Assembly (NCBI GenBank): GCA_927797885.1
Contig: OV696605.1
Span: 3,075,157 to 3,139,156 of the forward strand
Length of the DNA: 64,000 nt
From: Gloeomargaritales cyanobacterium VI4D9
GTDB taxonomy: Bacteria; Cyanobacteriota; Cyanobacteriia; Gloeomargaritales; Gloeomargaritaceae
Direction of reading: 5' to 3'
A program made the position numbers and the translations under genes. The notes under the pieces were generated by a model that was not told the DNA's origin, ran no database searches, and saw only the letters and a list, made by a program, of their open reading frames with translations. Numbering within the stretch: the stretch's first letter is position 1; the number at the start of each line of letters is the position of its first letter. Shown here in pieces: positions 1 through 64,000 of this stretch.

Positions 1-16
1 ATTAATAGAGGTGCCC
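1..16. repeat. Right end of a family-B MITE, cut by the window start
   Basis: The first bases read ATTAATAGAGGTGCCC, the same right-end motif that closes the two complete family-B elements at 15894-16001 and 22387-22508. The rest of the element would lie to the left of the window, so this is a partial call based only on the shared end. Confidence 0.45.
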
Positions 17-30
17 TTAAGATTAACATT

Positions 31-618
31 TCACTTGGGCAAGGCATCAGTTAACTCGTTCACGACCTTTTGTAAATCGTTTGCCAGTTGGGATGGGCGG
101 CGGCGGTTGAATAGTTCTGCCAAATTTTGGTAATACCACAATGTGCCCGTTTTGCCAGCCGTAAATCGTGACCAAAGGGTTTCTCCCAAGTTTTGATAAT
201 CCCGCCAAATACATTGGGCATTGTGAAATTTATCCGCATTTGATACAAGCAAAACCGCATCATCCATCGCTTCTAAGTGTTGAAGATAAGCCTTTTTTCT
301 TTCCCACCAATCCTCTTTGTGTCCTTCACTATTGGTATCGGTGCAACTTAATACGATTTTTAATACCTGTGTGCCAAATTGGGTGGCAATTTCCTGTTCA
401 ATCATACGCCGGGAACGACCACTATATTGGGGGGCATCCTCTAAACTATCGTGTAAAAGAGCAGCAATCGCCTGGTCTTCATTCGCCCCATGTTCTAGGG
501 CAATCGCACTGACAGCCATCAAATGACTGATGTAAGGAATAGATGTACCTTTACGCACCTGATTTTGATGCAATTCATGGGCATAAACCAAGGCTTGGGA
601 AAAACGAGAACCGAGCAT
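31..618 (-). CDS. HD-domain phosphohydrolase (RelA/SpoT-HD-like)
   Basis: About 195 residues. The N-terminal half carries an HD-superfamily pattern: a histidine in SHLMAV, then ALLHDSLED with the metal-binding HD pair, as in the hydrolase half of RelA/SpoT-type (p)ppGpp hydrolases and stand-alone small alarmone hydrolases. A possible later ligand is the D of SNADKFHN. No synthetase or TGS domain is present, so a nucleotide hydrolase role is family knowledge and the substrate is unknown. I start at 618 rather than 642 because GAGGTGG lies five bases upstream of that ATG. The first 11 bases downstream of the NYN gene stop (629) separate the two genes, which suggests one minus-strand transcript. 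Confidence 0.8.
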   Translation of the reverse strand: MLGSRFSQALVYAHELHQNQVRKGTSIPYISHLMAVSAIALEHGANEDQAIAALLHDSLEDAPQYSGRSRRMIEQEIATQFGTQVLKIVLSCTDTNSEGHKEDWWERKKAYLQHLEAMDDAVLLVSNADKFHNAQCIWRDYQNLGETLWSRFTAGKTGTLWYYQNLAELFNRRRPSQLANDLQKVVNELTDALPK

Positions 619-628
619 GATGACCACC

Positions 629-1567
629 TCATGAATGAGCATATCTGCGGGTTTGTTTTGCCGGTAGCGGGATGACCTTACCAGCGGTTAGGCAACATTT
701 GGTTAAATCCCGGAAGGGAAAGTTTTGCTGTAACTCTTGATTGGTATTGTTCCCAAAAGCCGCCACCGTGATCTGCACCCCTTGATCTCGTAGATATTTC
801 AAGGCAGGCACAAAGTCCCCATCCCCACTCATGAGGATCACATGGGCAAAAGTATTGGTTAGTAAATCCACAATGATCTGCCCATCCAAATTGGCTTTGG
901 TGTCACCATTTGCAAATTGTGTGATTTCTTTAAGATGCAGTTCCATCCCGATTTGTTGTAAATCCCGATGTAGCCGCCGTTGTTGTAAATTATTCCGGTC
1001 ATAACCGCTGTAAAAGTGAATGGCACTGGCGGGGGTATTCTTAGGCAATAACCGGGGAAGTAGTTGAGCGTAGTCCAAATCCACCCCCATTTGTCGGGCA
1101 CTGGCGTGGAGATTTGCCCCGTCAATAAATACGCCCACCCCTTGGCGAGGAATCATCCCCTGTGCCAGCATATCCACTTGAGCGTGTAATTGCATCAGTT
1201 GGTCGTTTAACTGTTGCACTTGGGGCGTTGTTGCCACTTCCATTTGGTGCAACCGTTGCTGAAGTGAATGAATTTGCTGAATAATCGGGACAGTATGTTG
1301 CCGAATTGCCGCAGGGGTATGACCATTGGTAGTTAAATCATTCACTTGGATTTGTAGCCCGTGAATTTGGTCAGCCAGTTGTGTCATTAGATGCTGATTG
1401 GTTCCCAATTTTTGGGCGATCTTTTGGTCAACAATATCATGAATTTGTTGCCATTGCCGCCGCTGGAAAAGAACTGCTACCGGCAACAGCCCAAACACCA
1501 CTTGTCTCGTCCACAGGGTCAGCAACAGCGCACCACCCCACCATCCTACTTTTGCGACCGCATTCAT
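629..1567 (-). CDS. Membrane-anchored NYN-domain protein (LabA/DUF88-like)
   Basis: A 312-residue protein with one hydrophobic segment near the N terminus (about residues 8-32), a long Gln/Leu-rich coiled-coil stretch (about 40-140), then a NYN domain: GVFIDGANL at its start and LMSGDGDFVPAL in the middle give the acidic residues of this PIN-like RNase fold. LabA, a clock-output protein of Synechococcus, belongs to the same superfamily, but no clock role can be read here. The product would tether a putative RNase to the membrane. The next gene on the strand, an HD-domain hydrolase, begins 11 bases after this stop. Confidence 0.8.
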   Translation of the reverse strand: MNAVAKVGWWGGALLLTLWTRQVVFGLLPVAVLFQRRQWQQIHDIVDQKIAQKLGTNQHLMTQLADQIHGLQIQVNDLTTNGHTPAAIRQHTVPIIQQIHSLQQRLHQMEVATTPQVQQLNDQLMQLHAQVDMLAQGMIPRQGVGVFIDGANLHASARQMGVDLDYAQLLPRLLPKNTPASAIHFYSGYDRNNLQQRRLHRDLQQIGMELHLKEITQFANGDTKANLDGQIIVDLLTNTFAHVILMSGDGDFVPALKYLRDQGVQITVAAFGNNTNQELQQNFPFRDLTKCCLTAGKVIPLPAKQTRRYAHS

Positions 1568-1631
1568 AGTTCCTCCTAAAATAGAACTGTCACAACAATC
1601 CCTTTATACCTTTAATTGGAAATATACGTTT

Positions 1632-2534
1632 CTAATGAATAGGTAGAGCCAGATTGCGGATCAGGTTGACTAGAAGAGGCGGCACCGGATCAGGGGGCAT
1701 TCCCAACTCGATTTCCAAATAGGGAAGCTCCTGGCGCACCCGTTGACCTTTGCCCAAATAAGTATGAACAATGCCCAGCAGTTGTAAATTGCCCCGTTCG
1801 GCACAAAATTCATGCCAGATGGGGATGGCTTGGGGTTCACAACTAACGATGAGATAGTGGGTACAGGCTTCCAGAATCGGTTGTTTGGCTGGGTCAACCT
1901 TACCCCCCACATCCACAATCACCAGTTGTTTTCGCCGTCGTAGATTGAGAATCGCCTGCGCCTGAAACGGGAAAAACTCTTGGGTTTCCGCCCCCCGATA
2001 CTCATCTTTGAGCGCCTGACCTTGCTGGGGGTCGGGGATTTCTAGGAACCAATTGCCCTCCCCATCCCAGTGCGCCCGTTGCAGGTACACCTCAGGACAA
2101 GTGGGCAACAGGGCTTGAAATAGGGCATGACTCAGGCGACTTTTACCGCTGTTGGGGGGACCCACGACCATCACTGCCGCCGCCAGCCGCGCCCGTTGTT
2201 CCTGGGATTGGAGTTGTAGCACCTCCCCCAGCCGCACTTCCGGGTGGTGTGTACTTACAACCACTGCCCCCAGGCGCGGGTCATAACAGGCGACCCAACG
2301 GGTGTGATGGCAGGCATGTACCAGCCAACCGTACAACCAAATTGGGGCACGTCCCGTGAGAATCACCCCCCGCCGGGGGTCTAACTCAGACGGCAGGCGC
2401 AACTCCGACAAATCCTGCGGAAACATCAGCCGATCCGGGCGCAGTAACTCAATTTCCACCACCTGACACGCCAAACCCGTTTGGGTCACATCCGGGCGCC
2501 AATGCAAACACACCGTAGGCGAGGACATCATCAT
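1632..2534 (-). CDS. csx3: Csx3 (Crn3-type ring nuclease) fused to a P-loop ATPase
   Basis: About 300 residues in two parts. Residues 1-110 match Csx3: a His pair (HACHHTRW, about 75-82) followed by YDPRLGAVVVSTHH (about 86-99). Csx3/Crn3 is a known ring nuclease that degrades cyclic tetra-adenylate and so shuts off type III signalling. Residues 120-300 form a nucleotide-binding domain with Walker A GPPNSGKS (127-134) and a hydrophobic strand ending in VIVDVGGK, which may serve as Walker B. Csx3-ATPase fusions are known beside cyanobacterial type III loci; the role of the ATPase half is unclear. The gene diverges from the CRISPR operon across about 105 bases. Any of three clustered ATGs (2534, 2531, 2528) could be the start. 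Confidence 0.85.
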   Translation of the reverse strand: MMMSSPTVCLHWRPDVTQTGLACQVVEIELLRPDRLMFPQDLSELRLPSELDPRRGVILTGRAPIWLYGWLVHACHHTRWVACYDPRLGAVVVSTHHPEVRLGEVLQLQSQEQRARLAAAVMVVGPPNSGKSRLSHALFQALLPTCPEVYLQRAHWDGEGNWFLEIPDPQQGQALKDEYRGAETQEFFPFQAQAILNLRRRKQLVIVDVGGKVDPAKQPILEACTHYLIVSCEPQAIPIWHEFCAERGNLQLLGIVHTYLGKGQRVRQELPYLEIELGMPPDPVPPLLVNLIRNLALPIH

Positions 2535-2639
2535 GACCAAATCTGTAATCCAAAGTGAATCATAAAGTTTTCTGGAAGGATAAAGTTCTAACCCTGGCTA
2601 CTCTGGTTATGATGATATAACCCAAAAGGTAGGTGAACG
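2535..2639. promoter_or_regulatory. Divergent promoter region between csx3-ATPase and the CRISPR effector operon
   Basis: This AT-rich gap must hold both outward promoters. On the plus strand, TATGAT (2608-2613) and TATAAC (2616-2621) are possible -10 boxes; no good -35 hexamer stands at the usual distance. AGGTGAACG just before 2640 supplies the ribosome binding site for the CARF-RelE gene. The WYL protein two genes downstream is a candidate regulator of this region, by analogy with other WYL proteins only. Confidence 0.4.
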
Positions 2640-3749
2640 ATGTTTGCTACTGTGATGGTTTCCCCCTGCGGTACCAGTACGCTGACCAATCAAGCCGATG
2701 GTGAGATCAAAGGACTACTCACTGAAACCGCTAATAGCCAAGAACAAGACTTAACCTCAGAGCAAAAGTTAATTTTAGAACAATACATTGAGCAACGACG
2801 GTCAGAAATCCTACAAGCTGATATTGCCAAAGTACGCAAATGGAGTGCTGAATTAAATGGCATTTTGAGCTACTACCAGAATCAAATTCCCCCTAAACAA
2901 GACATTCATTTTTTATTAGCAACTGCCACCTATCAAGGGCAAAAGACGGCGAGCATCATTCAATCCTGGTTAGAAAAATATGGGTGTTGCGTCCAAATTG
3001 TGAGCATCTCTAAATACTTAAATGTGAATAATACAGAAAATTTTCGTATAGCGATGAGTGAGCTGGTAAAGTGGGCAGAAGATACCTTACCAGGGTATCG
3101 AAAAAGCAATTATAAAATTGTATTCAATCTCACGGGCGGGTTCAAAAGTGTGAATGGTTTTTTGCAGGCGATGGGAATGTTTTACGCCGATGAATGTGTG
3201 TATATTTTTCAAAGCTCCAGCGAATTGTTGCGGATTCCCCGCCTGCCCGTGAAACTTGACCCGGAAGGGATTATTGGAGAGAACCTAACCGTCTTTCGTC
3301 GCTTAGCGCAAGATGAAAAGCTACCCCTCGAAATGTGTCGTGCCATTCCTGAAACATTGCTTTATCAAGTTGGGGATGAGGTCGAGCTTTCTGCATGGGG
3401 TAAATTGCTCTGGAACCGTTGCAAAGACGACTATTACAGCGAACAGTTGCTAGAACCTCTTAGCCCAAAAATCCGCTATTCAGAAACCTTCCAAAAAACA
3501 TTTGCTTCCCTACCCCCAGACCGGAAAAAAATCGTTAATGAACGCCTGGATCAACTGAGTCGTTGTTTGGAAGGAAACCAAAATGATAACCCCAAATCCC
3601 TAGATTTCAAAACACTTAAGGGAAATCCCTGTCCACCCTCAACCCATGAATGCGATGCCTGGAGTGACTTGGATGCAAAACGCATCTTTGGGCATTTTGA
3701 ACATGAAACTTTTGTGATTGACAAGCTCGATAAGGGGTTACATAGATGA
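2640..3749 (+). CDS. CARF-RelE fusion ribonuclease (Cami1-like, cOA-activated)
   Basis: A 369-residue two-domain protein. Residues about 86-215 form a CARF sensor of the APE2256 (TIGR02619) type: strand IHFLLATATYQGQKTASI, then the signature FNLTGGFKSVNGFLQAMG (162-179) and VYIFQSS. The C-terminal 95 residues (SETFQKTFASLPPDRKK ... FKTLKG ... AWSDLDAKRIFG) look like a RelE/ParE-type mRNA interferase fold with its LKG turn. CARF-RelE proteins have been described as Cami1, which cut ribosome-bound mRNA when cyclic oligoadenylate is bound; the same job is inferred here. Residues 1-85 are extra and helical. The stop overlaps the next start (ATGA, 3746), implying coupling to the WYL gene. ATG at 2655 is an alternative start. 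Confidence 0.85.
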   Translation: MFATVMVSPCGTSTLTNQADGEIKGLLTETANSQEQDLTSEQKLILEQYIEQRRSEILQADIAKVRKWSAELNGILSYYQNQIPPKQDIHFLLATATYQGQKTASIIQSWLEKYGCCVQIVSISKYLNVNNTENFRIAMSELVKWAEDTLPGYRKSNYKIVFNLTGGFKSVNGFLQAMGMFYADECVYIFQSSSELLRIPRLPVKLDPEGIIGENLTVFRRLAQDEKLPLEMCRAIPETLLYQVGDEVELSAWGKLLWNRCKDDYYSEQLLEPLSPKIRYSETFQKTFASLPPDRKKIVNERLDQLSRCLEGNQNDNPKSLDFKTLKGNPCPPSTHECDAWSDLDAKRIFGHFEHETFVIDKLDKGLHR

Positions 3750-5089
3750 AGTTTGACTTACCGTTAAGCGTCTCCGTTTTAGATTGGTTATCCGGGCATC
3801 GTTTGGCTGAACGATTGAGTTTTTCTGTGCGGCTATGGGTACTTTTGCACAAACTTTATGACGATTCTGAAGACAGTTGGAGTGATTTACCCGAAGCATT
3901 CACCTACACCGATGTGCGTGACCGATTATTATCACCTGCCCATCCCCGGCAAGATCCAAGTCATGGGCAAAAAATTCTCTGTCCTGACCCAGAATGTATT
4001 TGTCATATCCCATTAAGCTACTGGGTGGAACCGATTGCTGATGAACTGCGCCATGCTCTAGCGATACCTGAACCAATCTGGGAAGAATATTTGGTAGAAA
4101 AACCCTTTAACCATTCCCATCGCACCCTTCGCAAAACCTTACCTCATTTAGTGGAAAGTGGCTGGCTGAAATCCCTTCCCAATGCTAAATTTATGCGCTT
4201 GTCCCTAGACTATTTACCCCAACTACCTCGTGGACATCACTCTGAAGCACTATCTCTAATTTATAGCCTTAATGTGTTAAATGATATTGCCTTTATTGAC
4301 CCTCGTATATCATTATTACTTGCTAATTTACAAGAGAATAACCAACAAGAGCAACGGATTTTTATTCACTTGGATTTTATTTTTTCACCGAATACTCAAG
4401 ACCAGGCAGATGACCTGCAATGTCAACTGAATGAAATATGGTCGCAACCAGACATTAGTCCCATCGAATTTATCTACAATACCCGCCATAATGGTCAACA
4501 AGAAATGATTACCTATCCGGTCTGTTTATTTTATGCCCGTAGAGCCAAATACTTGAGCGCCTATGGTCAAACACCAAATCAGTCTTGCGGTTGGTATAAC
4601 TTCCGTCTTGACCGGATTATTTCTAAAAAGTTTAAGGTTCTAGACTGGTCAGATGTGAGAATCATGCCGGATTTATTAAATCTAAGGAAGCGCAAGAAAC
4701 TACCCACACCAGAACAAGTACAAATGGCATGGCATGAAGCATGGGGGACGGACTTTTATCTAGAAAAAGCTTTGATGATTTTACGATTTGACCCAGACTT
4801 TGCCCGTCGCTATATTGATGGCACGGAGCGACACCCCACCTTTCAGAGAATCCCCTACCCAAAAATTCTGCAGTTAATTCGTAATCACCCAGAGCGACAG
4901 CACATTCAACAGATTCTCCAGCAACGCTCTCCGAATGATGCTTACTATCAAGCTCAGGTGCGGCTGGGTGATACCGATTTAATCATGCGTTTGCGGGATT
5001 GGCGACCCAATGGCGAAGTAATTGCTCCGTTAAAACTACGGGCACAGATGCGTGCTGAAGCCCAAAAGGAATTGAGCTTTTATCAATAA
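3746..5089 (+). CDS. CRISPR-associated WYL-domain protein, TIGR03985 family
   Basis: A 447-residue protein of the cyanobacterial CRISPR-linked family TIGR03985. The N-terminal half contains a predicted helical, DNA-binding-like region (about 100-160, including RTLRKTLPHLVESGWL). The C-terminal half has the WYL-like signature RAKYLSAYGQTP...WYNFRLDRI followed by a conserved AWGTDFYL segment. WYL proteins commonly bind DNA and respond to a nucleic-acid-type ligand, so this is the best candidate for a transcriptional regulator of the locus; direct evidence is lacking. It overlaps the CARF-RelE stop by four bases and is followed after 13 bases by a strong site, AAAGGAGGT, for the next gene. Confidence 0.8.
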   Translation: MKFDLPLSVSVLDWLSGHRLAERLSFSVRLWVLLHKLYDDSEDSWSDLPEAFTYTDVRDRLLSPAHPRQDPSHGQKILCPDPECICHIPLSYWVEPIADELRHALAIPEPIWEEYLVEKPFNHSHRTLRKTLPHLVESGWLKSLPNAKFMRLSLDYLPQLPRGHHSEALSLIYSLNVLNDIAFIDPRISLLLANLQENNQQEQRIFIHLDFIFSPNTQDQADDLQCQLNEIWSQPDISPIEFIYNTRHNGQQEMITYPVCLFYARRAKYLSAYGQTPNQSCGWYNFRLDRIISKKFKVLDWSDVRIMPDLLNLRKRKKLPTPEQVQMAWHEAWGTDFYLEKALMILRFDPDFARRYIDGTERHPTFQRIPYPKILQLIRNHPERQHIQQILQQRSPNDAYYQAQVRLGDTDLIMRLRDWRPNGEVIAPLKLRAQMRAEAQKELSFYQ

Positions 5090-5102
5090 AAGGAGGTAGA
5101 TA

Positions 5103-6374
5103 ATGACGATATTAATCACCACAATTGGCAACACAGAATACACAGAGACAACCTATTACTTTTCCGATCAGACCCGTTACAGAACTTGCTATGTGGCAGA
5201 AGCAATCGCTTGTATAAAAAATGTGGATCAAGTGGTTTTCCTAATGACCGAACAAGCCTGTGTGAAACATTGGCAGAAACTACAAGAGCGTTTTCATAGT
5301 CTTGAACCTGTTATTAGCATTACGAAAAGGGATATACCGGATGGCAAAAATGAGACAGAAACTTGGCAAATTTTTGATGCTTTAGTAGACACGGTACCTG
5401 CCAACTCCCAAGTGATTTTTGACATTACCCATGCGTTTCGTTCGATTCCTCTATTCGTATTATTAGCTACCTTGTTACTTCGCAAAGCAAAACAGGTAGA
5501 AATCCAGGGATTATACTATGGTATGTATCAGAAAAACGAGATAGAAACTCCAATCATTGACTTGACTCCAGCAGTGCGACTGATAGACTGGCTGACTGCA
5601 ACGGATAAATTCATCTCGACTGGCTCAGCGGTTGAGCTAGGAGCTTTATTACGGACAGTACACCAGGATTTTTATCATTCACAAAAATTGATAAAAGATA
5701 TACATAAACCAACCAAACTACAAAATTTTGGTCGAGCGATTCAAGATGTTTCTCGCTCTATTGAATTGATAAGACCTGTACATTTGCTCCGAGAAGATTT
5801 ACCGAAATTGATAAAGCATTCTACGCCAGAACTCGAACAAGAAATTGGGGTGTTTTCTAAGCCATTTGGTCTAATGTTAAAACAGGTTCGTCAGAGCTAT
5901 ATACCACTTGCTCTATCTCATGCCAACGCCAGTGCCATGGAACAAATATACAAGCAGTTTTTACTTTTGCAATGGTACGTAGAAAAGCAATTTACAATTC
6001 ATGCCCTCTTGATGGCGCGTGAGTGGGTAGTTTCTGCCTTATGTTTATTAGATGGACGAGAAGATTATCGCAAACGTGAGCATCGTGAACAGATTGAGAA
6101 CCAACTTAACGCTATTAGATTTGGAAAGGATCATCCAGGGTCAAATCTAACAATTACAGCTCATGTTACAGACGTTAAAACCCTTGTGGATTTCTGGAGC
6201 CGCTTGGGTGACTATCGTAATGATATTGCCCATGTACAAATGAATGAATCTCCGCTTGATAGTCAGGCTCTAGAGAAATTTGCTCTTAGGGAGTTAATAC
6301 CCACTTTGCAATCCCTTTTCCCCTCTCTAACCCAATCACCCGAATTGGAAGTGGTTAATTCTAACAGATGTTAA
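5103..6374 (+). CDS. csx2: CARF-HEPN ribonuclease, Csx1/Csx2 family (DxTHG type)
   Basis: A 423-residue protein. The N-terminal CARF domain begins MTILITTIGN and carries FDITHAFRS at 106-114, the DxTHG motif of the TM1812/TIGR02221 family with Ala in place of Gly. The C-terminal region is helical and ends in a HEPN domain with RNDIAH (R372-H377), the Rx4H active site of metal-independent RNases. The family cuts single-stranded RNA when cyclic oligoadenylate binds the CARF dimer. With the CARF-RelE protein three genes away, the locus encodes two different RNases that could share one signal. A near-perfect AAAGGAGGT precedes the start. The end overlaps nothing functional; cmr2 starts 30 bases later. 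Confidence 0.9.
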   Translation: MTILITTIGNTEYTETTYYFSDQTRYRTCYVAEAIACIKNVDQVVFLMTEQACVKHWQKLQERFHSLEPVISITKRDIPDGKNETETWQIFDALVDTVPANSQVIFDITHAFRSIPLFVLLATLLLRKAKQVEIQGLYYGMYQKNEIETPIIDLTPAVRLIDWLTATDKFISTGSAVELGALLRTVHQDFYHSQKLIKDIHKPTKLQNFGRAIQDVSRSIELIRPVHLLREDLPKLIKHSTPELEQEIGVFSKPFGLMLKQVRQSYIPLALSHANASAMEQIYKQFLLLQWYVEKQFTIHALLMAREWVVSALCLLDGREDYRKREHREQIENQLNAIRFGKDHPGSNLTITAHVTDVKTLVDFWSRLGDYRNDIAHVQMNESPLDSQALEKFALRELIPTLQSLFPSLTQSPELEVVNSNRC

Positions 6375-6403
6375 CCTCAAATTCACTGGAAGGAGAAGGA
6401 GCG

Positions 6404-9396
6404 ATGACTCAAAAGCACTACTGGCAAGCCAAAATCTGGGGGCTACTACACGACCCAGCCTTGAAAGCGCTGCATGATGCTTCGGGTCGGGCAAGGGAAG
6501 GAGTTTGGCCGTTATTAGAGGTCATGCAGGATTGGGTTTCTCCCAAATCAGATGGTGCTTCTGATTATCAGAAATATATTGGTGATGCGGATTTGATTGC
6601 CTCTGCCAGTGACCGCTCAGCCATTGGCAATTTGCCTGTTGCCATTGATTACCAAACAATTGACCGGGGTTTGACGCTTGGCACCGGACTGGAAATCACT
6701 CACTTATTATCAGCGGAGGCAATTTTCTGGGAATTGCAAGATGATGAGCATTACAGCTTACAGATAGCTGGGAACCGAGCAGAGTATTTACGAGACTGCG
6801 AAAAGTCAGTTATTCCCGATTCGATTAAAGCATCTGACGATTTTCAAAAAGTATTTTGGTGGTTCTGGCGATGCTTCCCAGAGGCAATCTGTCGAAAGTT
6901 TAATGATGATAGTTTGATGCTCATGCCTGCGGAAACCCGCTTACCAGATGGTTCGATTTGGAGTCATGCAAGTATCACTTCGGCTCTGGCGGGATGTTTG
7001 GCAGGATATACTGCGCCTCAGAAAACCCGTCCCCATCTAGCTACGTTTACATTTAGTCCCATCCAAGAACTCATCAAAGCGAGCCGTAAAATGCGCGATT
7101 TTTGGGCAGGGTCTTGGTTATTGCATTATCTATCAGCCAGAATTTGCTGGAAGTTAGCCCTGAAATACGGGCCGGACTGCTTACTTTATCCCAGTTTATA
7201 TGCTCAGCCCTTGATTGATTATTGGTTACTAGAGAAGTACCCAGACTTCTCAGATTTAGTTAAAAAACCGTCGGCGGAAAAATTGCTAACAGCAGGGTTT
7301 CCTAATGTAATTATGGTGCTTTTACCGGAGGACAAAGTTAAAGCCGCTATGCAAACGGCTCAGCAAACGTTACGGGAAGAGTGGCTACATTTAGGTAAAT
7401 TAGCTTTTAACTTTTTACAACAGAGATACTGGATGCAGCATAGGCTTGATGAATCTGATTTGACTTGGCAAGGCTGGCTAGAACATCAATGGCAACATTA
7501 CTGGGCGGCGGTTCCGTTGGGTCATCCTAACTGTCGATTAAAAGATACAGGAATTCTGCGCTCTCAAGGTTCTATTGATGAGGATCAATGGGTAACCACT
7601 CAGAATCAAACCTATCACTTGACTGATAAACAGCGATTATTTGTAGATAAAGAGCTAACATTTTTACGAGCTATTTTTTTGGATAAAAATAACAATCCTC
7701 GTCCTTATAAGCCCGGTGTTAACATTGGCTCTTGGTGGGCAGCGGTGGTGGATGAAGCCCGCAAGGTACAAGCTGCTTGTAAAAATGCTCGTGATTGGGA
7801 GTTACCCGTAGCTTTTGGACCTCGTAGCACTATCTCTGGTATTGGCTCAGTGGTGCATCCTTCTCCGGGTAATTCCTGGATTACAGAGGGAGAGAGCCAG
7901 CACTATTGGGCACGAAGTGCAGGACTTTTTGATGGGCGAGAACAGCTCAATGCCACTGAAACTGTTAAGCGGGTTCTACATAAAATTTTGCCTGAACTTT
8001 TTTCTGATTGTGGGGAGGAGAAAATTGCTACATCCTATCCTGATTTGACTGGTGGCGTTGCTGGTTATCTTAAAACGCATAGCCAAAAAGAGAGAAAACA
8101 TTTTGAACGTGCTTGCAAAGCCATTCAACAAGAGCATCCCTGGGTCAATGAGGTGATTCAGGATATGCACAATAAATGGGGAATCCCTTGGGCAGATGAA
8201 CGAGAAAATGTACAAGAATTTCAGTATCATCCCCGTTTGTTAAATGCAGGTTGGCTGGTAGAAGATGCCGATGTTGATGATGTAATAAAAAAAGAGTATC
8301 AAAGTGAAATTAATAACACTCTAAAGCGGTTCTATCCAGGCGTTAATCCAGCGAGTTGGTACGTGATTGGGGCAGGGGATGGCGACGGCATGAGTGATTG
8401 GCTCAAGGGTAAAAAAATGAAGCAATACTATAACTACTTGCCTACACCACTTAAAAATCTTGCTGATGGTCACAATGAACAAATTGGTCATGTGTTTAAT
8501 ACTCAGGAACTAGAAGAGGTTGGCTCTCAATTTAGTGAGTTTGTTAAGGATCAAGAAATCAAGAAACGCATGGGGCCATCCACTCACAATGCTTTGAGCC
8601 GGGCATTATTGGATTTTTCCAATCAACTTGTGCCTTATTTGACAGAGCGGCGGTATGCAGGTCGTCTGATTTATGGAGGTGGGGATGATGTTTTAGCTTA
8701 TACTAATTTATGGGAGTGGGACGAGTGGTTGTGGGATATTCGTCAGTGTTTTCGGGGGCAAGCCGACCCTGCTGGAGAATTTGATAATCAAGGCAACTAC
8801 TGGCAATGGAAGGGGTCAGAATTACCTAAAGGATTGAGCAAGCGTCCTTTATTTACAATGGGTTCAACAGCAACAATTAGTTTTGGTGTTGTGATTGCTC
8901 ATCAATCCGTACCATTAGCGATTGCTTTAGAGAATCTTTGGGAAGCAGAAAACCAAGCAAAGAAATATAAAGATGAGCGGGAGAATAAAAAAGATGCTGT
9001 GCAGGTGCGGGTACTTTATGCCAATGGTAATCAGCTACAGGCTACGAGTAAATTTGAGACGTTCGATAAATGGAAAGACATTTTGGACTTTGACTGGAAG
9101 AAATACAATTTAGAGGAAGAGCAAGGTTCTCTTTTTGAACAAGCCGCACAAATTTGGGAGCAACATCCTGCGCCGATTCAAGAAGCCATCTCAAAGTGGG
9201 TAGTTGTTTTTTGTGAACGGCGGGATGTATTCCAAAGCAAAGAAGATGCCAAGAATGATTTCCACCAAAAGCTCTGTGCATTTCTGAAGCATATCTGGGA
9301 GTATAGCCAAGTAGAGGAACGAGACAGGCAAATTCAAAATTGGTTAAAATTAGCGGCTTTTAATTTACGCAATCGCTCTATTAGACTTGGAGAGTG

Positions 9397-9397
<1 letters not shown>
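6404..9397 (+). CDS. cmr2: Cas10/Cmr2, type III-B large subunit with HD and GGDD motifs
   Basis: A 997-residue Cas10 of the Cmr2 type. The N terminus holds the nuclease HD motifs (WGLLHDPALKALHD, residues 12-25). The palm carries GGDD at about 759-762 (RLIYGGGDDVLAYT), the site that makes cyclic oligoadenylate from ATP. A proline/glycine-rich hydrophobic segment, GSTATISFGVVIAHQS, follows, as in other Cmr2 proteins. Both activities look intact: target-RNA-stimulated DNA cutting and second-messenger synthesis. I use ATG 6404, which has AAGGAGAAGGAG just upstream, not the in-frame ATG at 6368. The stop TGA overlaps a tiny hydrophobic reading frame (9397-9534) before cmr3. Confidence 0.95.
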
Positions 9398-11469
<2,072 letters not shown>

Positions 11470-11473
<4 letters not shown>

Positions 11474-12147
11474 CAATTTTAGTGGGTAATTTAGTTAAAC
11501 CCTATGCTCAATGGCAAGTGGCTACTTGGCAAGACTATGAACGGCTGAGAGACGATCCATCTTTGGAGCGAGTACAGCTATTCTATTATAATCATCAACT
11601 TTTAGTAGAAAATATGGGATGGGAAGGAATTTTACATTCAGAAGTGCGTGAACTTCTGTCAGCAATTTTGGTAATGTGGCTAATGCGACATCCTGAGATT
11701 AAATCTAAAATCTTGGGTAGTTGTTTAATGGAAAAAGCAGGCAAACAAGCCGCCGCCCCTGATATTCTGGTATATTTAGGAGAAAATCTACTCCAATATC
11801 AAAAAGGTGAATCCAGAAGAATCAATCTCGATCAACAACGCCCTCCTGATTTAGTGATTGAAGTTGCCGATACTACTTTGGATTCTGATTTAGATCAAAA
11901 GAAACACCTCTACGCCGCATTAGGTATTCCTGAATACTGGGTCATTGATGCCCAAGGTAGCCAAGTTTTTATTTTCATTCTTAGCAATCAAGAGTACTAT
12001 AGAAGTGAAGTCTCTCAACTAATATCAGGGTTTACTGAGCAACTTTTATCTGAAGCGATAGATCAAATGAAGCTAGGTTCAAATATCTCAGCCGCCTCTT
12101 GGTTCAGCCAACAGTTATCACAATCCCTATCTACGGAGGTATCCTAA
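11470..12147 (+). CDS. Uma2-family (DUF820) PD-(D/E)XK-fold protein, operon copy 1
   Basis: A 225-residue Uma2/DUF820 protein. The core has APDILVYLGE (first acidic residue) and PPDLVIEVADTTLDSDLDQKKHLYAALGIPEYWVID, with the acidic E and the K-rich helix expected for a restriction-like nuclease fold. Uma2 proteins are very numerous in cyanobacteria and mostly uncharacterised. This copy is joined at both ends: ATGA overlap with cmr4 and TAATG overlap with cmr5. Nothing suggests a broken gene, since the core residues are present. A function inside the Cmr system is inference from position only. Confidence 0.85.
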
Positions 12148-12644
12148 TGTCTAAAAAGAACAAACATGGCTCTCAATTTCCGAAGCCGAATTCGCCATCA
12201 ACTCCCGCAGTTACCCCTGCACCTGTTGCTACTGTTCCCAATCCAAGACAACCAAGAAGTGAAGCTATGTTATTTGATCCACGCACAATAGGAACGCCTG
12301 TTTATGAACGGTTGAATGAGCTTAGGAATACCACTACAGATCAAGCCAAGCTCAAAAAACAAAAAAGCATGGCTCAGGAGATTTACACCTATCTCTCCAC
12401 CTGGGGATTGATGCGTCTCAAGGCTGAAGAAACTATTCTTAAAGATGGCAGGGAAGACCCTGTAAGGATATTCTTTGAGTGTCTGCAAGAGCTTTCTGGT
12501 AACCCAGATTTAAGTTTGGATGATCTAAAAAACTTGAGTGCTGATGACTATCTTGGTCTAACTGGGCTTGCTTTGGAAATTGCCCGTGAATTTAGTTTTT
12601 GGGTATCTGCTGTTTATCACGATGTAACAGGAGATGATCGCTAA
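12147..12644 (+). CDS. cmr5: Cmr5, small subunit of the type III-B complex
   Basis: About 165 residues. A low-complexity, proline-rich, basic N terminus (residues 1-40) is followed by a helical body with ERLNELRNTTTDQAKLKKQKSMAQEIYTYLSTWGLMRLKAEE, matching Cmr5 in the helical small-subunit role that binds the displaced or target strand along the Cmr4 filament. The usual Cmr5 is 120-150 residues, and the extra length is the N-terminal tail. It starts at ATG 12147, sharing its first base with the Uma2 stop TAA, and its own TAA shares the A with the next Uma2 start (12644). Confidence 0.85.
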   Translation: MSKKNKHGSQFPKPNSPSTPAVTPAPVATVPNPRQPRSEAMLFDPRTIGTPVYERLNELRNTTTDQAKLKKQKSMAQEIYTYLSTWGLMRLKAEETILKDGREDPVRIFFECLQELSGNPDLSLDDLKNLSADDYLGLTGLALEIAREFSFWVSAVYHDVTGDDR

Positions 12645-13267
12645 TGACTGTATCTATTCCTCTTAAGTGCATTAGTTTACGAGAAGGAAGCACTATCACC
12701 CTTCATTCTCAAACTTGGCAGGATTGGGAAAACATTGTTGAGGAATTGGGCGAAGACCGCCATACTCGCATTGCCTATTATCAAGGTACGTTGGAAATTA
12801 TGTCTCCTTTATCCAGACACGAGCGTCCCCATCGCATTATTGGGGATATTATTAAGGCAATCCTAGACGCACAGGGGCGAGATTGGGAAGATTTTGGCTC
12901 CACAACTTTTTATCGCAAAGACAGGGCAGGTGTTGAACCTGATACTTGTTTTTATGTAACTAACGCATCATTAGTGCGTGATTGTATGGAAAGGATTGAT
13001 GTTGATATTTATCCGCCGCCTGATTTGGCAATTGAGTCAGATGCAACTTCTAAAACTTTTCTCTCGGCTTATGAGGCAATTGCTGTGCCTGAAATTTGGA
13101 TATATCATAATAATAGCCCCAAAATATTTTTGCTGAGCAATGGACAGTACAGTGAGTCTGAGAGTAGTTTATTGTTTCCAGATTTGCCAGTTAAGACACT
13201 GATTCCCCAATTGGTCAAACAAGGAATGGCTATTGGGGCAAGTGCCATGTTAAGAGAGTTTCGGTAA
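12644..13267 (+). CDS. Uma2-family (DUF820) PD-(D/E)XK-fold protein, operon copy 2
   Basis: A 207-residue Uma2 protein of a different subgroup from copy 1: LHSQTWQDWENIVEELGEDRHTRIAYYQGTLEIMSP, then GVEPDTCFYV and PPDLAIESDATSKTF...EAIAVPEIWIY. The acidic residues of the core (D in EPD, E in AIESD) are present. Its start overlaps the cmr5 stop (TAATG). A 50-base gap with a strong AGGAGG then leads to the cmr6-cmr1 fusion, the widest gap inside this part of the operon except for cmr2-cmr3. Confidence 0.85.
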   Translation: MTVSIPLKCISLREGSTITLHSQTWQDWENIVEELGEDRHTRIAYYQGTLEIMSPLSRHERPHRIIGDIIKAILDAQGRDWEDFGSTTFYRKDRAGVEPDTCFYVTNASLVRDCMERIDVDIYPPPDLAIESDATSKTFLSAYEAIAVPEIWIYHNNSPKIFLLSNGQYSESESSLLFPDLPVKTLIPQLVKQGMAIGASAMLREFR

Positions 13268-13317
13268 TCCCTCACAGATATTCTCAAAAAGAGTTAGTTT
13301 CTTAGGAGGACCTAGCC

Positions 13318-15207
13318 ATGCCATCTACAAGAACTAGACCTGCAAATAACAACCCAGGGGGTCATGGTGTTGGTAATCAAGGCAATAATCATGGCGGCGG
13401 TCAGGGAAGTGGTGGTCATCATCCCTCTAATCATCATCCTGAGCCATCACCTTGGTTAGGTCATCCATTAAACCCCAATCCGCAACCTCATGAAACAGCG
13501 AGTTTTGTTGAGTATTTGCGGTGGATGAGAACACCCGATGCCCAACATAAAGAAGGAACACGAGTTCAACTGGTGAGTCATGCAGAAAGTCGGGGCAACT
13601 ATATCCAGCGACTGCAAGAAATGAATCGCCGCACTCGTTTGATTGCTGGGGACAGTAATACCTTTACATTGACTTGTCCGTGGCGGATTCGTGTCGGTGG
13701 TACCAAAGGGCCCGAAGAAATGTTATTGCCTGCTTTTGATGCGTTAGGAATGCCTTATATTCCTAGTTCTACGCTACGGGGTGTTACACGGGCACAAGGA
13801 GTTCGTGAATTTATGGCGCAAGGGTCGTCCCGTGCCCAGGCAGAGCGAGAAATTGCTAAGTATTTAGGGGATTTGGATGCTGAGGAGAAGCACAAGGCTG
13901 GCAAGATTGTCTTTTTAGATGCGTACCCTGTAGCTACAAATGAGCTAAAATCCGGTGGTCTGGCAGTAGATATTGCTAATAATATCTGGAGTTGGGAGGG
14001 TAATAACCTGAGATACAGTCCAAATCCCAATTTGTTTTTTTCGCTGAAGCAGGCAAAGTTTTTGATTGGTATTCGTAAGGGAATTCATTGCACGGATGAG
14101 ATGTTAGCAACGGTTAAAGAATGGCTCATCAAAGGTTTGGCTCAAGGAATCGGCTCACAAATTAATTCGGGTTACGGGCGGCTGGTGAGTGAACAAACCT
14201 TGCGTAATTCTAGGGAATTTTTGCGTTTGCCGTTTGAATTAAAAGGGCAACTCATTCATGGGCGACAAACAGTTACTTGGAATGCAGCGAAAAATAGATT
14301 CAATAACCACTCTATTGCCGAAGTGCGCCCCGTTGCATTCAAAAATATGATGCGTTATTGGTTTCGAGCATTTGGATTGGGTGTATTACCAGCTTCTGAG
14401 GTGCAGGAATGGGAAGGTAAATTATTTGGGGCAATTACACCGCACCCGCAACGGGGATGGATTCAGCTTGAGATTTTAGATGGAAAAATTGTGCAAAGAG
14501 AGCCGCAACCGAATCATCAAGGTAAAAATGATCCAGTGGGTCAACAATCGGGTATTTTAGTACTTTCCCTATCCGATGAATGCCCTGATGAGCGAAAAGA
14601 ATCGAGCCAACGATTATTTCGCAATTTAGCTTGGCTGATGTTTCATCTTGGGGGTGTCGGACAAGGTGCAAGAAGACCTTGCTATTCTCGTAGAAATAGG
14701 GATACAGCACCCTGGTGGCGGGGTTCTACTTTGATACCGAGAACAAATGATAAATTCCGGGAATTGCCTGAGTCTGCCCGTGAGTTTGCAGAACTGTTTC
14801 GCAGAAGAATTAAAAATTTCTTTGAAGCATTAGCAACTGTTACAGGACAACCAATTAATCCCCAACAATTGAGAATATGTACTGAACCCACTCAACAACG
14901 CTGGACAGAGGCAGTAGATACCCATTGCCGAATTCTGATTACTAAAGTGGATGCTGAGAGGAACAAACCCTATGCGTTGGCAAAACTGCATCAACTAGGC
15001 AGGCGAGGTGAACAATATGACCGTTTTTTGTGTGGAGGCGTGGGAAAAGACGTAATCCCCTCTCCAGTGTGGATTGCAGATTCTGGCGGTTATGAAGTCG
15101 TTACCGTATTTGGTGCAACGGCAGACCCACGCAGGCGATTTGTTGACGAACTGAGAAGGGAAGGAGCCATTCAAATTTTCCCTTTGAACCAAGGAGGAAA
15201 TAGATGA
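13318..15207 (+). CDS. Cmr6-Cmr1 fusion protein, type III-B RAMP subunits
   Basis: A 629-residue protein made of two RAMP units. Residues 1-60 are Gly/His/Asn/Pro-rich and probably disordered. About 100-300 match Cmr6: MPYIPSSTLRGVTRAQG, KIVFLDAYPV, and the closing glycine-rich loop IGSQINSGYGRLVS. From about 303 on, FELKGQLIHGRQ, EVRPVAFKNMMRYWFRAFG and EGKLFGAITPH match Cmr1, ending with a C-terminal segment of about 240 residues. Cmr1 and Cmr6 occupy the head of the Cmr filament near the 3-prime part of the crRNA, so fusing them keeps neighbours together. No frameshift or stop separates the halves. The gene overlaps the next Uma2 (ATGA, 15204). Confidence 0.9.
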   Translation: MPSTRTRPANNNPGGHGVGNQGNNHGGGQGSGGHHPSNHHPEPSPWLGHPLNPNPQPHETASFVEYLRWMRTPDAQHKEGTRVQLVSHAESRGNYIQRLQEMNRRTRLIAGDSNTFTLTCPWRIRVGGTKGPEEMLLPAFDALGMPYIPSSTLRGVTRAQGVREFMAQGSSRAQAEREIAKYLGDLDAEEKHKAGKIVFLDAYPVATNELKSGGLAVDIANNIWSWEGNNLRYSPNPNLFFSLKQAKFLIGIRKGIHCTDEMLATVKEWLIKGLAQGIGSQINSGYGRLVSEQTLRNSREFLRLPFELKGQLIHGRQTVTWNAAKNRFNNHSIAEVRPVAFKNMMRYWFRAFGLGVLPASEVQEWEGKLFGAITPHPQRGWIQLEILDGKIVQREPQPNHQGKNDPVGQQSGILVLSLSDECPDERKESSQRLFRNLAWLMFHLGGVGQGARRPCYSRRNRDTAPWWRGSTLIPRTNDKFRELPESAREFAELFRRRIKNFFEALATVTGQPINPQQLRICTEPTQQRWTEAVDTHCRILITKVDAERNKPYALAKLHQLGRRGEQYDRFLCGGVGKDVIPSPVWIADSGGYEVVTVFGATADPRRRFVDELRREGAIQIFPLNQGGNR

Positions 15208-15869
15208 CAATTGCTACTGCAAAGATTTTACCGAATGATCAGGTTTCAGTGGAAAGGCAAACTTGGCAAGCAGGTTCCTGGGAAACTTTTCTCGCTCTTT
15301 CTCAGCAACCTACTTATCAAAAAGCTAAAGCCTATTATTTCCAAGGAGCTTATCAATTTACTATGGGTGTGGGAGCAAATCACGGTGATATTAATGCGGT
15401 TATTTTCTTATTGCTCAGTTTCTATTGCACAATTCGCAATTTGCCGCACAAAGCTTATGTGAACACTAGCTATCGCAAAGATGGTATCCGAGAGTGTCAG
15501 CCTGATTTATCCTATTACTTTCTGGATGGAGATAATCCCCTTCCCGCAGGTAGCAGTGTTATCAATCTCAACGAGTATGCTCCCCCAGACTTGGCGATTG
15601 AAATTGCTGATTCTTCGTTAGCTGATGACTTGGGTATGAAGCGTTTGCTCTATGAGGAAATGCAGGTGAAGGAATACTGGGTGGTGGATGTATCATCCCT
15701 CGAAATTTTTGCCTTTGCTGTGGATCAAAATTTAGGCAGTCGGAGAATTCAGCAGTCTGTTGTATTAGAAGGGTTGGCAATGGATGCCATCACTGAGGCA
15801 CTGCACAAAAGTCAAGAACTGGATAACGCCCAATTAGGGCAATGGTGGATGGGAAAAATTAAGCCATAG
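15204..15869 (+). CDS. Uma2-family (DUF820) PD-(D/E)XK-fold protein, operon copy 3
   Basis: A 221-residue Uma2 protein close in architecture to copy 1: VERQTWQAGSWETFLALSQQPTYQKAKAYYFQGAYQF, RECQPDLSYYFL and PPDLAIEIADSSLADDLGMKRLLYEEMQVKEYWVVD. The active-site acidic residues are kept. It overlaps the cmr6-cmr1 stop by four bases. After its end a 108-bp family-B repeat begins 25 bases downstream, so this copy is now the last gene of the tight effector run. Confidence 0.85.
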   Translation: MTIATAKILPNDQVSVERQTWQAGSWETFLALSQQPTYQKAKAYYFQGAYQFTMGVGANHGDINAVIFLLLSFYCTIRNLPHKAYVNTSYRKDGIRECQPDLSYYFLDGDNPLPAGSSVINLNEYAPPDLAIEIADSSLADDLGMKRLLYEEMQVKEYWVVDVSSLEIFAFAVDQNLGSRRIQQSVVLEGLAMDAITEALHKSQELDNAQLGQWWMGKIKP

Positions 15870-15893
15870 CTCTATTACCGATGAATCCTAGAA

Positions 15894-16001
15894 GGGAGCC
15901 TCTATTTATTTGAACTAACTAAAAATCTCATCGCGGGAATACCCATATTACCCAGAACCAAGAGTGTTACGACCGCTAACTTTGAATTGATAGAGGTGCC
16001 C
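15894..16001. mobile_element. Family-B MITE in the CRISPR operon, with possible 4-bp target duplication
   Basis: A 108-base element with inverted ends GGGAGCCTCTAT and ATAGAGGTGCCC (10 of 12 positions match). It is flanked on both sides by AGAA, which reads as a 4-bp target-site duplication. A second complete copy lies at 22387-22508, just past the CRISPR array. The inside has no credible gene. It separates the Uma2 copy 3 from copy 4. Confidence 0.6.
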
Positions 16002-16060
16002 AGAATCATAATTGAGTCCTGCGCTTTTATAATACATTTATCCCCCGAGGATTTGTACCT
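16002..16060 (+). promoter_or_regulatory. Candidate promoter for the distal Uma2-membrane-cas1-cas2 segment
   Basis: A consensus TATAAT lies at 16028-16033. The sequence TCATAA at a 17-base spacing is a poor -35 box, while TTGAGT is too near. CCCGAGGA before ATG 16061 is a plausible ribosome binding site. A promoter here would let the last five genes be expressed independently of the long effector transcript. Confidence 0.4.
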
Positions 16061-16648
16061 ATGGTTGCCCATTCCCAATCTCTCTTGCTTTCGGTGGCTG
16101 AATATCTTCAGATGGAACGTATCAGTCTGGTCAAACACGAATATATTAATGGCGCAATTTATGCAATGGCTGGGGCAAATGATGCCCATGTCACTATTGC
16201 CTTGAATATGGCGGCTCTATTACGAAATCATATCCGGGGCAGTGGCTGTCGGGTGTACATCACAGATATGAAGGTACGCCTCGAAACCCCTAATTGTTTT
16301 TATTACCCGGATATTATGGTTACGTGCAACAGTCGTGACCGGGAAAATTCTACCTATAAATGCTTTCCTAAGCTGATTGTGGAGGTACTTTCAGCATCAA
16401 CAGAAGCCTTTGACCGGGGGGATAAATTTGCTGATTACCAAACCCTGACAAGCCTTGAAGAATACGTTTTGGTTAACACCCGACACCAACGGGTGGAGTG
16501 CTTTCGTCGGCATGGTGATGGTATGTGGATACTGCAATCCTATACCCCGGAATCAAAATACTTTACCCTCCAGAGCGTGGAATTGACCGCAACATTGGCA
16601 GAATTGTACGAGGATGTGGAATTAGCAACAACCCCCAATGAACCATAA
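16061..16648 (+). CDS. Uma2-family (DUF820) PD-(D/E)XK-fold protein, copy 4
   Basis: A 195-residue protein of the classic, abundant cyanobacterial Uma2 subgroup: SVAEYLQMERISLVKHEYINGAIYAMAG, then YYPDIMVTC, PKLIVEVLSASTEAFDRGDKFADYQTL and EEYVLVNT. The core D, E and D/K residues of the fold are present. Unlike copies 1-3 it is not overlapped with a cmr gene; it stands after a MITE with its own likely promoter, so it could be an ordinary genomic Uma2 that happens to sit here. Confidence 0.85.
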   Translation: MVAHSQSLLLSVAEYLQMERISLVKHEYINGAIYAMAGANDAHVTIALNMAALLRNHIRGSGCRVYITDMKVRLETPNCFYYPDIMVTCNSRDRENSTYKCFPKLIVEVLSASTEAFDRGDKFADYQTLTSLEEYVLVNTRHQRVECFRRHGDGMWILQSYTPESKYFTLQSVELTATLAELYEDVELATTPNEP

Positions 16649-16753
16649 GACAACTTGGTAATCCATTTCCAATCGCTGATCGCTGTCATTTGTCTGGAAA
16701 TATACTCTTCCAAACCCCTTTAGGATAGGGATGTTGGGTTTGGGAAAACTTTG

Positions 16754-17098
16754 ATGCATAGACCGGAAGAAATTATTGCTGAGGAACAGCAAAGAGACCG
16801 AGAAAGGGAGATACGGCGGGTGTATCACCTATCCCAGCGGGCTTATTGGGTTACGGTGTTGTTGGGATTATTGATTCCCATTGGGGCATATCTTTACACC
16901 CGACGGTGGCGGGCGATGTTGATTTTTCTCGCATTTGCTGGGTTGATGGGTGTGATTTTTATGCCCGAAAATGAGTCGGAAGAATGGGAGCCATCCCCAG
17001 TTTTAATGGTTTTGGGTGGGCTGGGAGCAACGGCAGATAATGTGCAAGCCATTCGTTGGGCACGCCGGAAAATAGAGGAGGAAAGTCATGGGACCTAA
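16754..17098 (+). CDS. Small integral membrane protein upstream of the Csx18-like gene
   Basis: About 114 residues. A charged N terminus (EEIIAEEQQRDREREIRR) is followed by two clear hydrophobic segments, YWVTVLLGLLIPIGAYLY and AMLIFLAFAGLMGVIFM, and a weaker third around PVLMVLGGLGATADN. I see no catalytic motif and do not recognise a named family; similar short proteins with this GLLIPIGAYLYTRRW signature occur in cyanobacteria. The last 11 bases overlap the start of the next gene. Start at ATG 16754 rather than TTG 16751. Being co-translated with a gene coupled to cas1 is the only functional clue. Confidence 0.65.
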   Translation: MHRPEEIIAEEQQRDREREIRRVYHLSQRAYWVTVLLGLLIPIGAYLYTRRWRAMLIFLAFAGLMGVIFMPENESEEWEPSPVLMVLGGLGATADNVQAIRWARRKIEEESHGT

Positions 17099-17351
17099 TC
17101 GGTGGTTAATGCGACGGGCGAGAAATTTCCTAGCCGCCCTGGTCAATGGAGGAATTACGCTCACAATTTTATTGATTGCTCCTTTGGGTTTGGCGGCGGT
17201 AATGATTAATACAATTCTCGTCATGGCGGGCACTTTTTTGGGGGAGGAAATCACCGACTTTTTTGTGGGCATCCTACGCAAAAGTATCGCCGGAGAAATT
17301 GCACCAGATAACCCCCATACCAGTATCACTCGCTATCGTGACCGGGAGTAA
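17088..17351 (+). CDS. Csx18-like small membrane protein coupled to cas1
   Basis: An 87-residue protein: basic N terminus (RWLMRRARNF), then NGGITLTILLIAPLGLAAVMINTILVMAGTFL, which spans one long or two short membrane helices, and a charged tail. The IAPLGLAAV...NT pattern resembles the cyanobacterial CRISPR-associated protein Csx18 as I remember it, so the name is tentative. It overlaps the previous membrane gene by 11 bases and cas1 by one base (TAATG at 17351). No function is established for this family; a role in adaptation is inferred only from the coupling. Confidence 0.55.
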   Translation: MGPNRWLMRRARNFLAALVNGGITLTILLIAPLGLAAVMINTILVMAGTFLGEEITDFFVGILRKSIAGEIAPDNPHTSITRYRDRE

Positions 17352-18340
17352 TGCGGACGCTTTATCTCTCGCAACAGGGGTGCTGGGTAAGGCTCAAACA
17401 GGAGTCTTTGCAGGTATTATCCGGCAGACAAGAACTGTACACTGTACCCCTGCCTACCCTGGAGCAGGTCTTGATTTTTGGGCACGCCCAGATGACGACC
17501 CAGGCGATTCATGGGTGTCTGCGCCGCAACATTCCGATTGCTTACTTGTCAACGATGGGCTACTGCTATGGGCGGGTCATGCCGCTGGAGCGGGGGTATC
17601 GGGGTTTGGCACAACGGCAACAGGCGTTACCGGAGTCATGGCGGTTGCAGACGGCGCAGCGGATTGTCCGGGCGAAACTGCTCAACAGTCGGGTGGTATT
17701 GATGCGTCAACTGCGGGAAACGGCTACGGAATCAGGGGCACTGGCGGTACAGAGTTTGGGTTATCTGGCTGTGCAAGCGTTGCAGGCACGCAGTCGGGAG
17801 CAATTGCGGGGGATCGAGGGGGCAGGGGCGGCGGTGTATTTCCCGGAATTGGGGAATTGCCTACGGCAACCGGGGTTTGCGCTCCTGATACGAACACGCC
17901 GACCGCCAACCAATCCCGCTAATGCTCTGCTGAGTTTTGGCTATAGCCTCCTGTGGAATCATTTATTTAGCCTGATTGAATTACAGGATTTACATCCATA
18001 CGAGGGGTGTTTTCATCAAAGCAATCCCAAACACGCCGCCTTAGTCTCTGATTTGTTAGAGGAATTTCGTGCGCCAATTGTTGATTCCTTAATGTTGAGT
18101 TTAGTGAATCGTCGTGTCATAAATTCTGAGGAGGATTTTCACTATGAAAAGGGGGGATGTTTTTTGAATGAATCGGGGCGAAAAAAGTTTTTGAAAAGTT
18201 TTGTGGAGCGGATGTCAGTTAAAGTCAATACTCAGAATGGAACCCAACCTTTTTGGGATGTATTAACGCAACAGGTACGCCAATATAAACAGTGTATTTT
18301 TAATCCAGAACAGGTGTACAAACCCTATCAGATTCGTTAA
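17351..18340 (+). CDS. cas1: Cas1, CRISPR integrase
   Basis: A 329-residue Cas1. The metal ligands are in place: E156 in GIEGAGAAVYF, H222 in CFHQSNPKHAALVSDLLEEFR, with D234 and E237/E238 in the same stretch. Cas1 joins with Cas2 to insert new spacers at the leader end of the array. The start TAATG shares a base with the Csx18-like gene. There is no reverse transcriptase domain, so spacers should come from DNA unless another protein helps. Cas2 follows after 44 bases. Confidence 0.95.
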   Translation: MRTLYLSQQGCWVRLKQESLQVLSGRQELYTVPLPTLEQVLIFGHAQMTTQAIHGCLRRNIPIAYLSTMGYCYGRVMPLERGYRGLAQRQQALPESWRLQTAQRIVRAKLLNSRVVLMRQLRETATESGALAVQSLGYLAVQALQARSREQLRGIEGAGAAVYFPELGNCLRQPGFALLIRTRRPPTNPANALLSFGYSLLWNHLFSLIELQDLHPYEGCFHQSNPKHAALVSDLLEEFRAPIVDSLMLSLVNRRVINSEEDFHYEKGGCFLNESGRKKFLKSFVERMSVKVNTQNGTQPFWDVLTQQVRQYKQCIFNPEQVYKPYQIR

Positions 18341-18384
18341 AAATATGTATTTTTGGAGGATTTTAAGGTGGTAGAGGTGTCCCG

Positions 18385-18663
18385 ATGTTATTGTATATTA
18401 TTTGTTATGATACTCCTTCTGATAAGCGACGCAAAAAGATGGCAGATTTATTAGAGGGGTATGGGCATAGAGTGCAATATAGTGTGTTTGAATGTGTTCT
18501 CCCGCTAAATAAATATCAAGAGTTAAAGAAGCGTTTACGTCAGCGATACAAAGAGGGGGAAGATTGCATTCGATTTTATCCCATTTCGCAACACACAATC
18601 GGGCAAGTCGAGTTATGGGGTGGACCGCCGCTCGCCCAGGAACCAGATTCGGTGATTATCTAA
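18385..18663 (+). CDS. cas2: Cas2, CRISPR adaptation subunit
   Basis: A 92-residue ferredoxin-like protein: LLYIICYDTPSDKRRKKMADLLEGYG with the conserved Asp in strand 1 (YDTP), QYSVFECVL, and RFYPISQHT. Cas2 dimerises between two Cas1 dimers. TAGAGGTG upstream gives the ribosome binding site. This is the last gene before the leader and array, 180 bases away. Confidence 0.95.
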   Translation: MLLYIICYDTPSDKRRKKMADLLEGYGHRVQYSVFECVLPLNKYQELKKRLRQRYKEGEDCIRFYPISQHTIGQVELWGGPPLAQEPDSVII

Positions 18664-18843
18664 TGCGAGGATCGAGCCAAAACCGGGAAATGCCGATTTT
18701 TCCGTTGGGATGCTCGATATGGCTCCCAGACGAGGTTTGGGGCGATTTTTTGGGATCAGAAACAGTACAATGTATAACAATTTTGCACGATGCTCGCAAA
18801 TGCCCCTTGCCATGCCCTATCCATGCGGGTTTTAATAGGGTGC
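18664..18843 (+). promoter_or_regulatory. CRISPR leader with candidate promoter
   Basis: The 180 bases between cas2 and repeat 1 form the leader. TTGGGA (18750-18755) and TATAAC (18773-18778) are separated by 17 bases and make a reasonable housekeeping promoter for the array. The leader ends TTTTAATAGGGTG directly before a run of seven C that merges with the first repeat, which makes the leader-repeat border ambiguous by several bases. Confidence 0.55.
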
Positions 18844-21800
18844 CCCCCCACTCGCTGGGGAACCCAATAAATTGGAAACAACCCTATGAGGTGAGCATCG
18901 TCACCGTGCCAGCACCCCCCACTCGCTGGGGAACCCAATAAATTGGAAACTACACTGTTAGACAATTGGCGACCTTGGGAAATTTGGACACCCCCCACTC
19001 GCTGGGGAACCCAATAAATTGGAAACCCCTACGGAATACCGGCATTACCGTTGGGATGATGCTCCCCCCACTCGCTGGGGAACCCAATAAATTGGAAACA
19101 GATGATTTTGGATCATTATGGGCGAGAGATAGAAGTCCCCCCACTCGCTGGGGAACCCAATAAATTGGAAACTTGAGAGCGTCCCCGCCAATCGTGTCGT
19201 GCCCTGACCCCCCACTCGCTGGGGAACCCAATAAATTGGAAACTCTGTACTGGTAATAAGCGCAGATGCCAATCATCTAACCCCCACTCGCTGGGGAACC
19301 CAATAAATTGGAAACGCCGGTCAGATTGCCAGTGAAATTTGCCAGTGAAATTCCCCCCACTCGCTGGGGAACCCAATAAATTGGAAACTCCTCAACAACA
19401 AACCCACCCGCAGAAAAACCCACCCCCCACTCGCTGGGGAACCCAATAAATTGGAAACTTCTGTTGGTTGAAACTGAGTGGGAACGAATTGTACCCCCCA
19501 CTCGCTGGGGAACCCAATAAATTGGAAACTGGATTAGCGCAAATGAGGAGGCTTGGATTATTCGTCCCCCCACTCGCTGGGGAACCCAATAAATTGGAAA
19601 CTGCAATTCATCCATTAGCCTACCCCCGTTTGCGCCACCCCCCACTCGCTGGGGAACCCAATAAATTGGAAACTCCACAGGAAAAAAACGATGAGTATTT
19701 TTGTCTCTCCCCCCCACTCGCTGGGGAACCCAATAAATTGGAAACTTCGGGCGGGATTAATCTAACCGACTTTCAGCTCGTGGCCCCCCACTCGCTGGGG
19801 AACCCAATAAATTGGAAACGAACTAAATTCATGAGACATACATCCATCTCCTATTCCCCCCACTCGCTGGGGAACCCAATAAATTGGAAACCAACTTCAA
19901 ACGTGGTAATGGGACTTCGGCTTAATCCCCCACTCGCTGGGGAACCCAATAAATTGGAAACCAAAAAAATGATGGAGCGTCATGCTTCATTACAAAGCCC
20001 CCACTCGCTGGGGAACCCAATAAATTGGAAACTCCATCCCTTCCATCCCTTCCATCCCTTCCATCTCTTCCCCCACTCGCTGGGGAACCCAATAAATTGG
20101 AAACTTCCAAAAGGAAAAACGGAATGCCCTGCAATCAGCACCCCACTCGCTGGGGAACCCAATAAATTGGAAACTCGCTGGATGTTCAGTTAGGCATTCA
20201 ACATGACGGCAAAACCCCACTCGCTGGGGAACCCAATAAATTGGAAACTCGCTAATCACAATTCCAATCCGGGTGATGTCATCAACCCCCACTCGCTGGG
20301 GAACCCAATAAATTGGAAACGCCTTGTGGCTGCTTGTTTGACTACGCTTACCTTCTCGATCCCCACTCGCTGGGGAACCCAATAAATTGGAAACGCCGAG
20401 AATTTTGTGAGGCGGAACGTAGCGCTCAGCAGCCCCACTCGCTGGGGAACCCAATAAATTGGAAACGCCCGCGTATTCCTCCGGCGCGTCGTCCCCCAGC
20501 AGGATCCCCACTCGCTGGGGAACCCAATAAATTGGAAACGCTTCTGGCAACGGACACCACTGCCAGCCGTTATGACGCCCCACTCGCTGGGGAACCCAAT
20601 AAATTGGAAACGCCCAGCAGTTGACGGCGGATTTGTTTCACATCTTCTCCCGCCCCCACTCGCTGGGGAACCCAATAAATTGGAAACGCCCCTCCAAAAG
20701 TGGCCTATCGGTGGACGCCATTATGCCCCACTCGCTGGGGAACCCAATAAATTGGAAACGCTGTAAAAGTAAACGAGATTTTTTAGTTTCCCACAGTGCC
20801 CCACTCGCTGGGGAACCCAATAAATTGGAAACGCCCAACTGTCCTCAATCCCTGGCAATTCCCCCACCGTTCCCCACTCGCTGGGGAACCCAATAAATTG
20901 GAAACGTCGCACCTTCAGGGAGAGTTAAGGATAAACTGAACTATGCCCCACTCGCTGGGGAACCCAATAAATTGGAAACGTCGTATAAGAACTGCGGAAT
21001 CTTAAAAATAAAAAAACCCCCACTCGCTGGGGAACCCAATAAATTGGAAACGATGACCAAGTCGGGCTGGCATTGCATCCCCACGACCCCCACTCGCTGG
21101 GGAACCCAATAAATTGGAAACCGCTCGGTAATGAGAGGCTGTATCAACTCCGTATCGATCCCCACTCGCTGGGGAACCCAATAAATTGGAAACCGCTGAC
21201 ACTACAGTGCTGAAAGCCACTGTTGGAAACAAAAACCCCACTCGCTGGGGAACCCAATAAATTGGAAACCGTGGAAGCACCCCGAGCGAACTCGATGTAC
21301 TTCCGCCCCCCACTCGCTGGGGAACCCAATAAATTGGAAACTGTTCCCACAGTGGCTTTCCAGCGGACGCCATTATGCCCCCACTCGCTGGGGAACCCAA
21401 TAAATTGGAAACTGAACTGTACTTTCGCGCGGTACATATGCACTCCAGCTCCCCACTCGCTGGGGAACCCAATAAATTGGAAACTAGAACAGCCGGGGCA
21501 GGCTGTTGTTGGTAGGGTAAAATCCCCCACTCGCTGGGGAACCCAATAAATTGGAAACTAGGGGGGAGGCACAGGGCATGGTTCTTCTCCGGACGCCCCC
21601 ACTCGCTGGGGAACCCAATAAATTGGAAACTGAGTTAATTGGAATGGGTGCTACCGATGCGCTCAACCCCCACTCGCTGGGGAACCCAATAAATTGGAAA
21701 CTAGCAATTGAACAGGAGGTTTCCATGATTGAGTTAAACCCCCACTCGCTGGGGAACCCAATAAATTGGAAACGATCCTCTGCCAGTTTCCGTCAATATA

Positions 21801-22349
21801 AAACCGCATCTACCCCACTCGCTGGGGAACCCAATAAATTGGAAACGATCAACCGTTAGTGGATAACGGATGGACTATTGTTAACCCCACTCGCTGGGGA
21901 ACCCAATAAATTGGAAACGCTGCCCAGGGCGTGAATCGCCGTGGGGAACCAGCCCCCCACTCGCTGGGGAACCCAATAAATTGGAAACTTTTCGTAATTG
22001 TCAATCCCACTGCTACCAGACAAACCCCCACTCGCTGGGGAACCCAATAAATTGGAAACTATTAGTCCTTCCAATTCATCTAAATATTGAACTTCCCCCA
22101 CTCGCTGGGGAACCCAATAAATTGGAAACTTCCTTGGGTTTTTAATAGCCAGACCAGCCAATACGATTTCCCCACTCGCTGGGGAACCCAATAAATTGGA
22201 AACTAGCCTTCTTTGACTTCGTGTTCTTGGGGCAGCGCTTCTCCTCCCCACTCGCTGGGGAACCCAATAAATTGGAAACTAGTAGTACACTAAGTACGCA
22301 CTCTCATTGGGGTGCTCACCCCCACTCGCTGGGGAACCCAATAAATTGG
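18844..22349 (+). CRISPR. CRISPR array, 49 repeats and 48 spacers, type III-B
   Basis: The invariant 34-base core is CCCCACTCGCTGGGG, then AAC, then CCAATAAATTGG-AAAC (shown in parts). It holds two perfect five-pair hairpins: CCCCA/TGGGG around CTCGC, and CCAAT/ATTGG around AA. Spacing between repeats is 70-76 bases, so spacers are about 34-42. The 5-prime C-run is mostly six in repeats 1-15 and mostly four or five afterwards. The leader is on the left, since cas2 and a promoter lie there and the last repeat is cut short at 22349. crRNAs are read on the plus strand and their tag would end in TTGGAAAC. Repeats are otherwise identical along the array, as expected of an active or recent locus. 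Confidence 0.98.
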
Positions 22350-22366
22350 TAGTGCCATCCAAGTAA
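22348..22366. repeat. IS1-family terminal repeat joined to the last CRISPR repeat
   Basis: GGTAGTGCCATCCAAGTAA starts on the GG of the last repeat and replaces its final AAAC. Its reverse complement differs at one base from the end of the IS1 transposase remnant at 33102-33120. It also resembles the general IS1 end (GGTnnTGCTnnCAA). No transposase follows, so this is a solitary end left by insertion and deletion. Confidence 0.6.
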
Positions 22367-22386
22367 CTTTTTGTTATTTCAATGTT

Positions 22387-22508
22387 GGGTACCTCTATCT
22401 TATTGATTTTTGTACTTACACGGCAGGCTTGGAAGCCCCATTCTCTCGTTGGCAATTATCAATAATGCAGGGGTCATTCTCAATAGGCATGAATTAATAG
22501 AGGTGCCC
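22387..22508. mobile_element. Family-B MITE downstream of the CRISPR array
   Basis: A 122-base stretch with inverted ends GGGTACCTCTAT and ATAGAGGTGCCC (11 of 12 match). The interior has no gene. It fills most of the gap between the truncated array and asnS. I see no clear target duplication. Confidence 0.5.
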
Positions 22509-22518
22509 TAGAGGCATC

Positions 22519-23916
22519 CTAAAAATCAATCCCATCCGGCGTACGGGGGAAGGGAATCACATCCCGAATGTTACCCATCCCCGTCATAAATTGGATCAAC
22601 CGCTCAAACCCTAACCCAAAACCCGCATGGGGCACCGTACCATAACGGCGTAAATCCAAATACCACCAATAGGTCTGGGGGTCTAAACCCTGATTTTCTA
22701 ACCGTTTTAATAATACATCGTAGCGTTCTTCCCGTTGGGAACCCCCAATCAATTCCCCAACCCTGGGAACTAAAACATCCATAGCGGCAACGGTTTTTTC
22801 ATCCTCATTCAACCGCATATAAAAGGCTTTGATTTCCGTCGGGTAGTTATACACAATCACCGGTTTTTTGTACAATTCTTCCGCCAAATATCGCTCATGT
22901 TCTGATTGTAAATCCATTCCCCATTTTACCGGATATTCAAAGGGTTTTCCTGATTTTTGTAATTCCTCAATCGCTTCCGTATAGCTCAACCGGGCAAAGG
23001 GTTGTTGGATGATATTCTGTGCCGTGTCCAAAACCGTGCTATCAATCCGTTGTTGGAAAAATTCCAGGTCGCTGATCCCCTGTTCCAAAACATAACGAAA
23101 TACATATTGCAAAAAGGCTTCCGCCAAATCCATATCCCCCTGCAAATCGCAAAAAGCCATCTCCGGCTCAATCATCCAAAATTCCGCCAAATGCCGGGAT
23201 GTATTCGAGTTTTCCGCCCGAAAGGTCGGCCCAAACGTATAAACCTTGGTCAGGGCGGTGGCCAGGATTTCCGCCTCCAATTGCCCGCTGACCGTGAGAT
23301 AGGCCGGACGGCCAAAAAAATCCTGGGAAAAATCCCCCTCCCCCTGCGGATTCTGGGGAATGCGGTTGGGGTGACGCAGGTCAAACTGGGTAACGGTAAA
23401 CAATTCCCCCGCCCCCTCACAGTCGCTGGCGGTCAAAATGGGCGTGTGTGCCCATACAAAACCCCGCTCCTGGAAAAACCGATGGATGGCGACCGCACAG
23501 TGGTTGCGAATCCGTAGGACGGCCCCAAAGGTATTGGTGCGGGGGCGCAAATGGGCAATCGTGCGTAAAAATTCAAAGGAATGGCGTTTCTTTTGCAGGG
23601 GATAGTTGTCCGGGTCCGCATCCCCATACAAGGTAATCGCTTGCGCCTGCAATTCGACCCGTTGCCCTTTGGCGGGAGAGGCGACCAATAGCCCTGTCAC
23701 CCCAATGGCCGCCCCCGTGTGCAAGCCAGCGGCCAGGTCATAGGCAGGGGATTCCCTGGGGACGAGTATCTGTAAATTAGCCAGACAACTGCCGTCATTA
23801 AGTTCCAAGAAACATAGCTCCTTCAACTCCCGGCGGGTACGCACCCAGCCCTGGGCCAACACCGGGGTATCCGGGGGGGTCTGGTGCAGTAGTTCCCAGA
23901 TCGGGGTGGCTTGCAT
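22519..23916 (-). CDS. asnS: Asparaginyl-tRNA synthetase
   Basis: About 465 residues, the normal length. An N-terminal OB-fold anticodon-binding domain ([22 protein letters not shown]) precedes a class II catalytic core with motif 2 [24 protein letters not shown]-like residues (split here for length: [15 protein letters not shown], then WMIEPEMAF) and motif 3 [15 protein letters not shown]. It charges tRNA-Asn with asparagine. ATG 23916 follows the stop of the HtrA-like gene by a few bases, so the two are likely co-transcribed. Confidence 0.96.
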
Positions 23917-23919
23917 CAC

Positions 23920-24882
23920 TTAAAACCGAATCAATACATTTGCCACCCGTCCCTGGCGTGCCACGGTCAGCACCATCGCTCTGGGTCGGCGATCCAGAAA
24001 CGCCCGCAATTCTTCCGGGTCCTCCAGGGGACGGCCATTCACCGCCAACAGACGATCCCCCGGACGCAGACCAATCGCCTCCGCCGGAGAATTGGGTTCC
24101 ACCTCCCGCACGGTCAGGGTTTCCGGGTCAAGGGCCACCCCCAGGCGCACCCCCTGGGCATTTGGGAGATTGGGGCGGGCTTCCGGTCGGGTGGCCACCG
24201 CTGGGCCAGGATTGTTGCGGTTTTGGGCGATAAATTCCTGGGCATTCAGGATGCTGGTGGCAAATCCAATGCCGATATTGCCACCCACACTGCCGGGACT
24301 CAAAATCGCCCGGTTCACCCCAATCAACTCCCCCCGGGAATTGAGCAGGGGGCCGCCGGAGTTACCCGGATTAATCGCCGCATCCGTTTGCAAATCCCCA
24401 TTGGGAGCAATCCGGCTGAGAATGCCGGTGGTGTAGGTGCCGGACAGACCAAAGGGACTGCCGATGGCAAATACTCGCTGCCCCACCTGAATCCCCTCCC
24501 GACTCGCCAAGGGCAGGGTGGGCAAACGTCCTTGGACATTCTCCAGACGCAGGAGAGCCAAGTCCCGCTGCCGGTCGGTGGCAATCACCCGCGCCGTGTA
24601 ACGGGCACCGGTCTGCGTGATCACCTGTACCGTGCGAAAGCCGCTGACGACGTGTTCCCCGGTCAGTACCAACCCATCGGGGCTGATGATGCTCCCCGAA
24701 CCGTTGCCATTCCCCGCCCGAATGGTGACAACGGCAGGGCTGGCCTTTTGATAGACCTGGATGCTGACCTGCTCATCCCCCTGGAAGCGGGTTTGCGCCC
24801 AACTGGGGGAAACTGGGAGCACCGGGGTAGCGGTAGCCAACGTCAAACTCAGAAAGGGCAACAGCAATGTGGAAGCTTTCAT
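23920..24882 (-). CDS. HtrA/Deg-type trypsin-like serine protease with one PDZ domain
   Basis: A 320-residue secreted protease. A hydrophobic signal peptide (residues 5-25, ending PSWAQ) directs export. The catalytic triad is visible: H77 (GEHVVSG), D107 (RQRDLALL), S175 (NPGNSGGPLL). A PDZ domain lies at about 235-315 (EPNSPAEAIGLRPGDRLLAVNG). It resembles cyanobacterial HhoA/HhoB/HtrA, which handle misfolded periplasmic and thylakoid-lumen proteins; I cannot pick between them. It runs into asnS. Confidence 0.92.
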   Translation of the reverse strand: MKASTLLLPFLSLTLATATPVLPVSPSWAQTRFQGDEQVSIQVYQKASPAVVTIRAGNGNGSGSIISPDGLVLTGEHVVSGFRTVQVITQTGARYTARVIATDRQRDLALLRLENVQGRLPTLPLASREGIQVGQRVFAIGSPFGLSGTYTTGILSRIAPNGDLQTDAAINPGNSGGPLLNSRGELIGVNRAILSPGSVGGNIGIGFATSILNAQEFIAQNRNNPGPAVATRPEARPNLPNAQGVRLGVALDPETLTVREVEPNSPAEAIGLRPGDRLLAVNGRPLEDPEELRAFLDRRPRAMVLTVARQGRVANVLIRF

Positions 24883-24935
24883 AGTCGTGGCGAATGCTTA
24901 GTATCCAGTTTAGACGCAGAAAGGGGGTCTGGGTT

Positions 24936-25781
24936 TCACGGTTGCCCCACCACCAGTTCAAACACGGCGCGCACCGGTCGGTGGTCACTGTAGGTGGAAC
25001 GGTTGGCTGGGCTACAGTATTCCGGCTCTGGATAGAGAATATCACTGGCGGCAGGCCAATTTTTCGCTACACCCGCCACAAACACAAAATCCAAAACCGA
25101 ATTAAACTCTGGACTACATTGGGTGTCCACCAAAACCTCCGGTTGCACCCAGCGAAACACGTCATCTTGGGTCAATAGATCAAACCCCCGATCCCGTTTG
25201 CCGCCCCGACTGTCAATATCCCAGTCCAGGTTGTAATCCCCCACCGCAATGATCGGTAAATCCTGGGTGCGTGCCCATTCATTCAACAATTGCGCCTGCC
25301 GATGCCGCTCTTGGGCGGTTTGCTCATCCCCCCGGCGCAGGTGATTGACCATAAACAAAAACCGTTGTCCCGTCGGTTCAAACCGAAACTCCACCACCAA
25401 GGGCGAACGGAGCCGCCCCCGCAGATTGATCTGATCCAATTCCTCATGGCGCAGATAGGTCAACCGGCGGGCATTATAGACCACCCCCAACCGGTCCTTG
25501 CCCCCGGAACGCCCCAGCAACCAACGGTAATCCGACCCCCAGCCGGACTGCATCGCCTGCCGAAATTTTTCCATCCAATCGTTGCTCTCCACCTCCGCAA
25601 AGCCCCAAATATCCACCTGATTCCGGTGGGGCTGGATGTGTTTTTGGGCAATTACCCTGGCATCGGCACTCCCGGATTCCACATTGAAGCCCGCCACCAC
25701 CAACCGGGATGAGGAATCCACCGGCGCACAGGCGACTAATAACAGTAGGATCCCGCAAACGCCTGCCCACCAACGACCCAC
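24936..25781 (-). CDS. Endonuclease/exonuclease/phosphatase-family lipoprotein
   Basis: About 281 residues from GTG 25781, chosen because it sits 38 bases after the upstream gene and starts a lipoprotein signal: RWWAGVCGILLLLVAC with LVAC as lipobox. The body is an EEP fold: FNVESGSA (Asn/Glu metal site), WGFAEVES, FMVNHLRRG, VGDYNLDWD and STYSDHRPV with the final Asp-His. The family hydrolyses phosphodiester or phosphoester bonds; the real substrate is unknown. A longer frame to 25919 overlaps the neighbour and looks non-coding. Confidence 0.8.
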   Translation of the reverse strand: MGRWWAGVCGILLLLVACAPVDSSSRLVVAGFNVESGSADARVIAQKHIQPHRNQVDIWGFAEVESNDWMEKFRQAMQSGWGSDYRWLLGRSGGKDRLGVVYNARRLTYLRHEELDQINLRGRLRSPLVVEFRFEPTGQRFLFMVNHLRRGDEQTAQERHRQAQLLNEWARTQDLPIIAVGDYNLDWDIDSRGGKRDRGFDLLTQDDVFRWVQPEVLVDTQCSPEFNSVLDFVFVAGVAKNWPAASDILYPEPEYCSPANRSTYSDHRPVRAVFELVVGQP

Positions 25782-25821
25782 GAATTTACGCCTCAGAGGA
25801 TTACCGCCTCTATGATAAAGC

Positions 25822-27195
25822 TCAGGGTAACCAGCGGGGTTGCCGCCCCCATAACCCCAAATCCTCCGGCAGTTGGGCAATCGGATTCGCCCCCAAAGGC
25901 AACCGCCACAGATGCCCATTCACCTCCAGCAATAAATTCCGCCCATCGGGAGCCAGCGCCATCTGGGGGACAGCCGGGTCGTCAAACTGCACCAGGGGCA
26001 GAACCTGCTTGGTGGGCAAGGCAATCGCCGCCAAATAGGGCAGTTCCTGGTAATTATTCGCCTCCCCCGCCTCGGTAGCAATCACATACACCCACGGTCG
26101 TCGGGGGTCAAAACTGGCACTCAGCAAAGAACCCCGCAGGCGCAGTAATTCCTGCTCCCCCGCCCCGCCCACCAAAAACAGGGAACGGGTAAAATCGCTG
26201 TTGAATTTCACCATCAACGCCCGGGTGCCCAGCCGGTCAAAGTCCAACAACTGCCCAAACTTCGGCAAAAAATCCAAGGGTTTCGCCTCCGGTTGCAAGG
26301 GCAGTAACGCCAACCCCTCCCCTTTTGCCATCACCAGATTTTGCCCATCTGGGGTTACCCGAAAATCCCCACCCAACGCCAGATGCAACGCCCGCCGCCT
26401 GCCACCCAACTCCACCTGCCACAGCCCCGACTGCGCCGAATTGTGCAAACTCGCCCGTGCCACCACCAACTTATCCCCGCTGGGAGCCAGGTCAAATTTC
26501 AAATTCTGAAACCCCTCACTCGCCAACAGGGTTTCCACCCGTCCTGCCGTCTGCTGGGGGGGCGTACCGTTGGGCGTAGCGTACTGCAACCCCGTCGTTA
26601 CTGTGTACAATTCCGTTCCCGCCAAAGGGTCATCCCGCCGTTGGGCACTAAACACCACCCGATCCGCCTGGGGCAAGGGCTGGGCATCCAAAACGGTCAA
26701 ATCCGCCGGGGTCAACACCTGATGGGTTCCCTGGGTGAAATTGTGCAGTACCAGTCTGCCCGTTTCCTCCCCCTGGGTGCCCACATAAATAAACCCCTGA
26801 TCCCGAGTGGCAAACCGCCCCTGAAACGGCTCGATCCGCTCCCCCCGCCCGTACTTATCCTTCGCCTCCGTCAGTTCAACCTGGTACTCCCGCCCATAGG
26901 GAATCGGCTCCAGCAGGGTATAAGCCAAGCGGCGACCCGCCCAACTCACCTTCCCCGGCAGACCCGGCGTAATGCGTAAATGCTGTTCCACCGTGCGGGT
27001 ATCCATCGGGCGGTTAAACGTCAACAAAAAGGCTTTATCCTGCGCCCCCACCACCCGTTCCTGCCAGGAAAATTGTTGCACCCGGGGACGGGAATGATCC
27101 CCCCCACCTAACAACAGGGCGAGCACCACACCCAAGACTGCCAATACCAACCACGCCGCCCGGTCTAAAGGTTGCCCAAACCAATGCTGACGCAC
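25822..27195 (-). CDS. Membrane-anchored Ig-like and beta-propeller protein, function unknown
   Basis: A 457-residue protein with an N-terminal membrane segment (AAWLVLAVLGVVLALLLGG). Residues about 45-125 form a bacterial Ig-like (Big_5 type) domain: AFLLTFNRPMDTRTVEQHLRITPGL. The rest has repeated blades typical of a PD40/WD40-like propeller (SGDKLVVARASLHNS, TPDGQNLVMAKGEG, APDGRNLLLEVNGHLW). It is probably a periplasmic binding scaffold. GTG 27195 is the likely start. Its stop is followed by the EEP lipoprotein. Confidence 0.7.
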   Translation of the reverse strand: MRQHWFGQPLDRAAWLVLAVLGVVLALLLGGGDHSRPRVQQFSWQERVVGAQDKAFLLTFNRPMDTRTVEQHLRITPGLPGKVSWAGRRLAYTLLEPIPYGREYQVELTEAKDKYGRGERIEPFQGRFATRDQGFIYVGTQGEETGRLVLHNFTQGTHQVLTPADLTVLDAQPLPQADRVVFSAQRRDDPLAGTELYTVTTGLQYATPNGTPPQQTAGRVETLLASEGFQNLKFDLAPSGDKLVVARASLHNSAQSGLWQVELGGRRRALHLALGGDFRVTPDGQNLVMAKGEGLALLPLQPEAKPLDFLPKFGQLLDFDRLGTRALMVKFNSDFTRSLFLVGGAGEQELLRLRGSLLSASFDPRRPWVYVIATEAGEANNYQELPYLAAIALPTKQVLPLVQFDDPAVPQMALAPDGRNLLLEVNGHLWRLPLGANPIAQLPEDLGLWGRQPRWLP

Positions 27196-27236
27196 CCCTC
27201 ACCCCCAGGTTGCCGTCTAGTTAATCACTATATCAC

Positions 27237-27608
27237 CTACGTTGCCGCTGAATTACCCTTGCGCCGTGTCCGCCCCCGATACTCCGACTTGCGCCGCAAA
27301 CCCAACGCCTGCACCTGCGCCGAATCCCGCCCATACTGGGCAATCACCTGCTCCTTTGCCGCCAAAATCAAATTGTGAAACCGCCACTCACTGCTATTCG
27401 CCTCATCCCGTGCCGCCTTCGCCGCCGCCAACGTTTGCACCTCCAAAGACTGCTTCGCCTGCATGGTCTGCAACGCCTCCGTCAACACCTCCCGCCGACA
27501 CTCCGGGTTGCTGGGGGTGTAATCGGGAAACGCCAGCAGTGCCGCCAACACCTCCTGATCCGCCTGCAACAGAGCCGGACGCAACCGCCGTGACTCATCT
27601 TTAGCCAT
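27237..27608 (-). CDS. Conserved cyanobacterial hypothetical protein
   Basis: About 123 residues from ATG 27608. Helical and charged, with a coiled-coil-like centre (EALQTMQAKQSLEVQTLAAAKAARDEA) and a basic tail KSEYRGRTRRKGN. No catalytic motif is visible. Proteins ending in KSEYRRxTRR are found in several cyanobacteria, mostly unnamed. It is a separate unit 41 bases ahead of the propeller gene. Confidence 0.6.
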   Translation of the reverse strand: MAKDESRRLRPALLQADQEVLAALLAFPDYTPSNPECRREVLTEALQTMQAKQSLEVQTLAAAKAARDEANSSEWRFHNLILAAKEQVIAQYGRDSAQVQALGLRRKSEYRGRTRRKGNSAAT

Positions 27609-28177
27609 AACAATACCCAACTATAAACAACTGCTCCCAGTATATTCCCAAAATCAATTAACGTAAATTAAACGCTAATAAAGCTAAAGTCTAATTTATT
27701 AAAATTTTTACTTAATCTAAAAATATTAGGGTTTAATTTAATATTATTATTTTATCATTTTATAAAATTATAGCTTACGCTTAGCAAATTAAGGTTTGCG
27801 TTAATAATATCAAGTTGTAACTATGCTCAACTATATTTTAGCCAAGGGGTAACTCCCAAAAATCCGCCTGTGACGTAGGGAAATTTAGCCCCCTAGGCAG
27901 GAAAACAGTCGCCTGGGCATATCCCTTATCGGATAGGGCAAAGAGCAAACCATTCAATCCATCACCCTTAAATTAAATTTTTATCACTGCAAAAGCGATT
28001 TTTACATCAGATTAAAAGTGAATTAATTAATAATTGACCGCCAAATTTTAATTCTAAAGTAAACCCTAATTTTCGTTGATTTTTCCCAATCGGCAATCTA
28101 AAATCAAGGCAACAAGACCCAGTCCAACAAAACGCCAATTTAATCCCTTACCCAAGAGTAAACATTAAGGATTGGTT
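27609..28177. other. AT-rich divergent intergenic region
   Basis: No gene is visible in about 570 bases. The block 27650-27850 is strongly AT-rich with repeated TAAATT-like words, a likely promoter zone for both flanking genes. At 27888-27945 there are two possible hairpins: GCCCCCTAGGC with GCCTGGGC, and CCCTTATC with GATAGGG. These could be a structured 5-prime leader or a small RNA, but nothing identifies a known class. Confidence 0.4.
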
Positions 28178-29902
28178 ATGGACGAAGCCACCCTGACCCA
28201 GCAGTTAGAAGCCCGTCTCAATGACAGCAGTTTAGTCCTGCAAGTTGCCTTTGCCGCCCCCTATGTGCAGGTGGTGATTAACCGCACCCAACTGCCCCCG
28301 GATTATCCCACTTTGAGCCAGCGCATTGCTGAATTATTGGGGCAAATCGGCATTCCAGAGATGCAATATGTTGCCGTTTACGGGCGGGTGTACGGTCAAG
28401 AAGAATTAGAATACGAAACTAGTTTAGCCATTGTGCCACCGGAACCTGTTGCCCCCAGTCCAGCAAGCACCAGTGAAAATCTTTTTTTAACCGCAGTTGC
28501 CGATACCCCTGCCCCCAGCGAACCCGAACCCTTTCACCTCGCCAAATACTGTTTTACCCGCAACCGGGCATTATTAACGGCTGATTTACCCAGCCCCAAA
28601 ATTGCCCTCGCAGAGTTACTCCGGGATTTTGATAGTTTTCTGGACTCAGAGAAGCAATTGATATTAGAGCAATTCAGTACTTTTTTACGCAATCCCGATG
28701 GGGTCAATACGGGAAATTGGTCGGAGGCAATGCGGGCGTGGTTGGGTAAAGTGCGGAACTTTGGGGATGAAGAAACCCGCAATATGGCGATTTGGCTAAG
28801 TCGTTATTGTGCCCACCCGGAGACCACCCTGGAGACGGTGCGGGGGGTGATCAAGGCGGCGAAGGAAGCGGCAAAAGAACGTGCCAGACAGGAGCGGGAA
28901 GCCCGTTTAGCCGAACGGCAAGCGAGAACGACATCGGGGGGACGGAGTCAGCCAAACACTTCTACTAACCGCCAGCAACGGGGAAGCACCCCACCTCGCC
29001 GCCCCAGAAGCCCTGCCGCCAAGGTGTTTGCCATTTTGGGGTTAATCGTAGCCACTGTGGTCAGCACCTGGTTTTTCCGGGGGTTTACCCTGGCATTGGA
29101 TGTGTTCAGCACCATCATATTCGTGTTCAGCTTTTTGGGGGGATGGTTTAGTGGTTTAACTAAGGCTAATGAGGGTTTGATTATCGGACGTGTGAGTACG
29201 ACAGCCCTTTTTACCTATTTAATTCTCGCCATTGTCCTGCTACCCATTGCTATTATTATTTATTTTATATTAGCCTTTCTCTTTGGGTTTTTAGTAATTC
29301 CCTATGTAGCCGCTCTGGCGGGGGGTATCGTGGGAGCTTTGGGTCGTTGGTTCCTAGAAGGTTTTGGGGAAGAGGACGAAGCTGAAGGGGTCAAATATGG
29401 CAGATTTTATGGCCTTGGTAAGGGCTTGTTGGTATTAACGTTGATAGCCCACTTTGCAGGGATTTTATGGGGTGGATTGCCGGGATTGGAGGGCTTTAGT
29501 TTGGGTGGTAATGAACAGCACCTCACAGAAATACCAAATTTTAGCGGTGAAAAGTGTGCGTCAATTCAACGAGGGATGACTGTTCGAGAAGTAGAAAAAA
29601 TTCTCAACGCCCCGCCCAACCAAGTTGGTTCCGTGAATGGGCAGACTGAATATGGATGGGAATATGAGAATGCAAAAATAGTTGTCGTTACGGAACAACA
29701 GATTGACGAACAAACTCTCTTCAATGAAGCTTTGTATCTCAAGAGTACCAACCCGGATATAACGCGAGAACAAGCGATGAAACACTTTGAAGGGAAGGGG
29801 ATATTCAGTCGTGATAAAAAAATTGTGGCAGTGGATAATTGTCTGGTCTGCACCACTGAAGAAACTTTAGGGGGTGGAAGCATCCGCAGTTGTAGTAATT
29901 AA
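28178..29902 (+). CDS. Large cyanobacterial membrane protein with BamE-like C-terminal domain, copy 1
   Basis: About 574 residues. Residues 1-75 form a compact domain (SSLVLQVAFAAPYVQVVINRTQLPP); 120-225 a helical domain (YCFTRNRALLTADLPSPKIALAELL); then a basic, Arg-rich linker; four to five membrane helices (about 285-445); and a C-terminal domain with FSGEKCASIQRGMTVREVEKILNAPPNQVG, which resembles the BamE/SmpA fold. Function unknown. It is duplicated at 30421-32325. Start at ATG 28178 with AAGGA upstream. Confidence 0.7.
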   Translation: MDEATLTQQLEARLNDSSLVLQVAFAAPYVQVVINRTQLPPDYPTLSQRIAELLGQIGIPEMQYVAVYGRVYGQEELEYETSLAIVPPEPVAPSPASTSENLFLTAVADTPAPSEPEPFHLAKYCFTRNRALLTADLPSPKIALAELLRDFDSFLDSEKQLILEQFSTFLRNPDGVNTGNWSEAMRAWLGKVRNFGDEETRNMAIWLSRYCAHPETTLETVRGVIKAAKEAAKERARQEREARLAERQARTTSGGRSQPNTSTNRQQRGSTPPRRPRSPAAKVFAILGLIVATVVSTWFFRGFTLALDVFSTIIFVFSFLGGWFSGLTKANEGLIIGRVSTTALFTYLILAIVLLPIAIIIYFILAFLFGFLVIPYVAALAGGIVGALGRWFLEGFGEEDEAEGVKYGRFYGLGKGLLVLTLIAHFAGILWGGLPGLEGFSLGGNEQHLTEIPNFSGEKCASIQRGMTVREVEKILNAPPNQVGSVNGQTEYGWEYENAKIVVVTEQQIDEQTLFNEALYLKSTNPDITREQAMKHFEGKGIFSRDKKIVAVDNCLVCTTEETLGGGSIRSCSN

Positions 29903-29919
29903 AGGGTAGTAGTAGGGAT

Positions 29920-30252
29920 GTGTCCCTGATCTTTACTTTTGGTAATTTTAAGATTAACCAGAGCAGACCTGATGCCACAATTCAACGAACTGAAAATGAA
30001 CGTTTTACCATTCAAAATGCCATTGATTTGATTGGTACTGGTGCAACAAGCATTGAGTCGGAGATTAGAGCAGGCCGACCTGGTTATGTCTGGAATTACG
30101 ACAATGCACGCATTGTTTTACTTTCAGATGACATATCTAAAGAAGGGGTTGTTGATGTGGTGGCGGTCTGTATGACTTGTGAAAAGACAAATACAGGAGG
30201 TACAGTCTGTCAGGGTCGAAATTTACTTGGTGACTTTGACTTTGATGAATAG
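29920..30252 (+). CDS. Short BamE-like fragment after copy 1
   Basis: A 110-residue frame from GTG 29920 whose second half (AIDLIGTGATSIESEI, then RAGRPGYVWNYDNARIVLL) mirrors the BamE-like tail of its neighbour, with the same WNYDNARI turn. It could be a stand-alone module or a leftover of an older tandem copy. Its last 220 bases are repeated almost unchanged at 32508-32731. Start is uncertain. Confidence 0.4.
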   Translation: MSLIFTFGNFKINQSRPDATIQRTENERFTIQNAIDLIGTGATSIESEIRAGRPGYVWNYDNARIVLLSDDISKEGVVDVVAVCMTCEKTNTGGTVCQGRNLLGDFDFDE

Positions 30253-30420
30253 GGTGGGTGGAGGTTGAGGGATGAATAAAATTTTCAAATATAGCAATCT
30301 CAGGGATTTATGCCAATATTCCATGCAACGGATTTCCCGTCTAAAATCGAGGCAAGCAAATACAGGTCAACAAAACGCCAATTGCACCCCTGAACCCAGA
30401 GGAAAGATTAAGGATTGGTT

Positions 30421-32325
30421 ATGGACGAAGCCACCCTGACTCGACAGTTAGAAGCCAGTTTGAATGACAGCAGTTTAGTCCTGCAAGTTGCCTTTGCTGT
30501 CCCCTACGTGCAGGTGGTGATTAACCGCACCCAACTCCCGCCGGATTATCCCGCCCTGAGCCAGCGTATCGCCGAGTTATTGGGGCAAATCGGCATTCCA
30601 GAGATGCAATATGTCGCCGTTTACGGACGGGTATATGGGCAAGAAGACTTAGAATATGAAACCAGTTTAGCCATCGTCGCACCGGCACCGACTGCCCCCA
30701 TCCCAGTTAGCAGTAGCGAAAATCCTTTTTTAACCGCAGTTGCCGATACTCCTGCCCCTAGCGAACCTGAACCGTTTAACCTTGCCAAATACTGTTTTAC
30801 CCGCAACCGGGCGTTATTAACGGCTGACTTACCCAGCCCCAAAATTGCCCTGGCAGAGTTACTCCGGGATTTTGATCATTTTCTGGACTCAGAGAAGCAA
30901 TTGATTTTAGAGCAATTCAGCACGTTTTTACGCAATCCTGATGGGGTCAATACGGCGAATTGGTCAGAGGAAATGCGGGCGTGGTTGGGGAAAGTGCGGA
31001 ACTTTGGGGATGAAGAAACCCGCAATATGGCGATTTGGTTGAGTCGTTATTGTGCCCACCCGGAGACCACTCTGGAGACGGTGCGGGGGGTAATCAAAGC
31101 GGCAGAGGAAGCGGCAAAAGAACGTGCCAGACAGGAGCGGGAAGCCCGTTTAGCCGAACGGCAAGGGAGGACGACCTCGGGGGGACGGAGCCATCCAACT
31201 GCTGATCATCGCCAGCAACGGGGAAGCACCCCACCTCACCGCCCCAGAAGCCCTGCCGCCAAGGTGTTTGCCCTTTTGGGGTTAATCGTGGTGACTGTGG
31301 TCAGCACCTGGTTTTTCCGGGGGATTACCCGTGCGTTGGATGTGTTCAGCACTGTCTTGTTTGTGATCGGCTTTTTGTTCGGATGGTTTGGTGGCTTAGC
31401 CAAAGTTAATACTATTGGAGGAGTTGATTCTGAGAACGAATTTCTTAAGATGATTTTTCCCGTCTATTTACTTATTGGGATTGTGCTTTCACCTATTACC
31501 ATCATCACTAAGGATGGTTTGACTCTTTGGCGTAGGAGTAAGCAAGTTTTTTTCGGACACTTACTTTTGGGGACTGTGCTTTCAGCTACTGCCATCATCA
31601 GTCTTTATATATTGAGCCTTTTGCTTGGTAGTGGGATAGTGATTTTTGGTGTGGCTTTGTTTGTCGGGGCTATCGTGGGATCATTGGGTTGTTGGCTCCT
31701 AGAGAGGTTTGGGGAAAATGACGAAGCAGAAGGGGTCAAATATGGCAGATTTTATGGTCTCAGCAAGACTGTGTTGTTGTGGACAGTAATAGCTCACTTT
31801 GCAGGGATTTTGTTAAGTGGATTGCCGGGATTGGAGGACTTTGAGTTTACCGGTACAGCGATACCAGATTTTAGCAATGAGAAATGTGCATCAATTCAAC
31901 AAGGGATGACTGTTCGAGAAGTAGAAAAAATTCTCAATGCTTTGCCTAAGACAGTTAGTTTTTCGGTTGATGGACGTGATGAATCTATATGGCGTGCTAA
32001 ATTTATATGGAACTATTACAATGGTCAAATAGAAGTCGTAACGGAAGAAATTATTGACAAATCTAATTTGCCTCCTGATAATAAGTATGCGAAGTATGGA
32101 CTTGGGGAATATAAATATTATGAATACTCTCATGAAGCAAAGAAGTACTTTAAAGAGAAAGGTATTTTTGATCGTGACAAAAAAATTGTTATAGTTCCTC
32201 AATGTGGGGTTTGCACCTGGGAACGTGCGCCAGAAGGAGGACTTGTGCGCCTTTGTGATAACTTTGAGGAACTTCCAAATCCTAGCAGTCCCCCTAACCT
32301 TGACGGAAGCGAAACTCCACAATAG
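30421..32325 (+). CDS. Large cyanobacterial membrane protein with BamE-like C-terminal domain, copy 2
   Basis: About 634 residues. The first 290 residues are nearly the same as copy 1, including the same YGRVYGQE and YCFTRNRALLTADLPSP segments. The membrane part then diverges, with an insertion containing two extra hydrophobic stretches (KMIFPVYLLIGIVLSPITII and HLLLGTVLSATAIISLYIL). The C-terminal BamE-like domain (CASIQQGMTVREVEKILNALP) is kept but with a longer, different tail. Good conservation at one end and drift at the other suggest gene conversion or different selection on the halves. Start at ATG 30421. Confidence 0.7.
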   Translation: MDEATLTRQLEASLNDSSLVLQVAFAVPYVQVVINRTQLPPDYPALSQRIAELLGQIGIPEMQYVAVYGRVYGQEDLEYETSLAIVAPAPTAPIPVSSSENPFLTAVADTPAPSEPEPFNLAKYCFTRNRALLTADLPSPKIALAELLRDFDHFLDSEKQLILEQFSTFLRNPDGVNTANWSEEMRAWLGKVRNFGDEETRNMAIWLSRYCAHPETTLETVRGVIKAAEEAAKERARQEREARLAERQGRTTSGGRSHPTADHRQQRGSTPPHRPRSPAAKVFALLGLIVVTVVSTWFFRGITRALDVFSTVLFVIGFLFGWFGGLAKVNTIGGVDSENEFLKMIFPVYLLIGIVLSPITIITKDGLTLWRRSKQVFFGHLLLGTVLSATAIISLYILSLLLGSGIVIFGVALFVGAIVGSLGCWLLERFGENDEAEGVKYGRFYGLSKTVLLWTVIAHFAGILLSGLPGLEDFEFTGTAIPDFSNEKCASIQQGMTVREVEKILNALPKTVSFSVDGRDESIWRAKFIWNYYNGQIEVVTEEIIDKSNLPPDNKYAKYGLGEYKYYEYSHEAKKYFKEKGIFDRDKKIVIVPQCGVCTWERAPEGGLVRLCDNFEELPNPSSPPNLDGSETPQ

Positions 32326-32394
32326 TGCATTGATCTGGAGTCCACACATTGCCGCAAATTCATGCTAATTGCAAAATGTGGACGGCTCTATAAT

Positions 32395-32424
32395 ACAGCC
32401 TGTCCATAAATTAAAGGATACAAA
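32395..32424. repeat. Shared 30-base motif, possible IS end
   Basis: ACAGCCTGTCCATAAATTAA followed by AGGATACAAA. Its reverse complement closely matches 62297-62326, beside an ISL3-like remnant. Likely an insertion-sequence end that is no longer attached to a transposase here. Confidence 0.35.
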
Positions 32425-32507
32425 GAATCTTATTTCCAAGGTTTAGTTTAATGAGGCTTAGAGCCGGTGGGTTTACAGCCGTATCCCCTAATTACTTAAT
32501 AGGCTGT

Positions 32508-32731
32508 AGAGCAGGCCGACCTGGTTATGTCTGGAATTACGACAATGCCCGCATTGTTTTACTTTCAGATGACATATCTAAAGAAGGGGTTGTTGATGTG
32601 GTGGCGGTCTGTATGGCTTGTGAAAAGACAAATACAGGAGGTACAGTCTGTCAGGGTCGAAATTTACTTGGTGACTTTGACTTTGATAAATAGGGTGGGT
32701 GGAGGTTGAGTGATGAATAAAGTTTTCAAAT
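32508..32731 (+). pseudogene. Truncated second copy of the short BamE-like fragment
   Basis: Almost base-for-base the same as 30067-30289 (only a handful of changes), but the upstream half is missing and the join is to unrelated sequence. It encodes RAGRPGYVWNYDNARIVLL and CMACEKTNTGG. It marks the end of the tandem duplication 28.1-32.7 kb. Confidence 0.6.
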
Positions 32732-32734
32732 AAA

Positions 32735-32854
32735 TATAGCAATCCTACTTGATTTGCATACAAAAAGTTTCCAGAACCATACACCGCAGGTGCTTCTTTT
32801 TTGGGGGCGGTGCCCCTGCGACCCCCTGTTCCATTTTCATTTAGGATTGCTATA
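32735..32854. mobile_element. Family-A MITE, copy 1
   Basis: A 120-base element with perfect inverted ends TATAGCAATCCTA and TAGGATTGCTATA; the middle has GGGGGCGGTGCCCCTGCGAC. The TA at each edge is the target duplication usual for IS630/Tc1-mariner-type elements. It carries about 20 extra bases relative to the copies at 55962 and 62098. Confidence 0.8.
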
Positions 32855-33120
32855 CCTAGAATTTGGCGCAACCAGGCTAAGTTTTACACAGACTTTTGGC
32901 AAGTCTATCGGGAGGTGATCCCTCTAAAACAACACGAAAGAGTTTCCAAAGGTAGTGGAAAAACTTCTTATATTGAGCGATTTAACAATACCTTGAGGCA
33001 ACAAATTGGGCACCTTGCCCGGAAAACTTTATTTTTTTCCAAAACCTTAAAAAAATCACATTGGTATCGTCTTTAATTTCATCCATCACTATAATGAAGT
33101 ATTACTTGGATAGCACTACC
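32855..33120 (+). pseudogene. IS1-family transposase, 3-prime remnant with frameshift
   Basis: The reading frame encodes the IS1 (InsB-type) C-terminal region: HERVSKGSGKTSYIERFNNT and LRQQIGHLARKTLFFSKTL. It is then shifted within a run of A near 33052 and continues as NHIGIVFNFIHHYNEVLLG. The element ends in TTACTTGGATAGCACTACC (33102-33120). The 5-prime part is missing, replaced by the family-A MITE. It is not functional. Confidence 0.8.
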
Positions 33121-33150
33121 TGATAAACCCTGATAAACAAGGAGAAAACA

Positions 33151-33579
33151 ATGGTCGCTCTGAAATTACCCCCCACCCTACAACTCACTAGGGAAGTATT
33201 TGAACGACTGTGTCGGCAGAACCCCGATTTGCGCCTCGAACGCACCGCCTAAGGAGAATTGATCGCTATGGCTCTCGCTGGCAGTGAAACTGGATATTAC
33301 AATACCGATCTGCTCGGTCAACTGTGGCAATGGCATCGCCAGAAGCAACTGGCAATAGTACTGGATTCTTCCGCTGGTTTTACCCTGCCCAATGGAGCCA
33401 TCCGCTCACCCAATGCCGCTTGAATTAACGCATCTCGTTGGAATGCTCTCACGCCTGAACAACGCCGCTGTTTTGCGCCCCTCTGTCCCGATTTTGTTTT
33501 AGAACTCCAATCCCCCAGCGATGACTTGTCCACCCTGCAAGCCAAGCTACAAAAATACATGGAAAATGGCGCACAATAA
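33151..33579 (+). pseudogene. Uma2 (DUF820) pseudogene with two in-frame stops
   Basis: Reads as a Uma2 protein in one unbroken frame of 142 codons except for TAA at 33250 and TGA at 33421: MVALKLPPTLQLTREVFERL, GSETGYYNTDLLGQLWQWHR, DSSAGFTLPNGAIRSP, LCPDFVLELQSPSDDLSTL. The frame ends at 33577-33579, short of the usual C terminus. Since only point stops and no indels are seen, decay is recent. AAGGAGAAAACA before the ATG is a good relic ribosome binding site. Confidence 0.8.
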
Positions 33580-33617
33580 AAATGTAGAGCAGATCGGGAT
33601 GGGGCAAAGCGCTACGC

Positions 33618-33734
33618 GCCAGCAAAGCTGAACGCCTGACCTTAAAAAATTGGATGTGGAGACTGAGTAAGACCACTGAGCCTCAAGGCTTGGCGGTATC
33701 AGTCTGTGAAACGTCAAGAATCCCTGTCTTTTAG
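33618..33734 (+). pseudogene. Possible TnpB tail and right end of an IS200/IS605-type element
   Basis: The frame ending TAG at 33732 reads EPQGLAVSVCETSRIPVF, which looks like the conserved C-terminal tail of cyanobacterial TnpB-type proteins, where the coding end overlaps the right-end hairpin region (AGAATCCCTGTC...). Recognition is from memory of this tail and the element is otherwise absent, so the call is tentative. Confidence 0.35.
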
Positions 33735-33797
33735 AACAAAGAGTATGTCAAAATGTAGGTTTAGTTGTCGGGCTCGTTTGTTTGAGGTATCTTCACG

Positions 33798-34901
33798 ATT
33801 TCCCTTCCCCTTGCGATTGTCCTAGGCACCCGCCCAGAGGCCATTAAACTCGCCCCAGTGATTCAGGTTTTACGCCAAAACCCCCGCTGGCAGGTCACGG
33901 TGATTACGACCGGTCAACACCGGGAAATGGTCGCTCAAATCTTAAGCTGGTTTGATTTACAGTGTGATTACGATTTGGAAATTATGCAACCGGGGCAAAC
34001 CCTGGAGCAAATTACCTGTCGGACGTTGGAACGGTTGCCCCCTTTGCTGAAAACCCTCCAACCCCGGTTGGTATTGGTGCAGGGGGATACGACCACGGCC
34101 TTTGCGGCGGCTCTGGCGAGTTTTTATCAACGCCTTCCCATCGGTCATGTGGAAGCAGGGTTACGCACGGATGACCTGTTCAGCCCGTACCCGGAGGAGG
34201 CGAACCGCCGGCTGATTTCCCAGATTGCCCAGTTGCATTTTGCTCCTACCCCCCTGGCGGTGCAGTACCTGGAACAATCCCGGGTGACTGGACAAATTCA
34301 TCACACGGGCAATACGGTGATTGATGCCCTGTTCCAGGTGGCGGCCCAGCAGCCCGCTTGCTCCATCCCCGGTTTGGATTGGCAAAAGTACCGGGTACTG
34401 CTGGCGACGGTGCATCGCCGGGAACATTGGGGGGAACCCCTGGCTCGGATTGCTCAGGCGTTTTTGGGGATTTTGGCGCAGGTGCCGGATACTGCCCTGG
34501 TACTGCCGCTCCACCCCAATCCCCAGGTACAAGCGGTCCTTAAGCCCATGCTGGCGAACCATCCCCGCATTTTTTTGACCCCGCCCCTGGACTACCCGCA
34601 ACTGGTGGCCGCCATGCAGAAGTGTTATTTGATTCTCACCGACTCCGGCGGCATTCAGGAGGAAGCCCCTGCCCTGGGCAAACCGGTTTTGGTCCTGCGA
34701 GACACCACCGAACGCCCGGAGGCCATTGCGGCAGGAACGGCGGCACTGGTGGGAACCGATACAGACAAAATTATTACCAAAGCCGTCGAATTGCTCCAAG
34801 AACCCCAGCAGTACGCTCAGATGGCGAATGCGGTGAACCCGTTTGGGGATGGCAAAGCGGCTCAACGTATTGATAAAATTATTACAGAATACTTAAGCTA
34901 A
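33798..34901 (+). CDS. wecB: UDP-N-acetylglucosamine 2-epimerase (non-hydrolysing), apparent ATT start
   Basis: About 367 residues, the family norm. It interconverts UDP-GlcNAc and UDP-ManNAc for surface polysaccharide. Signatures: LAIVLGTRPEAIKLAPVI at the N terminus, VQGDTTTAFAAALAS, GHVEAGLRTDDLFSPYPEEANRR, HRREHWGEPL and LTDSGGIQEEAPALGKPVLVLR. An ATG- or GTG-started reading would begin at 33858 and lose the P-loop-like GTRPEA motif. In the true frame the first stop upstream is TGA 33783 and the only sensible starts are ATT 33798 (giving SLPLAIVLGTRPEAIK) with GAGG nine bases upstream. radA follows after five bases. Confidence 0.88.
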   Translation: MSLPLAIVLGTRPEAIKLAPVIQVLRQNPRWQVTVITTGQHREMVAQILSWFDLQCDYDLEIMQPGQTLEQITCRTLERLPPLLKTLQPRLVLVQGDTTTAFAAALASFYQRLPIGHVEAGLRTDDLFSPYPEEANRRLISQIAQLHFAPTPLAVQYLEQSRVTGQIHHTGNTVIDALFQVAAQQPACSIPGLDWQKYRVLLATVHRREHWGEPLARIAQAFLGILAQVPDTALVLPLHPNPQVQAVLKPMLANHPRIFLTPPLDYPQLVAAMQKCYLILTDSGGIQEEAPALGKPVLVLRDTTERPEAIAAGTAALVGTDTDKIITKAVELLQEPQQYAQMANAVNPFGDGKAAQRIDKIITEYLS

Positions 34902-34906
34902 AGCCC

Positions 34907-36283
34907 ATGGCGAAAAGCCGCAGTCACTACATTTGCCGGGAATGTGGGGCGGAGTACAGCCAGTATTTTGGTCAGTGCCGCAACTGTGGGACGTGGAATA
35001 GTTTGGATGAGGTGGCGGTGCTCCCAGAGCGGGGGCGGAAATGGCGCAGTGGGGGGATAGCGCAACCCCGGCAGGCTTTGCCCTTGTCCCAGGTCAGCGA
35101 CCAGGATTGGCGGCGGTTGTCCACGGGGTCGGGGGAGTTTGACCGGGTGTTGGGGGGCGGTATTGTCCCCGGTTCTCTGGTGCTGGTGGCAGGGGATGCG
35201 GGGATCGGCAAGTCAACGTTGTTATTACAAACGCTGGCGAATTTGGCAGGGCAGATGCCGGTTTTATACGTCTGTGCGGAGGAGTCGGCGCAACAGGTGA
35301 AATTGCGGGCCAAGCGGTTGACCACGGGGGCGGATGGGGAGCAGTTGTACCTCTTGGCGGAAACCCAGCTGGAGGCGATTCTGGCGGAATTGGACAGTCT
35401 GCATCCCCCGGTGGCGGTGATTGACAGTATTCAAGCCCTGATGTATGCGGCTTTGACTTCGGCTCCGGGTTCGGTGGCGCAGGTGCGGGAATGTACGGCG
35501 GCCTTGATGCGGGTGGCGAAGCAAAATCATACGGCGTTATTTATCGTTGGACATATTACCAAGGAGGGGGCAATTGCCGGGCCAAAAGTATTGGAGCATT
35601 TGGTGGATACGGTGCTGTATTTTGAGGGGGATGCCTTTGCCAATTTTCGCTTGTTACGGGCGGGGAAAAATCGCTTTGGCCCCAGTTATGAATTGGGGAT
35701 TTTTGAGATGACGCCACAGGGCTTAAAAGAAGTCACGAATCCTTCGGTTTTATTCCTCAGCCATCGGGAATCGCCAGCGCCGGGAGTGGCCACCATTGTC
35801 GCCTGCGAAGCCAGCCGTCCTCTACTTGTAGAAATTCAGGCATTAGTTAGCCCCACCAGCTATGGCACGCCCCGGCGGGTGGCCACGGGTATTGATTACA
35901 ATCGGTTGGTGCAAATTTTGGCGGTGTTAGAAAAGCATCTGGGCGTTCCCCTGGCGAAATTTGATGTGTATGTGGCTTCGGCGGGGGGGTTAGGGGTGTC
36001 GGAACCGGCGGCGGATTTGGGCATTGCTTTGGCGGTGATGGCGAGTTTTCGCAATTGTTTGGTCAAGCCGCAAACGGTGTTGATTGGGGAATTAGGTTTA
36101 AGTGGGCAAATCCGGCCGGTGCAACAATTAGAAACCCGGCTAAAGGAAGCGGTAAAATTGGGCTTTCAACGGGCGATTATTCCCATGAATAACACTGAGG
36201 CTATCCCTGGGTTGGAACTGATTCCTGTGCAACGAATTTTGGCGGCGATTTTGGCGGCACTGCCAGTGGCGGAAGGGGGTTGA
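34907..36283 (+). CDS. radA: DNA repair protein RadA (Sms)
   Basis: A 458-residue RadA. An N-terminal zinc finger uses C10, C13, C24 and C27 (YICRECGAEYSQYFGQCRNC). The RecA-like core has Walker A GDAGIGKST and the RadA-specific KNRFG motif. The C-terminal Lon-like domain has VATGIDYNRL and EPAADLGIALAVM. RadA drives branch migration in recombination. It is 5 bases after wecB and 21 before aroC, an unusual but probably operonic grouping. Confidence 0.97.
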   Translation: MAKSRSHYICRECGAEYSQYFGQCRNCGTWNSLDEVAVLPERGRKWRSGGIAQPRQALPLSQVSDQDWRRLSTGSGEFDRVLGGGIVPGSLVLVAGDAGIGKSTLLLQTLANLAGQMPVLYVCAEESAQQVKLRAKRLTTGADGEQLYLLAETQLEAILAELDSLHPPVAVIDSIQALMYAALTSAPGSVAQVRECTAALMRVAKQNHTALFIVGHITKEGAIAGPKVLEHLVDTVLYFEGDAFANFRLLRAGKNRFGPSYELGIFEMTPQGLKEVTNPSVLFLSHRESPAPGVATIVACEASRPLLVEIQALVSPTSYGTPRRVATGIDYNRLVQILAVLEKHLGVPLAKFDVYVASAGGLGVSEPAADLGIALAVMASFRNCLVKPQTVLIGELGLSGQIRPVQQLETRLKEAVKLGFQRAIIPMNNTEAIPGLELIPVQRILAAILAALPVAEGG

Positions 36284-36304
36284 GATGCTGGCACAATAAA
36301 AACT

Positions 36305-37396
36305 ATGGGGAATACGTTTGGGCATTTATTTCGGATTACTACCTTTGGGGAGTCCCACGGGGGGGCGGTGGGGGTGGTCGTCGATGGCTGTCCGCCCCGT
36401 TTGCCTTTGCAGGTGGCGGAGATTCAGGCGGAACTCGACCGGCGCCGTCCAGGGCAAAGCAAAATTACCACGCCCCGCCAGGAACTGGATCGGTGTGAAA
36501 TTCTCTCCGGGGTGTTTGAGGGGCAGACCTTGGGTACGCCGATTTTGCTCCTGGTGAAAAATCAGGATGCCCGTAGCCAGGACTATCAGGACATGGCCAG
36601 CACGTTTCGCCCTTCCCATGCGGATGCCACCTATCAGGCCAAGTACGGCATTCGCAATTGGCAGGGGGGGGGACGGGCTTCCGCCAGGGAAACGATTGGG
36701 CGGGTGGCGGCCGGGGCGATTGCCAAAAAAATTCTGCGGCAGGTGGCGGGGACGGAAATTTTAGCCTACGTGGAGCGGGTGAAGGATTTGCAGGCCTGCG
36801 TTGACCCCGAACGGGTGACCCTGGCGGAGATTGAGAGCAATATCCTGCGCTGTCCAGACCCGGAAATGGCCGCCCAAGCCATTGATTTAATTGACACCTA
36901 CCGCAAGGAGGGCAATTCCGTCGGGGGGGTGGTGGGCTGTGTGGCCCGCTCGGTGCCGGTGGGGTTGGGGGCACCCGTATTTGACAAGTTGGAGGCGGAT
37001 TTAGCCAAGGCGGTGATGTCTCTGCCTGCCAGCAAAGGGTTTGAAATCGGCTCCGGGTTTGCCGGAACGACGCTGACTGGGCGGGAACACAACGACGAAT
37101 TTTACCGGGACGAGCAAGGCCGGATTCGCACCCGTACCAACCGTTCCGGGGGCATCCAGGGGGGCATCAGCAACGGCGAAACGATCTATCTGCGGGTGGC
37201 CTTCAAACCCACGGCGACCATTTTGCAACCCCAGGCGACGGTCACCCAAGACGCTGAGGAAGTGGTTCTGACACCGAGAGGCCGCCATGACCCTTGCGTG
37301 TTACCCCGGGCGGTACCGATGGTGGAAGCGATGGTTGCCCTGGTGCTCTGTGACCACCTGCTCCGCCACCAGGCTCAGTGTCGGCTATGGGAGTAA
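36305..37396 (+). CDS. aroC: Chorismate synthase
   Basis: A 363-residue enzyme that turns EPSP into chorismate using reduced FMN, the last common step to aromatic amino acids. Signatures: [49 protein letters not shown] and [15 protein letters not shown]. Starts ATG 36305, with length and ends typical. A family-A MITE begins 27 bases after the stop. Confidence 0.97.
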
Positions 37397-37422
37397 TTTT
37401 TAATCAGGCTTTTTCTAATCTG

Positions 37423-37514
37423 TAGCAATCCTAGTTGGTTAATCAACAAAAATTTTCCAGAACCAAGGACGGGGGCGATGCCCTGCAACCCTAAGCCCTA
37501 CTGGGATTGCTATA
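37423..37514. mobile_element. Family-A MITE, copy 2 (shortened)
   Basis: A 92-base copy with ends TAGCAATCCTAG and GGGATTGCTATA and the inner GGGGGCGATGCCCTGC. It is more decayed than the copies at 55962 and 62098. Confidence 0.7.
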
Positions 37515-37699
37515 TTATTGCCAGACCATCATTGAAAAGGCTCCGGCATATTTCGCCGCCTGTGCGAATATCCCCGCTTTGGGCAGGGGTCAAGAACTTG
37601 AACCAATCTGTTAATGTAAATACGGATGTGAGGAAGGAACGTTGTGGCGCGTCTCATCGCTGTCTGGGGCAAAGTAGTTGAGCCGCTGGGGGGGTCATC
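37515..37699 (+). other. Non-coding stretch with a possible short leader peptide
   Basis: Nothing is seen in 37515-37630. GTG 37644, with GAGGAAGGAAC upstream, opens a 22-codon frame (ARLIAVWGKVVEPLGG...) ending at TAG 37712, overlapping the glycosyltransferase start in another frame. It could be a coupled leader peptide or chance. Confidence 0.3.
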
Positions 37700-38971
37700 G
37701 TGTCCGGCTTAGCTTGGGTGACCACCATCCTATTTGTTTTGGCCGCCCTGCTGGGGATTGTTGAGGCCACCGCCACGTGGCTGGGCTATCGTACCATTAC
37801 CCGTCAACGCCTGCGCCGCCAAACCCAAGGTCGGGATAGCCAACTGCCCCGTTATTCGGTGATTGTGGTCGCCTATTTGCCTAATGAACAGGGGATTATT
37901 CTGGACACCCTCACCTATTTGTTGCAAACATTGCCCCGTCCCCAAGCGGGTTTGGAAATCATCCTCGCCTACAATCGCCCCCAGCCCTTACCCATCGAGG
38001 GACAACTCCAGCACCTAGCCGCCCGTTACCCGGAACTGAAACTGCTCCATGTGGAAGGCAGCCATTCCAAAGCCGAAAACCTGAATGCGGCCATTCATCT
38101 GGTGACCGGGGTCATGACCTTGATGTTGGATGCGGATTTGAAACCCGCCCCAGAGAGCATTCGCCGTGCCTGGCGCTGGCTGGCGGGAGGACAGTACGAT
38201 GTCGTACAGGGACGCAATGTGATCCGCAACGCCCAGGATAATTTTTTGACCCGGGTGGTGGCGGTGGAATTTGAGCATCTTTACGGGGTCAGCCATCCAG
38301 CGCGTTCCCTGCTGGCAGATTTGGCGATTTTTGGTGGCTCCAACGGCTACTGGCGCACCAGCGTTCTGCGTAGTATTCGGTTTAACCCCCAGATGCTCAC
38401 GGAAGATATTGACGTGACCTTGAAATTGCTCCTGCGGGGGTATCGCATCATTCACGACCGGGATGTGATTGCCACCGAATTGGCTCCGGTGGATGGCGGG
38501 GCGCTCTGGTCACAACGCCGCCGTTGGGCACAGGGATGGCTCCAAGTGGGGTTGAAATACACCTGGCCGATTATCCGCTCGGAGAATTTGGGTTGGGGGC
38601 AAAAAATCTATTTACTTTGTATGTTCATTTGCGGTATGGCTCTGCACTTTACCATCATCTATTACCCGGTCATTCTCTGCCATGAACTGGCCAGCCTCAA
38701 TTCCCTGCCCGCCCCGGCACTCCAATGGTTTGGCTGGGTTACGGCTTTGCTGTTGGTCAGCGGCCCTTACCAAGTCTTTGTGGCTCATCGGGGGCGCAGT
38801 CATGCCTCTCCCTGGACGGGTTGGGATTCTTTATTGTATTGCTTTGTGCTACCATTGTACTCATTTTTCAAAAACATCGTCTGCTTGGTCGCCGTGTACT
38901 ACCAACTGATTGGCCGCCGGGATTGGGTCGTCACCCGCCGGGGTTCCCTGTATAGCCATCTGAGCCGTTAA
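37700..38971 (+). CDS. Family 2 glycosyltransferase, membrane processive type
   Basis: A 423-residue GT2 protein. An N-terminal membrane helix (AWVTTILFVLAALLGIVEATA), a catalytic domain with EIILAYNRP, GVMTLMLDADLKP (DxD metal site), LTEDIDVTLKLLLRGY and SQRRRWAQGW (the QxxRW acceptor motif), then three or four C-terminal helices. This layout is that of cellulose- or glucosylceramide-synthase-like transferases that build surface glycans; the sugar is unknown. GTG 37700 has an in-frame stop (37679) just upstream. With wecB nearby a surface-polysaccharide role is plausible. Confidence 0.85.
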   Translation: MSGLAWVTTILFVLAALLGIVEATATWLGYRTITRQRLRRQTQGRDSQLPRYSVIVVAYLPNEQGIILDTLTYLLQTLPRPQAGLEIILAYNRPQPLPIEGQLQHLAARYPELKLLHVEGSHSKAENLNAAIHLVTGVMTLMLDADLKPAPESIRRAWRWLAGGQYDVVQGRNVIRNAQDNFLTRVVAVEFEHLYGVSHPARSLLADLAIFGGSNGYWRTSVLRSIRFNPQMLTEDIDVTLKLLLRGYRIIHDRDVIATELAPVDGGALWSQRRRWAQGWLQVGLKYTWPIIRSENLGWGQKIYLLCMFICGMALHFTIIYYPVILCHELASLNSLPAPALQWFGWVTALLLVSGPYQVFVAHRGRSHASPWTGWDSLLYCFVLPLYSFFKNIVCLVAVYYQLIGRRDWVVTRRGSLYSHLSR

Positions 38972-39020
38972 GAATCGTTACAATTAGACATATTAGACAT
39001 GAATTCATGAGGCAGGGTTA

Positions 39021-40538
39021 ATGGCACGGGATTTGCGGGGGTTTATCCAATTATTAGAAAAACGGGGGCAGTTGCGGCGGATTAAGGCGTTGGTTGACCC
39101 GGATTTAGAGTTAGCCGAAATTACCCAGCGGGTGTTGCAAAGTGGGGGGCCGGCGCTCCTATTTGAAAATGTCAAGGGTGCCACGATGCCGGTGGTGGTG
39201 AATCTGTTGGGAACTTTGGAGCGGGTCTGTTGGGCGATGCACCTAGAGCACCCCCAGGAATTGGAAGCTTTAGGGCAAAAATTGGGGCAATTGCAACAGC
39301 CCAAACCCCCGAAAAGTCCGGGGGAATTGATTGAATTTGGCAAATTACTCTTGGATGTGGTCAAAGCCAAACCGGGGATGAGTTTTTTCCCGGTCTGTCA
39401 GCAGGTGGTTTATCAAAATGAACAGGTGGATTTAGCCCAAATTCCCATGATTCGTCCCTATCCAGGGGATGCGGGGCGGGTGATTACCTTGGGATTGGTG
39501 ATTACCAAAGATTGCGAAACAGGTACTCCCAATGTGGGCATTTATCGCCTGCAATTGCAGTCCAAAAATACTATGTCGGTGCATTGGTTATCCGTGCGGG
39601 GCGGGGCGAGACATTTACGCAAGTGTGCCCAGCGGGGGAAAAAGTTAGAAATTGCCATTGTTTTAGGGGTTGATCCCCTGTTAATTTTAGCCGCCGCTAC
39701 GCCGATTCCGGTGGAATTATCCGAATGGTTGTTTGCGGGTTTATATGGGGGGACAGGAGTGAATTTATCCCGCTGTAAAACCTTAGATTTAGAGGTTCCC
39801 GATAACGCTGAATTGGTTTTAGAAGGGACGATTACGCCGGGGGAAATGGTGCCGGATGGTCCCTTTGGTGACCACATGGGCTACTACGGGGGGGTGGAGG
39901 ATTCCCCTTTAATTCGCTTTCACTGTGTGACCCATCGGAAAAACCCGATCTATGCCACCACCTTTAGCGGCCGTCCCCCCAAGGAAGAAGCGTTAATTGC
40001 CATTGCCTTGAACCGAATTTATACGCCGATTTTACGCAAACAAATCCCGGAAATTGTGGATTTTTTCCTACCGATGGAAGCCCTGAGTTATAAGGCGGCG
40101 ATTATTGCCATTGATAAAGCCTATCCCGGTCAGGCACGGCGGGCGGCGTTGGCGTTTTGGAGTGCATTGCCCCAATTTACCTACACCAAATTTGTGATTG
40201 TGGTGGATAAGGAAATTAATATCCGCGACCCCCGCCAGGTGGTGTGGGCAATCAGTTCCAAAGTGGACCCGCAACGGGATGTATTTATCCTGCCGGATAC
40301 GCCGTTTGATAGTTTGGATTTTGCCTGTCCCAAGGTGGGCTTAGGCAGTCGCATGGGGATTGATGCCACCACGAAAATGCCGCCAGAGACGGAGCAGATT
40401 TGGGGGGAACCGCTGACTTCTGACCCGGACGTAGCCGCTTTGGTAACCCGCCGTTGGGCAGAATATGGTTTGGGTGATTTGGCGTTGGGCACGGTCGATC
40501 CCCGGTTGTTTGGCTATGAGATTGACGGGGCAATGTAA
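39021..40538 (+). CDS. ubiD: UbiD-family decarboxylase
   Basis: A 505-residue prenylated-FMN-dependent decarboxylase. Signatures: PALLFENVKGATMPVVVNLLGT near residue 45, VGIYRLQLQSKNTMSVHW, PDGPFGDHMGYYGGVEDSP and FVIVVDKEINIRDPRQVVWA. In quinone synthesis it removes the carboxyl group from the prenylated ring; cyanobacterial homologues have been linked to plastoquinone synthesis. No ubiX is in the window. tRNA-Leu follows 29 bases later. Confidence 0.92.
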   Translation: MARDLRGFIQLLEKRGQLRRIKALVDPDLELAEITQRVLQSGGPALLFENVKGATMPVVVNLLGTLERVCWAMHLEHPQELEALGQKLGQLQQPKPPKSPGELIEFGKLLLDVVKAKPGMSFFPVCQQVVYQNEQVDLAQIPMIRPYPGDAGRVITLGLVITKDCETGTPNVGIYRLQLQSKNTMSVHWLSVRGGARHLRKCAQRGKKLEIAIVLGVDPLLILAAATPIPVELSEWLFAGLYGGTGVNLSRCKTLDLEVPDNAELVLEGTITPGEMVPDGPFGDHMGYYGGVEDSPLIRFHCVTHRKNPIYATTFSGRPPKEEALIAIALNRIYTPILRKQIPEIVDFFLPMEALSYKAAIIAIDKAYPGQARRAALAFWSALPQFTYTKFVIVVDKEINIRDPRQVVWAISSKVDPQRDVFILPDTPFDSLDFACPKVGLGSRMGIDATTKMPPETEQIWGEPLTSDPDVAALVTRRWAEYGLGDLALGTVDPRLFGYEIDGAM

Positions 40539-40567
40539 ATAAGGGATAATTATAGATTGCTGGTTAA

Positions 40568-40649
40568 GCGGAACTGGCGGAATTGGTAGACGCGCATGAT
40601 TCAGGTTCATGTGCCGCAAGGCTTCCGAGTTCGAGTCTCGGGTTCCGCA
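40568..40649 (+). tRNA. tRNA-Leu, anticodon CAG
   Basis: A full cloverleaf can be folded: acceptor GCGGAAC with GTTCCGC, D-loop GGTAGACGCG, anticodon stem CATGA/TCATG around TTCAGGT (CAG), a long variable arm, and T-arm CGAGTTCGAGTCTCG. The long variable arm supports Leu. CCA is not encoded. A repeat-filled gap follows. Confidence 0.96.
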
Positions 40650-40661
40650 TGAATATCTTTA

Positions 40662-40834
40662 GGGCACCTCTGTTTATTCAGAGCTACTGAGAATATCCTT
40701 AACTTTTCTTTAATATTGGGGCACCCCCAATGAAGAAACCACATCCCCACCTGAGTAGAAATTCCGCAGAACCAAGGATGTGCAACCCCTGTTCCATTCT
40801 CATTTAGGATGGCTATATATTTGCAATAGCACAA
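40662..40834. repeat. MITE remnants after tRNA-Leu
   Basis: GGGCACCTCTG at 40662-40672 is a family-B left end without its partner. From about 40755 to 40817 a decayed family-A right half is seen: CAGAACCAAGGATG, CCCCTGTTCCATTCTCATTT and AGGATGGCTATA. Nothing codes here. Confidence 0.55.
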
Positions 40835-42340
40835 CTAAATCCCCAACCGTTGCAATAACGGTCGCCCCTGCTGGGTAAACTGCGCCGCCTGTTCCCGCAA
40901 AAAAGCCAGGGTCGCTTCCGGGGTATCCAACACCTTGCCCTCATGGGTCAGTTGTAGCCCCCGCCGGGACAGAATTTGCCAGACAAACTCCACCGGTGGT
41001 TGCTGTCGTTGCTCCGCCAACAAAAACAACAACTCCAGATGGGAAACCTTGACCCCATTGCCAATCACCGGGCTGGCCAAAAACTGCAAATCCCCGGCCA
41101 GTTCCGCCCGCTCCACAATCACCTGGTTAAACCGCTCCGTCAACAACCCGCTCTCCCCCACCACCGGATGGGCATACCCCAATCCCGTCAGGACAATTAA
41201 CGTCTGGCCGATCTGTTGCAACGTGATCCCCTGGGGAGCCAAGCGTGCCACCAATTCCGCCACCGTCACCGCACCCTGCGCCAACTGATCCACCACCGGC
41301 TGGTACAAACTAGCCTGCAATTGCACCTGGCCCGCCGTTGTTTGATGTTCTAGCTTCACTAAATTTGGCACGACCGTCAGGATAAACGCCATATCTTGTA
41401 ATATCTGCGCCTGAGTTTCACCCGGCATCCCGACTGCCCCCCGCACATAAACATCCCGGCGAAACTGGGCATTGAGGTAAAAATCCCGCACCAACTCCCG
41501 CAACATCGGGTCGCTGAGGGTCACCAAGTGGTTGATCGCCGCCGGGGGCAAATTAAAGGCATCCACATGATCCACTAAATGTGCGGAACCCACATAATTG
41601 AGTTTGGCATTGCCCATCTCTGCCATCACTTCATCCACATACAGGGGATGCCAATGTTCATTAAAAAATTCATGCACTAAATAATGCACATCCTGGGCTT
41701 TCAATTGTTCCAAACGACTGGCGAGCCAGGGATGTTGAAAATATACGGCTTGATTTGTTTTTAACAATTCCACCAATTCCAAAGCCATTTTTAATCGTTC
41801 TACCGCCAATCCACTGACCCGCCCCCGGTAAAATTGCATCAATTTTTGAATGGGTGCCATCACGCCCCAGCCCGGCAGGGTATTGTAGGACACATAGACC
41901 ACACCCCCCACCTTGAGATATTTTTGGAGAAAGGTTTGAATCACCCGGCGATTTTCAGGACTAATCCAACTATAAATACCATGCAAACTAATAAAATCAA
42001 AGGGGGGCAAATCCGCTTCTAAATACTCTTGAAAACTCTGATCACTAAAGGTAACGTTCCTCAAACCCGCCGCCCGTGCCAAATCCTGCGCTTGGGCAAT
42101 GTGGGTAGGATTAAAATCCGTCCCATAAAATTCCCCTTGGGGATAGGCCGCTGCTAATAAATTAGTAGTTAAGCCCTGACCACAGGCCAATTCACAATAG
42201 GTAAACGGTTGATCAATCGGGGGGAATTTCACCTGTTTCGCCAGTAGGCATAGGATCAAATTCGCCGGACTGAGATGATGATAAAACCCTTGGGTATAAG
42301 GGATTTCTGTCACATAACCATCCTGCCAATTGCCTGCCAT
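40835..42340 (-). CDS. SAM-dependent methyltransferase with methyltransferase-regulatory domain
   Basis: A 501-residue protein. The N-terminal class I methyltransferase carries YCELACGQGLTTNLLAA (SAM-binding motif I), EFYGTDFNPTHIAQAQ, and FDFISLHGIYSWISPENRR. The middle and C-terminal parts match the regulatory domain PF10119 found after such methyltransferases, plus a winged-helix-like end. The substrate is unknown. It forms its own minus-strand unit; the start is ATG 42340 with a run of A upstream. Confidence 0.82.
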   Translation of the reverse strand: MAGNWQDGYVTEIPYTQGFYHHLSPANLILCLLAKQVKFPPIDQPFTYCELACGQGLTTNLLAAAYPQGEFYGTDFNPTHIAQAQDLARAAGLRNVTFSDQSFQEYLEADLPPFDFISLHGIYSWISPENRRVIQTFLQKYLKVGGVVYVSYNTLPGWGVMAPIQKLMQFYRGRVSGLAVERLKMALELVELLKTNQAVYFQHPWLASRLEQLKAQDVHYLVHEFFNEHWHPLYVDEVMAEMGNAKLNYVGSAHLVDHVDAFNLPPAAINHLVTLSDPMLRELVRDFYLNAQFRRDVYVRGAVGMPGETQAQILQDMAFILTVVPNLVKLEHQTTAGQVQLQASLYQPVVDQLAQGAVTVAELVARLAPQGITLQQIGQTLIVLTGLGYAHPVVGESGLLTERFNQVIVERAELAGDLQFLASPVIGNGVKVSHLELLFLLAEQRQQPPVEFVWQILSRRGLQLTHEGKVLDTPEATLAFLREQAAQFTQQGRPLLQRLGI

Positions 42341-42383
42341 ATTGTTCCTTGGATAACATCATTTTTTTAGCATAAACCATCCC

Positions 42384-42968
42384 CTAATGGCTGTGAAATA
42401 GCCACGTTGTTAAGGCATACTTGACCCCGGATTGCACGGGCAGGGACTGGTGTGGATGGGTGTAATACGCTGGGAAAACGACCACTGCCCCCTGGTCTGG
42501 TTTGACCGTTACCCCCTGTCGGTCAAAATAGGTTTCCCCGCCGGTAAAATCCCCATTCAAATAGCCCACAATCCCCACATCCCGGGTCGGAATTCCTTGG
42601 GCGATTTCCATCCGGCGGCTGTTCAGGAGAATGTTATCCACATGGCGTTGATAAAATTGCCCCGGTTGGTAACGCAAAATCGAGATGGATTCCATATCAT
42701 AAAAACCAATCCCATAGGTGCGATGCAGTAATTTTTGCACCGGCAATAAACAAGCCATGAGCAGTTGATTGGTGGATTTGAGTAAGGGTTGTGTCCCACC
42801 CAAATTAAGAATATCACTGGCACGAATTTGGGTATCTACTGTATCCAACAAAATACCCGCCCTCTTGAGTTCTTGAGAGTTTATAATTTCAATAATATGT
42901 TGACAAATATTAGGACTAAATACGCCTGGAATCCAAAAAATATCCTGACCCAAGGGAATCAAATCCAT
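42384..42968 (-). CDS. 2-oxoglutarate/Fe(II)-dependent dioxygenase, prolyl-4-hydroxylase type
   Basis: A 194-residue P4Hc-type dioxygenase. Iron ligands: YQRHVDNI (H and D of HxD) and THPHQSL (distal His). The 2-oxoglutarate-binding basic residue is the K of GVKYALTTW, where prolyl hydroxylases also often have K. GGETYFDRQG and GAVVVFP complete the core. The substrate is not known. DUF7219 follows upstream on the same strand, 18 bases away. Confidence 0.85.
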   Translation of the reverse strand: MDLIPLGQDIFWIPGVFSPNICQHIIEIINSQELKRAGILLDTVDTQIRASDILNLGGTQPLLKSTNQLLMACLLPVQKLLHRTYGIGFYDMESISILRYQPGQFYQRHVDNILLNSRRMEIAQGIPTRDVGIVGYLNGDFTGGETYFDRQGVTVKPDQGAVVVFPAYYTHPHQSLPVQSGVKYALTTWLFHSH

Positions 42969-42986
42969 CTTTAGGCAACCGCTAAT

Positions 42987-43256
42987 TTAGAAATTATCCT
43001 GATCCTCTTGAAAACCTAGATTTTTCCAACTCTCCTTGAGGGCTTTCCACAGTTTTTTTATTTCCCGATAGGCTTCTTCGGTGGTGATTTTACCCCCCGT
43101 TTCTAAACCGCAAATAATCCCAATCCTATGGGCAAACTCCTGTAAATTGGCGTTAAAAACCAACTTTTCTGGGGTAAATTGACCTCGGTAGGTCGAGCGT
43201 GCATAAATGAAACTTTCTTTGTCCGGTTCATTAGGTATTTGTTCGGGGGTGGACAC
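42987..43256 (-). CDS. DUF7219 family cyanobacterial protein
   Basis: An 89-residue protein with the pattern YARSTYRGQFTPEKLVFNAN and LQEFAHRIGIICGLETGGKI, which I recognise as DUF7219, a conserved cyanobacterial family of unknown function. It is 18 bases ahead of the dioxygenase gene and may share its transcript. Confidence 0.7.
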   Translation of the reverse strand: MSTPEQIPNEPDKESFIYARSTYRGQFTPEKLVFNANLQEFAHRIGIICGLETGGKITTEEAYREIKKLWKALKESWKNLGFQEDQDNF

Positions 43257-43461
43257 GGGCGTGAGGGGGTAAAGTACTGATTTTTATTTTATCATTTTTA
43301 TTCTACCGACTCCCATCCCTTCTGGAATTAGGGAAGAGTGTGCTTGTCTATCCGTAAAGGCCATTTGTTTCCAAGCCAGTTTTTTCTTAAAATCGACTTA
43401 AAATAAGAGGGGAGAGCTACCCTAGGGTAAATATGGGTGTAAATTAAGGGTCAAGGCATCA

Positions 43462-43497
43462 ATGCAGGGCACCGATACCGAACATGGGCATCCGTAA
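43462..43497 (+). promoter_or_regulatory. Possible upstream micro-ORF overlapping the cysK start
   Basis: ATG 43462, with AAGGGTCAAGG upstream, opens an 11-codon frame (MQGTDTEHGHP) that ends at 43497, inside the first codons of the cysteine synthase gene. Such an arrangement can couple or tune translation, though it may be chance. The gene itself has no clear ribosome site of its own. Confidence 0.3.
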
Positions 43498-44467
43498 CGG
43501 ATTTATTGAAACCATCGGCAACACGCCTTTGATTCGCTTAAATTCTTTGAGTGAAGCCACAGGCTGTGACATTTTGGGCAAGGCTGAATTTCTCAACCCC
43601 GGCGGCTCGGTTAAGGATCGGGCGGCTTGGTCAATCATCCGGGATGCGGAGGAGCGGGGGTTACTGCGCCCCGGTGGTACGGTGGTGGAAGGCACGGCGG
43701 GAAATACGGGGATTGGTCTTGCCCACATTTGCAACGCCCGTGGGTATCGCTGTTTGATTGTGATTCCTGAAACCCAATCCCAGGAAAAAATTGATTTATT
43801 GAGATTACTGGGTGCGGAAGTTAAACTGGTTCCTGCCGTCCCGTACCGTGATCCGAATAACTATGTTAAAGTTTCCGCTCGGCTGGCACAGGAAATGGAC
43901 AATGCCATCTGGGCAAATCAGTTTGATAATCTGGCCAACCGGCAAGCGCATTACACCACCACAGGGCCAGAAATTTGGCAACAAACGGACGGAAAAATCC
44001 ACGCTTGGGTAGCGGCAATTGGTACAGGGGGCACATTTGCGGGGGTTTCTTTATATTTAAAAGAACAAAATCCTGCCATTCGTTGCGTCGTAGCTGATCC
44101 GATGGGAAGTGCCTATTTTAGTTATGTCAAAACCGGAGAATTAAAAACATCAGGGAATTCAATCACAGAAGGAATTGGCAACTCTAGAATTACGGCTAAT
44201 TTAGAAAATGTACCGATGGATGATGCCCTACAAATTACTGATTTAGAATGTGTAAAAATGGTGTATTACCTGTTAAGGCGCGAAGGATTATTTCTAGGCA
44301 GTTCGACTGGAATTAATGTAGCGGCTGCCGTACAGTTAGCCCAACAATTGGGGCCGGGACACCGGATTGTAACAATTTTGTGTGATGGCGGTGCCCGTTA
44401 CCAATCCCGTTTGTTCAATCCAACTTGGCTACGGGAAAAAGGACTTTGGCCGACGGAGTTGGATTGA
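43484..44467 (+). CDS. cysK: Cysteine synthase A (O-acetylserine sulfhydrylase)
   Basis: A 327-residue PLP enzyme of the CysK type: TIGNTPLIRLN, GSVKDRAA (the PLP lysine), EGTAGNTGIG, GTGGTFAG (phosphate clamp) and LGSSTGIN. It joins O-acetylserine and sulfide into cysteine. The C-terminal part lacks the CBS repeats of cystathionine beta-synthase. It resembles the cyanobacterial variant closest to SrpG or CysK; I cannot separate these. A small membrane protein follows after 3 bases. Confidence 0.93.
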   Translation: MGIRNGFIETIGNTPLIRLNSLSEATGCDILGKAEFLNPGGSVKDRAAWSIIRDAEERGLLRPGGTVVEGTAGNTGIGLAHICNARGYRCLIVIPETQSQEKIDLLRLLGAEVKLVPAVPYRDPNNYVKVSARLAQEMDNAIWANQFDNLANRQAHYTTTGPEIWQQTDGKIHAWVAAIGTGGTFAGVSLYLKEQNPAIRCVVADPMGSAYFSYVKTGELKTSGNSITEGIGNSRITANLENVPMDDALQITDLECVKMVYYLLRREGLFLGSSTGINVAAAVQLAQQLGPGHRIVTILCDGGARYQSRLFNPTWLREKGLWPTELD

Positions 44468-44470
44468 GCC

Positions 44471-44938
44471 ATGCCATCACACTCAACCGCTCCATCTTCA
44501 GAATCAGAACTCCTCCCATCAGGGCCAAATGGGTTCATTACCTTCCTGTACTACTTTGGTTTAACGAGCCTCATTTTGAGTGTAGCAATTGCCCAATCGT
44601 TACATCTGGATTTAGGGACACCAACGCCGTATCAATACGCTTTTATTTTGGGGGTTATTGGCGGGATTTGGGGTGCTTATTTCAATCGCTCAGTAACATT
44701 GGAACTCAAGAGTCATCAGCCCCAAAATCTGCTAGCAAACTTAGAAAACAAATTAAATGAACTGGGCTTCATTCAATGTCAAGAACAGGATGGCATACGG
44801 ATATATTCCCCCCGATTTCTGCCATCTTTATTCATGGGCAAAATTCGCATTCTAGTCCAAGAAAACCAGGTCAGGATTGTGGGGCGGGCGGTTCATATAC
44901 AGAAATTACAGCAAAGTATCTCTATAAGTTCTAAATAA
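44471..44938 (+). CDS. Small membrane protein of unknown function
   Basis: A 155-residue protein with two membrane segments (FITFLYYFGLTSLILSVAIAQ and YAFILGVIGGIWGAYF), then a soluble tail with FLPSLFMGKIRILVQENQVRIVGRAVHI, which could be a small beta domain. It starts 3 bases after the cysK stop, so it is probably translated from the same message. I do not know the family. Confidence 0.65.
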   Translation: MPSHSTAPSSESELLPSGPNGFITFLYYFGLTSLILSVAIAQSLHLDLGTPTPYQYAFILGVIGGIWGAYFNRSVTLELKSHQPQNLLANLENKLNELGFIQCQEQDGIRIYSPRFLPSLFMGKIRILVQENQVRIVGRAVHIQKLQQSISISSK

Positions 44939-45013
44939 GTAATGATACTGGGGATTCCCTACCCTCATGGTTGAGAGTTGGATTATTCTAGTATTTCGAG
45001 GGTGAGACCCCGG

Positions 45014-46270
45014 TCAACAGGATGCGATCAATTTGAATACCTGACCGATTAAATACAAAGAACCGCAGATAACGGTCATATCGGAGTTTGAGATAGCCGC
45101 CAAAGCACTGCCAATATCAGGGTAAGTCTGGCTAGGAATCCCCGGACAAATATCTTGGGCTAAATCATTGAGATAGGCAGTTTCGTGGTAGTGATGACCA
45201 GGAATCGGTACAAAACTCACCCAGTCTCCGGGATGTAATAAATGGTGCAGAATTGCAACTGCATCTTTGGTTTTTAATAAACCGATGATCCAATGCACTG
45301 GTTTGAGATTTTGCTCGTCAATATATTGGCGCAATACCTGAGCCGCCTGGGGATTATGTGCCCCATCCAAGAGGATTTTTTTTCCCTGCCAATGCACCCA
45401 TTGCAAACGCCCCGGCCAGTGGGTAATGGCGATTCCCCTTTGGACTTGAGATACTGGTAAGTCCCACCCTTGTTGCCTGAGTTGGTTAATTACTTCGAGG
45501 GCGATTTGAGCATTCAGAAATTGATGCGCTCCTGCCAAGGGGATGGGATAATTATTCCCTTGAAAATGTAACGATCCGTCCGAATTCATCATCGGTTCTG
45601 TAATAGTAACAAGGGGGCAATGAAGTTCTTGGGCTTGGGTCTCAATCACTTGCGCCGCCGAGGGGGGAACTGGCCCACGCACCAGGGGACAATTAGGCTT
45701 AAGAATACCCGCTTTTTCTCGGGCAATATCCGTTAACTGAGGGCCCAGACGTTCCTGGTGATCTAAGCCAATGGATGTGATGACCGTCACCAAAGGATCA
45801 TGGATAACATTGGTCGCATCCAATCGCCCCCCCAAACCTACTTCGACCACGGCAATATCTACTTGTTGTTCAGCGAAATAAATCCACATTAAAGCAGTAA
45901 TGGCTTCAAATTCAGTAATGGGGATATTATGGGTTTCAACCACCCGTTTAATCTGCTGTAAAATCCGCCACCAATCTGCCAATTCAATGGGTTTATGATT
46001 AATCTGAATCCGCTCTTGATAAGCGATTAAATGGGGGGAAATATATAGTCCTGTACGATAACCACAGGCGGTCAAAATACTGGCTAAATAAGCACAGACA
46101 GACCCCTTGCCATTGGTACCTGTAACATGAATCGCAGGTACTTGATCCTGTGGTTTTCCCAGATGATCTAACAGGGCTTGAATACGCTCTAAGCCTAGGG
46201 TGATACCAAAGCGTTGTAACCCCTGAAAAAATAATTCAATTTCCGAGTTGTTTTCTGGATGACTTGCCAC
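45014..46270 (-). CDS. folC: Bifunctional folylpolyglutamate/dihydrofolate synthase
   Basis: A 418-residue Mur-ligase-type enzyme: Walker A HVTGTNGKGSVCAYLASIL, AVVEVGLGGRLDATN, and GAHNPQAA in the C-terminal domain. It adds glutamate to dihydropteroate or folate. It starts 4 bases after carB, on the same strand. Confidence 0.95.
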   Translation of the reverse strand: MASHPENNSEIELFFQGLQRFGITLGLERIQALLDHLGKPQDQVPAIHVTGTNGKGSVCAYLASILTACGYRTGLYISPHLIAYQERIQINHKPIELADWWRILQQIKRVVETHNIPITEFEAITALMWIYFAEQQVDIAVVEVGLGGRLDATNVIHDPLVTVITSIGLDHQERLGPQLTDIAREKAGILKPNCPLVRGPVPPSAAQVIETQAQELHCPLVTITEPMMNSDGSLHFQGNNYPIPLAGAHQFLNAQIALEVINQLRQQGWDLPVSQVQRGIAITHWPGRLQWVHWQGKKILLDGAHNPQAAQVLRQYIDEQNLKPVHWIIGLLKTKDAVAILHHLLHPGDWVSFVPIPGHHYHETAYLNDLAQDICPGIPSQTYPDIGSALAAISNSDMTVICGSLYLIGQVFKLIASC

Positions 46271-46273
46271 GAT

Positions 46274-49200
46274 TTACTTCTGAAGTAATTGGTAGTAATC
46301 TTGAATGGTTTTTGGAGCAGGCATACCCGCTTGTAAGGCTCGAATCGCCGCTACGGTTGCCCGGGCACCCGCAATTGTCGTTACCAAAGGAATTTTGTAC
46401 GCCAGAGCCGTGCGACGGATCAACTGCCCATCCGCTTGGGCATCCTCACCAGAAGGGGTATTTAGTATCAATTGAATTTGGTCATTTTTAATCCAATCAA
46501 TCACATGGGGACGACCCTCATGGAGCTTTAATACCTTCTCAACGGTTAAGCCATGTTCCAGCAATATTTGCCGGGTTCCCTGCGTGGCTACAATCTGAAA
46601 ACCTAGCTCAATTAACTCTTGAATAATTGGTACAGCAATCTGCTTATCCCGGTCGTTAAACGAAGCAAAGACCCGACCCGCCAGGGGGAGATTTTGACCG
46701 GCGGAAATTTGGGATTTGGCAAAGGCACGACCAAACTCGGTGGCAATGCCCATCACTTCCCCAGTGGAACGCATCTCTGGACCCAAAATCGTATCCGTAC
46801 CAGGGAATTTTTCAAAGGGTAGAACCACTTCTTTCACCGAATAATAACTGGGAATCACTGCTTCGGTAATGCCCATGTCCACTAATCGTTCCCCAGCCAT
46901 CACCCTAGCGGCTAATTTAGCGAGCGGAACACCGGTAGCTTTGGCAATAAATGGCACCGTTCGGGAAGCCCTAGGATTGGCTTCTAAAATGTAAACCTGT
47001 TCCCCTTGGATGGCAAATTGGACGTTCATTAAGCCAACAACTTCTAAACGTTCGGCAAGCGCATTCGTCCACGTCCGAATTTGATCCAAAATTTTATCCG
47101 ATAAAGAGTAGGTAGGCAAGACACAGGCGGAGTCTCCCGAATGAATTCCCGCTTGTTCAATATGTTCTAAAATCCCCCCGATCACAATTGTCCCGGCTTG
47201 ATCCCGCAGGGCATCTACATCCACTTCAATCGCATTTTCCAAGAATTTATCCACTAAAATCGGATGCTCCGGTTCAATTTGCACTGCGGTTTTGATGTAG
47301 CGTTCTAAATCCCCATCGGAATAAACAATTTCCATCGCCCGTCCCCCCAAAACATAACTGGGACGCACCACCACCGGATAACCAATTCTCCGGGCAATAC
47401 TTAGGGCTTCCTGTTCATCCCGGGCAATGCCATTAGGCGGTTGTTTAATATCCAATTCCCGCAAAATTTGTTCAAACTTTTCCCGGTCTTCTGCAATATC
47501 AATGGAAATGGGTGAGGTTCCCCAAATTTGGGTGGTAAGATGCTTTTGATGATTAAGAGTATGATAGAGAGGCAAAGCAAGTTTTAATGGCGTTTGCCCC
47601 CCAAATTGCACAATAATCCCGATGGGCTTTTCCGCTTCTAAAACGTTGAGAACATCCTCTAAAGTTAAGGGTTCAAAGTACAAGCGGTCGCTGGTGTCGT
47701 AGTCTGTGGAAACTGTCTCAGGATTGGAGTTAATCATAATAGTTTCGTAGCCCTGTGCTTTGAGGGCAAAAGCCGCATGACAACAGCAATAATCAAACTC
47801 AATACCTTGACCAATTCGGTTGGGACCACCCCCTAAAATCACCACCTTGGGTTTATCCGTAGGACGAATTTCGCTTTCCTGTTCATAGGTGGAATAGTGA
47901 TAGGGGGTATAGGCTTCAAATTCCGCCGCACAGGTATCCACGGTTTTGTAAACAGGAACGATTCCCAATTTTTGGCGATGGGCACGAATTTCTGCTTCAG
48001 TTTTCCGGGTAGCAAAGGCAATTTGGCGGTCGCTAAACCCCTTTTGTTTAATTAAGTACCAATCCTCAGCACTAATCTGTTCAAATGGGGTAATTTTCAT
48101 ATAACATTCTACCCGCAATAGGTCTGCTAATTCCCGGAGAAACCAAGGGTCAATCGCTGTTAATTCGTATAATTCCTCAATACTCATTCCTAATAACAAA
48201 GCATGGCGTAAATGAAAAATCCGTTCAGGATTGGGGGTGCGTAAATTCGCCCGCACCTGCTCTAGGGTTGGCAATACCTCCGCCCGGTCACAGCCCCATC
48301 CCGCCCGCCCGGTTTCTAAAGAACGGATCGCCTTTTGAAATGACTCTTGGAAGGTACGTCCAATCGCCATTGCCTCCCCAACGGATTTCATTTGGGTGGT
48401 CAAGTAGGGCGTTGCTCCAGGGAATTTTTCAAACGTAAAACGGGGGATTTTCGTCACCACATAATCAATACTGGGTTCAAAACAAGCTGGAGTTTTTTTA
48501 GTAATATCATTGGTCAGTTCCGGCAGGGTGTAACCCACAGCCAATTTAGCCGCAAATTTAGCAATCGGAAATCCCGTAGCTTTGGAAGCAAGGGCAGAAC
48601 TGCGGGACACCCGGGGATTCATTTCAATAACCACGACTTCCCCATTCAGAGGATTGATGGCAAATTGAATGTTTGACCCGCCGGTTTCGACACCAATTTC
48701 CCGGATGATCCGAATGGCGTAATCCCGCAGGCGTTGGTATTCCTTATCGGTTAAGGTTTGGGCGGGAGCTACGGTGATGGAATCCCCCGTATGTACCCCC
48801 ATCGGGTCTAAATTTTCAATCGAACAAATGATCACCACATTATCGGCTAAATCCCGCATCACCTCCAGTTCAAACTCTTTCCAACCCAGCAACGATTGCT
48901 CAATCAAAATTTGGGATACCGGACTAGCTTCTAATCCAGAACGGGCAATTTGCTCAAATTCTTCCTGGTTATAGGCAATACCACCCCCCGTCCCCCCTAG
49001 GGTAAAAGCGGGGCGAATAATCAGGGGATAAGAACTAATTTGTTGGGTAATTTGTTGGGCTTCTTCCCAGGTTTCTGCTAACCCGGAAGGACATACACCG
49101 ACCCCAATTCGTTCCATTGCTTCTTTGAAAAGTTTGCGGTCTTCTGCCTTTTCAATGGCGGACAATTTTGCGCCGATTAATTCCACGTTATATTGCGCCA

Positions 49201-49522
49201 AAATGCCCGATTTCGCTAAGCGCACAGCCAGATTTAATGCGGTTTGTCCCCCCATCGTCGGCAATAATGCTTGAGGACGTTCCTGGGCAATGATTTGACT
49301 GAGGGTTTCCACCGTCAGAGGTTCAATGTAGGTGCGGTCGGCTAACTCCGGGTCAGTCATGATCGTGGCGGGATTGGAATTGACTAACACCACCGTGTAA
49401 CCCTCTTCCCGCAGGGCTTTACAGGCTTGAGTACCGGAATAATCAAACTCGCAGGCTTGACCAATGACAATTGGACCGGAACCAATCAGGAGAATTTTTT
49501 TAATATCTTGACGGCGGGGCAT
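46274..49522 (-). CDS. carB: Carbamoyl-phosphate synthase, large subunit
   Basis: A 1082-residue enzyme, the usual length: two ATP-grasp halves beginning [25 protein letters not shown] (shorter pieces: [20 protein letters not shown]) and [20 protein letters not shown], and a C-terminal allosteric MGS domain ([17 protein letters not shown]...). It makes carbamoyl phosphate for arginine and pyrimidines. The small subunit carA is not in the window, as often in cyanobacteria. Confidence 0.97.
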
Positions 49523-49645
49523 GGACGTTTCCCAACAAACAACCTGGCATCAGGGTACACGATCTGGGGCAGATTGAGGGTTACGGGGACAACTGTCCTG
49601 GTGCAAAATCTATGCAGGCGGTGGGATTCCAGTTGCAAGGGGGTT

Positions 49646-51265
49646 TCACTCCGCTTCCACGATCAAAACCGGCTTGGTGCTGCTCTCCAACACGGCTTGG
49701 GACACTGACCCCACCAACACCTTATCCAGAGGACGATGCCCCCGTTTGCCCATGACAATTTCCGTCACCCCATAATCCTGCGCCGCCCGTACAATCTCTT
49801 CTGGCACGGAGCCATTGGCGGTGACAAACCGATACCGAATATCGGCTAGGATGCGTTGTGCCTCATGCCGCAGTCGCTCAACCCCTTGCGGGTCATCCAT
49901 CCGAATCACATGGAGGACAATTACTTCCGCATCACTGCGCCGGGCTAATTCCGCAGTTTTGGTCAGCACTTGGACTGCCAAGGGAGAAGTATCCACAGCC
50001 GCCAGCAGGACAATTCGTTGAGAAACTGCAACCTTGGTCGGGTCAACCTCCCCCCGTTCCAACAGTTTAGGGGCAAAGGTGGGAATGGCCCAGGCTCCCA
50101 GGGGTGCTGTCACCAAAATTGAGAGAACCGCTAGGGCGAGCATGGTTTCTCCCCCGGCGATACCCTGAGCGAAAGGAATTGCCCCGATTGCCGCCTGTAC
50201 CGTTGCCTTGGCAGAATTTCCCGGTAGCAAAAATAGCCGCTCTTTCCAGGTCCAGTTACTTCCCAAGGTTGCAAGATACCAGCCCAGCGAACGCCCAATT
50301 AAAGTGCCAATGGCTAATACAACCAATCCAACCAGCAGAGTATTACCGAGTACATTAAGTTGAATACTCGCACCCAGCAACACAAACAGCATAATTTCAG
50401 CAATCACCCACAAACTGTCAAAACCAGTGCGTAACCGCCGTGCCAATGGGGCATCCATTTCAATCAAAAAAAAGCCCGTACTCATAACAGCTAGATAGCC
50501 AGAGAATACGGGAAAATCCGCCGCTAAGACCACCAGCAACAGGGCAAAACTTGCGGCAACTAAGGCATCCTGCACCGCATTTTGTGTCCAGTTTTGTTTG
50601 GCTAACAGTAAAACTAAAAAATAAGCTGTCAACCAGCCCAGCAAAATTCCTAGCCCGATTTGCAGAATGATTTGCAACGGTAACAATTGCCAGGGACTCA
50701 GAGTCAAACCTCCTGGTAAGGTGATTCCGCCTCCTGTACCCTGAGACAAAAACGCCAGCAGTAAACTAAAGACCAACAACAGTAAAACATCTGACAGGGC
50801 ACTGCCGGTTAGGATGGCATCTGGAATCCCTTTTTTCACGCCCCATCCCCGACTTTTCAGGCGCAACATTCCGGGCACAATTACGGCGGGAGATTCCGCA
50901 CCAATGATACAGCCCAGCAGTAGCCCGGTAGCAAAGTCAAACTGAAGTAGCCACATGGAAGCCAGTGCAATCGCGACCGCCTCACAAGCCGCAGGCAAAA
51001 AGCCTAATCGTATGGCGACCGTCCCTTGTTGCGCCAACTTTTCCCGATCCAGGCCCAGCCCAGCCTTCATCAAAATCACCATGACGGCGATGGTTCGTAC
51101 TGCATCTGCCGCCCCCAAGACCTCCGGCGCAATCACATTCCCCAAGTGGGGACCAAGCACAATGCCGACCAACACCATCCCGACCAACGCAGGCATTCCC
51201 ATCCGTCGAGCCATTTGCCCGACAAAAAAACCCATCACTAAAATCCAAATCATGCTCTTCAACAT
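49646..51265 (-). CDS. Cation:proton antiporter (CPA2) with C-terminal universal stress domain
   Basis: A 539-residue protein. Residues 1-400 contain a dozen hydrophobic helices of the Na+/H+ exchanger type, with GLGLDREKLAQQG and LLGCIIGAESPAVIVPG. Residues 405-539 form a UspA-like domain (IVLLAAVDTSPLAVQVL, GVTEIVMGKRGHRPLDKVLVGSVSQAVLESS), which commonly binds ATP and could regulate transport. Ion specificity is not visible. Confidence 0.85.
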   Translation of the reverse strand: MLKSMIWILVMGFFVGQMARRMGMPALVGMVLVGIVLGPHLGNVIAPEVLGAADAVRTIAVMVILMKAGLGLDREKLAQQGTVAIRLGFLPAACEAVAIALASMWLLQFDFATGLLLGCIIGAESPAVIVPGMLRLKSRGWGVKKGIPDAILTGSALSDVLLLLVFSLLLAFLSQGTGGGITLPGGLTLSPWQLLPLQIILQIGLGILLGWLTAYFLVLLLAKQNWTQNAVQDALVAASFALLLVVLAADFPVFSGYLAVMSTGFFLIEMDAPLARRLRTGFDSLWVIAEIMLFVLLGASIQLNVLGNTLLVGLVVLAIGTLIGRSLGWYLATLGSNWTWKERLFLLPGNSAKATVQAAIGAIPFAQGIAGGETMLALAVLSILVTAPLGAWAIPTFAPKLLERGEVDPTKVAVSQRIVLLAAVDTSPLAVQVLTKTAELARRSDAEVIVLHVIRMDDPQGVERLRHEAQRILADIRYRFVTANGSVPEEIVRAAQDYGVTEIVMGKRGHRPLDKVLVGSVSQAVLESSTKPVLIVEAE

Positions 51266-52107
51266 AACGTCACGGTGCAGATGAATCGGTACATCAACGT
51301 GACTTGTAGCGCCGGATGTGCTTCAGTCATATAACCATAGCCCTACCTCTCCGCCACAAGCCGGAACAGTAGGAGCCATCAGCCAGATACGTTGTGATAA
51401 TGCTCAAAACGCTAGGCGGTTTCGGCGAGCCCCATCGCCATCCTTGTTTACCCTACAATAGCTCCCCTGTGCCAATGGGGAGAAGCGGTGTTTAATGATT
51501 ATCAATTATTTATCATATTACAGCCTATTATCAGGGCACCCCTATTGACTCATAGCTGTATAGCAAACCTATCGGACATGGAAGCAGTAATCGGGAAGTT
51601 GCTGGAATCTGATTTCTGTGAGTGCTTGCTACGTAATCATTTAGGATTACCACATACCCCATATTTTTTCAGATGGCCTAGCCCCAGGAGTTCCCGCCTC
51701 TAGGGCTACTGGGATATGCCCACGGGTGCCGGTTCGGTCGCAAGGTTAAGAAATTGTAACAGACCGCTTACCGCTAGATTTTGGGAGGTTCCGGGATACT
51801 ACGGAAAAACTTAAGAGTTTCCAGGTCAGTAACGGATAAATTTTCTCCGTGTGCGGGTAAATACCTAGGTATGTTCACTGAAATCGGGAGATGGTGGGGC
51901 GTTGGGGACATGGGATGAGCATGGCTTTTGTAAATTCTGTGGCTATAAAATAAATAATTTATACATACAAAATAAAGATTGTAGTTAGGCATAATGTTAT
52001 ACAAATAGGGGTTGTAAACCTTTGTGGGGCGTGATAGTTTAACTCTGGTCACGTTTTAAGGAGTAAATTGTTAAGAAATGTAGCCAAATGTTGAAAAAGT
52101 TGTTACC
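51266..52107. other. Intergenic region without a supported gene
   Basis: About 840 bases. I see no protein-like frame of good composition. At 51536 there is GGGCACCCCTAT, an unpaired family-B-like end. Two GC-rich palindromic stretches (51440-51490 and 51690-51740) could be hairpins. The last 250 bases are AT-rich and should contain the promoter for the PatA-like gene. Confidence 0.4.
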
Positions 52108-53283
52108 ATGCAATCAGTAGAGCCAGTGAACCTACGGAAACAACCTTCGGAGAAGCCAGAAATGTCAGGACAAACATTTAGAGTGACCCAACCATCGGAC
52201 GTGTGGACTAAGATGCAGACGCACCGCCTATCGGGGGAGTTGCAGTTGGGGGATAGCCGTCAGCGGTGGTCGTTGTTTTTCCTAGGGGGACGTTTGTTGT
52301 TTGCGACCGGGGGTCAGCATCGGTATCGGCGGTGGCGGCGGTTGACCGGTCAGTTTGCCCCGGTATTGCAGGGGGTGCAGGGGGCACCGGAGACGGCTTG
52401 GGAGTATGACGTATTGACCCAGGCGGTGGAAGCCCAACAAATTACCCATGAGCAAGCCCAGCAGGTCATCCGGGGGGCGGTGACGGAGGTTTTGTTTGGT
52501 TTGGCACAGGCGGTGACCCTGGCGCAGATGGGGGTCGGTCAGGTGCGGGGCTACTGGGATGGGGAAGCCCGATTGCGGGGGGAATTGCTCCTATTGGTGG
52601 CGACCGAGGAATGGCGTCGGGTGGAACAGCTTTGGCAACAGTGGCAGGAGGTGGGTCTGCGGGCGACTTCCCCGGATATGGCACCCCAATTTCATGAAAA
52701 ACGCCGTTTGGAACAGCGGGTGAACGCCCAAACCTATCTCACCCTGTCCCGGTTGTGTGATGGGCAACACACCTTCTGGGATTTGGCGGTGGCGACGGGG
52801 GCGCAGTTACCCCTGGTGGGGCAGTCCCTATTGACTTTGGTGCGGGAGGGCTATTTCCGGCTAAAGGAACTGGCGGATGCAGCGCCGGTTTTGCCTGAGG
52901 CGACGGCATCCGCACCCAAACCGGTGATCGCCTGTGTGGATGACAGCCCGGCGTGTTTGCAAAATGTGGCGGCGGCGCTAGGGGATCAGTTTAATTTGCT
53001 CACCCTGGAAGACCCGCTCAGGGGCTTGGGGACGTTGATCAAAACCCGCCCGGATGTGATTTTCCTGGACTGGTTGTTCCCCCAGGTGAATGGCTTGGAG
53101 GTCTGTTCGCTCCTGCGGAAATCCCCCGTTCTGAAGGATACGCCGATTGTACTGTTGACGGCTAATGGCGGCATCTTAGACCGGGCACGGGCACGGTTGG
53201 CGGGGGCGAATGAGGTGATGGAAAAACCAGCCACCCCGGAACAGTTGCGGGCGACGGTACAACGCTATTTAGCCACAGCCTAG
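52108..53283 (+). CDS. PatA-like response regulator (PATAN domain plus receiver)
   Basis: A 391-residue protein: PATAN/DUF4388-type N-terminal domain (DVWTKMQTHRLSGELQLGDSRQRWSLFF is the start, shown as QTHRLSGELQLGDSRQ, RWSLFFLGGRLLF), a helical middle, and a CheY-like receiver at about 270-391 with D278-D279, phospho-acceptor D321 (VIFLDWLF) and K373 (VMEKP). The conserved Thr/Ser of receivers is in LLTANG. PatA-type proteins act in heterocyst pattern or pilus/phototaxis pathways; here no pil genes follow, so the role is open. Confidence 0.85.
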   Translation: MQSVEPVNLRKQPSEKPEMSGQTFRVTQPSDVWTKMQTHRLSGELQLGDSRQRWSLFFLGGRLLFATGGQHRYRRWRRLTGQFAPVLQGVQGAPETAWEYDVLTQAVEAQQITHEQAQQVIRGAVTEVLFGLAQAVTLAQMGVGQVRGYWDGEARLRGELLLLVATEEWRRVEQLWQQWQEVGLRATSPDMAPQFHEKRRLEQRVNAQTYLTLSRLCDGQHTFWDLAVATGAQLPLVGQSLLTLVREGYFRLKELADAAPVLPEATASAPKPVIACVDDSPACLQNVAAALGDQFNLLTLEDPLRGLGTLIKTRPDVIFLDWLFPQVNGLEVCSLLRKSPVLKDTPIVLLTANGGILDRARARLAGANEVMEKPATPEQLRATVQRYLATA

Positions 53284-53348
53284 GGTTATCCTAAAAAGGG
53301 TCATGCGTGGTGGCTGGAAATGTGTCTCAGTAAAATTACGGAGGCAGG

Positions 53349-54206
53349 TTGAATCGCTCCTGGTGGGTGTGGCGGGGTTTGCTGGTCATACCCGTTCTGT
53401 GGCTGGGGATATTTTTTGTCCTGCCCCTGGGGTTGCTGGTGGTCTATAGTTTTCTCACCCATCAGGGCTATGGCAATGTGCTGTGGCAGTGGACGGGGGA
53501 AAATTATGCCCGTTTGCTCAACCCCACCTATGGGGAAATTTTGCTCCGTTCTGTGGGGTTAGCCCTGGGGACGACCCTGGTATGTCTGGTGTTGGGCTAT
53601 CCTCTGGCACTTTGGTTGGTAACGCAACCCCGCCCCTGGCGCACGATATTTTTGCTATTAGTGATCATCCCTTTTTGGACAAATTTTTTGGTACGCACCT
53701 ATGCCTGGATGGTGCTGTTGGGACAGCGGGGGGTGATTAATTCCATATTACTCGGGTTAAATATCATTTCCGAGCCATTGAACCTGTTATTTACCCCGTT
53801 TGCGGTCTGGATTGGTCTGGTGTATGGCTATCTACCATTTATGATTTTGCCCCTGTATAGCACTTTAGAAAAATTTGATTTTAATTTAGTCTTAGCGGCG
53901 CAGGATTTGGGGGCAAATTTTTGGCAAATTCTCTATCGGGTGTTAATTCCCTTGAGTATGCGGGGGATTGGCGTGGGGTGTCTGTTGGTATTTATCCCGG
54001 CGGTGGGGGCATTTGTCACCCCGGATATTTTGGGTGGTGCCCGGAGTTTGCTGGTGGGAAATCTGGTGCAAAATCAGTTTCTCAAAACCCTGGATTGGCC
54101 TTTGGGAGCGGCTTTATCGGTGGTCTTGATGCTCCTAATTCTGTTGCCAATTCTGCTCTACCTACGGCTGGGTGAACCGGGGAACCCCATGAATTTCTCT
54201 AGCTAA
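53349..54206 (+). CDS. potB: ABC transporter permease, PotB-like (polyamine/spermidine type)
   Basis: A 285-residue permease with six hydrophobic helices and the EAA loop equivalent at residues about 195-215 (AAQDLGANFWQILYRVLIPLS). The closest family by motif is PotB/spermidine-putrescine uptake. TTG 53349 with GGAGG five bases upstream is the start. No ATPase or binding protein is nearby, so partners lie elsewhere. Confidence 0.85.
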   Translation: MNRSWWVWRGLLVIPVLWLGIFFVLPLGLLVVYSFLTHQGYGNVLWQWTGENYARLLNPTYGEILLRSVGLALGTTLVCLVLGYPLALWLVTQPRPWRTIFLLLVIIPFWTNFLVRTYAWMVLLGQRGVINSILLGLNIISEPLNLLFTPFAVWIGLVYGYLPFMILPLYSTLEKFDFNLVLAAQDLGANFWQILYRVLIPLSMRGIGVGCLLVFIPAVGAFVTPDILGGARSLLVGNLVQNQFLKTLDWPLGAALSVVLMLLILLPILLYLRLGEPGNPMNFSS

Positions 54207-54306
54207 GAGGCGGGGCGACCCATGTTAAAACTGGAATAGGTGCCCTTGTCAGGGGTGCCATCTCGGGGGACACTGGTACTGACAACCGCAAGGGGAGGCG
54301 AAAACC

Positions 54307-55596
54307 ATGAAGCGGGTTCTAGGGGTGATTTTGGGCGGTGGTGCCGGGACACGGCTCTATCCTTTGACCAAATTACGGGCGAAGCCAGCGGTGCCCCTAG
54401 CCGGTAAGTATCGTTTGATTGATATTCCGGTGAGTAATTGTATCAATTCGGAAATTCATAAAATCTACGTCCTGACCCAGTTCAATTCCGCCTCCTTGAA
54501 CCGGCATATCAACCGTGCCTATGCGTTTTCCGGGTTTGTGGATGGATTCGTGGAAGTCCTCGCCGCCCAGCAGACCCCCGACAATCCGGGCTGGTTCCAG
54601 GGGACAGCGGATGCGGTGCGTCAGTACCTCTGGCTGTTTTCCACCTGGGATGTGGATCAGTACCTGATCCTGTCCGGGGATCACCTGTACCGCATGGACT
54701 ATCGGGATTTTATTGCCCATCACCAGCAGACCGGGGCGGATATTACCCTGTCGGTGATTCCGGTGGAGGAAAAACCGGCTTCCGCCTTTGGGTTGATGAA
54801 AATTGATGAGACGGGGCGGGTGGTCGCATTTCGGGAAAAACCCAAGGGAGAGGCGCTCCGGGAAATGCGGGTGGATACCAGGGTGTTGGGGTTGTCCCCG
54901 GAGGAAGCCCAGCGCAAGCCTTACATTGCCTCGATGGGAATTTATGTATTTAATAAAGAAATTCTGTCAAAACTTTTGCAGGAGGATACCCAGCGCACGG
55001 ATTTTGGGAAAGAGGTGATTCCGGCGGCGATTAAGGACTATAAAATTCAGGTTTATTTATTCAATGATTATTGGGAAGATATTGGGACGATTGAGTCATT
55101 TTATGAGGCAAATTTAGCTTTAACCAAACAGCCCAAGCCCCCTTTTAGTTTCTACGATGAAACCGCTCCGATTTACACCCGTCCCCGCTATTTACCGCCG
55201 TCTAAACTCTTGGATTGTGAGATTAGTGAGTCCCTGATCAGCGATGGCTGTATTTTGAAAAATTGTCGGGTGCGGCATTCGGTTTTGGGGGTGCGCTCCC
55301 GGATTCAGGCGGGCTGTGTGATTGAGGATACCTTGCTCATGGGGTCGGATTTTTATGAACCCTATGAACAGCGATTTGCGGAACCGAGCCAAAATCATAT
55401 CCCCTTAGGAATTGGGGAAAATACGGTGATCCGCCGCTCGATTGTGGATAAAAATGCCCGGATTGGTAAGGATGTGCAAATTATTAACAAAGATTGGGTG
55501 CAGGAAGCGGATCGGGAAACCTTGGGTTTTTATATCCGCAGTGGGATTGTGGTGGTGATCAAAAACGCCACGATTCCCGATGGTATGATCATTTAG
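54307..55596 (+). CDS. glgC: Glucose-1-phosphate adenylyltransferase
   Basis: A 429-residue enzyme for the first step of glycogen synthesis: [51 protein letters not shown] and [14 protein letters not shown] left-handed beta-helix C-terminal domain follows. Cyanobacterial forms are activated by 3-phosphoglycerate and inhibited by phosphate; the K/R residues near both ends are consistent. It stands alone; the downstream 60 bases lead into degraded sequence. Confidence 0.97.
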
Positions 55597-55658
55597 GGCA
55601 TCTCTAAAAATAGGTCGCAGGCGTGATGCCCCGATTATTGGGTTCTTCCTCCGTTAGT

Positions 55659-55963
55659 CTATGGATGGGGTACGATTGCAATCACTGTCAGTTCACCGGA
55701 TTGGAGTTCATAACACCAAAAAATGCGATAGGCACCCGGTGTTTTATTCTGTACAGGCTTCAAAGACTTTACCATCAGGTTTAGGGATGCGGCAATGAAT
55801 GATACTCATGGGTATTCAATCCCGGATGTCGGGGGTTTTCTTTAAGAAATCCAAGAGCTTTAACAACTTGCTTGAAAAGCCCCTCTTACTTAGAAGATTT
55901 ACCAATCCCCTTTACCTTTCTATTATTCCTCGCACTTTCAGCACAATTCTTAAGCTGATTATA
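55659..55963 (-). pseudogene. RelE/ParE-type toxin pseudogene, truncated and frameshifted
   Basis: Read on the minus strand from about 55963: LKNCAESARNNRKVKGIGK, a stop, then EGLFKQVVKALGFLKENPRH and PGLNTHEYHSLPHP, stop; in another frame VQNKTPGAYRIFWCYELQS and GELTVIAIVPHP, ending TAG at 55659. These pieces match, in order, a RelE/ParE-like toxin of a kind frequent in cyanobacteria (PRHPGLNTHEYHSLPHP, NKTPGAYRIFW). At least one internal stop and one frameshift are present. The start is lost to the family-A MITE at 55962. Confidence 0.7.
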
Positions 55964-56062
55964 TAGCAATCCTACTTGATTTACAAACAAGAATTTTCCA
56001 GAACCAACGACGGGGGCGGTGCCCCTGCGACCCCTGTTCCATTCTCATTTAGGATTGCTATA
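55962..56062. mobile_element. Family-A MITE, copy 4
   Basis: A 101-base element with perfect ends TATAGCAATCCTA and TAGGATTGCTATA, 20 bases shorter than copy 1 but otherwise almost the same sequence as copy 6 (62098-62198). It sits at the 5-prime end of the toxin pseudogene. Confidence 0.85.
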
Positions 56063-56118
56063 TTGCTCTTCTGCTTTTTTCGTCCATACCAACTGATAAC
56101 CCATTCATTTATGTTTAA

Positions 56119-57065
56119 TATAGTCAAGCAGGGTAAGGTCGTCCTATTATAGAATAGATGTTTAGGAGAAAAGCGATGGCAAGACCATACAGTTACGATT
56201 TGCGTCAAAAAGCAGTCGAAGCAGTCTTAAATGGGGCAAAACTAGTTGAGGTTAGTGAGTTATTTGGTATTAGCATCAGAACCGTACAAAGATGGTTAAA
56301 AATGTGGTCAGAAACTGGTGATTATCGCCCGAAACAGAACTATCAAAAGGGTCATAGTGCTAAGATCACTGATTTGGAGGGATTTCGCCAATTTGTAGAA
56401 GCAAATCCAGGGTTGACGCAAAAAGAAATGGGAGTCGTTCTCGGTGTAAGTCATACAACCGTTGGTCAAGCCCTTAAAAAAATCAACTTTACCCGTAAAA
56501 AAAAGACATACTCTTATGAGGAACAAAACGAAGAAGAGCGACAGCAATTTATCAAGATGATGAAAGGGGAAAAGAATGAAGATTTAGTCTATATTGACCA
56601 GTCCGGGATGGATAATCGAGATATTTATGAATATGGTTGGGGGCTAAAAGGACAAAGAATATATGGTCAACGACCTGGCAAAAAGAGAGAGAGAATAAGC
56701 ATGATGAGTGGTTATCATTTAGGGAAAATGGTTGCACCATTTACCTGGATTGGTAGTTGTAATTTGCAAGTATTGATTACCTGGTTAACAGAGATGTTGT
56801 TGCCAACAATTGGAACAGGGAAGAAAATCGTTTTAGATAATGCAAGTTTTCATCGTTGCAAACTGGTTAGGAAGGTTGTGGAAGCCGCTGGGTGCGAATT
56901 GATATATCTACCGAAATACTCTCCCGATTTAAATCCGATTGAGCATCAATGGCATAGAATCAAGCAAAGAGTTAGAAAAACCATGACATCTACAACCCAA
57001 AATCTTCATGACCTTATAGATTCAGTCATCTGCTCTATATGCCAACCTTTGCCTGCTTAGCTATA
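56119..57065 (+). mobile_element. IS630-family insertion sequence
   Basis: About 947 bases between imperfect inverted ends TATAGTCAAGCAGG (left) and the reverse complement of CCTGCTTAGCTATA (right); 16 of the first 20 positions match. A TA flanks each side, as for IS630. The transposase fills the element and its stop codon overlaps the right end. Confidence 0.85.
56176..57060 (+). CDS. IS630-family transposase, intact
   Basis: A 294-residue DDE transposase. N-terminal helix-turn-helix (KLVEVSELFGISIRTVQRWL), second HTH (GVVLGVSHTTVGQALKK), then the catalytic core with YIDQSGMD (first D), VLDNASFHRC (second D) and PDLNPIEHQWHRIK (E). ATG 56176 has AGGAG six bases upstream; ATG 56158 lies within the left region and is less likely. 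No frameshift, so the element may be active. Confidence 0.93.
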   Translation: MARPYSYDLRQKAVEAVLNGAKLVEVSELFGISIRTVQRWLKMWSETGDYRPKQNYQKGHSAKITDLEGFRQFVEANPGLTQKEMGVVLGVSHTTVGQALKKINFTRKKKTYSYEEQNEEERQQFIKMMKGEKNEDLVYIDQSGMDNRDIYEYGWGLKGQRIYGQRPGKKRERISMMSGYHLGKMVAPFTWIGSCNLQVLITWLTEMLLPTIGTGKKIVLDNASFHRCKLVRKVVEAAGCELIYLPKYSPDLNPIEHQWHRIKQRVRKTMTSTTQNLHDLIDSVICSICQPLPA

Positions 57066-57096
57066 GTTCGGACTTTTGGATGTAAAACTGCGAGAC

Positions 57097-57318
57097 CTAT
57101 TCCTCTCCGTCCTCAATATCACCCAACCAAGACAGATCAGCTTGAAGATCAGGAGGGGAATTGGGAAAAATGCCATATTTGGCTTCCTCTAGTCCAGCAA
57201 CTACTGACTCCAGAATTTTGGGCTGATCAAATAGCCAGCTCTCATGACTCGGCTGGTCAATCTCAAGCCTAGATGAGTTAGAAATTTTCTGGTTAGCAAT
57301 AAAAAATAATTTATCCAT
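57097..57318 (-). CDS. Possible antitoxin-like protein beside the broken toxin
   Basis: A 73-residue acidic protein from ATG 57318 (GAGGG upstream). SHESWLFDQPKILESVVAGL and the acidic tail WLGDIEDGEE have the look of a short antitoxin paired with RelE/ParE toxins in cyanobacteria. It lies on the same strand as, and upstream of, the toxin pseudogene, with the IS630 and a MITE between them. No DNA-binding domain is evident. Confidence 0.45.
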   Translation of the reverse strand: MDKLFFIANQKISNSSRLEIDQPSHESWLFDQPKILESVVAGLEEAKYGIFPNSPPDLQADLSWLGDIEDGEE

Positions 57319-57373
57319 ACGTTTACCCTCTTGGCTTGGAGTAAGTTCTTTTACTTGTATCATACACCAAATG

Positions 57374-57473
57374 CCAGCAATCCTACTCAATTGGCAAAAG
57401 GGCATTCAGAAAAATCAAGCGCAGGCGTGATGCCCCTGTGACCATCGTTCTAAATTTAATTAGGATTGTCGTA
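57374..57473. mobile_element. Family-A MITE, copy 5 (diverged), at the 3-prime end of the NlpC/P60 gene
   Basis: About 100 bases with ends AGCAATCCTACTC and TAGGATTGTCGTA and the inner GATGCCCCTGTGACC. More diverged than the others. Its right end overlaps the last codons and stop of the NlpC/P60 gene. Confidence 0.65.
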
Positions 57474-58128
57474 TCTTTTGCGGCTGATAGGAAGCCACCA
57501 CCCGCCCGGCACCCCGCCACTGCTGGGCATAGGTTTCCCCAATAGCTCCCCGATCCTCCCCCAGGGAATCTACCCCGATGCCATTGCGCCCCTGGGCGAT
57601 GCCAGAGCAATGAATGTACTGCTGATTACCTAAATAAATCCCCACATGGGTCGCCCGTTCTGGGGTACCAAAAAAGACCAAATCCCCCGGTGCGAGGCTA
57701 TCTCGGCTGATGGGAGCCACAAAGGCTTCCTGTTGATAGGCATCCCGGGGCAACCAAATTCCCGCTTGGGCAAAGGCGGTCTGCACCAGACCAGAGCAGT
57801 CAAAATCCGGTGCCACCGTGCCCCCCCAGCGATACACATGGGGTTGTCCCATCGCATACAGGGCAAAATTGAGTACCAGGGGTAAACGGGGGACAATCGC
57901 CGCCCGGTTCAGTTGGGGGGGCTGGTAGGGTTCGCAGGTGGGCTGAACGTTAGCCCAATCCGCTTGGGTTACCCAACCCCCATAATCGTCCTCGGCTAAA
58001 GTGACCCACCGGCGTTCCCCGGACGTTTCACCCGGATATAGCCACCGACCCGCTTGGGCTTGCGTCGCTAGACGTTCCCCGGTGGGGGCATCGTAGAGAT
58101 TGACCACCTGCTGACAGCGGTACCACAT
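57460..58128 (-). CDS. NlpC/P60-family peptidoglycan hydrolase
   Basis: A 222-residue cysteine peptidase. Two short SH3-like segments at the start (CQQVVNLYDAPTGERL, WVTLAEDDYGGWV) would bind the wall; the catalytic domain has DFDCSGLVQTAF (Cys), ATHVGIYLG (His) and QYIHCSG (third polar residue). It likely cuts the peptide cross-links of peptidoglycan. The final four codons come from the inserted MITE. The start overlaps a small basic protein stop (TGATG). Confidence 0.9.
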   Translation of the reverse strand: MWYRCQQVVNLYDAPTGERLATQAQAGRWLYPGETSGERRWVTLAEDDYGGWVTQADWANVQPTCEPYQPPQLNRAAIVPRLPLVLNFALYAMGQPHVYRWGGTVAPDFDCSGLVQTAFAQAGIWLPRDAYQQEAFVAPISRDSLAPGDLVFFGTPERATHVGIYLGNQQYIHCSGIAQGRNGIGVDSLGEDRGAIGETYAQQWRGAGRVVASYQPQKIRQS

Positions 58129-58268
58129 CAGAGATTGGGTTCGGACTCCGGGGCATTCTCCCGGGGCGAGCGACCCCGGCGATTGTTGGTGGTTTTGCGG
58201 CTAAACTTGCGGGCATAAGCCCGATTACGCAGGGCTTTTTCCTTCTTGGGGTTACGGCGTTTCGCCAC
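58128..58268 (-). CDS. Small basic cyanobacterial protein, coupled to the NlpC/P60 gene
   Basis: A 46-residue frame from GTG 58268 (GAGGT seven bases upstream) to TGA 58128: MAKRRNPKKEKALRNRAYAR, then KFSRKTTNNRRGRS and an acidic tail. Similar very short, Lys/Arg-rich proteins beginning AKRRNLKKEKAERNR occur across cyanobacteria without a known role; a nucleic-acid or ribosome association is a guess. The TGA shares two bases with the ATG of the next gene (TGATG). Confidence 0.75.
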   Translation of the reverse strand: MAKRRNPKKEKALRNRAYARKFSRKTTNNRRGRSPRENAPESEPNL

Positions 58269-58348
58269 TGATAGTACCTCAAATGTGAACAACCCGGAGC
58301 CGACTCAACCGGAGCCAGCCACCGGGTTAGGGGTTTTCTAAGTTTAGT

Positions 58349-58651
58349 TTAAACCCCAGAACGGTTAAAATCCCGGCGACCGCCGCCAAAACTTTCCCGG
58401 GGACGGTCTTCCTTCGGACGGGCTTTGTTCACCCGCAGTTGGCGACCCATCCACTCCGCCCCATCCAGTTCAGTGATCGCCTTGTCTTCCTGGTCGTCCT
58501 CGTTCATTTCCACGAACGCAAAACCCCGCATCCGACCGGTTTCCCGATCCATCGGCAGTACCACGTTTTTGACACTGCCATATTCAGCAAAGACTTCCTG
58601 AATATCTTCTTTCGTCACCCGGTAATTCAGATTACCAATGTAAATGGTCAT
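58349..58651 (-). CDS. rbp: RNA-binding protein of the RbpA type (single RRM)
   Basis: A 100-residue RRM protein: RNP2 IYIGNLNY (residues 3-10) and RNP1 MRGFAFVEM (42-50), then a glycine/arginine-rich tail (RESFGGGRRDFNRSG). Cyanobacterial Rbp proteins bind RNA and are often cold-induced. It is 80 bases ahead of the small basic protein on the same strand. Confidence 0.95.
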   Translation of the reverse strand: MTIYIGNLNYRVTKEDIQEVFAEYGSVKNVVLPMDRETGRMRGFAFVEMNEDDQEDKAITELDGAEWMGRQLRVNKARPKEDRPRESFGGGRRDFNRSGV

Positions 58652-58872
58652 GAGCTAGCCTCGATGTAAATTGAAAATGACCGTGCAGTCGGTTGCGGAA
58701 AATTTCTTCAAGCCGTATCGGCGAATGGAAAATCGTCGAATGGAAACTGGGAAGAACGCTGAATCCAAAACTACATCAGTACACCCCTATAATAACCTAC
58801 AGGGATTAAATTGGGAAGATTTCCTAACTCAGACCGCAAAATGTAATAAAAATTTAAGAAAAGTGCAGAGGT

Positions 58873-59367
58873 GTGGCGATGGGCTTGGCATCCTTGGGGC
58901 GGATTCTGGAGCGGTTGGACACCAGCCCCACCTGGGAGCAGTGCCGTCAGTGGCGGGAGTTATTGCGGGTGTGGGGGGAGTTGGTCGGGCCGACGGTACA
59001 GCATCAGACGGAGCCGTTGTACATTCGCCGGGGGGTGCTGTATGTGGCGACCCGTTCCCCCGTGTGGGCGCAAAATCTCGCCTTTGAACGGCATCGCCTC
59101 CTGCAACGGCTGAATCCCCTACTGCCCCAGCCCTTGAAGGACATTCGTTTTCGCCCCACCCTGACCCCAGAGGGGCAACCCCCCGCCGGGAGGGTCTTTC
59201 GAGGGGGCACCCGCCCGCCCGGAACCGCCCCTGTCCCGCCGCCCACCTACCGCCGTCCCCCGATTTGTCCTCGCTGTCACACCCCCGCACCCCTGGCGGA
59301 ATTGGACCGTTGGGGGGTATGCAGTCTCTGTCGGGCGGTGGAACTTTCCCGGCAAACGCTACACTAG
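58873..59367 (+). CDS. DciA-like protein (DUF721) with C-terminal zinc ribbon
   Basis: A 164-residue protein: an N-terminal DUF721/DciA core (WRELLRVWGELVGPTVQHQTEP, then LYVATRSPVWAQNLAFERHRL), a proline-rich linker, and CPRC...CSLC (about 141-158) forming a zinc ribbon. DciA loads the replicative helicase DnaB in bacteria without DnaC. GTG 58873 is the probable start, with ATG 58879 as an alternative. clpR follows after 22 bases. Confidence 0.8.
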   Translation: MAMGLASLGRILERLDTSPTWEQCRQWRELLRVWGELVGPTVQHQTEPLYIRRGVLYVATRSPVWAQNLAFERHRLLQRLNPLLPQPLKDIRFRPTLTPEGQPPAGRVFRGGTRPPGTAPVPPPTYRRPPICPRCHTPAPLAELDRWGVCSLCRAVELSRQTLH

Positions 59368-59389
59368 GAAGGAATTGCGAGGAACCATT

Positions 59390-60043
59390 ATGGTGCAATC
59401 ACCGTATTACGGAGATAGTTATTACCGGACACCGCCGCCGGATTTGCCGTCCTTGTTGTTGAAAGAGCGGATTATTTACCTGGGTCTGCCGATTGTTTAT
59501 CAGGTCACGGAATTGATTGTGGCGCAGTTACTTTATCTGCAATACGAAGACCCGGAAAAACCCATTTATTTCTACATCAATTCCACGGGTACCTCTCGGT
59601 TTGATGGGGAGCCGGTGGCGTGGGAAACGGAAGCCTTTGCGATTTGCGACACGATGGCTTATATCAAACCGCCGGTGCATACGATTTGTATTGGCATTGC
59701 GATGGGAATGGCTGCGGTTTTGTTATCCGCCGGTAGCAAGGGCAACCGAGCCAGTTTACCGAATGCTTCGATTATTTTGCGCCAGAGCCGCAGTTATACC
59801 CGGGGGCAGGCTTCGGATATTCAAATTCAGGCGCGGGAAGTCCTGCACAATCGGGCGGTGATGTTGGACATTTTGGCGGAAAATACGGGGCAACCCCGGG
59901 ACAAAATTGCCAAGGATATGAGCCGTACCTTTTACATGACCCCCCAGCAGGCGAAAGACTACGGCTTGATTGACCGGATTTTGGAAAGTACCCGGCAACT
60001 GCCCCAGGCGGCGCAAAATCTTGCCCTACCAGGGAAAACTTAA
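59390..60043 (+). CDS. clpR: ClpR, inactive ClpP-like subunit
   Basis: A 217-residue ClpP homologue lacking catalytic residues. Where ClpP has ASMGAFLL, it reads AMGMAAVLL, so the nucleophilic Ser is Gly; the His region PHSRIMIHQ is PNASIILRQ. Overall fold and length match ClpR, which forms a mixed ring with ClpP3 in cyanobacteria. ATG 59390 with GAGGAA upstream is preferred over TTG 59375. It is followed after 43 bases by clpP. Confidence 0.93.
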
Positions 60044-60086
60044 AAACCTAATTTATCCAAATTCATCCAATCACAGGAGTAAGAAT

Positions 60087-60683
60087 ATGCCCCTTGGTGT
60101 TCCCAAAGTTCCCTACCGTTTACCCGGCGAACCCTATACCCAATGGATTGATATTTACAACCGTTTGTACCGGGAACGGATTATTTTTTTGGGTCAAGAA
60201 GTGGATGATGAAATCGCCAATCAAATTGTGGCGGTGATGCTGTATTTAGATTCGGAAGACCCGGGGAAAGATATTTATCTCTACATCAATTCCCCTGGGG
60301 GTTCCGTTCATGCGGGGTTAGCCATTTACGACACCATGCAACACGTTAAATCCGATGTGGTGACGATTTGTGTGGGGTTGGCGGCTTCCATGGGGGCATT
60401 TCTATTGGCGGGGGGCACCAAGGGCAAACGTTTAGCCTTGCGCCATTCCCGGATTATGATCCACCAAGTGTCCAGCGGGACGCGGGGGCAGGCTTCGGAT
60501 ATTGAAATTGAAGCCCGGGAAGTCCTGCGGATTGACCACCAATTGAACCAACTCTTGGCGTACCACACGGGGCAACCGTTGGAGAAAATTCAGCAGGATC
60601 AAAAGCGGGATTTTTATATGTCGGCGCAGGAGGCGTTGGCGTACGGTTTGGTGGACAAGGTCATCGAAGGCAAAGCCCCGTGA
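60087..60683 (+). CDS. clpP: ATP-dependent Clp protease proteolytic subunit (ClpP3-type)
   Basis: A 198-residue serine peptidase with intact catalytic residues: Ser in [11 protein letters not shown], His in RHSRIMIHQ, Asp in the later IDHQ/DFYMS region. It pairs with ClpR and works with a ClpC/ClpX chaperone. ATG 60087 has CAGGAG upstream. The DnaJ-TPR gene begins 1 base after its stop, hinting at one proteostasis operon clpR-clpP-dnaJ. Confidence 0.95.
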
Positions 60684-60684
60684 T

Positions 60685-61275
60685 ATGGCTGACCCCAAAT
60701 TGGTGCAGAGTTATCAATGTTTGGGATTGCCCGTGGGTGCATCCTTGGAGCAGGTGAAAGCCACCTATCGCCGCCTCGCCCGCCAGTACCACCCGGATGT
60801 GAACCCCGGCAATCAGACCAGCCACGAACGGTTTATCGCCCTCAATCAAGCCTACAATTTCCTACTGGAACACCTGAGCGCAGGTATGCAGGGGCAACCC
60901 CCCGTCACGCCCCAGGTGCGGGTGGAAGTCACAACCCAGCCCACCCCAGCCCGTCCACCCCTGACCCGAGAAGAGCAAGAGTTCAAACATAAATTTCACG
61001 TCCAGTGGCGCACCTTACTGGAGCAGGGACGATTTCCCCGGGCGGTGGCACTGTTGGATGCCCTGGGGGAACGACTGCCCCAGGACCGGGATATTCCCAC
61101 CTGGCAAGCCCAAACCTATCAACGGTGGGGGAGTCATTTGATTGATCAGGGGCAATGGGATAAGGCACGCAGTCATCTGAAAAAAGCCCTGCGCCTTGAC
61201 CCCCACAACCGGCACCTGTGGCAGGAAGTCAATCGGGAATTTATTCGGCTGGATCAGCGGATTAATAAGTATTGA
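60685..61275 (+). CDS. J-domain protein with TPR-like C-terminal region
   Basis: A 196-residue co-chaperone. The J domain (residues 8-65) has the HPD motif in ARQYHPDVNPG. The linker is proline-rich. Residues about 110-195 look like tetratricopeptide repeats (GRFPRAVALLDALGERLPQD, QGQWDKARSHLKKALRLDPH). The J domain would stimulate a DnaK ATPase. ATG 60685 lies almost at the clpP stop. Confidence 0.9.
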   Translation: MADPKLVQSYQCLGLPVGASLEQVKATYRRLARQYHPDVNPGNQTSHERFIALNQAYNFLLEHLSAGMQGQPPVTPQVRVEVTTQPTPARPPLTREEQEFKHKFHVQWRTLLEQGRFPRAVALLDALGERLPQDRDIPTWQAQTYQRWGSHLIDQGQWDKARSHLKKALRLDPHNRHLWQEVNREFIRLDQRINKY

Positions 61276-61499
61276 ATGAACTGGTAGGGGTGTATCTTTG
61301 CTTGCGTAGGTTCACAATGAGGGGCGCATTCCTCAATTAATTCATCAGTCAATTCCCAATAGGTGGCTACATGGACATAACCCCTGTTTTGGGTTCCCCA
61401 AAAGATCGGTTCACCAAGGGGGTATGATCATGATACGCTAAAATTAAAATAAATAAATTAGTAGATTATTGAATCAAAATTAAATTGGGAGGTTGTCCA

Positions 61500-61964
61500 A
61501 TGACCCAAATGCAAAATCTAAATGACCTTTATGAGCAGGATATTTTGCTATGGTCAGAAGATACGGTTGCCAAACTGAAGGCACGGGATTTTGATCATCT
61601 CGACCTGGAACACCTGATCGAAGAGGTGGAAGCATTGGGCATCTCTCAAAAGAAAGAATTGGTTAGCCGCCTGATCGTCTTATTGGAGCATTTATTAAAA
61701 CGGTTGTATGTGCCTCTCGTCAATGACTACCCAGGTTGGGAGCGAACAATCCGCACCCAAAGGGCAGAGCTAGAGGTTTTATTGGATGTCGTGCCTAGCT
61801 TGGAAAATCGCTGGGAAATCGGTTTTGATAAGGCTTGGCACATCGCCCTAAAAAATGTGCGAAAAGAATATCCACAACATTCCTTCCCCGATCAATGGCC
61901 GAGGGAGCGTTCCATTGCACCAATGCTGAACTGTGACTTTTGGCTGGAGCCATCTCGGGGGTAA
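61500..61964 (+). CDS. DUF29 family protein
   Basis: A 154-residue DUF29 protein: LYEQDILLWSEDTVAKLKAR, DLEHLIEEVEALGISQKKEL and LLEHLLKRLYVP. This is a common cyanobacterial family without a known function; some copies are near toxin-antitoxin-like or Uma2 genes. GGGAGG seven bases upstream of ATG 61500 sets the start. Confidence 0.85.
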   Translation: MTQMQNLNDLYEQDILLWSEDTVAKLKARDFDHLDLEHLIEEVEALGISQKKELVSRLIVLLEHLLKRLYVPLVNDYPGWERTIRTQRAELEVLLDVVPSLENRWEIGFDKAWHIALKNVRKEYPQHSFPDQWPRERSIAPMLNCDFWLEPSRG

Positions 61965-62097
61965 AAACAAACTGAATTCACTCCCTCGCCAGGGTAGGAA
62001 TGGGCAGAAAAATAAATTTTATACTTCAAAACAGCGATGGTGCCAGAAGATCGTTTCCGCCTTTAGTTCTGCAGAATTTTTGCTCGTACTTTCGTAC

Positions 62098-62198
62098 TAT
62101 AGCAATCCTACTTGATTAGTGAACAGAGATTCCCCAGAAGCAAGGACGGGGGCGGTGCCCCTGCGACCCCTGTTCTATTCTCATTTAGGATTGCTATA
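62098..62198. mobile_element. Family-A MITE, copy 6
   Basis: A 101-base element with perfect ends TATAGCAATCCTA and TAGGATTGCTATA and nearly the same interior as copy 4. The TA at each side is the presumed target duplication. Confidence 0.85.
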
Positions 62199-62296
62199 TA
62201 AGAACGTTACAGTCTTTTGAGTGGTTATGGGATACAGTTGAACCCCACTTGCCGTAGGTCAATCATGGTAATAGGCCCTTAGGATAATCGAGGCTT

Positions 62297-62590
62297 TTTG
62301 TATCCTTTAATTGATAAATAGACTGTACCTCCGAGTATTGATGTCTAACTGGATGCTCTGTTGAATATCCCTTTACGGTGGAAATGTGTGCTTATCAAGA
62401 CCAGGAAGTCTATCTGACTTTGGGGCTATTGACGGATGGCTGTACCTGTCCTCATTGCCAGAATGGTACCCAACAGAGGCATCAAAATCATCCCATTTGG
62501 ATACGAGTTTGAGTCATGTCTGACCCTATGGTTCACACCTGGTTACTTCTGGGGGTTTGCCTGGAGCGGCGGAGCAACCTACCTCCCTGA
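62297..62590 (+). pseudogene. ISL3-like transposase remnant with a possible IS end
   Basis: A decayed frame reads VEMCAYQDQEVYLTLGLLTD, GCTCPHCQNGTQQRHQNHPI and WIRV, a stop, then MSDPMVHTWLLLG: the N-terminal CxxC zinc-binding region of ISL3-type transposases, with a frameshift just upstream (LLNIP precedes in another frame). The 30-base motif at 62297-62326 (TGTATCCTTTAATTGATAAA then TAGACTGTA) is shared in reverse at 32395-32424 and could be the IS end. Confidence 0.5.
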
Positions 62591-62689
62591 CAGTCCTTGT
62601 TGCTCTTTTTTGAACATTACTTGAACATTACAAACATAGAGCACCATCAGCGTTTTCATCACCCCCACACAACCATTAGGAAAAAAGGT

Positions 62690-63403
62690 TTAAGGCTGGG
62701 GTTGACCCTGGGGACAGGTTAGCTTAACAAAGTCACAGGAATAAATGGCGGGTTCCTGCCAACTCAAAGGAATTTCTAGCAAATCCCGAGTACCCGTAAA
62801 TCCCTGGCCAATAAAGAACAGTAACGCAATCGTATTGAGGGCAATATGAATTTTCCGCCAAGTGTGGGTACGGTCTTGATAAATGTCCGGTAAAATCGCC
62901 AGGGAAAATACCATTAATAAAGCCGCTATGATGCCGTAATAGTAATGGGAAACCCACCACTCAAAACCCCGTCGCCATACCCCCTCTTGGGCACCCAGCA
63001 CCACCAAACCTATGCCGGTCAGGGTAGCGAAAACTGCCCGCCAAACCTTTTTCTGGGCGTAATAAAGGGCAACCAAAGCGGCAATCGTCCCCACCAAAAA
63101 CAAGCCAATCAAAACCACTTGAGTGGGATTGGTACTCCAAACATTTTTCTTGATGATATTTCTAGCAATCGGGATCATTACTCCAATGAGAACCAAACCA
63201 ACTACAGAACCCGTGAGCCAGCGTCCCAATTTAGCGTGTTCTGCTCCAACTACCGGGGGAATTTTACTTTTGCTCCCTTCCTTGGTTTGTCGGCGGTATT
63301 GCATCGTTTGCCAAGCCAAGTTGCTGACCATGCCAATCAGGGGAAAAACCACAATCACCGCTAGGGTAGGGTGAATCAGCCGTAAGTAGTCCATTAATTT
63401 CAT
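62690..63403 (-). CDS. DUF4079 family cyanobacterial membrane protein
   Basis: A 237-residue membrane protein with six to seven hydrophobic helices: PTLAVIVVFPLIGMVSNLAW, VVGLVLIGVMIPIARNI, VLIGLFLVGTIAALVALYYA, and HIALNTIALLFFIGQGFTGTRDLLEI near the end. This matches DUF4079, common in cyanobacteria, of unknown function; several histidines on helices resemble haem-binding cytochrome b561-like proteins. Confidence 0.8.
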   Translation of the reverse strand: MKLMDYLRLIHPTLAVIVVFPLIGMVSNLAWQTMQYRRQTKEGSKSKIPPVVGAEHAKLGRWLTGSVVGLVLIGVMIPIARNIIKKNVWSTNPTQVVLIGLFLVGTIAALVALYYAQKKVWRAVFATLTGIGLVVLGAQEGVWRRGFEWWVSHYYYGIIAALLMVFSLAILPDIYQDRTHTWRKIHIALNTIALLFFIGQGFTGTRDLLEIPLSWQEPAIYSCDFVKLTCPQGQPQP

Positions 63404-63632
63404 AGTTAGGGCGAGGGGATGAATACTTACACAGAATACGCAGTCAACATTGTTTTGGTTCTAGTGTATTTTATCAAGGTTTGATCAATGTCGCTTCCGG
63501 GCAGGTAGCTCACTTAAAAACCTCATCACGCTTATACCGCCGTAGCGATGGGCAAATGGAACCCATAACCCTGAAGGTGTCTGCTACATTTTGCCCTAGG
63601 ATTGGCAAAGGCGACTACACCTGGGGGTCAAT

Positions 63633-64000
63633 ATGGATGCAACAAGAGTAATGGCGGTGTTTTCTCGCTTGCGGGATGCGCTCAATCAGGTGATTGTTGG
63701 GCAAACAGCACTGGTGGAACAATTATTGGTGGCGGGGCTGGCGGGGGGGCATTTGATTATTGAAGGGGTGCCAGGGACAGGCAAAACCCTGCTGGTTCGC
63801 ACCTTGGCTCGCTTGATTCAGGCGGATTTCCAACGCATCCAACTGACCCCGGATATTTTACCTGCGGATATTTTGGGCACCAGTATTTTTGATGCCAATA
63901 CCGCTCGGTTCAACTTTCAACCAGGTCCGATTTTTACCCAGATTTTACTGGCGGATGAAATCAATCGCACCCCCCCAAAAACCCAGGCAGCTTTACTCGA
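63633..64000 (+). CDS. MoxR-family AAA+ ATPase, cut by the window end
   Basis: The start of a gene whose frame runs to the last base. ATG 63633 begins MDATRVMAVFSRLRDALNQVI; Walker A IIEGVPGTGKT lies near residue 47, and ILLADEINRTPPKTQAALL gives Walker B. This is the MoxR type, a chaperone-like ATPase usually followed by VWA or DUF58 genes. Only about 122 residues are in the window. Confidence 0.9.
   Translation, partial: MDATRVMAVFSRLRDALNQVIVGQTALVEQLLVAGLAGGHLIIEGVPGTGKTLLVRTLARLIQADFQRIQLTPDILPADILGTSIFDANTARFNFQPGPIFTQILLADEINRTPPKTQAALL

Follow-up and report, generated by a model that had tools for sequence, protein, structure and literature searches.

Cas1-Cas2 joins new DNA first at the leader-repeat border and then, with its other end, at the repeat-spacer border. 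This two-step integration, with the leader-repeat border being attacked first, is established (PMC6895254). In type II-A, I-B, and I-E systems the second cut is described as being set by a motif inside the repeat, and control of repeat duplication by a molecular ruler has been reported for type II-A of S. thermophilus (Kim et al. 2019, PMC6895254; the I-E and I-B systems are cited there). For a type III Cas6-RT-Cas1-Cas2 integrase, full-site integrations were found to duplicate the adjacent 35 bp (PMC8102632). The length of a repeat is usually invisible as a mechanism because both of its ends stay put. The array described here has lost a base on which the position of the leader-side end apparently depends. 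Both ends would thereby have moved and left a readable record, so that the measuring of a repeat by Cas1-Cas2 can be tested on a natural array.

The window, which is the whole stretch of 64,000 nucleotides analyzed from the Gloeomargaritales cyanobacterium VI4D9 (contig OV696605.1), carries a CRISPR locus, the effector genes, cas1, cas2, leader, and array of which lie on the forward strand. The locus is of type III-B, the effector genes for Cas10/Cmr2, Cmr3, Cmr4, Cmr5, and Cmr6 being present (6368–15207), and it has adaptation genes of its own, since cas1 (17351–18340; PF01867, E = 4.8e-82) and cas2 (18385–18663; PF09827, E = 2.1e-22) adjoin the array. Among and just past the cmr genes there are also four genes of the Uma2 family of putative nucleases (11470–12147, 12644–13267, 15204–15869, and 16061–16648). 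The leader (18664–18842), which was aligned with that of the congener G002, ends with GGGTG followed by seven C. The array (18843–22349), which starts right after cas1 and cas2, has 49 repeats and 48 spacers. Each repeat is composed of a run of 4–7 C and a 30-nt core, ACTCGCTGGGGAACCCAATAAATTGGAAAC, which is invariant in all repeats except the last. In the recent part (repeats 1–15, counted from the leader; 18843–19891) the C-run is 6 bases long in 12 of the 15 repeats, the exceptions being repeats 1 and 13 with seven C and repeat 7 with five, and in repeats 19–34 (20141–21269) it is mostly 4 bases long. The change from old to recent is stepwise, namely from 4 at repeat 19 via 5-5-5 at repeats 18–16 to 6 at repeat 15. 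The terminal repeat (22319–22353) is without AAAC: its core breaks off at TTGG, and the next four bases, TAGT, are those with which spacer 48 begins, which suggests that AAAC was lost and that the sharing of prefixes described below runs on into the flank.

Neighboring spacers of this array begin with the same bases, and they do so in blocks. All prefixes listed in an initial annotation of the sequence were found: spacers 19 and 20 share TCGCT, 21–28 (20321–20871) GC, 29 and 30 GTCG, 32 and 33 CGCT (34 begins with CG), 41 and 42 GATC, and both 37–38 and 47–48 TAG; also, spacers 21–31 do all begin with G. The shared prefix of neighbors has a mean length of 1.40 bases (47 spacer pairs) vs. 0.53 (sd 0.12) when the order of the spacers is shuffled, their composition being kept. 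None of 20,000 shuffles reached the observed mean, by which the sharing is above chance, as had been anticipated, and by which chance or composition is ruled out as its source. At least two bases are shared by 17 neighbor pairs (4.9 in shuffles) and at least four by 5 pairs (0.6 in shuffles; p = 0.0002). Neighbor identity exceeds chance at spacer positions 1–4; none of positions 5–10 is raised in the shuffle test, and at the far end of the spacers there is no sharing beyond chance except at position −2 (p = 0.03, uncorrected). Sharing drops with the distance between spacers (1.40, 0.93, 0.87, 0.66, 0.60, and 0.43 bases for lags 1–6), a decay that would result if each acquisition passed bases on to the following one. 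In the six-C part the sharing is weak, in agreement with the initial annotation, which had, however, limited it to the first base at most: pair 10–11 shares two bases. Pair 15–16 shares CAA, the intervening repeat being C5. It should be mentioned that the prefixes TCGCT and CGCT of spacers 19, 20, 32, and 33 (starting at 20175, 20249, 21122, and 21194) match the interior of the repeat (ACTCGCTGGGG), as does TCGCTGG of spacer 19, which could be chance or possibly the trace of template switching.

How many bases are shared depends on the C-run. When the acquisition of spacer i is scored by the C-run of the repeat between spacers i and i + 1, mean sharing is 2.41 bases for C4 (n = 17), 1.20 for C5 (n = 15), and 0.43 for C6 (n = 14), and the two quantities are related, as predicted, with a Spearman rho of −0.63 over the whole array. 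The relation was also examined in the older part alone (spacers 16–48), because there the recent C6 stretch cannot drive the result, and it was found to hold (rho = −0.59, permutation p = 0.0005). It is a property of the intervening repeat: for the repeats one step to either side, rho in the older part is only −0.21 and −0.08. At least one base is shared by 17 of 17 C4 pairs and by 9 of the other 15 pairs of the older part (Fisher p = 0.006). In a likelihood comparison allowing for chance extra C and chance extra matches, with both models equal in the number of parameters, a model in which C-run and carried bases add up to a constant beats independence by an AIC of 19 overall and of 10 in the older part.

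The constant is mostly fitted as 5 or 6, equivalent to a duplicated window of 35 or 36 nt, with a minor tail to 38. The proposal from the initial inspection that a stretch of constant length is duplicated is thus supported, with near-constancy and with 35–36 nt and the tail in place of the 36–38 nt then given. For example, the duplicated unit of spacers 21–28 would fit CCCC plus core plus GC, which is 36 nt. It should be noted, however, that the duplicated length varies somewhat. Only a single base is shared in five of the C4 pairs and no base at all in five of the C5 pairs, and therefore windows of both 35 and 36 nt are needed; four C4 pairs share 4–5 bases, above what a 36-nt window yields, which suggests for these few a window of 37–38 nt or luck. 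A jitter of at least 1 nt is required in any model. Simulations of the window model reproduce both the sharing per C-run class and its decay with distance, and in simulations with no window the observed sharing was never reached. Two features of a ruler are found in the array: the duplicated length stays nearly constant when one boundary shifts (35–36 nt, with some jitter), and with an inward shift of the near boundary the new repeat copy contains bases from the spacer that was first before.

If the shared bases are copied from the end of the repeat, they should add to the length of the captured DNA. The lengths, a line of evidence that makes no use of sequence, agree with this: each shared base goes along with a gain of 0.8 nt in apparent spacer length (r = 0.54), and the C4 spacers average 39.1 nt vs. 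37.2 nt in congeners, a difference of 1.9 nt (p = 1e-4). When 5 nt are subtracted per interval, 37.4 nt remain, matching the spacer length of the congeners. Evidence also comes from targets. Spacers 26, 27, 33, and 35 have related targets: spacer 27 (20760–20798; target-related to spacer 35, TTCCCACAGTG) reads ..TAGTTTCCCACAGTG, spacer 33 (21194–21235), which is from the target family of spacer 35 on the opposite strand, reads ..TTGTTTCCAACAGTGGCTTTC on its reverse strand, and a spacer for the same target in another array of the same genome reads ..TGTTTCCCACAGTCACTTTC. Spacer 35 (21342–21377), TGTTCCCACAGTGGCTTTCC, agrees with these from the third base onward, and its first two bases are TG where spacers 27 and 33 and the spacer of the other array have GT. 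The start of spacer 35 is thus foreign to its target family and equal to that of spacer 36, which is a single case, but exactly what is predicted from a duplicated length that stays near-constant. Exact protospacers were found neither in phage, plasmid, and viral collections (IMG/VR, 8 scans) nor in genome contigs, so that just one spacer directly shows shared bases foreign to its target; a protein-level search for the target of spacers 26, 27, 33, and 35 gave nothing. A 19-base match of spacer 24 (in L112) was discarded because it does not extend.

In relatives the same repeat family behaves differently. The comparison set comprised 12 arrays with at least six repeats each; of the organisms they come from, four are congeners and seven are more distant cyanobacteria. 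Their repeat is (C/G)TCCCC plus 30 nt, together 36 nt, with the first two bases essentially invariant, and their 506 neighbor pairs share first bases to no greater extent than by chance (mean 0.37 when one duplicated spacer is left out), for which reason sharing as a general trait of the repeat family was rejected. Nor is it a genome-wide trait: in an array of another CRISPR type with 128 repeats, also from this genome, sharing is at chance level and only whole-spacer duplicates are seen. This other array (L101; own genome C1:2376000–2392000) has between two perfect repeats one interval of 513 nt (6355–6867), which looks like an uninterrupted piece of phage-like coding DNA, with a truncated tail-completion/neck-like protein among its products (PHROG 26, E = 6e-5), and possibly is a very long captured spacer. 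That repeats with a short C-run carry bases of the old first spacer, as had been predicted, is supported by the shuffles and the C-run relation and, beyond what was available initially, by the spacer lengths and the arrays of the relatives.

The T at the second position of the repeat is missing from repeats of the family in only one of 390 cyanobacterial genomes of the class, that of the window. At the leader end, GGGTG-CCCCCCC is found here vs. GGGTG-ACTCCCC, of equal length, in the nearest congener G002. A relict pair of family repeats elsewhere in the genome still has CTCCCC, indicating that the loss of T is recent and local; the relict (L067, 1449–1550; own genome C1:2205950) adjoins the end of a transposase-like reading frame. 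Cas1 is 93% identical to that of G002 and 81% to that of G001, the arrays of both of which are regular. Since Cas1 and Cas2 are 93–95% identical to those of the nearest congener, a cause in the DNA appears more likely than a changed enzyme, as judged from these sequences. In the relatives a changed base at position −6 occurs in three repeats only (L084 repeats 10 and 13, L127 repeat 17), the neighbors of which share 4, 1, and 1 first bases. This may be a small replicate of the slip considered below, to which little weight is given because all three changed bases are T and could be plain C-to-T changes. In G001 there is, away from the main array, a single repeat that is preceded by another, nearly complete leader copy (L062, G001:C1:2987158, minus strand), possibly a mini-CRISPR or a regulatory RNA.

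Most probably these findings reflect a type III-B Cas1-Cas2 that duplicates a near-constant 35–36 nt and in which an inward slip of the leader-side cut pushed the far cut into the old spacer. The ancestral repeat would have been CTCCCC plus the 30-nt core, 36 nt in all, and the T at position −5 has been lost from the leader-end repeat in this lineage, giving a run of C. In the older acquisitions the leader-side cut would then have been made 4 or 5 bases before the core rather than 6 and, with the duplicated length hardly changing, the cut on the spacer side would have been shifted by 1–2 bases into the spacer that was then first. Each new spacer would thus be preceded by a repeat copy bearing the first bases of its older neighbor, and these would persist over successive acquisitions until an event of shorter reach replaced them, which would yield blocks. 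In the last approximately 15 acquisitions, in which sharing nearly ceases, the cut was presumably back at 6 before the core, perhaps because the C-run beside the leader had become longer or because the preference of the enzyme had shifted. The slip was likely triggered when the repeat lost the conserved CT/GT with which it had begun, the loss of T being, as we infer, its cause, and this points to the T at repeat position 2 as a determinant of positioning. It is implied that in many of the older crRNAs of this organism the first one or two guide bases are not derived from the target.

Other explanations have to be weighed against this. That spacers begin alike by chance or target selection, e.g., owing to PAM remnants or the composition of their source, is very improbable: the first base is indeed dominated by T and G (24 and 16 of 48), but the shuffles, none of which attains the observed sharing, preserve this composition, the prefixes change abruptly between blocks, the bias is absent in congeners with a Cas1 81–93% identical, and the extra bases add length. 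Less remote, although still unlikely, is that both cuts are imprecise independently of each other, the leader-side cut wandering within the C-run and the spacer-side cut overshooting by 0–4 bases, so that the overshoot by itself would produce the sharing, with a link to the C-run arising from changes between eras alone. Several summary statistics of a simulation of independent cuts overlap the data, and the jitter is needed here as well. However, the link persists within the older part and with the intervening repeat only, the AIC is worse by 10–19, and approximately three C4 pairs without sharing are predicted whereas none is seen.

More room has to be left for a variant of the preferred window mechanism, compatible with it and differing in the trigger, although we do not quite favor it: the cut would be anchored to the leader, and the C-run beside the leader would itself have changed its length by slippage from 4 to 5 to 6, in contrast to a C-run whose length stayed the same and within which the cut site was chosen imprecisely. 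The stepwise C-runs of repeats 19–15 are as expected from this, and the present leader end, GGGTG plus C7, places the cut at the ancestral distance of 6 bases from the core. On the other hand, the C-runs of the older part show no significant memory between events, and a contraction followed by re-expansion is needed, since the present leader has the ancestral length.

Returning to the duplication of a near-constant length, the question is from where the length is measured. It may fairly be inferred, as had been assumed initially, that the leader-side cut, which is made first, is the point from which the position of the far cut is measured. A ruler that sets the second cut solely at a fixed distance from an internal motif, whatever lies upstream, would leave this array, with its unchanging core, free of carried bases. 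As read indirectly from the history of the array, this is not what is found, since the core is invariant and yet the carried bases vary with the C-run. The array thus seems to fit a length measured from the first cut better than a motif-fixed second cut, and on balance we consider it somewhat probable that the first cut, over the whole length, and not an internal motif serves as the reference for the second, the array being a natural record of 48 events of paired cuts. Engineered repeats have already revealed length rulers; the record of such a ruler in a natural array appears to be new, no paper describing this having been found in the non-subscription literature searched. The statistic employed, prefix sharing of neighbors vs. 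the end of the repeat, is applicable to all public arrays.

The closest systems can be compared as follows. As in type II-A of S. thermophilus (PMC6895254), a length constraint sets the second integration site. There, however, a motif within the repeat determines this site, which lies at a short and fixed distance from it, whereas here the 30-nt core is invariant and the second site nevertheless moves with the first, the record being a natural array of 48 acquisitions. The near-constant length is in line with the 35-bp duplications by the type III RT-Cas1-Cas2 complex (PMC8102632), which were observed in vitro with an RT-Cas1 fusion, whereas here Cas1 is unfused and the length was read from a natural array. 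The cyanobacterial type III-B arrays with the repeat (C/G)TCCCCACTCGCTGGGGAA..TGGAAAC have the same repeat family, leader motif, and Cas1-Cas2; in 12 of the 12 arrays analyzed, the repeat has 36 nt and neighbors do not share first bases, and only in the array described here has the T been lost.
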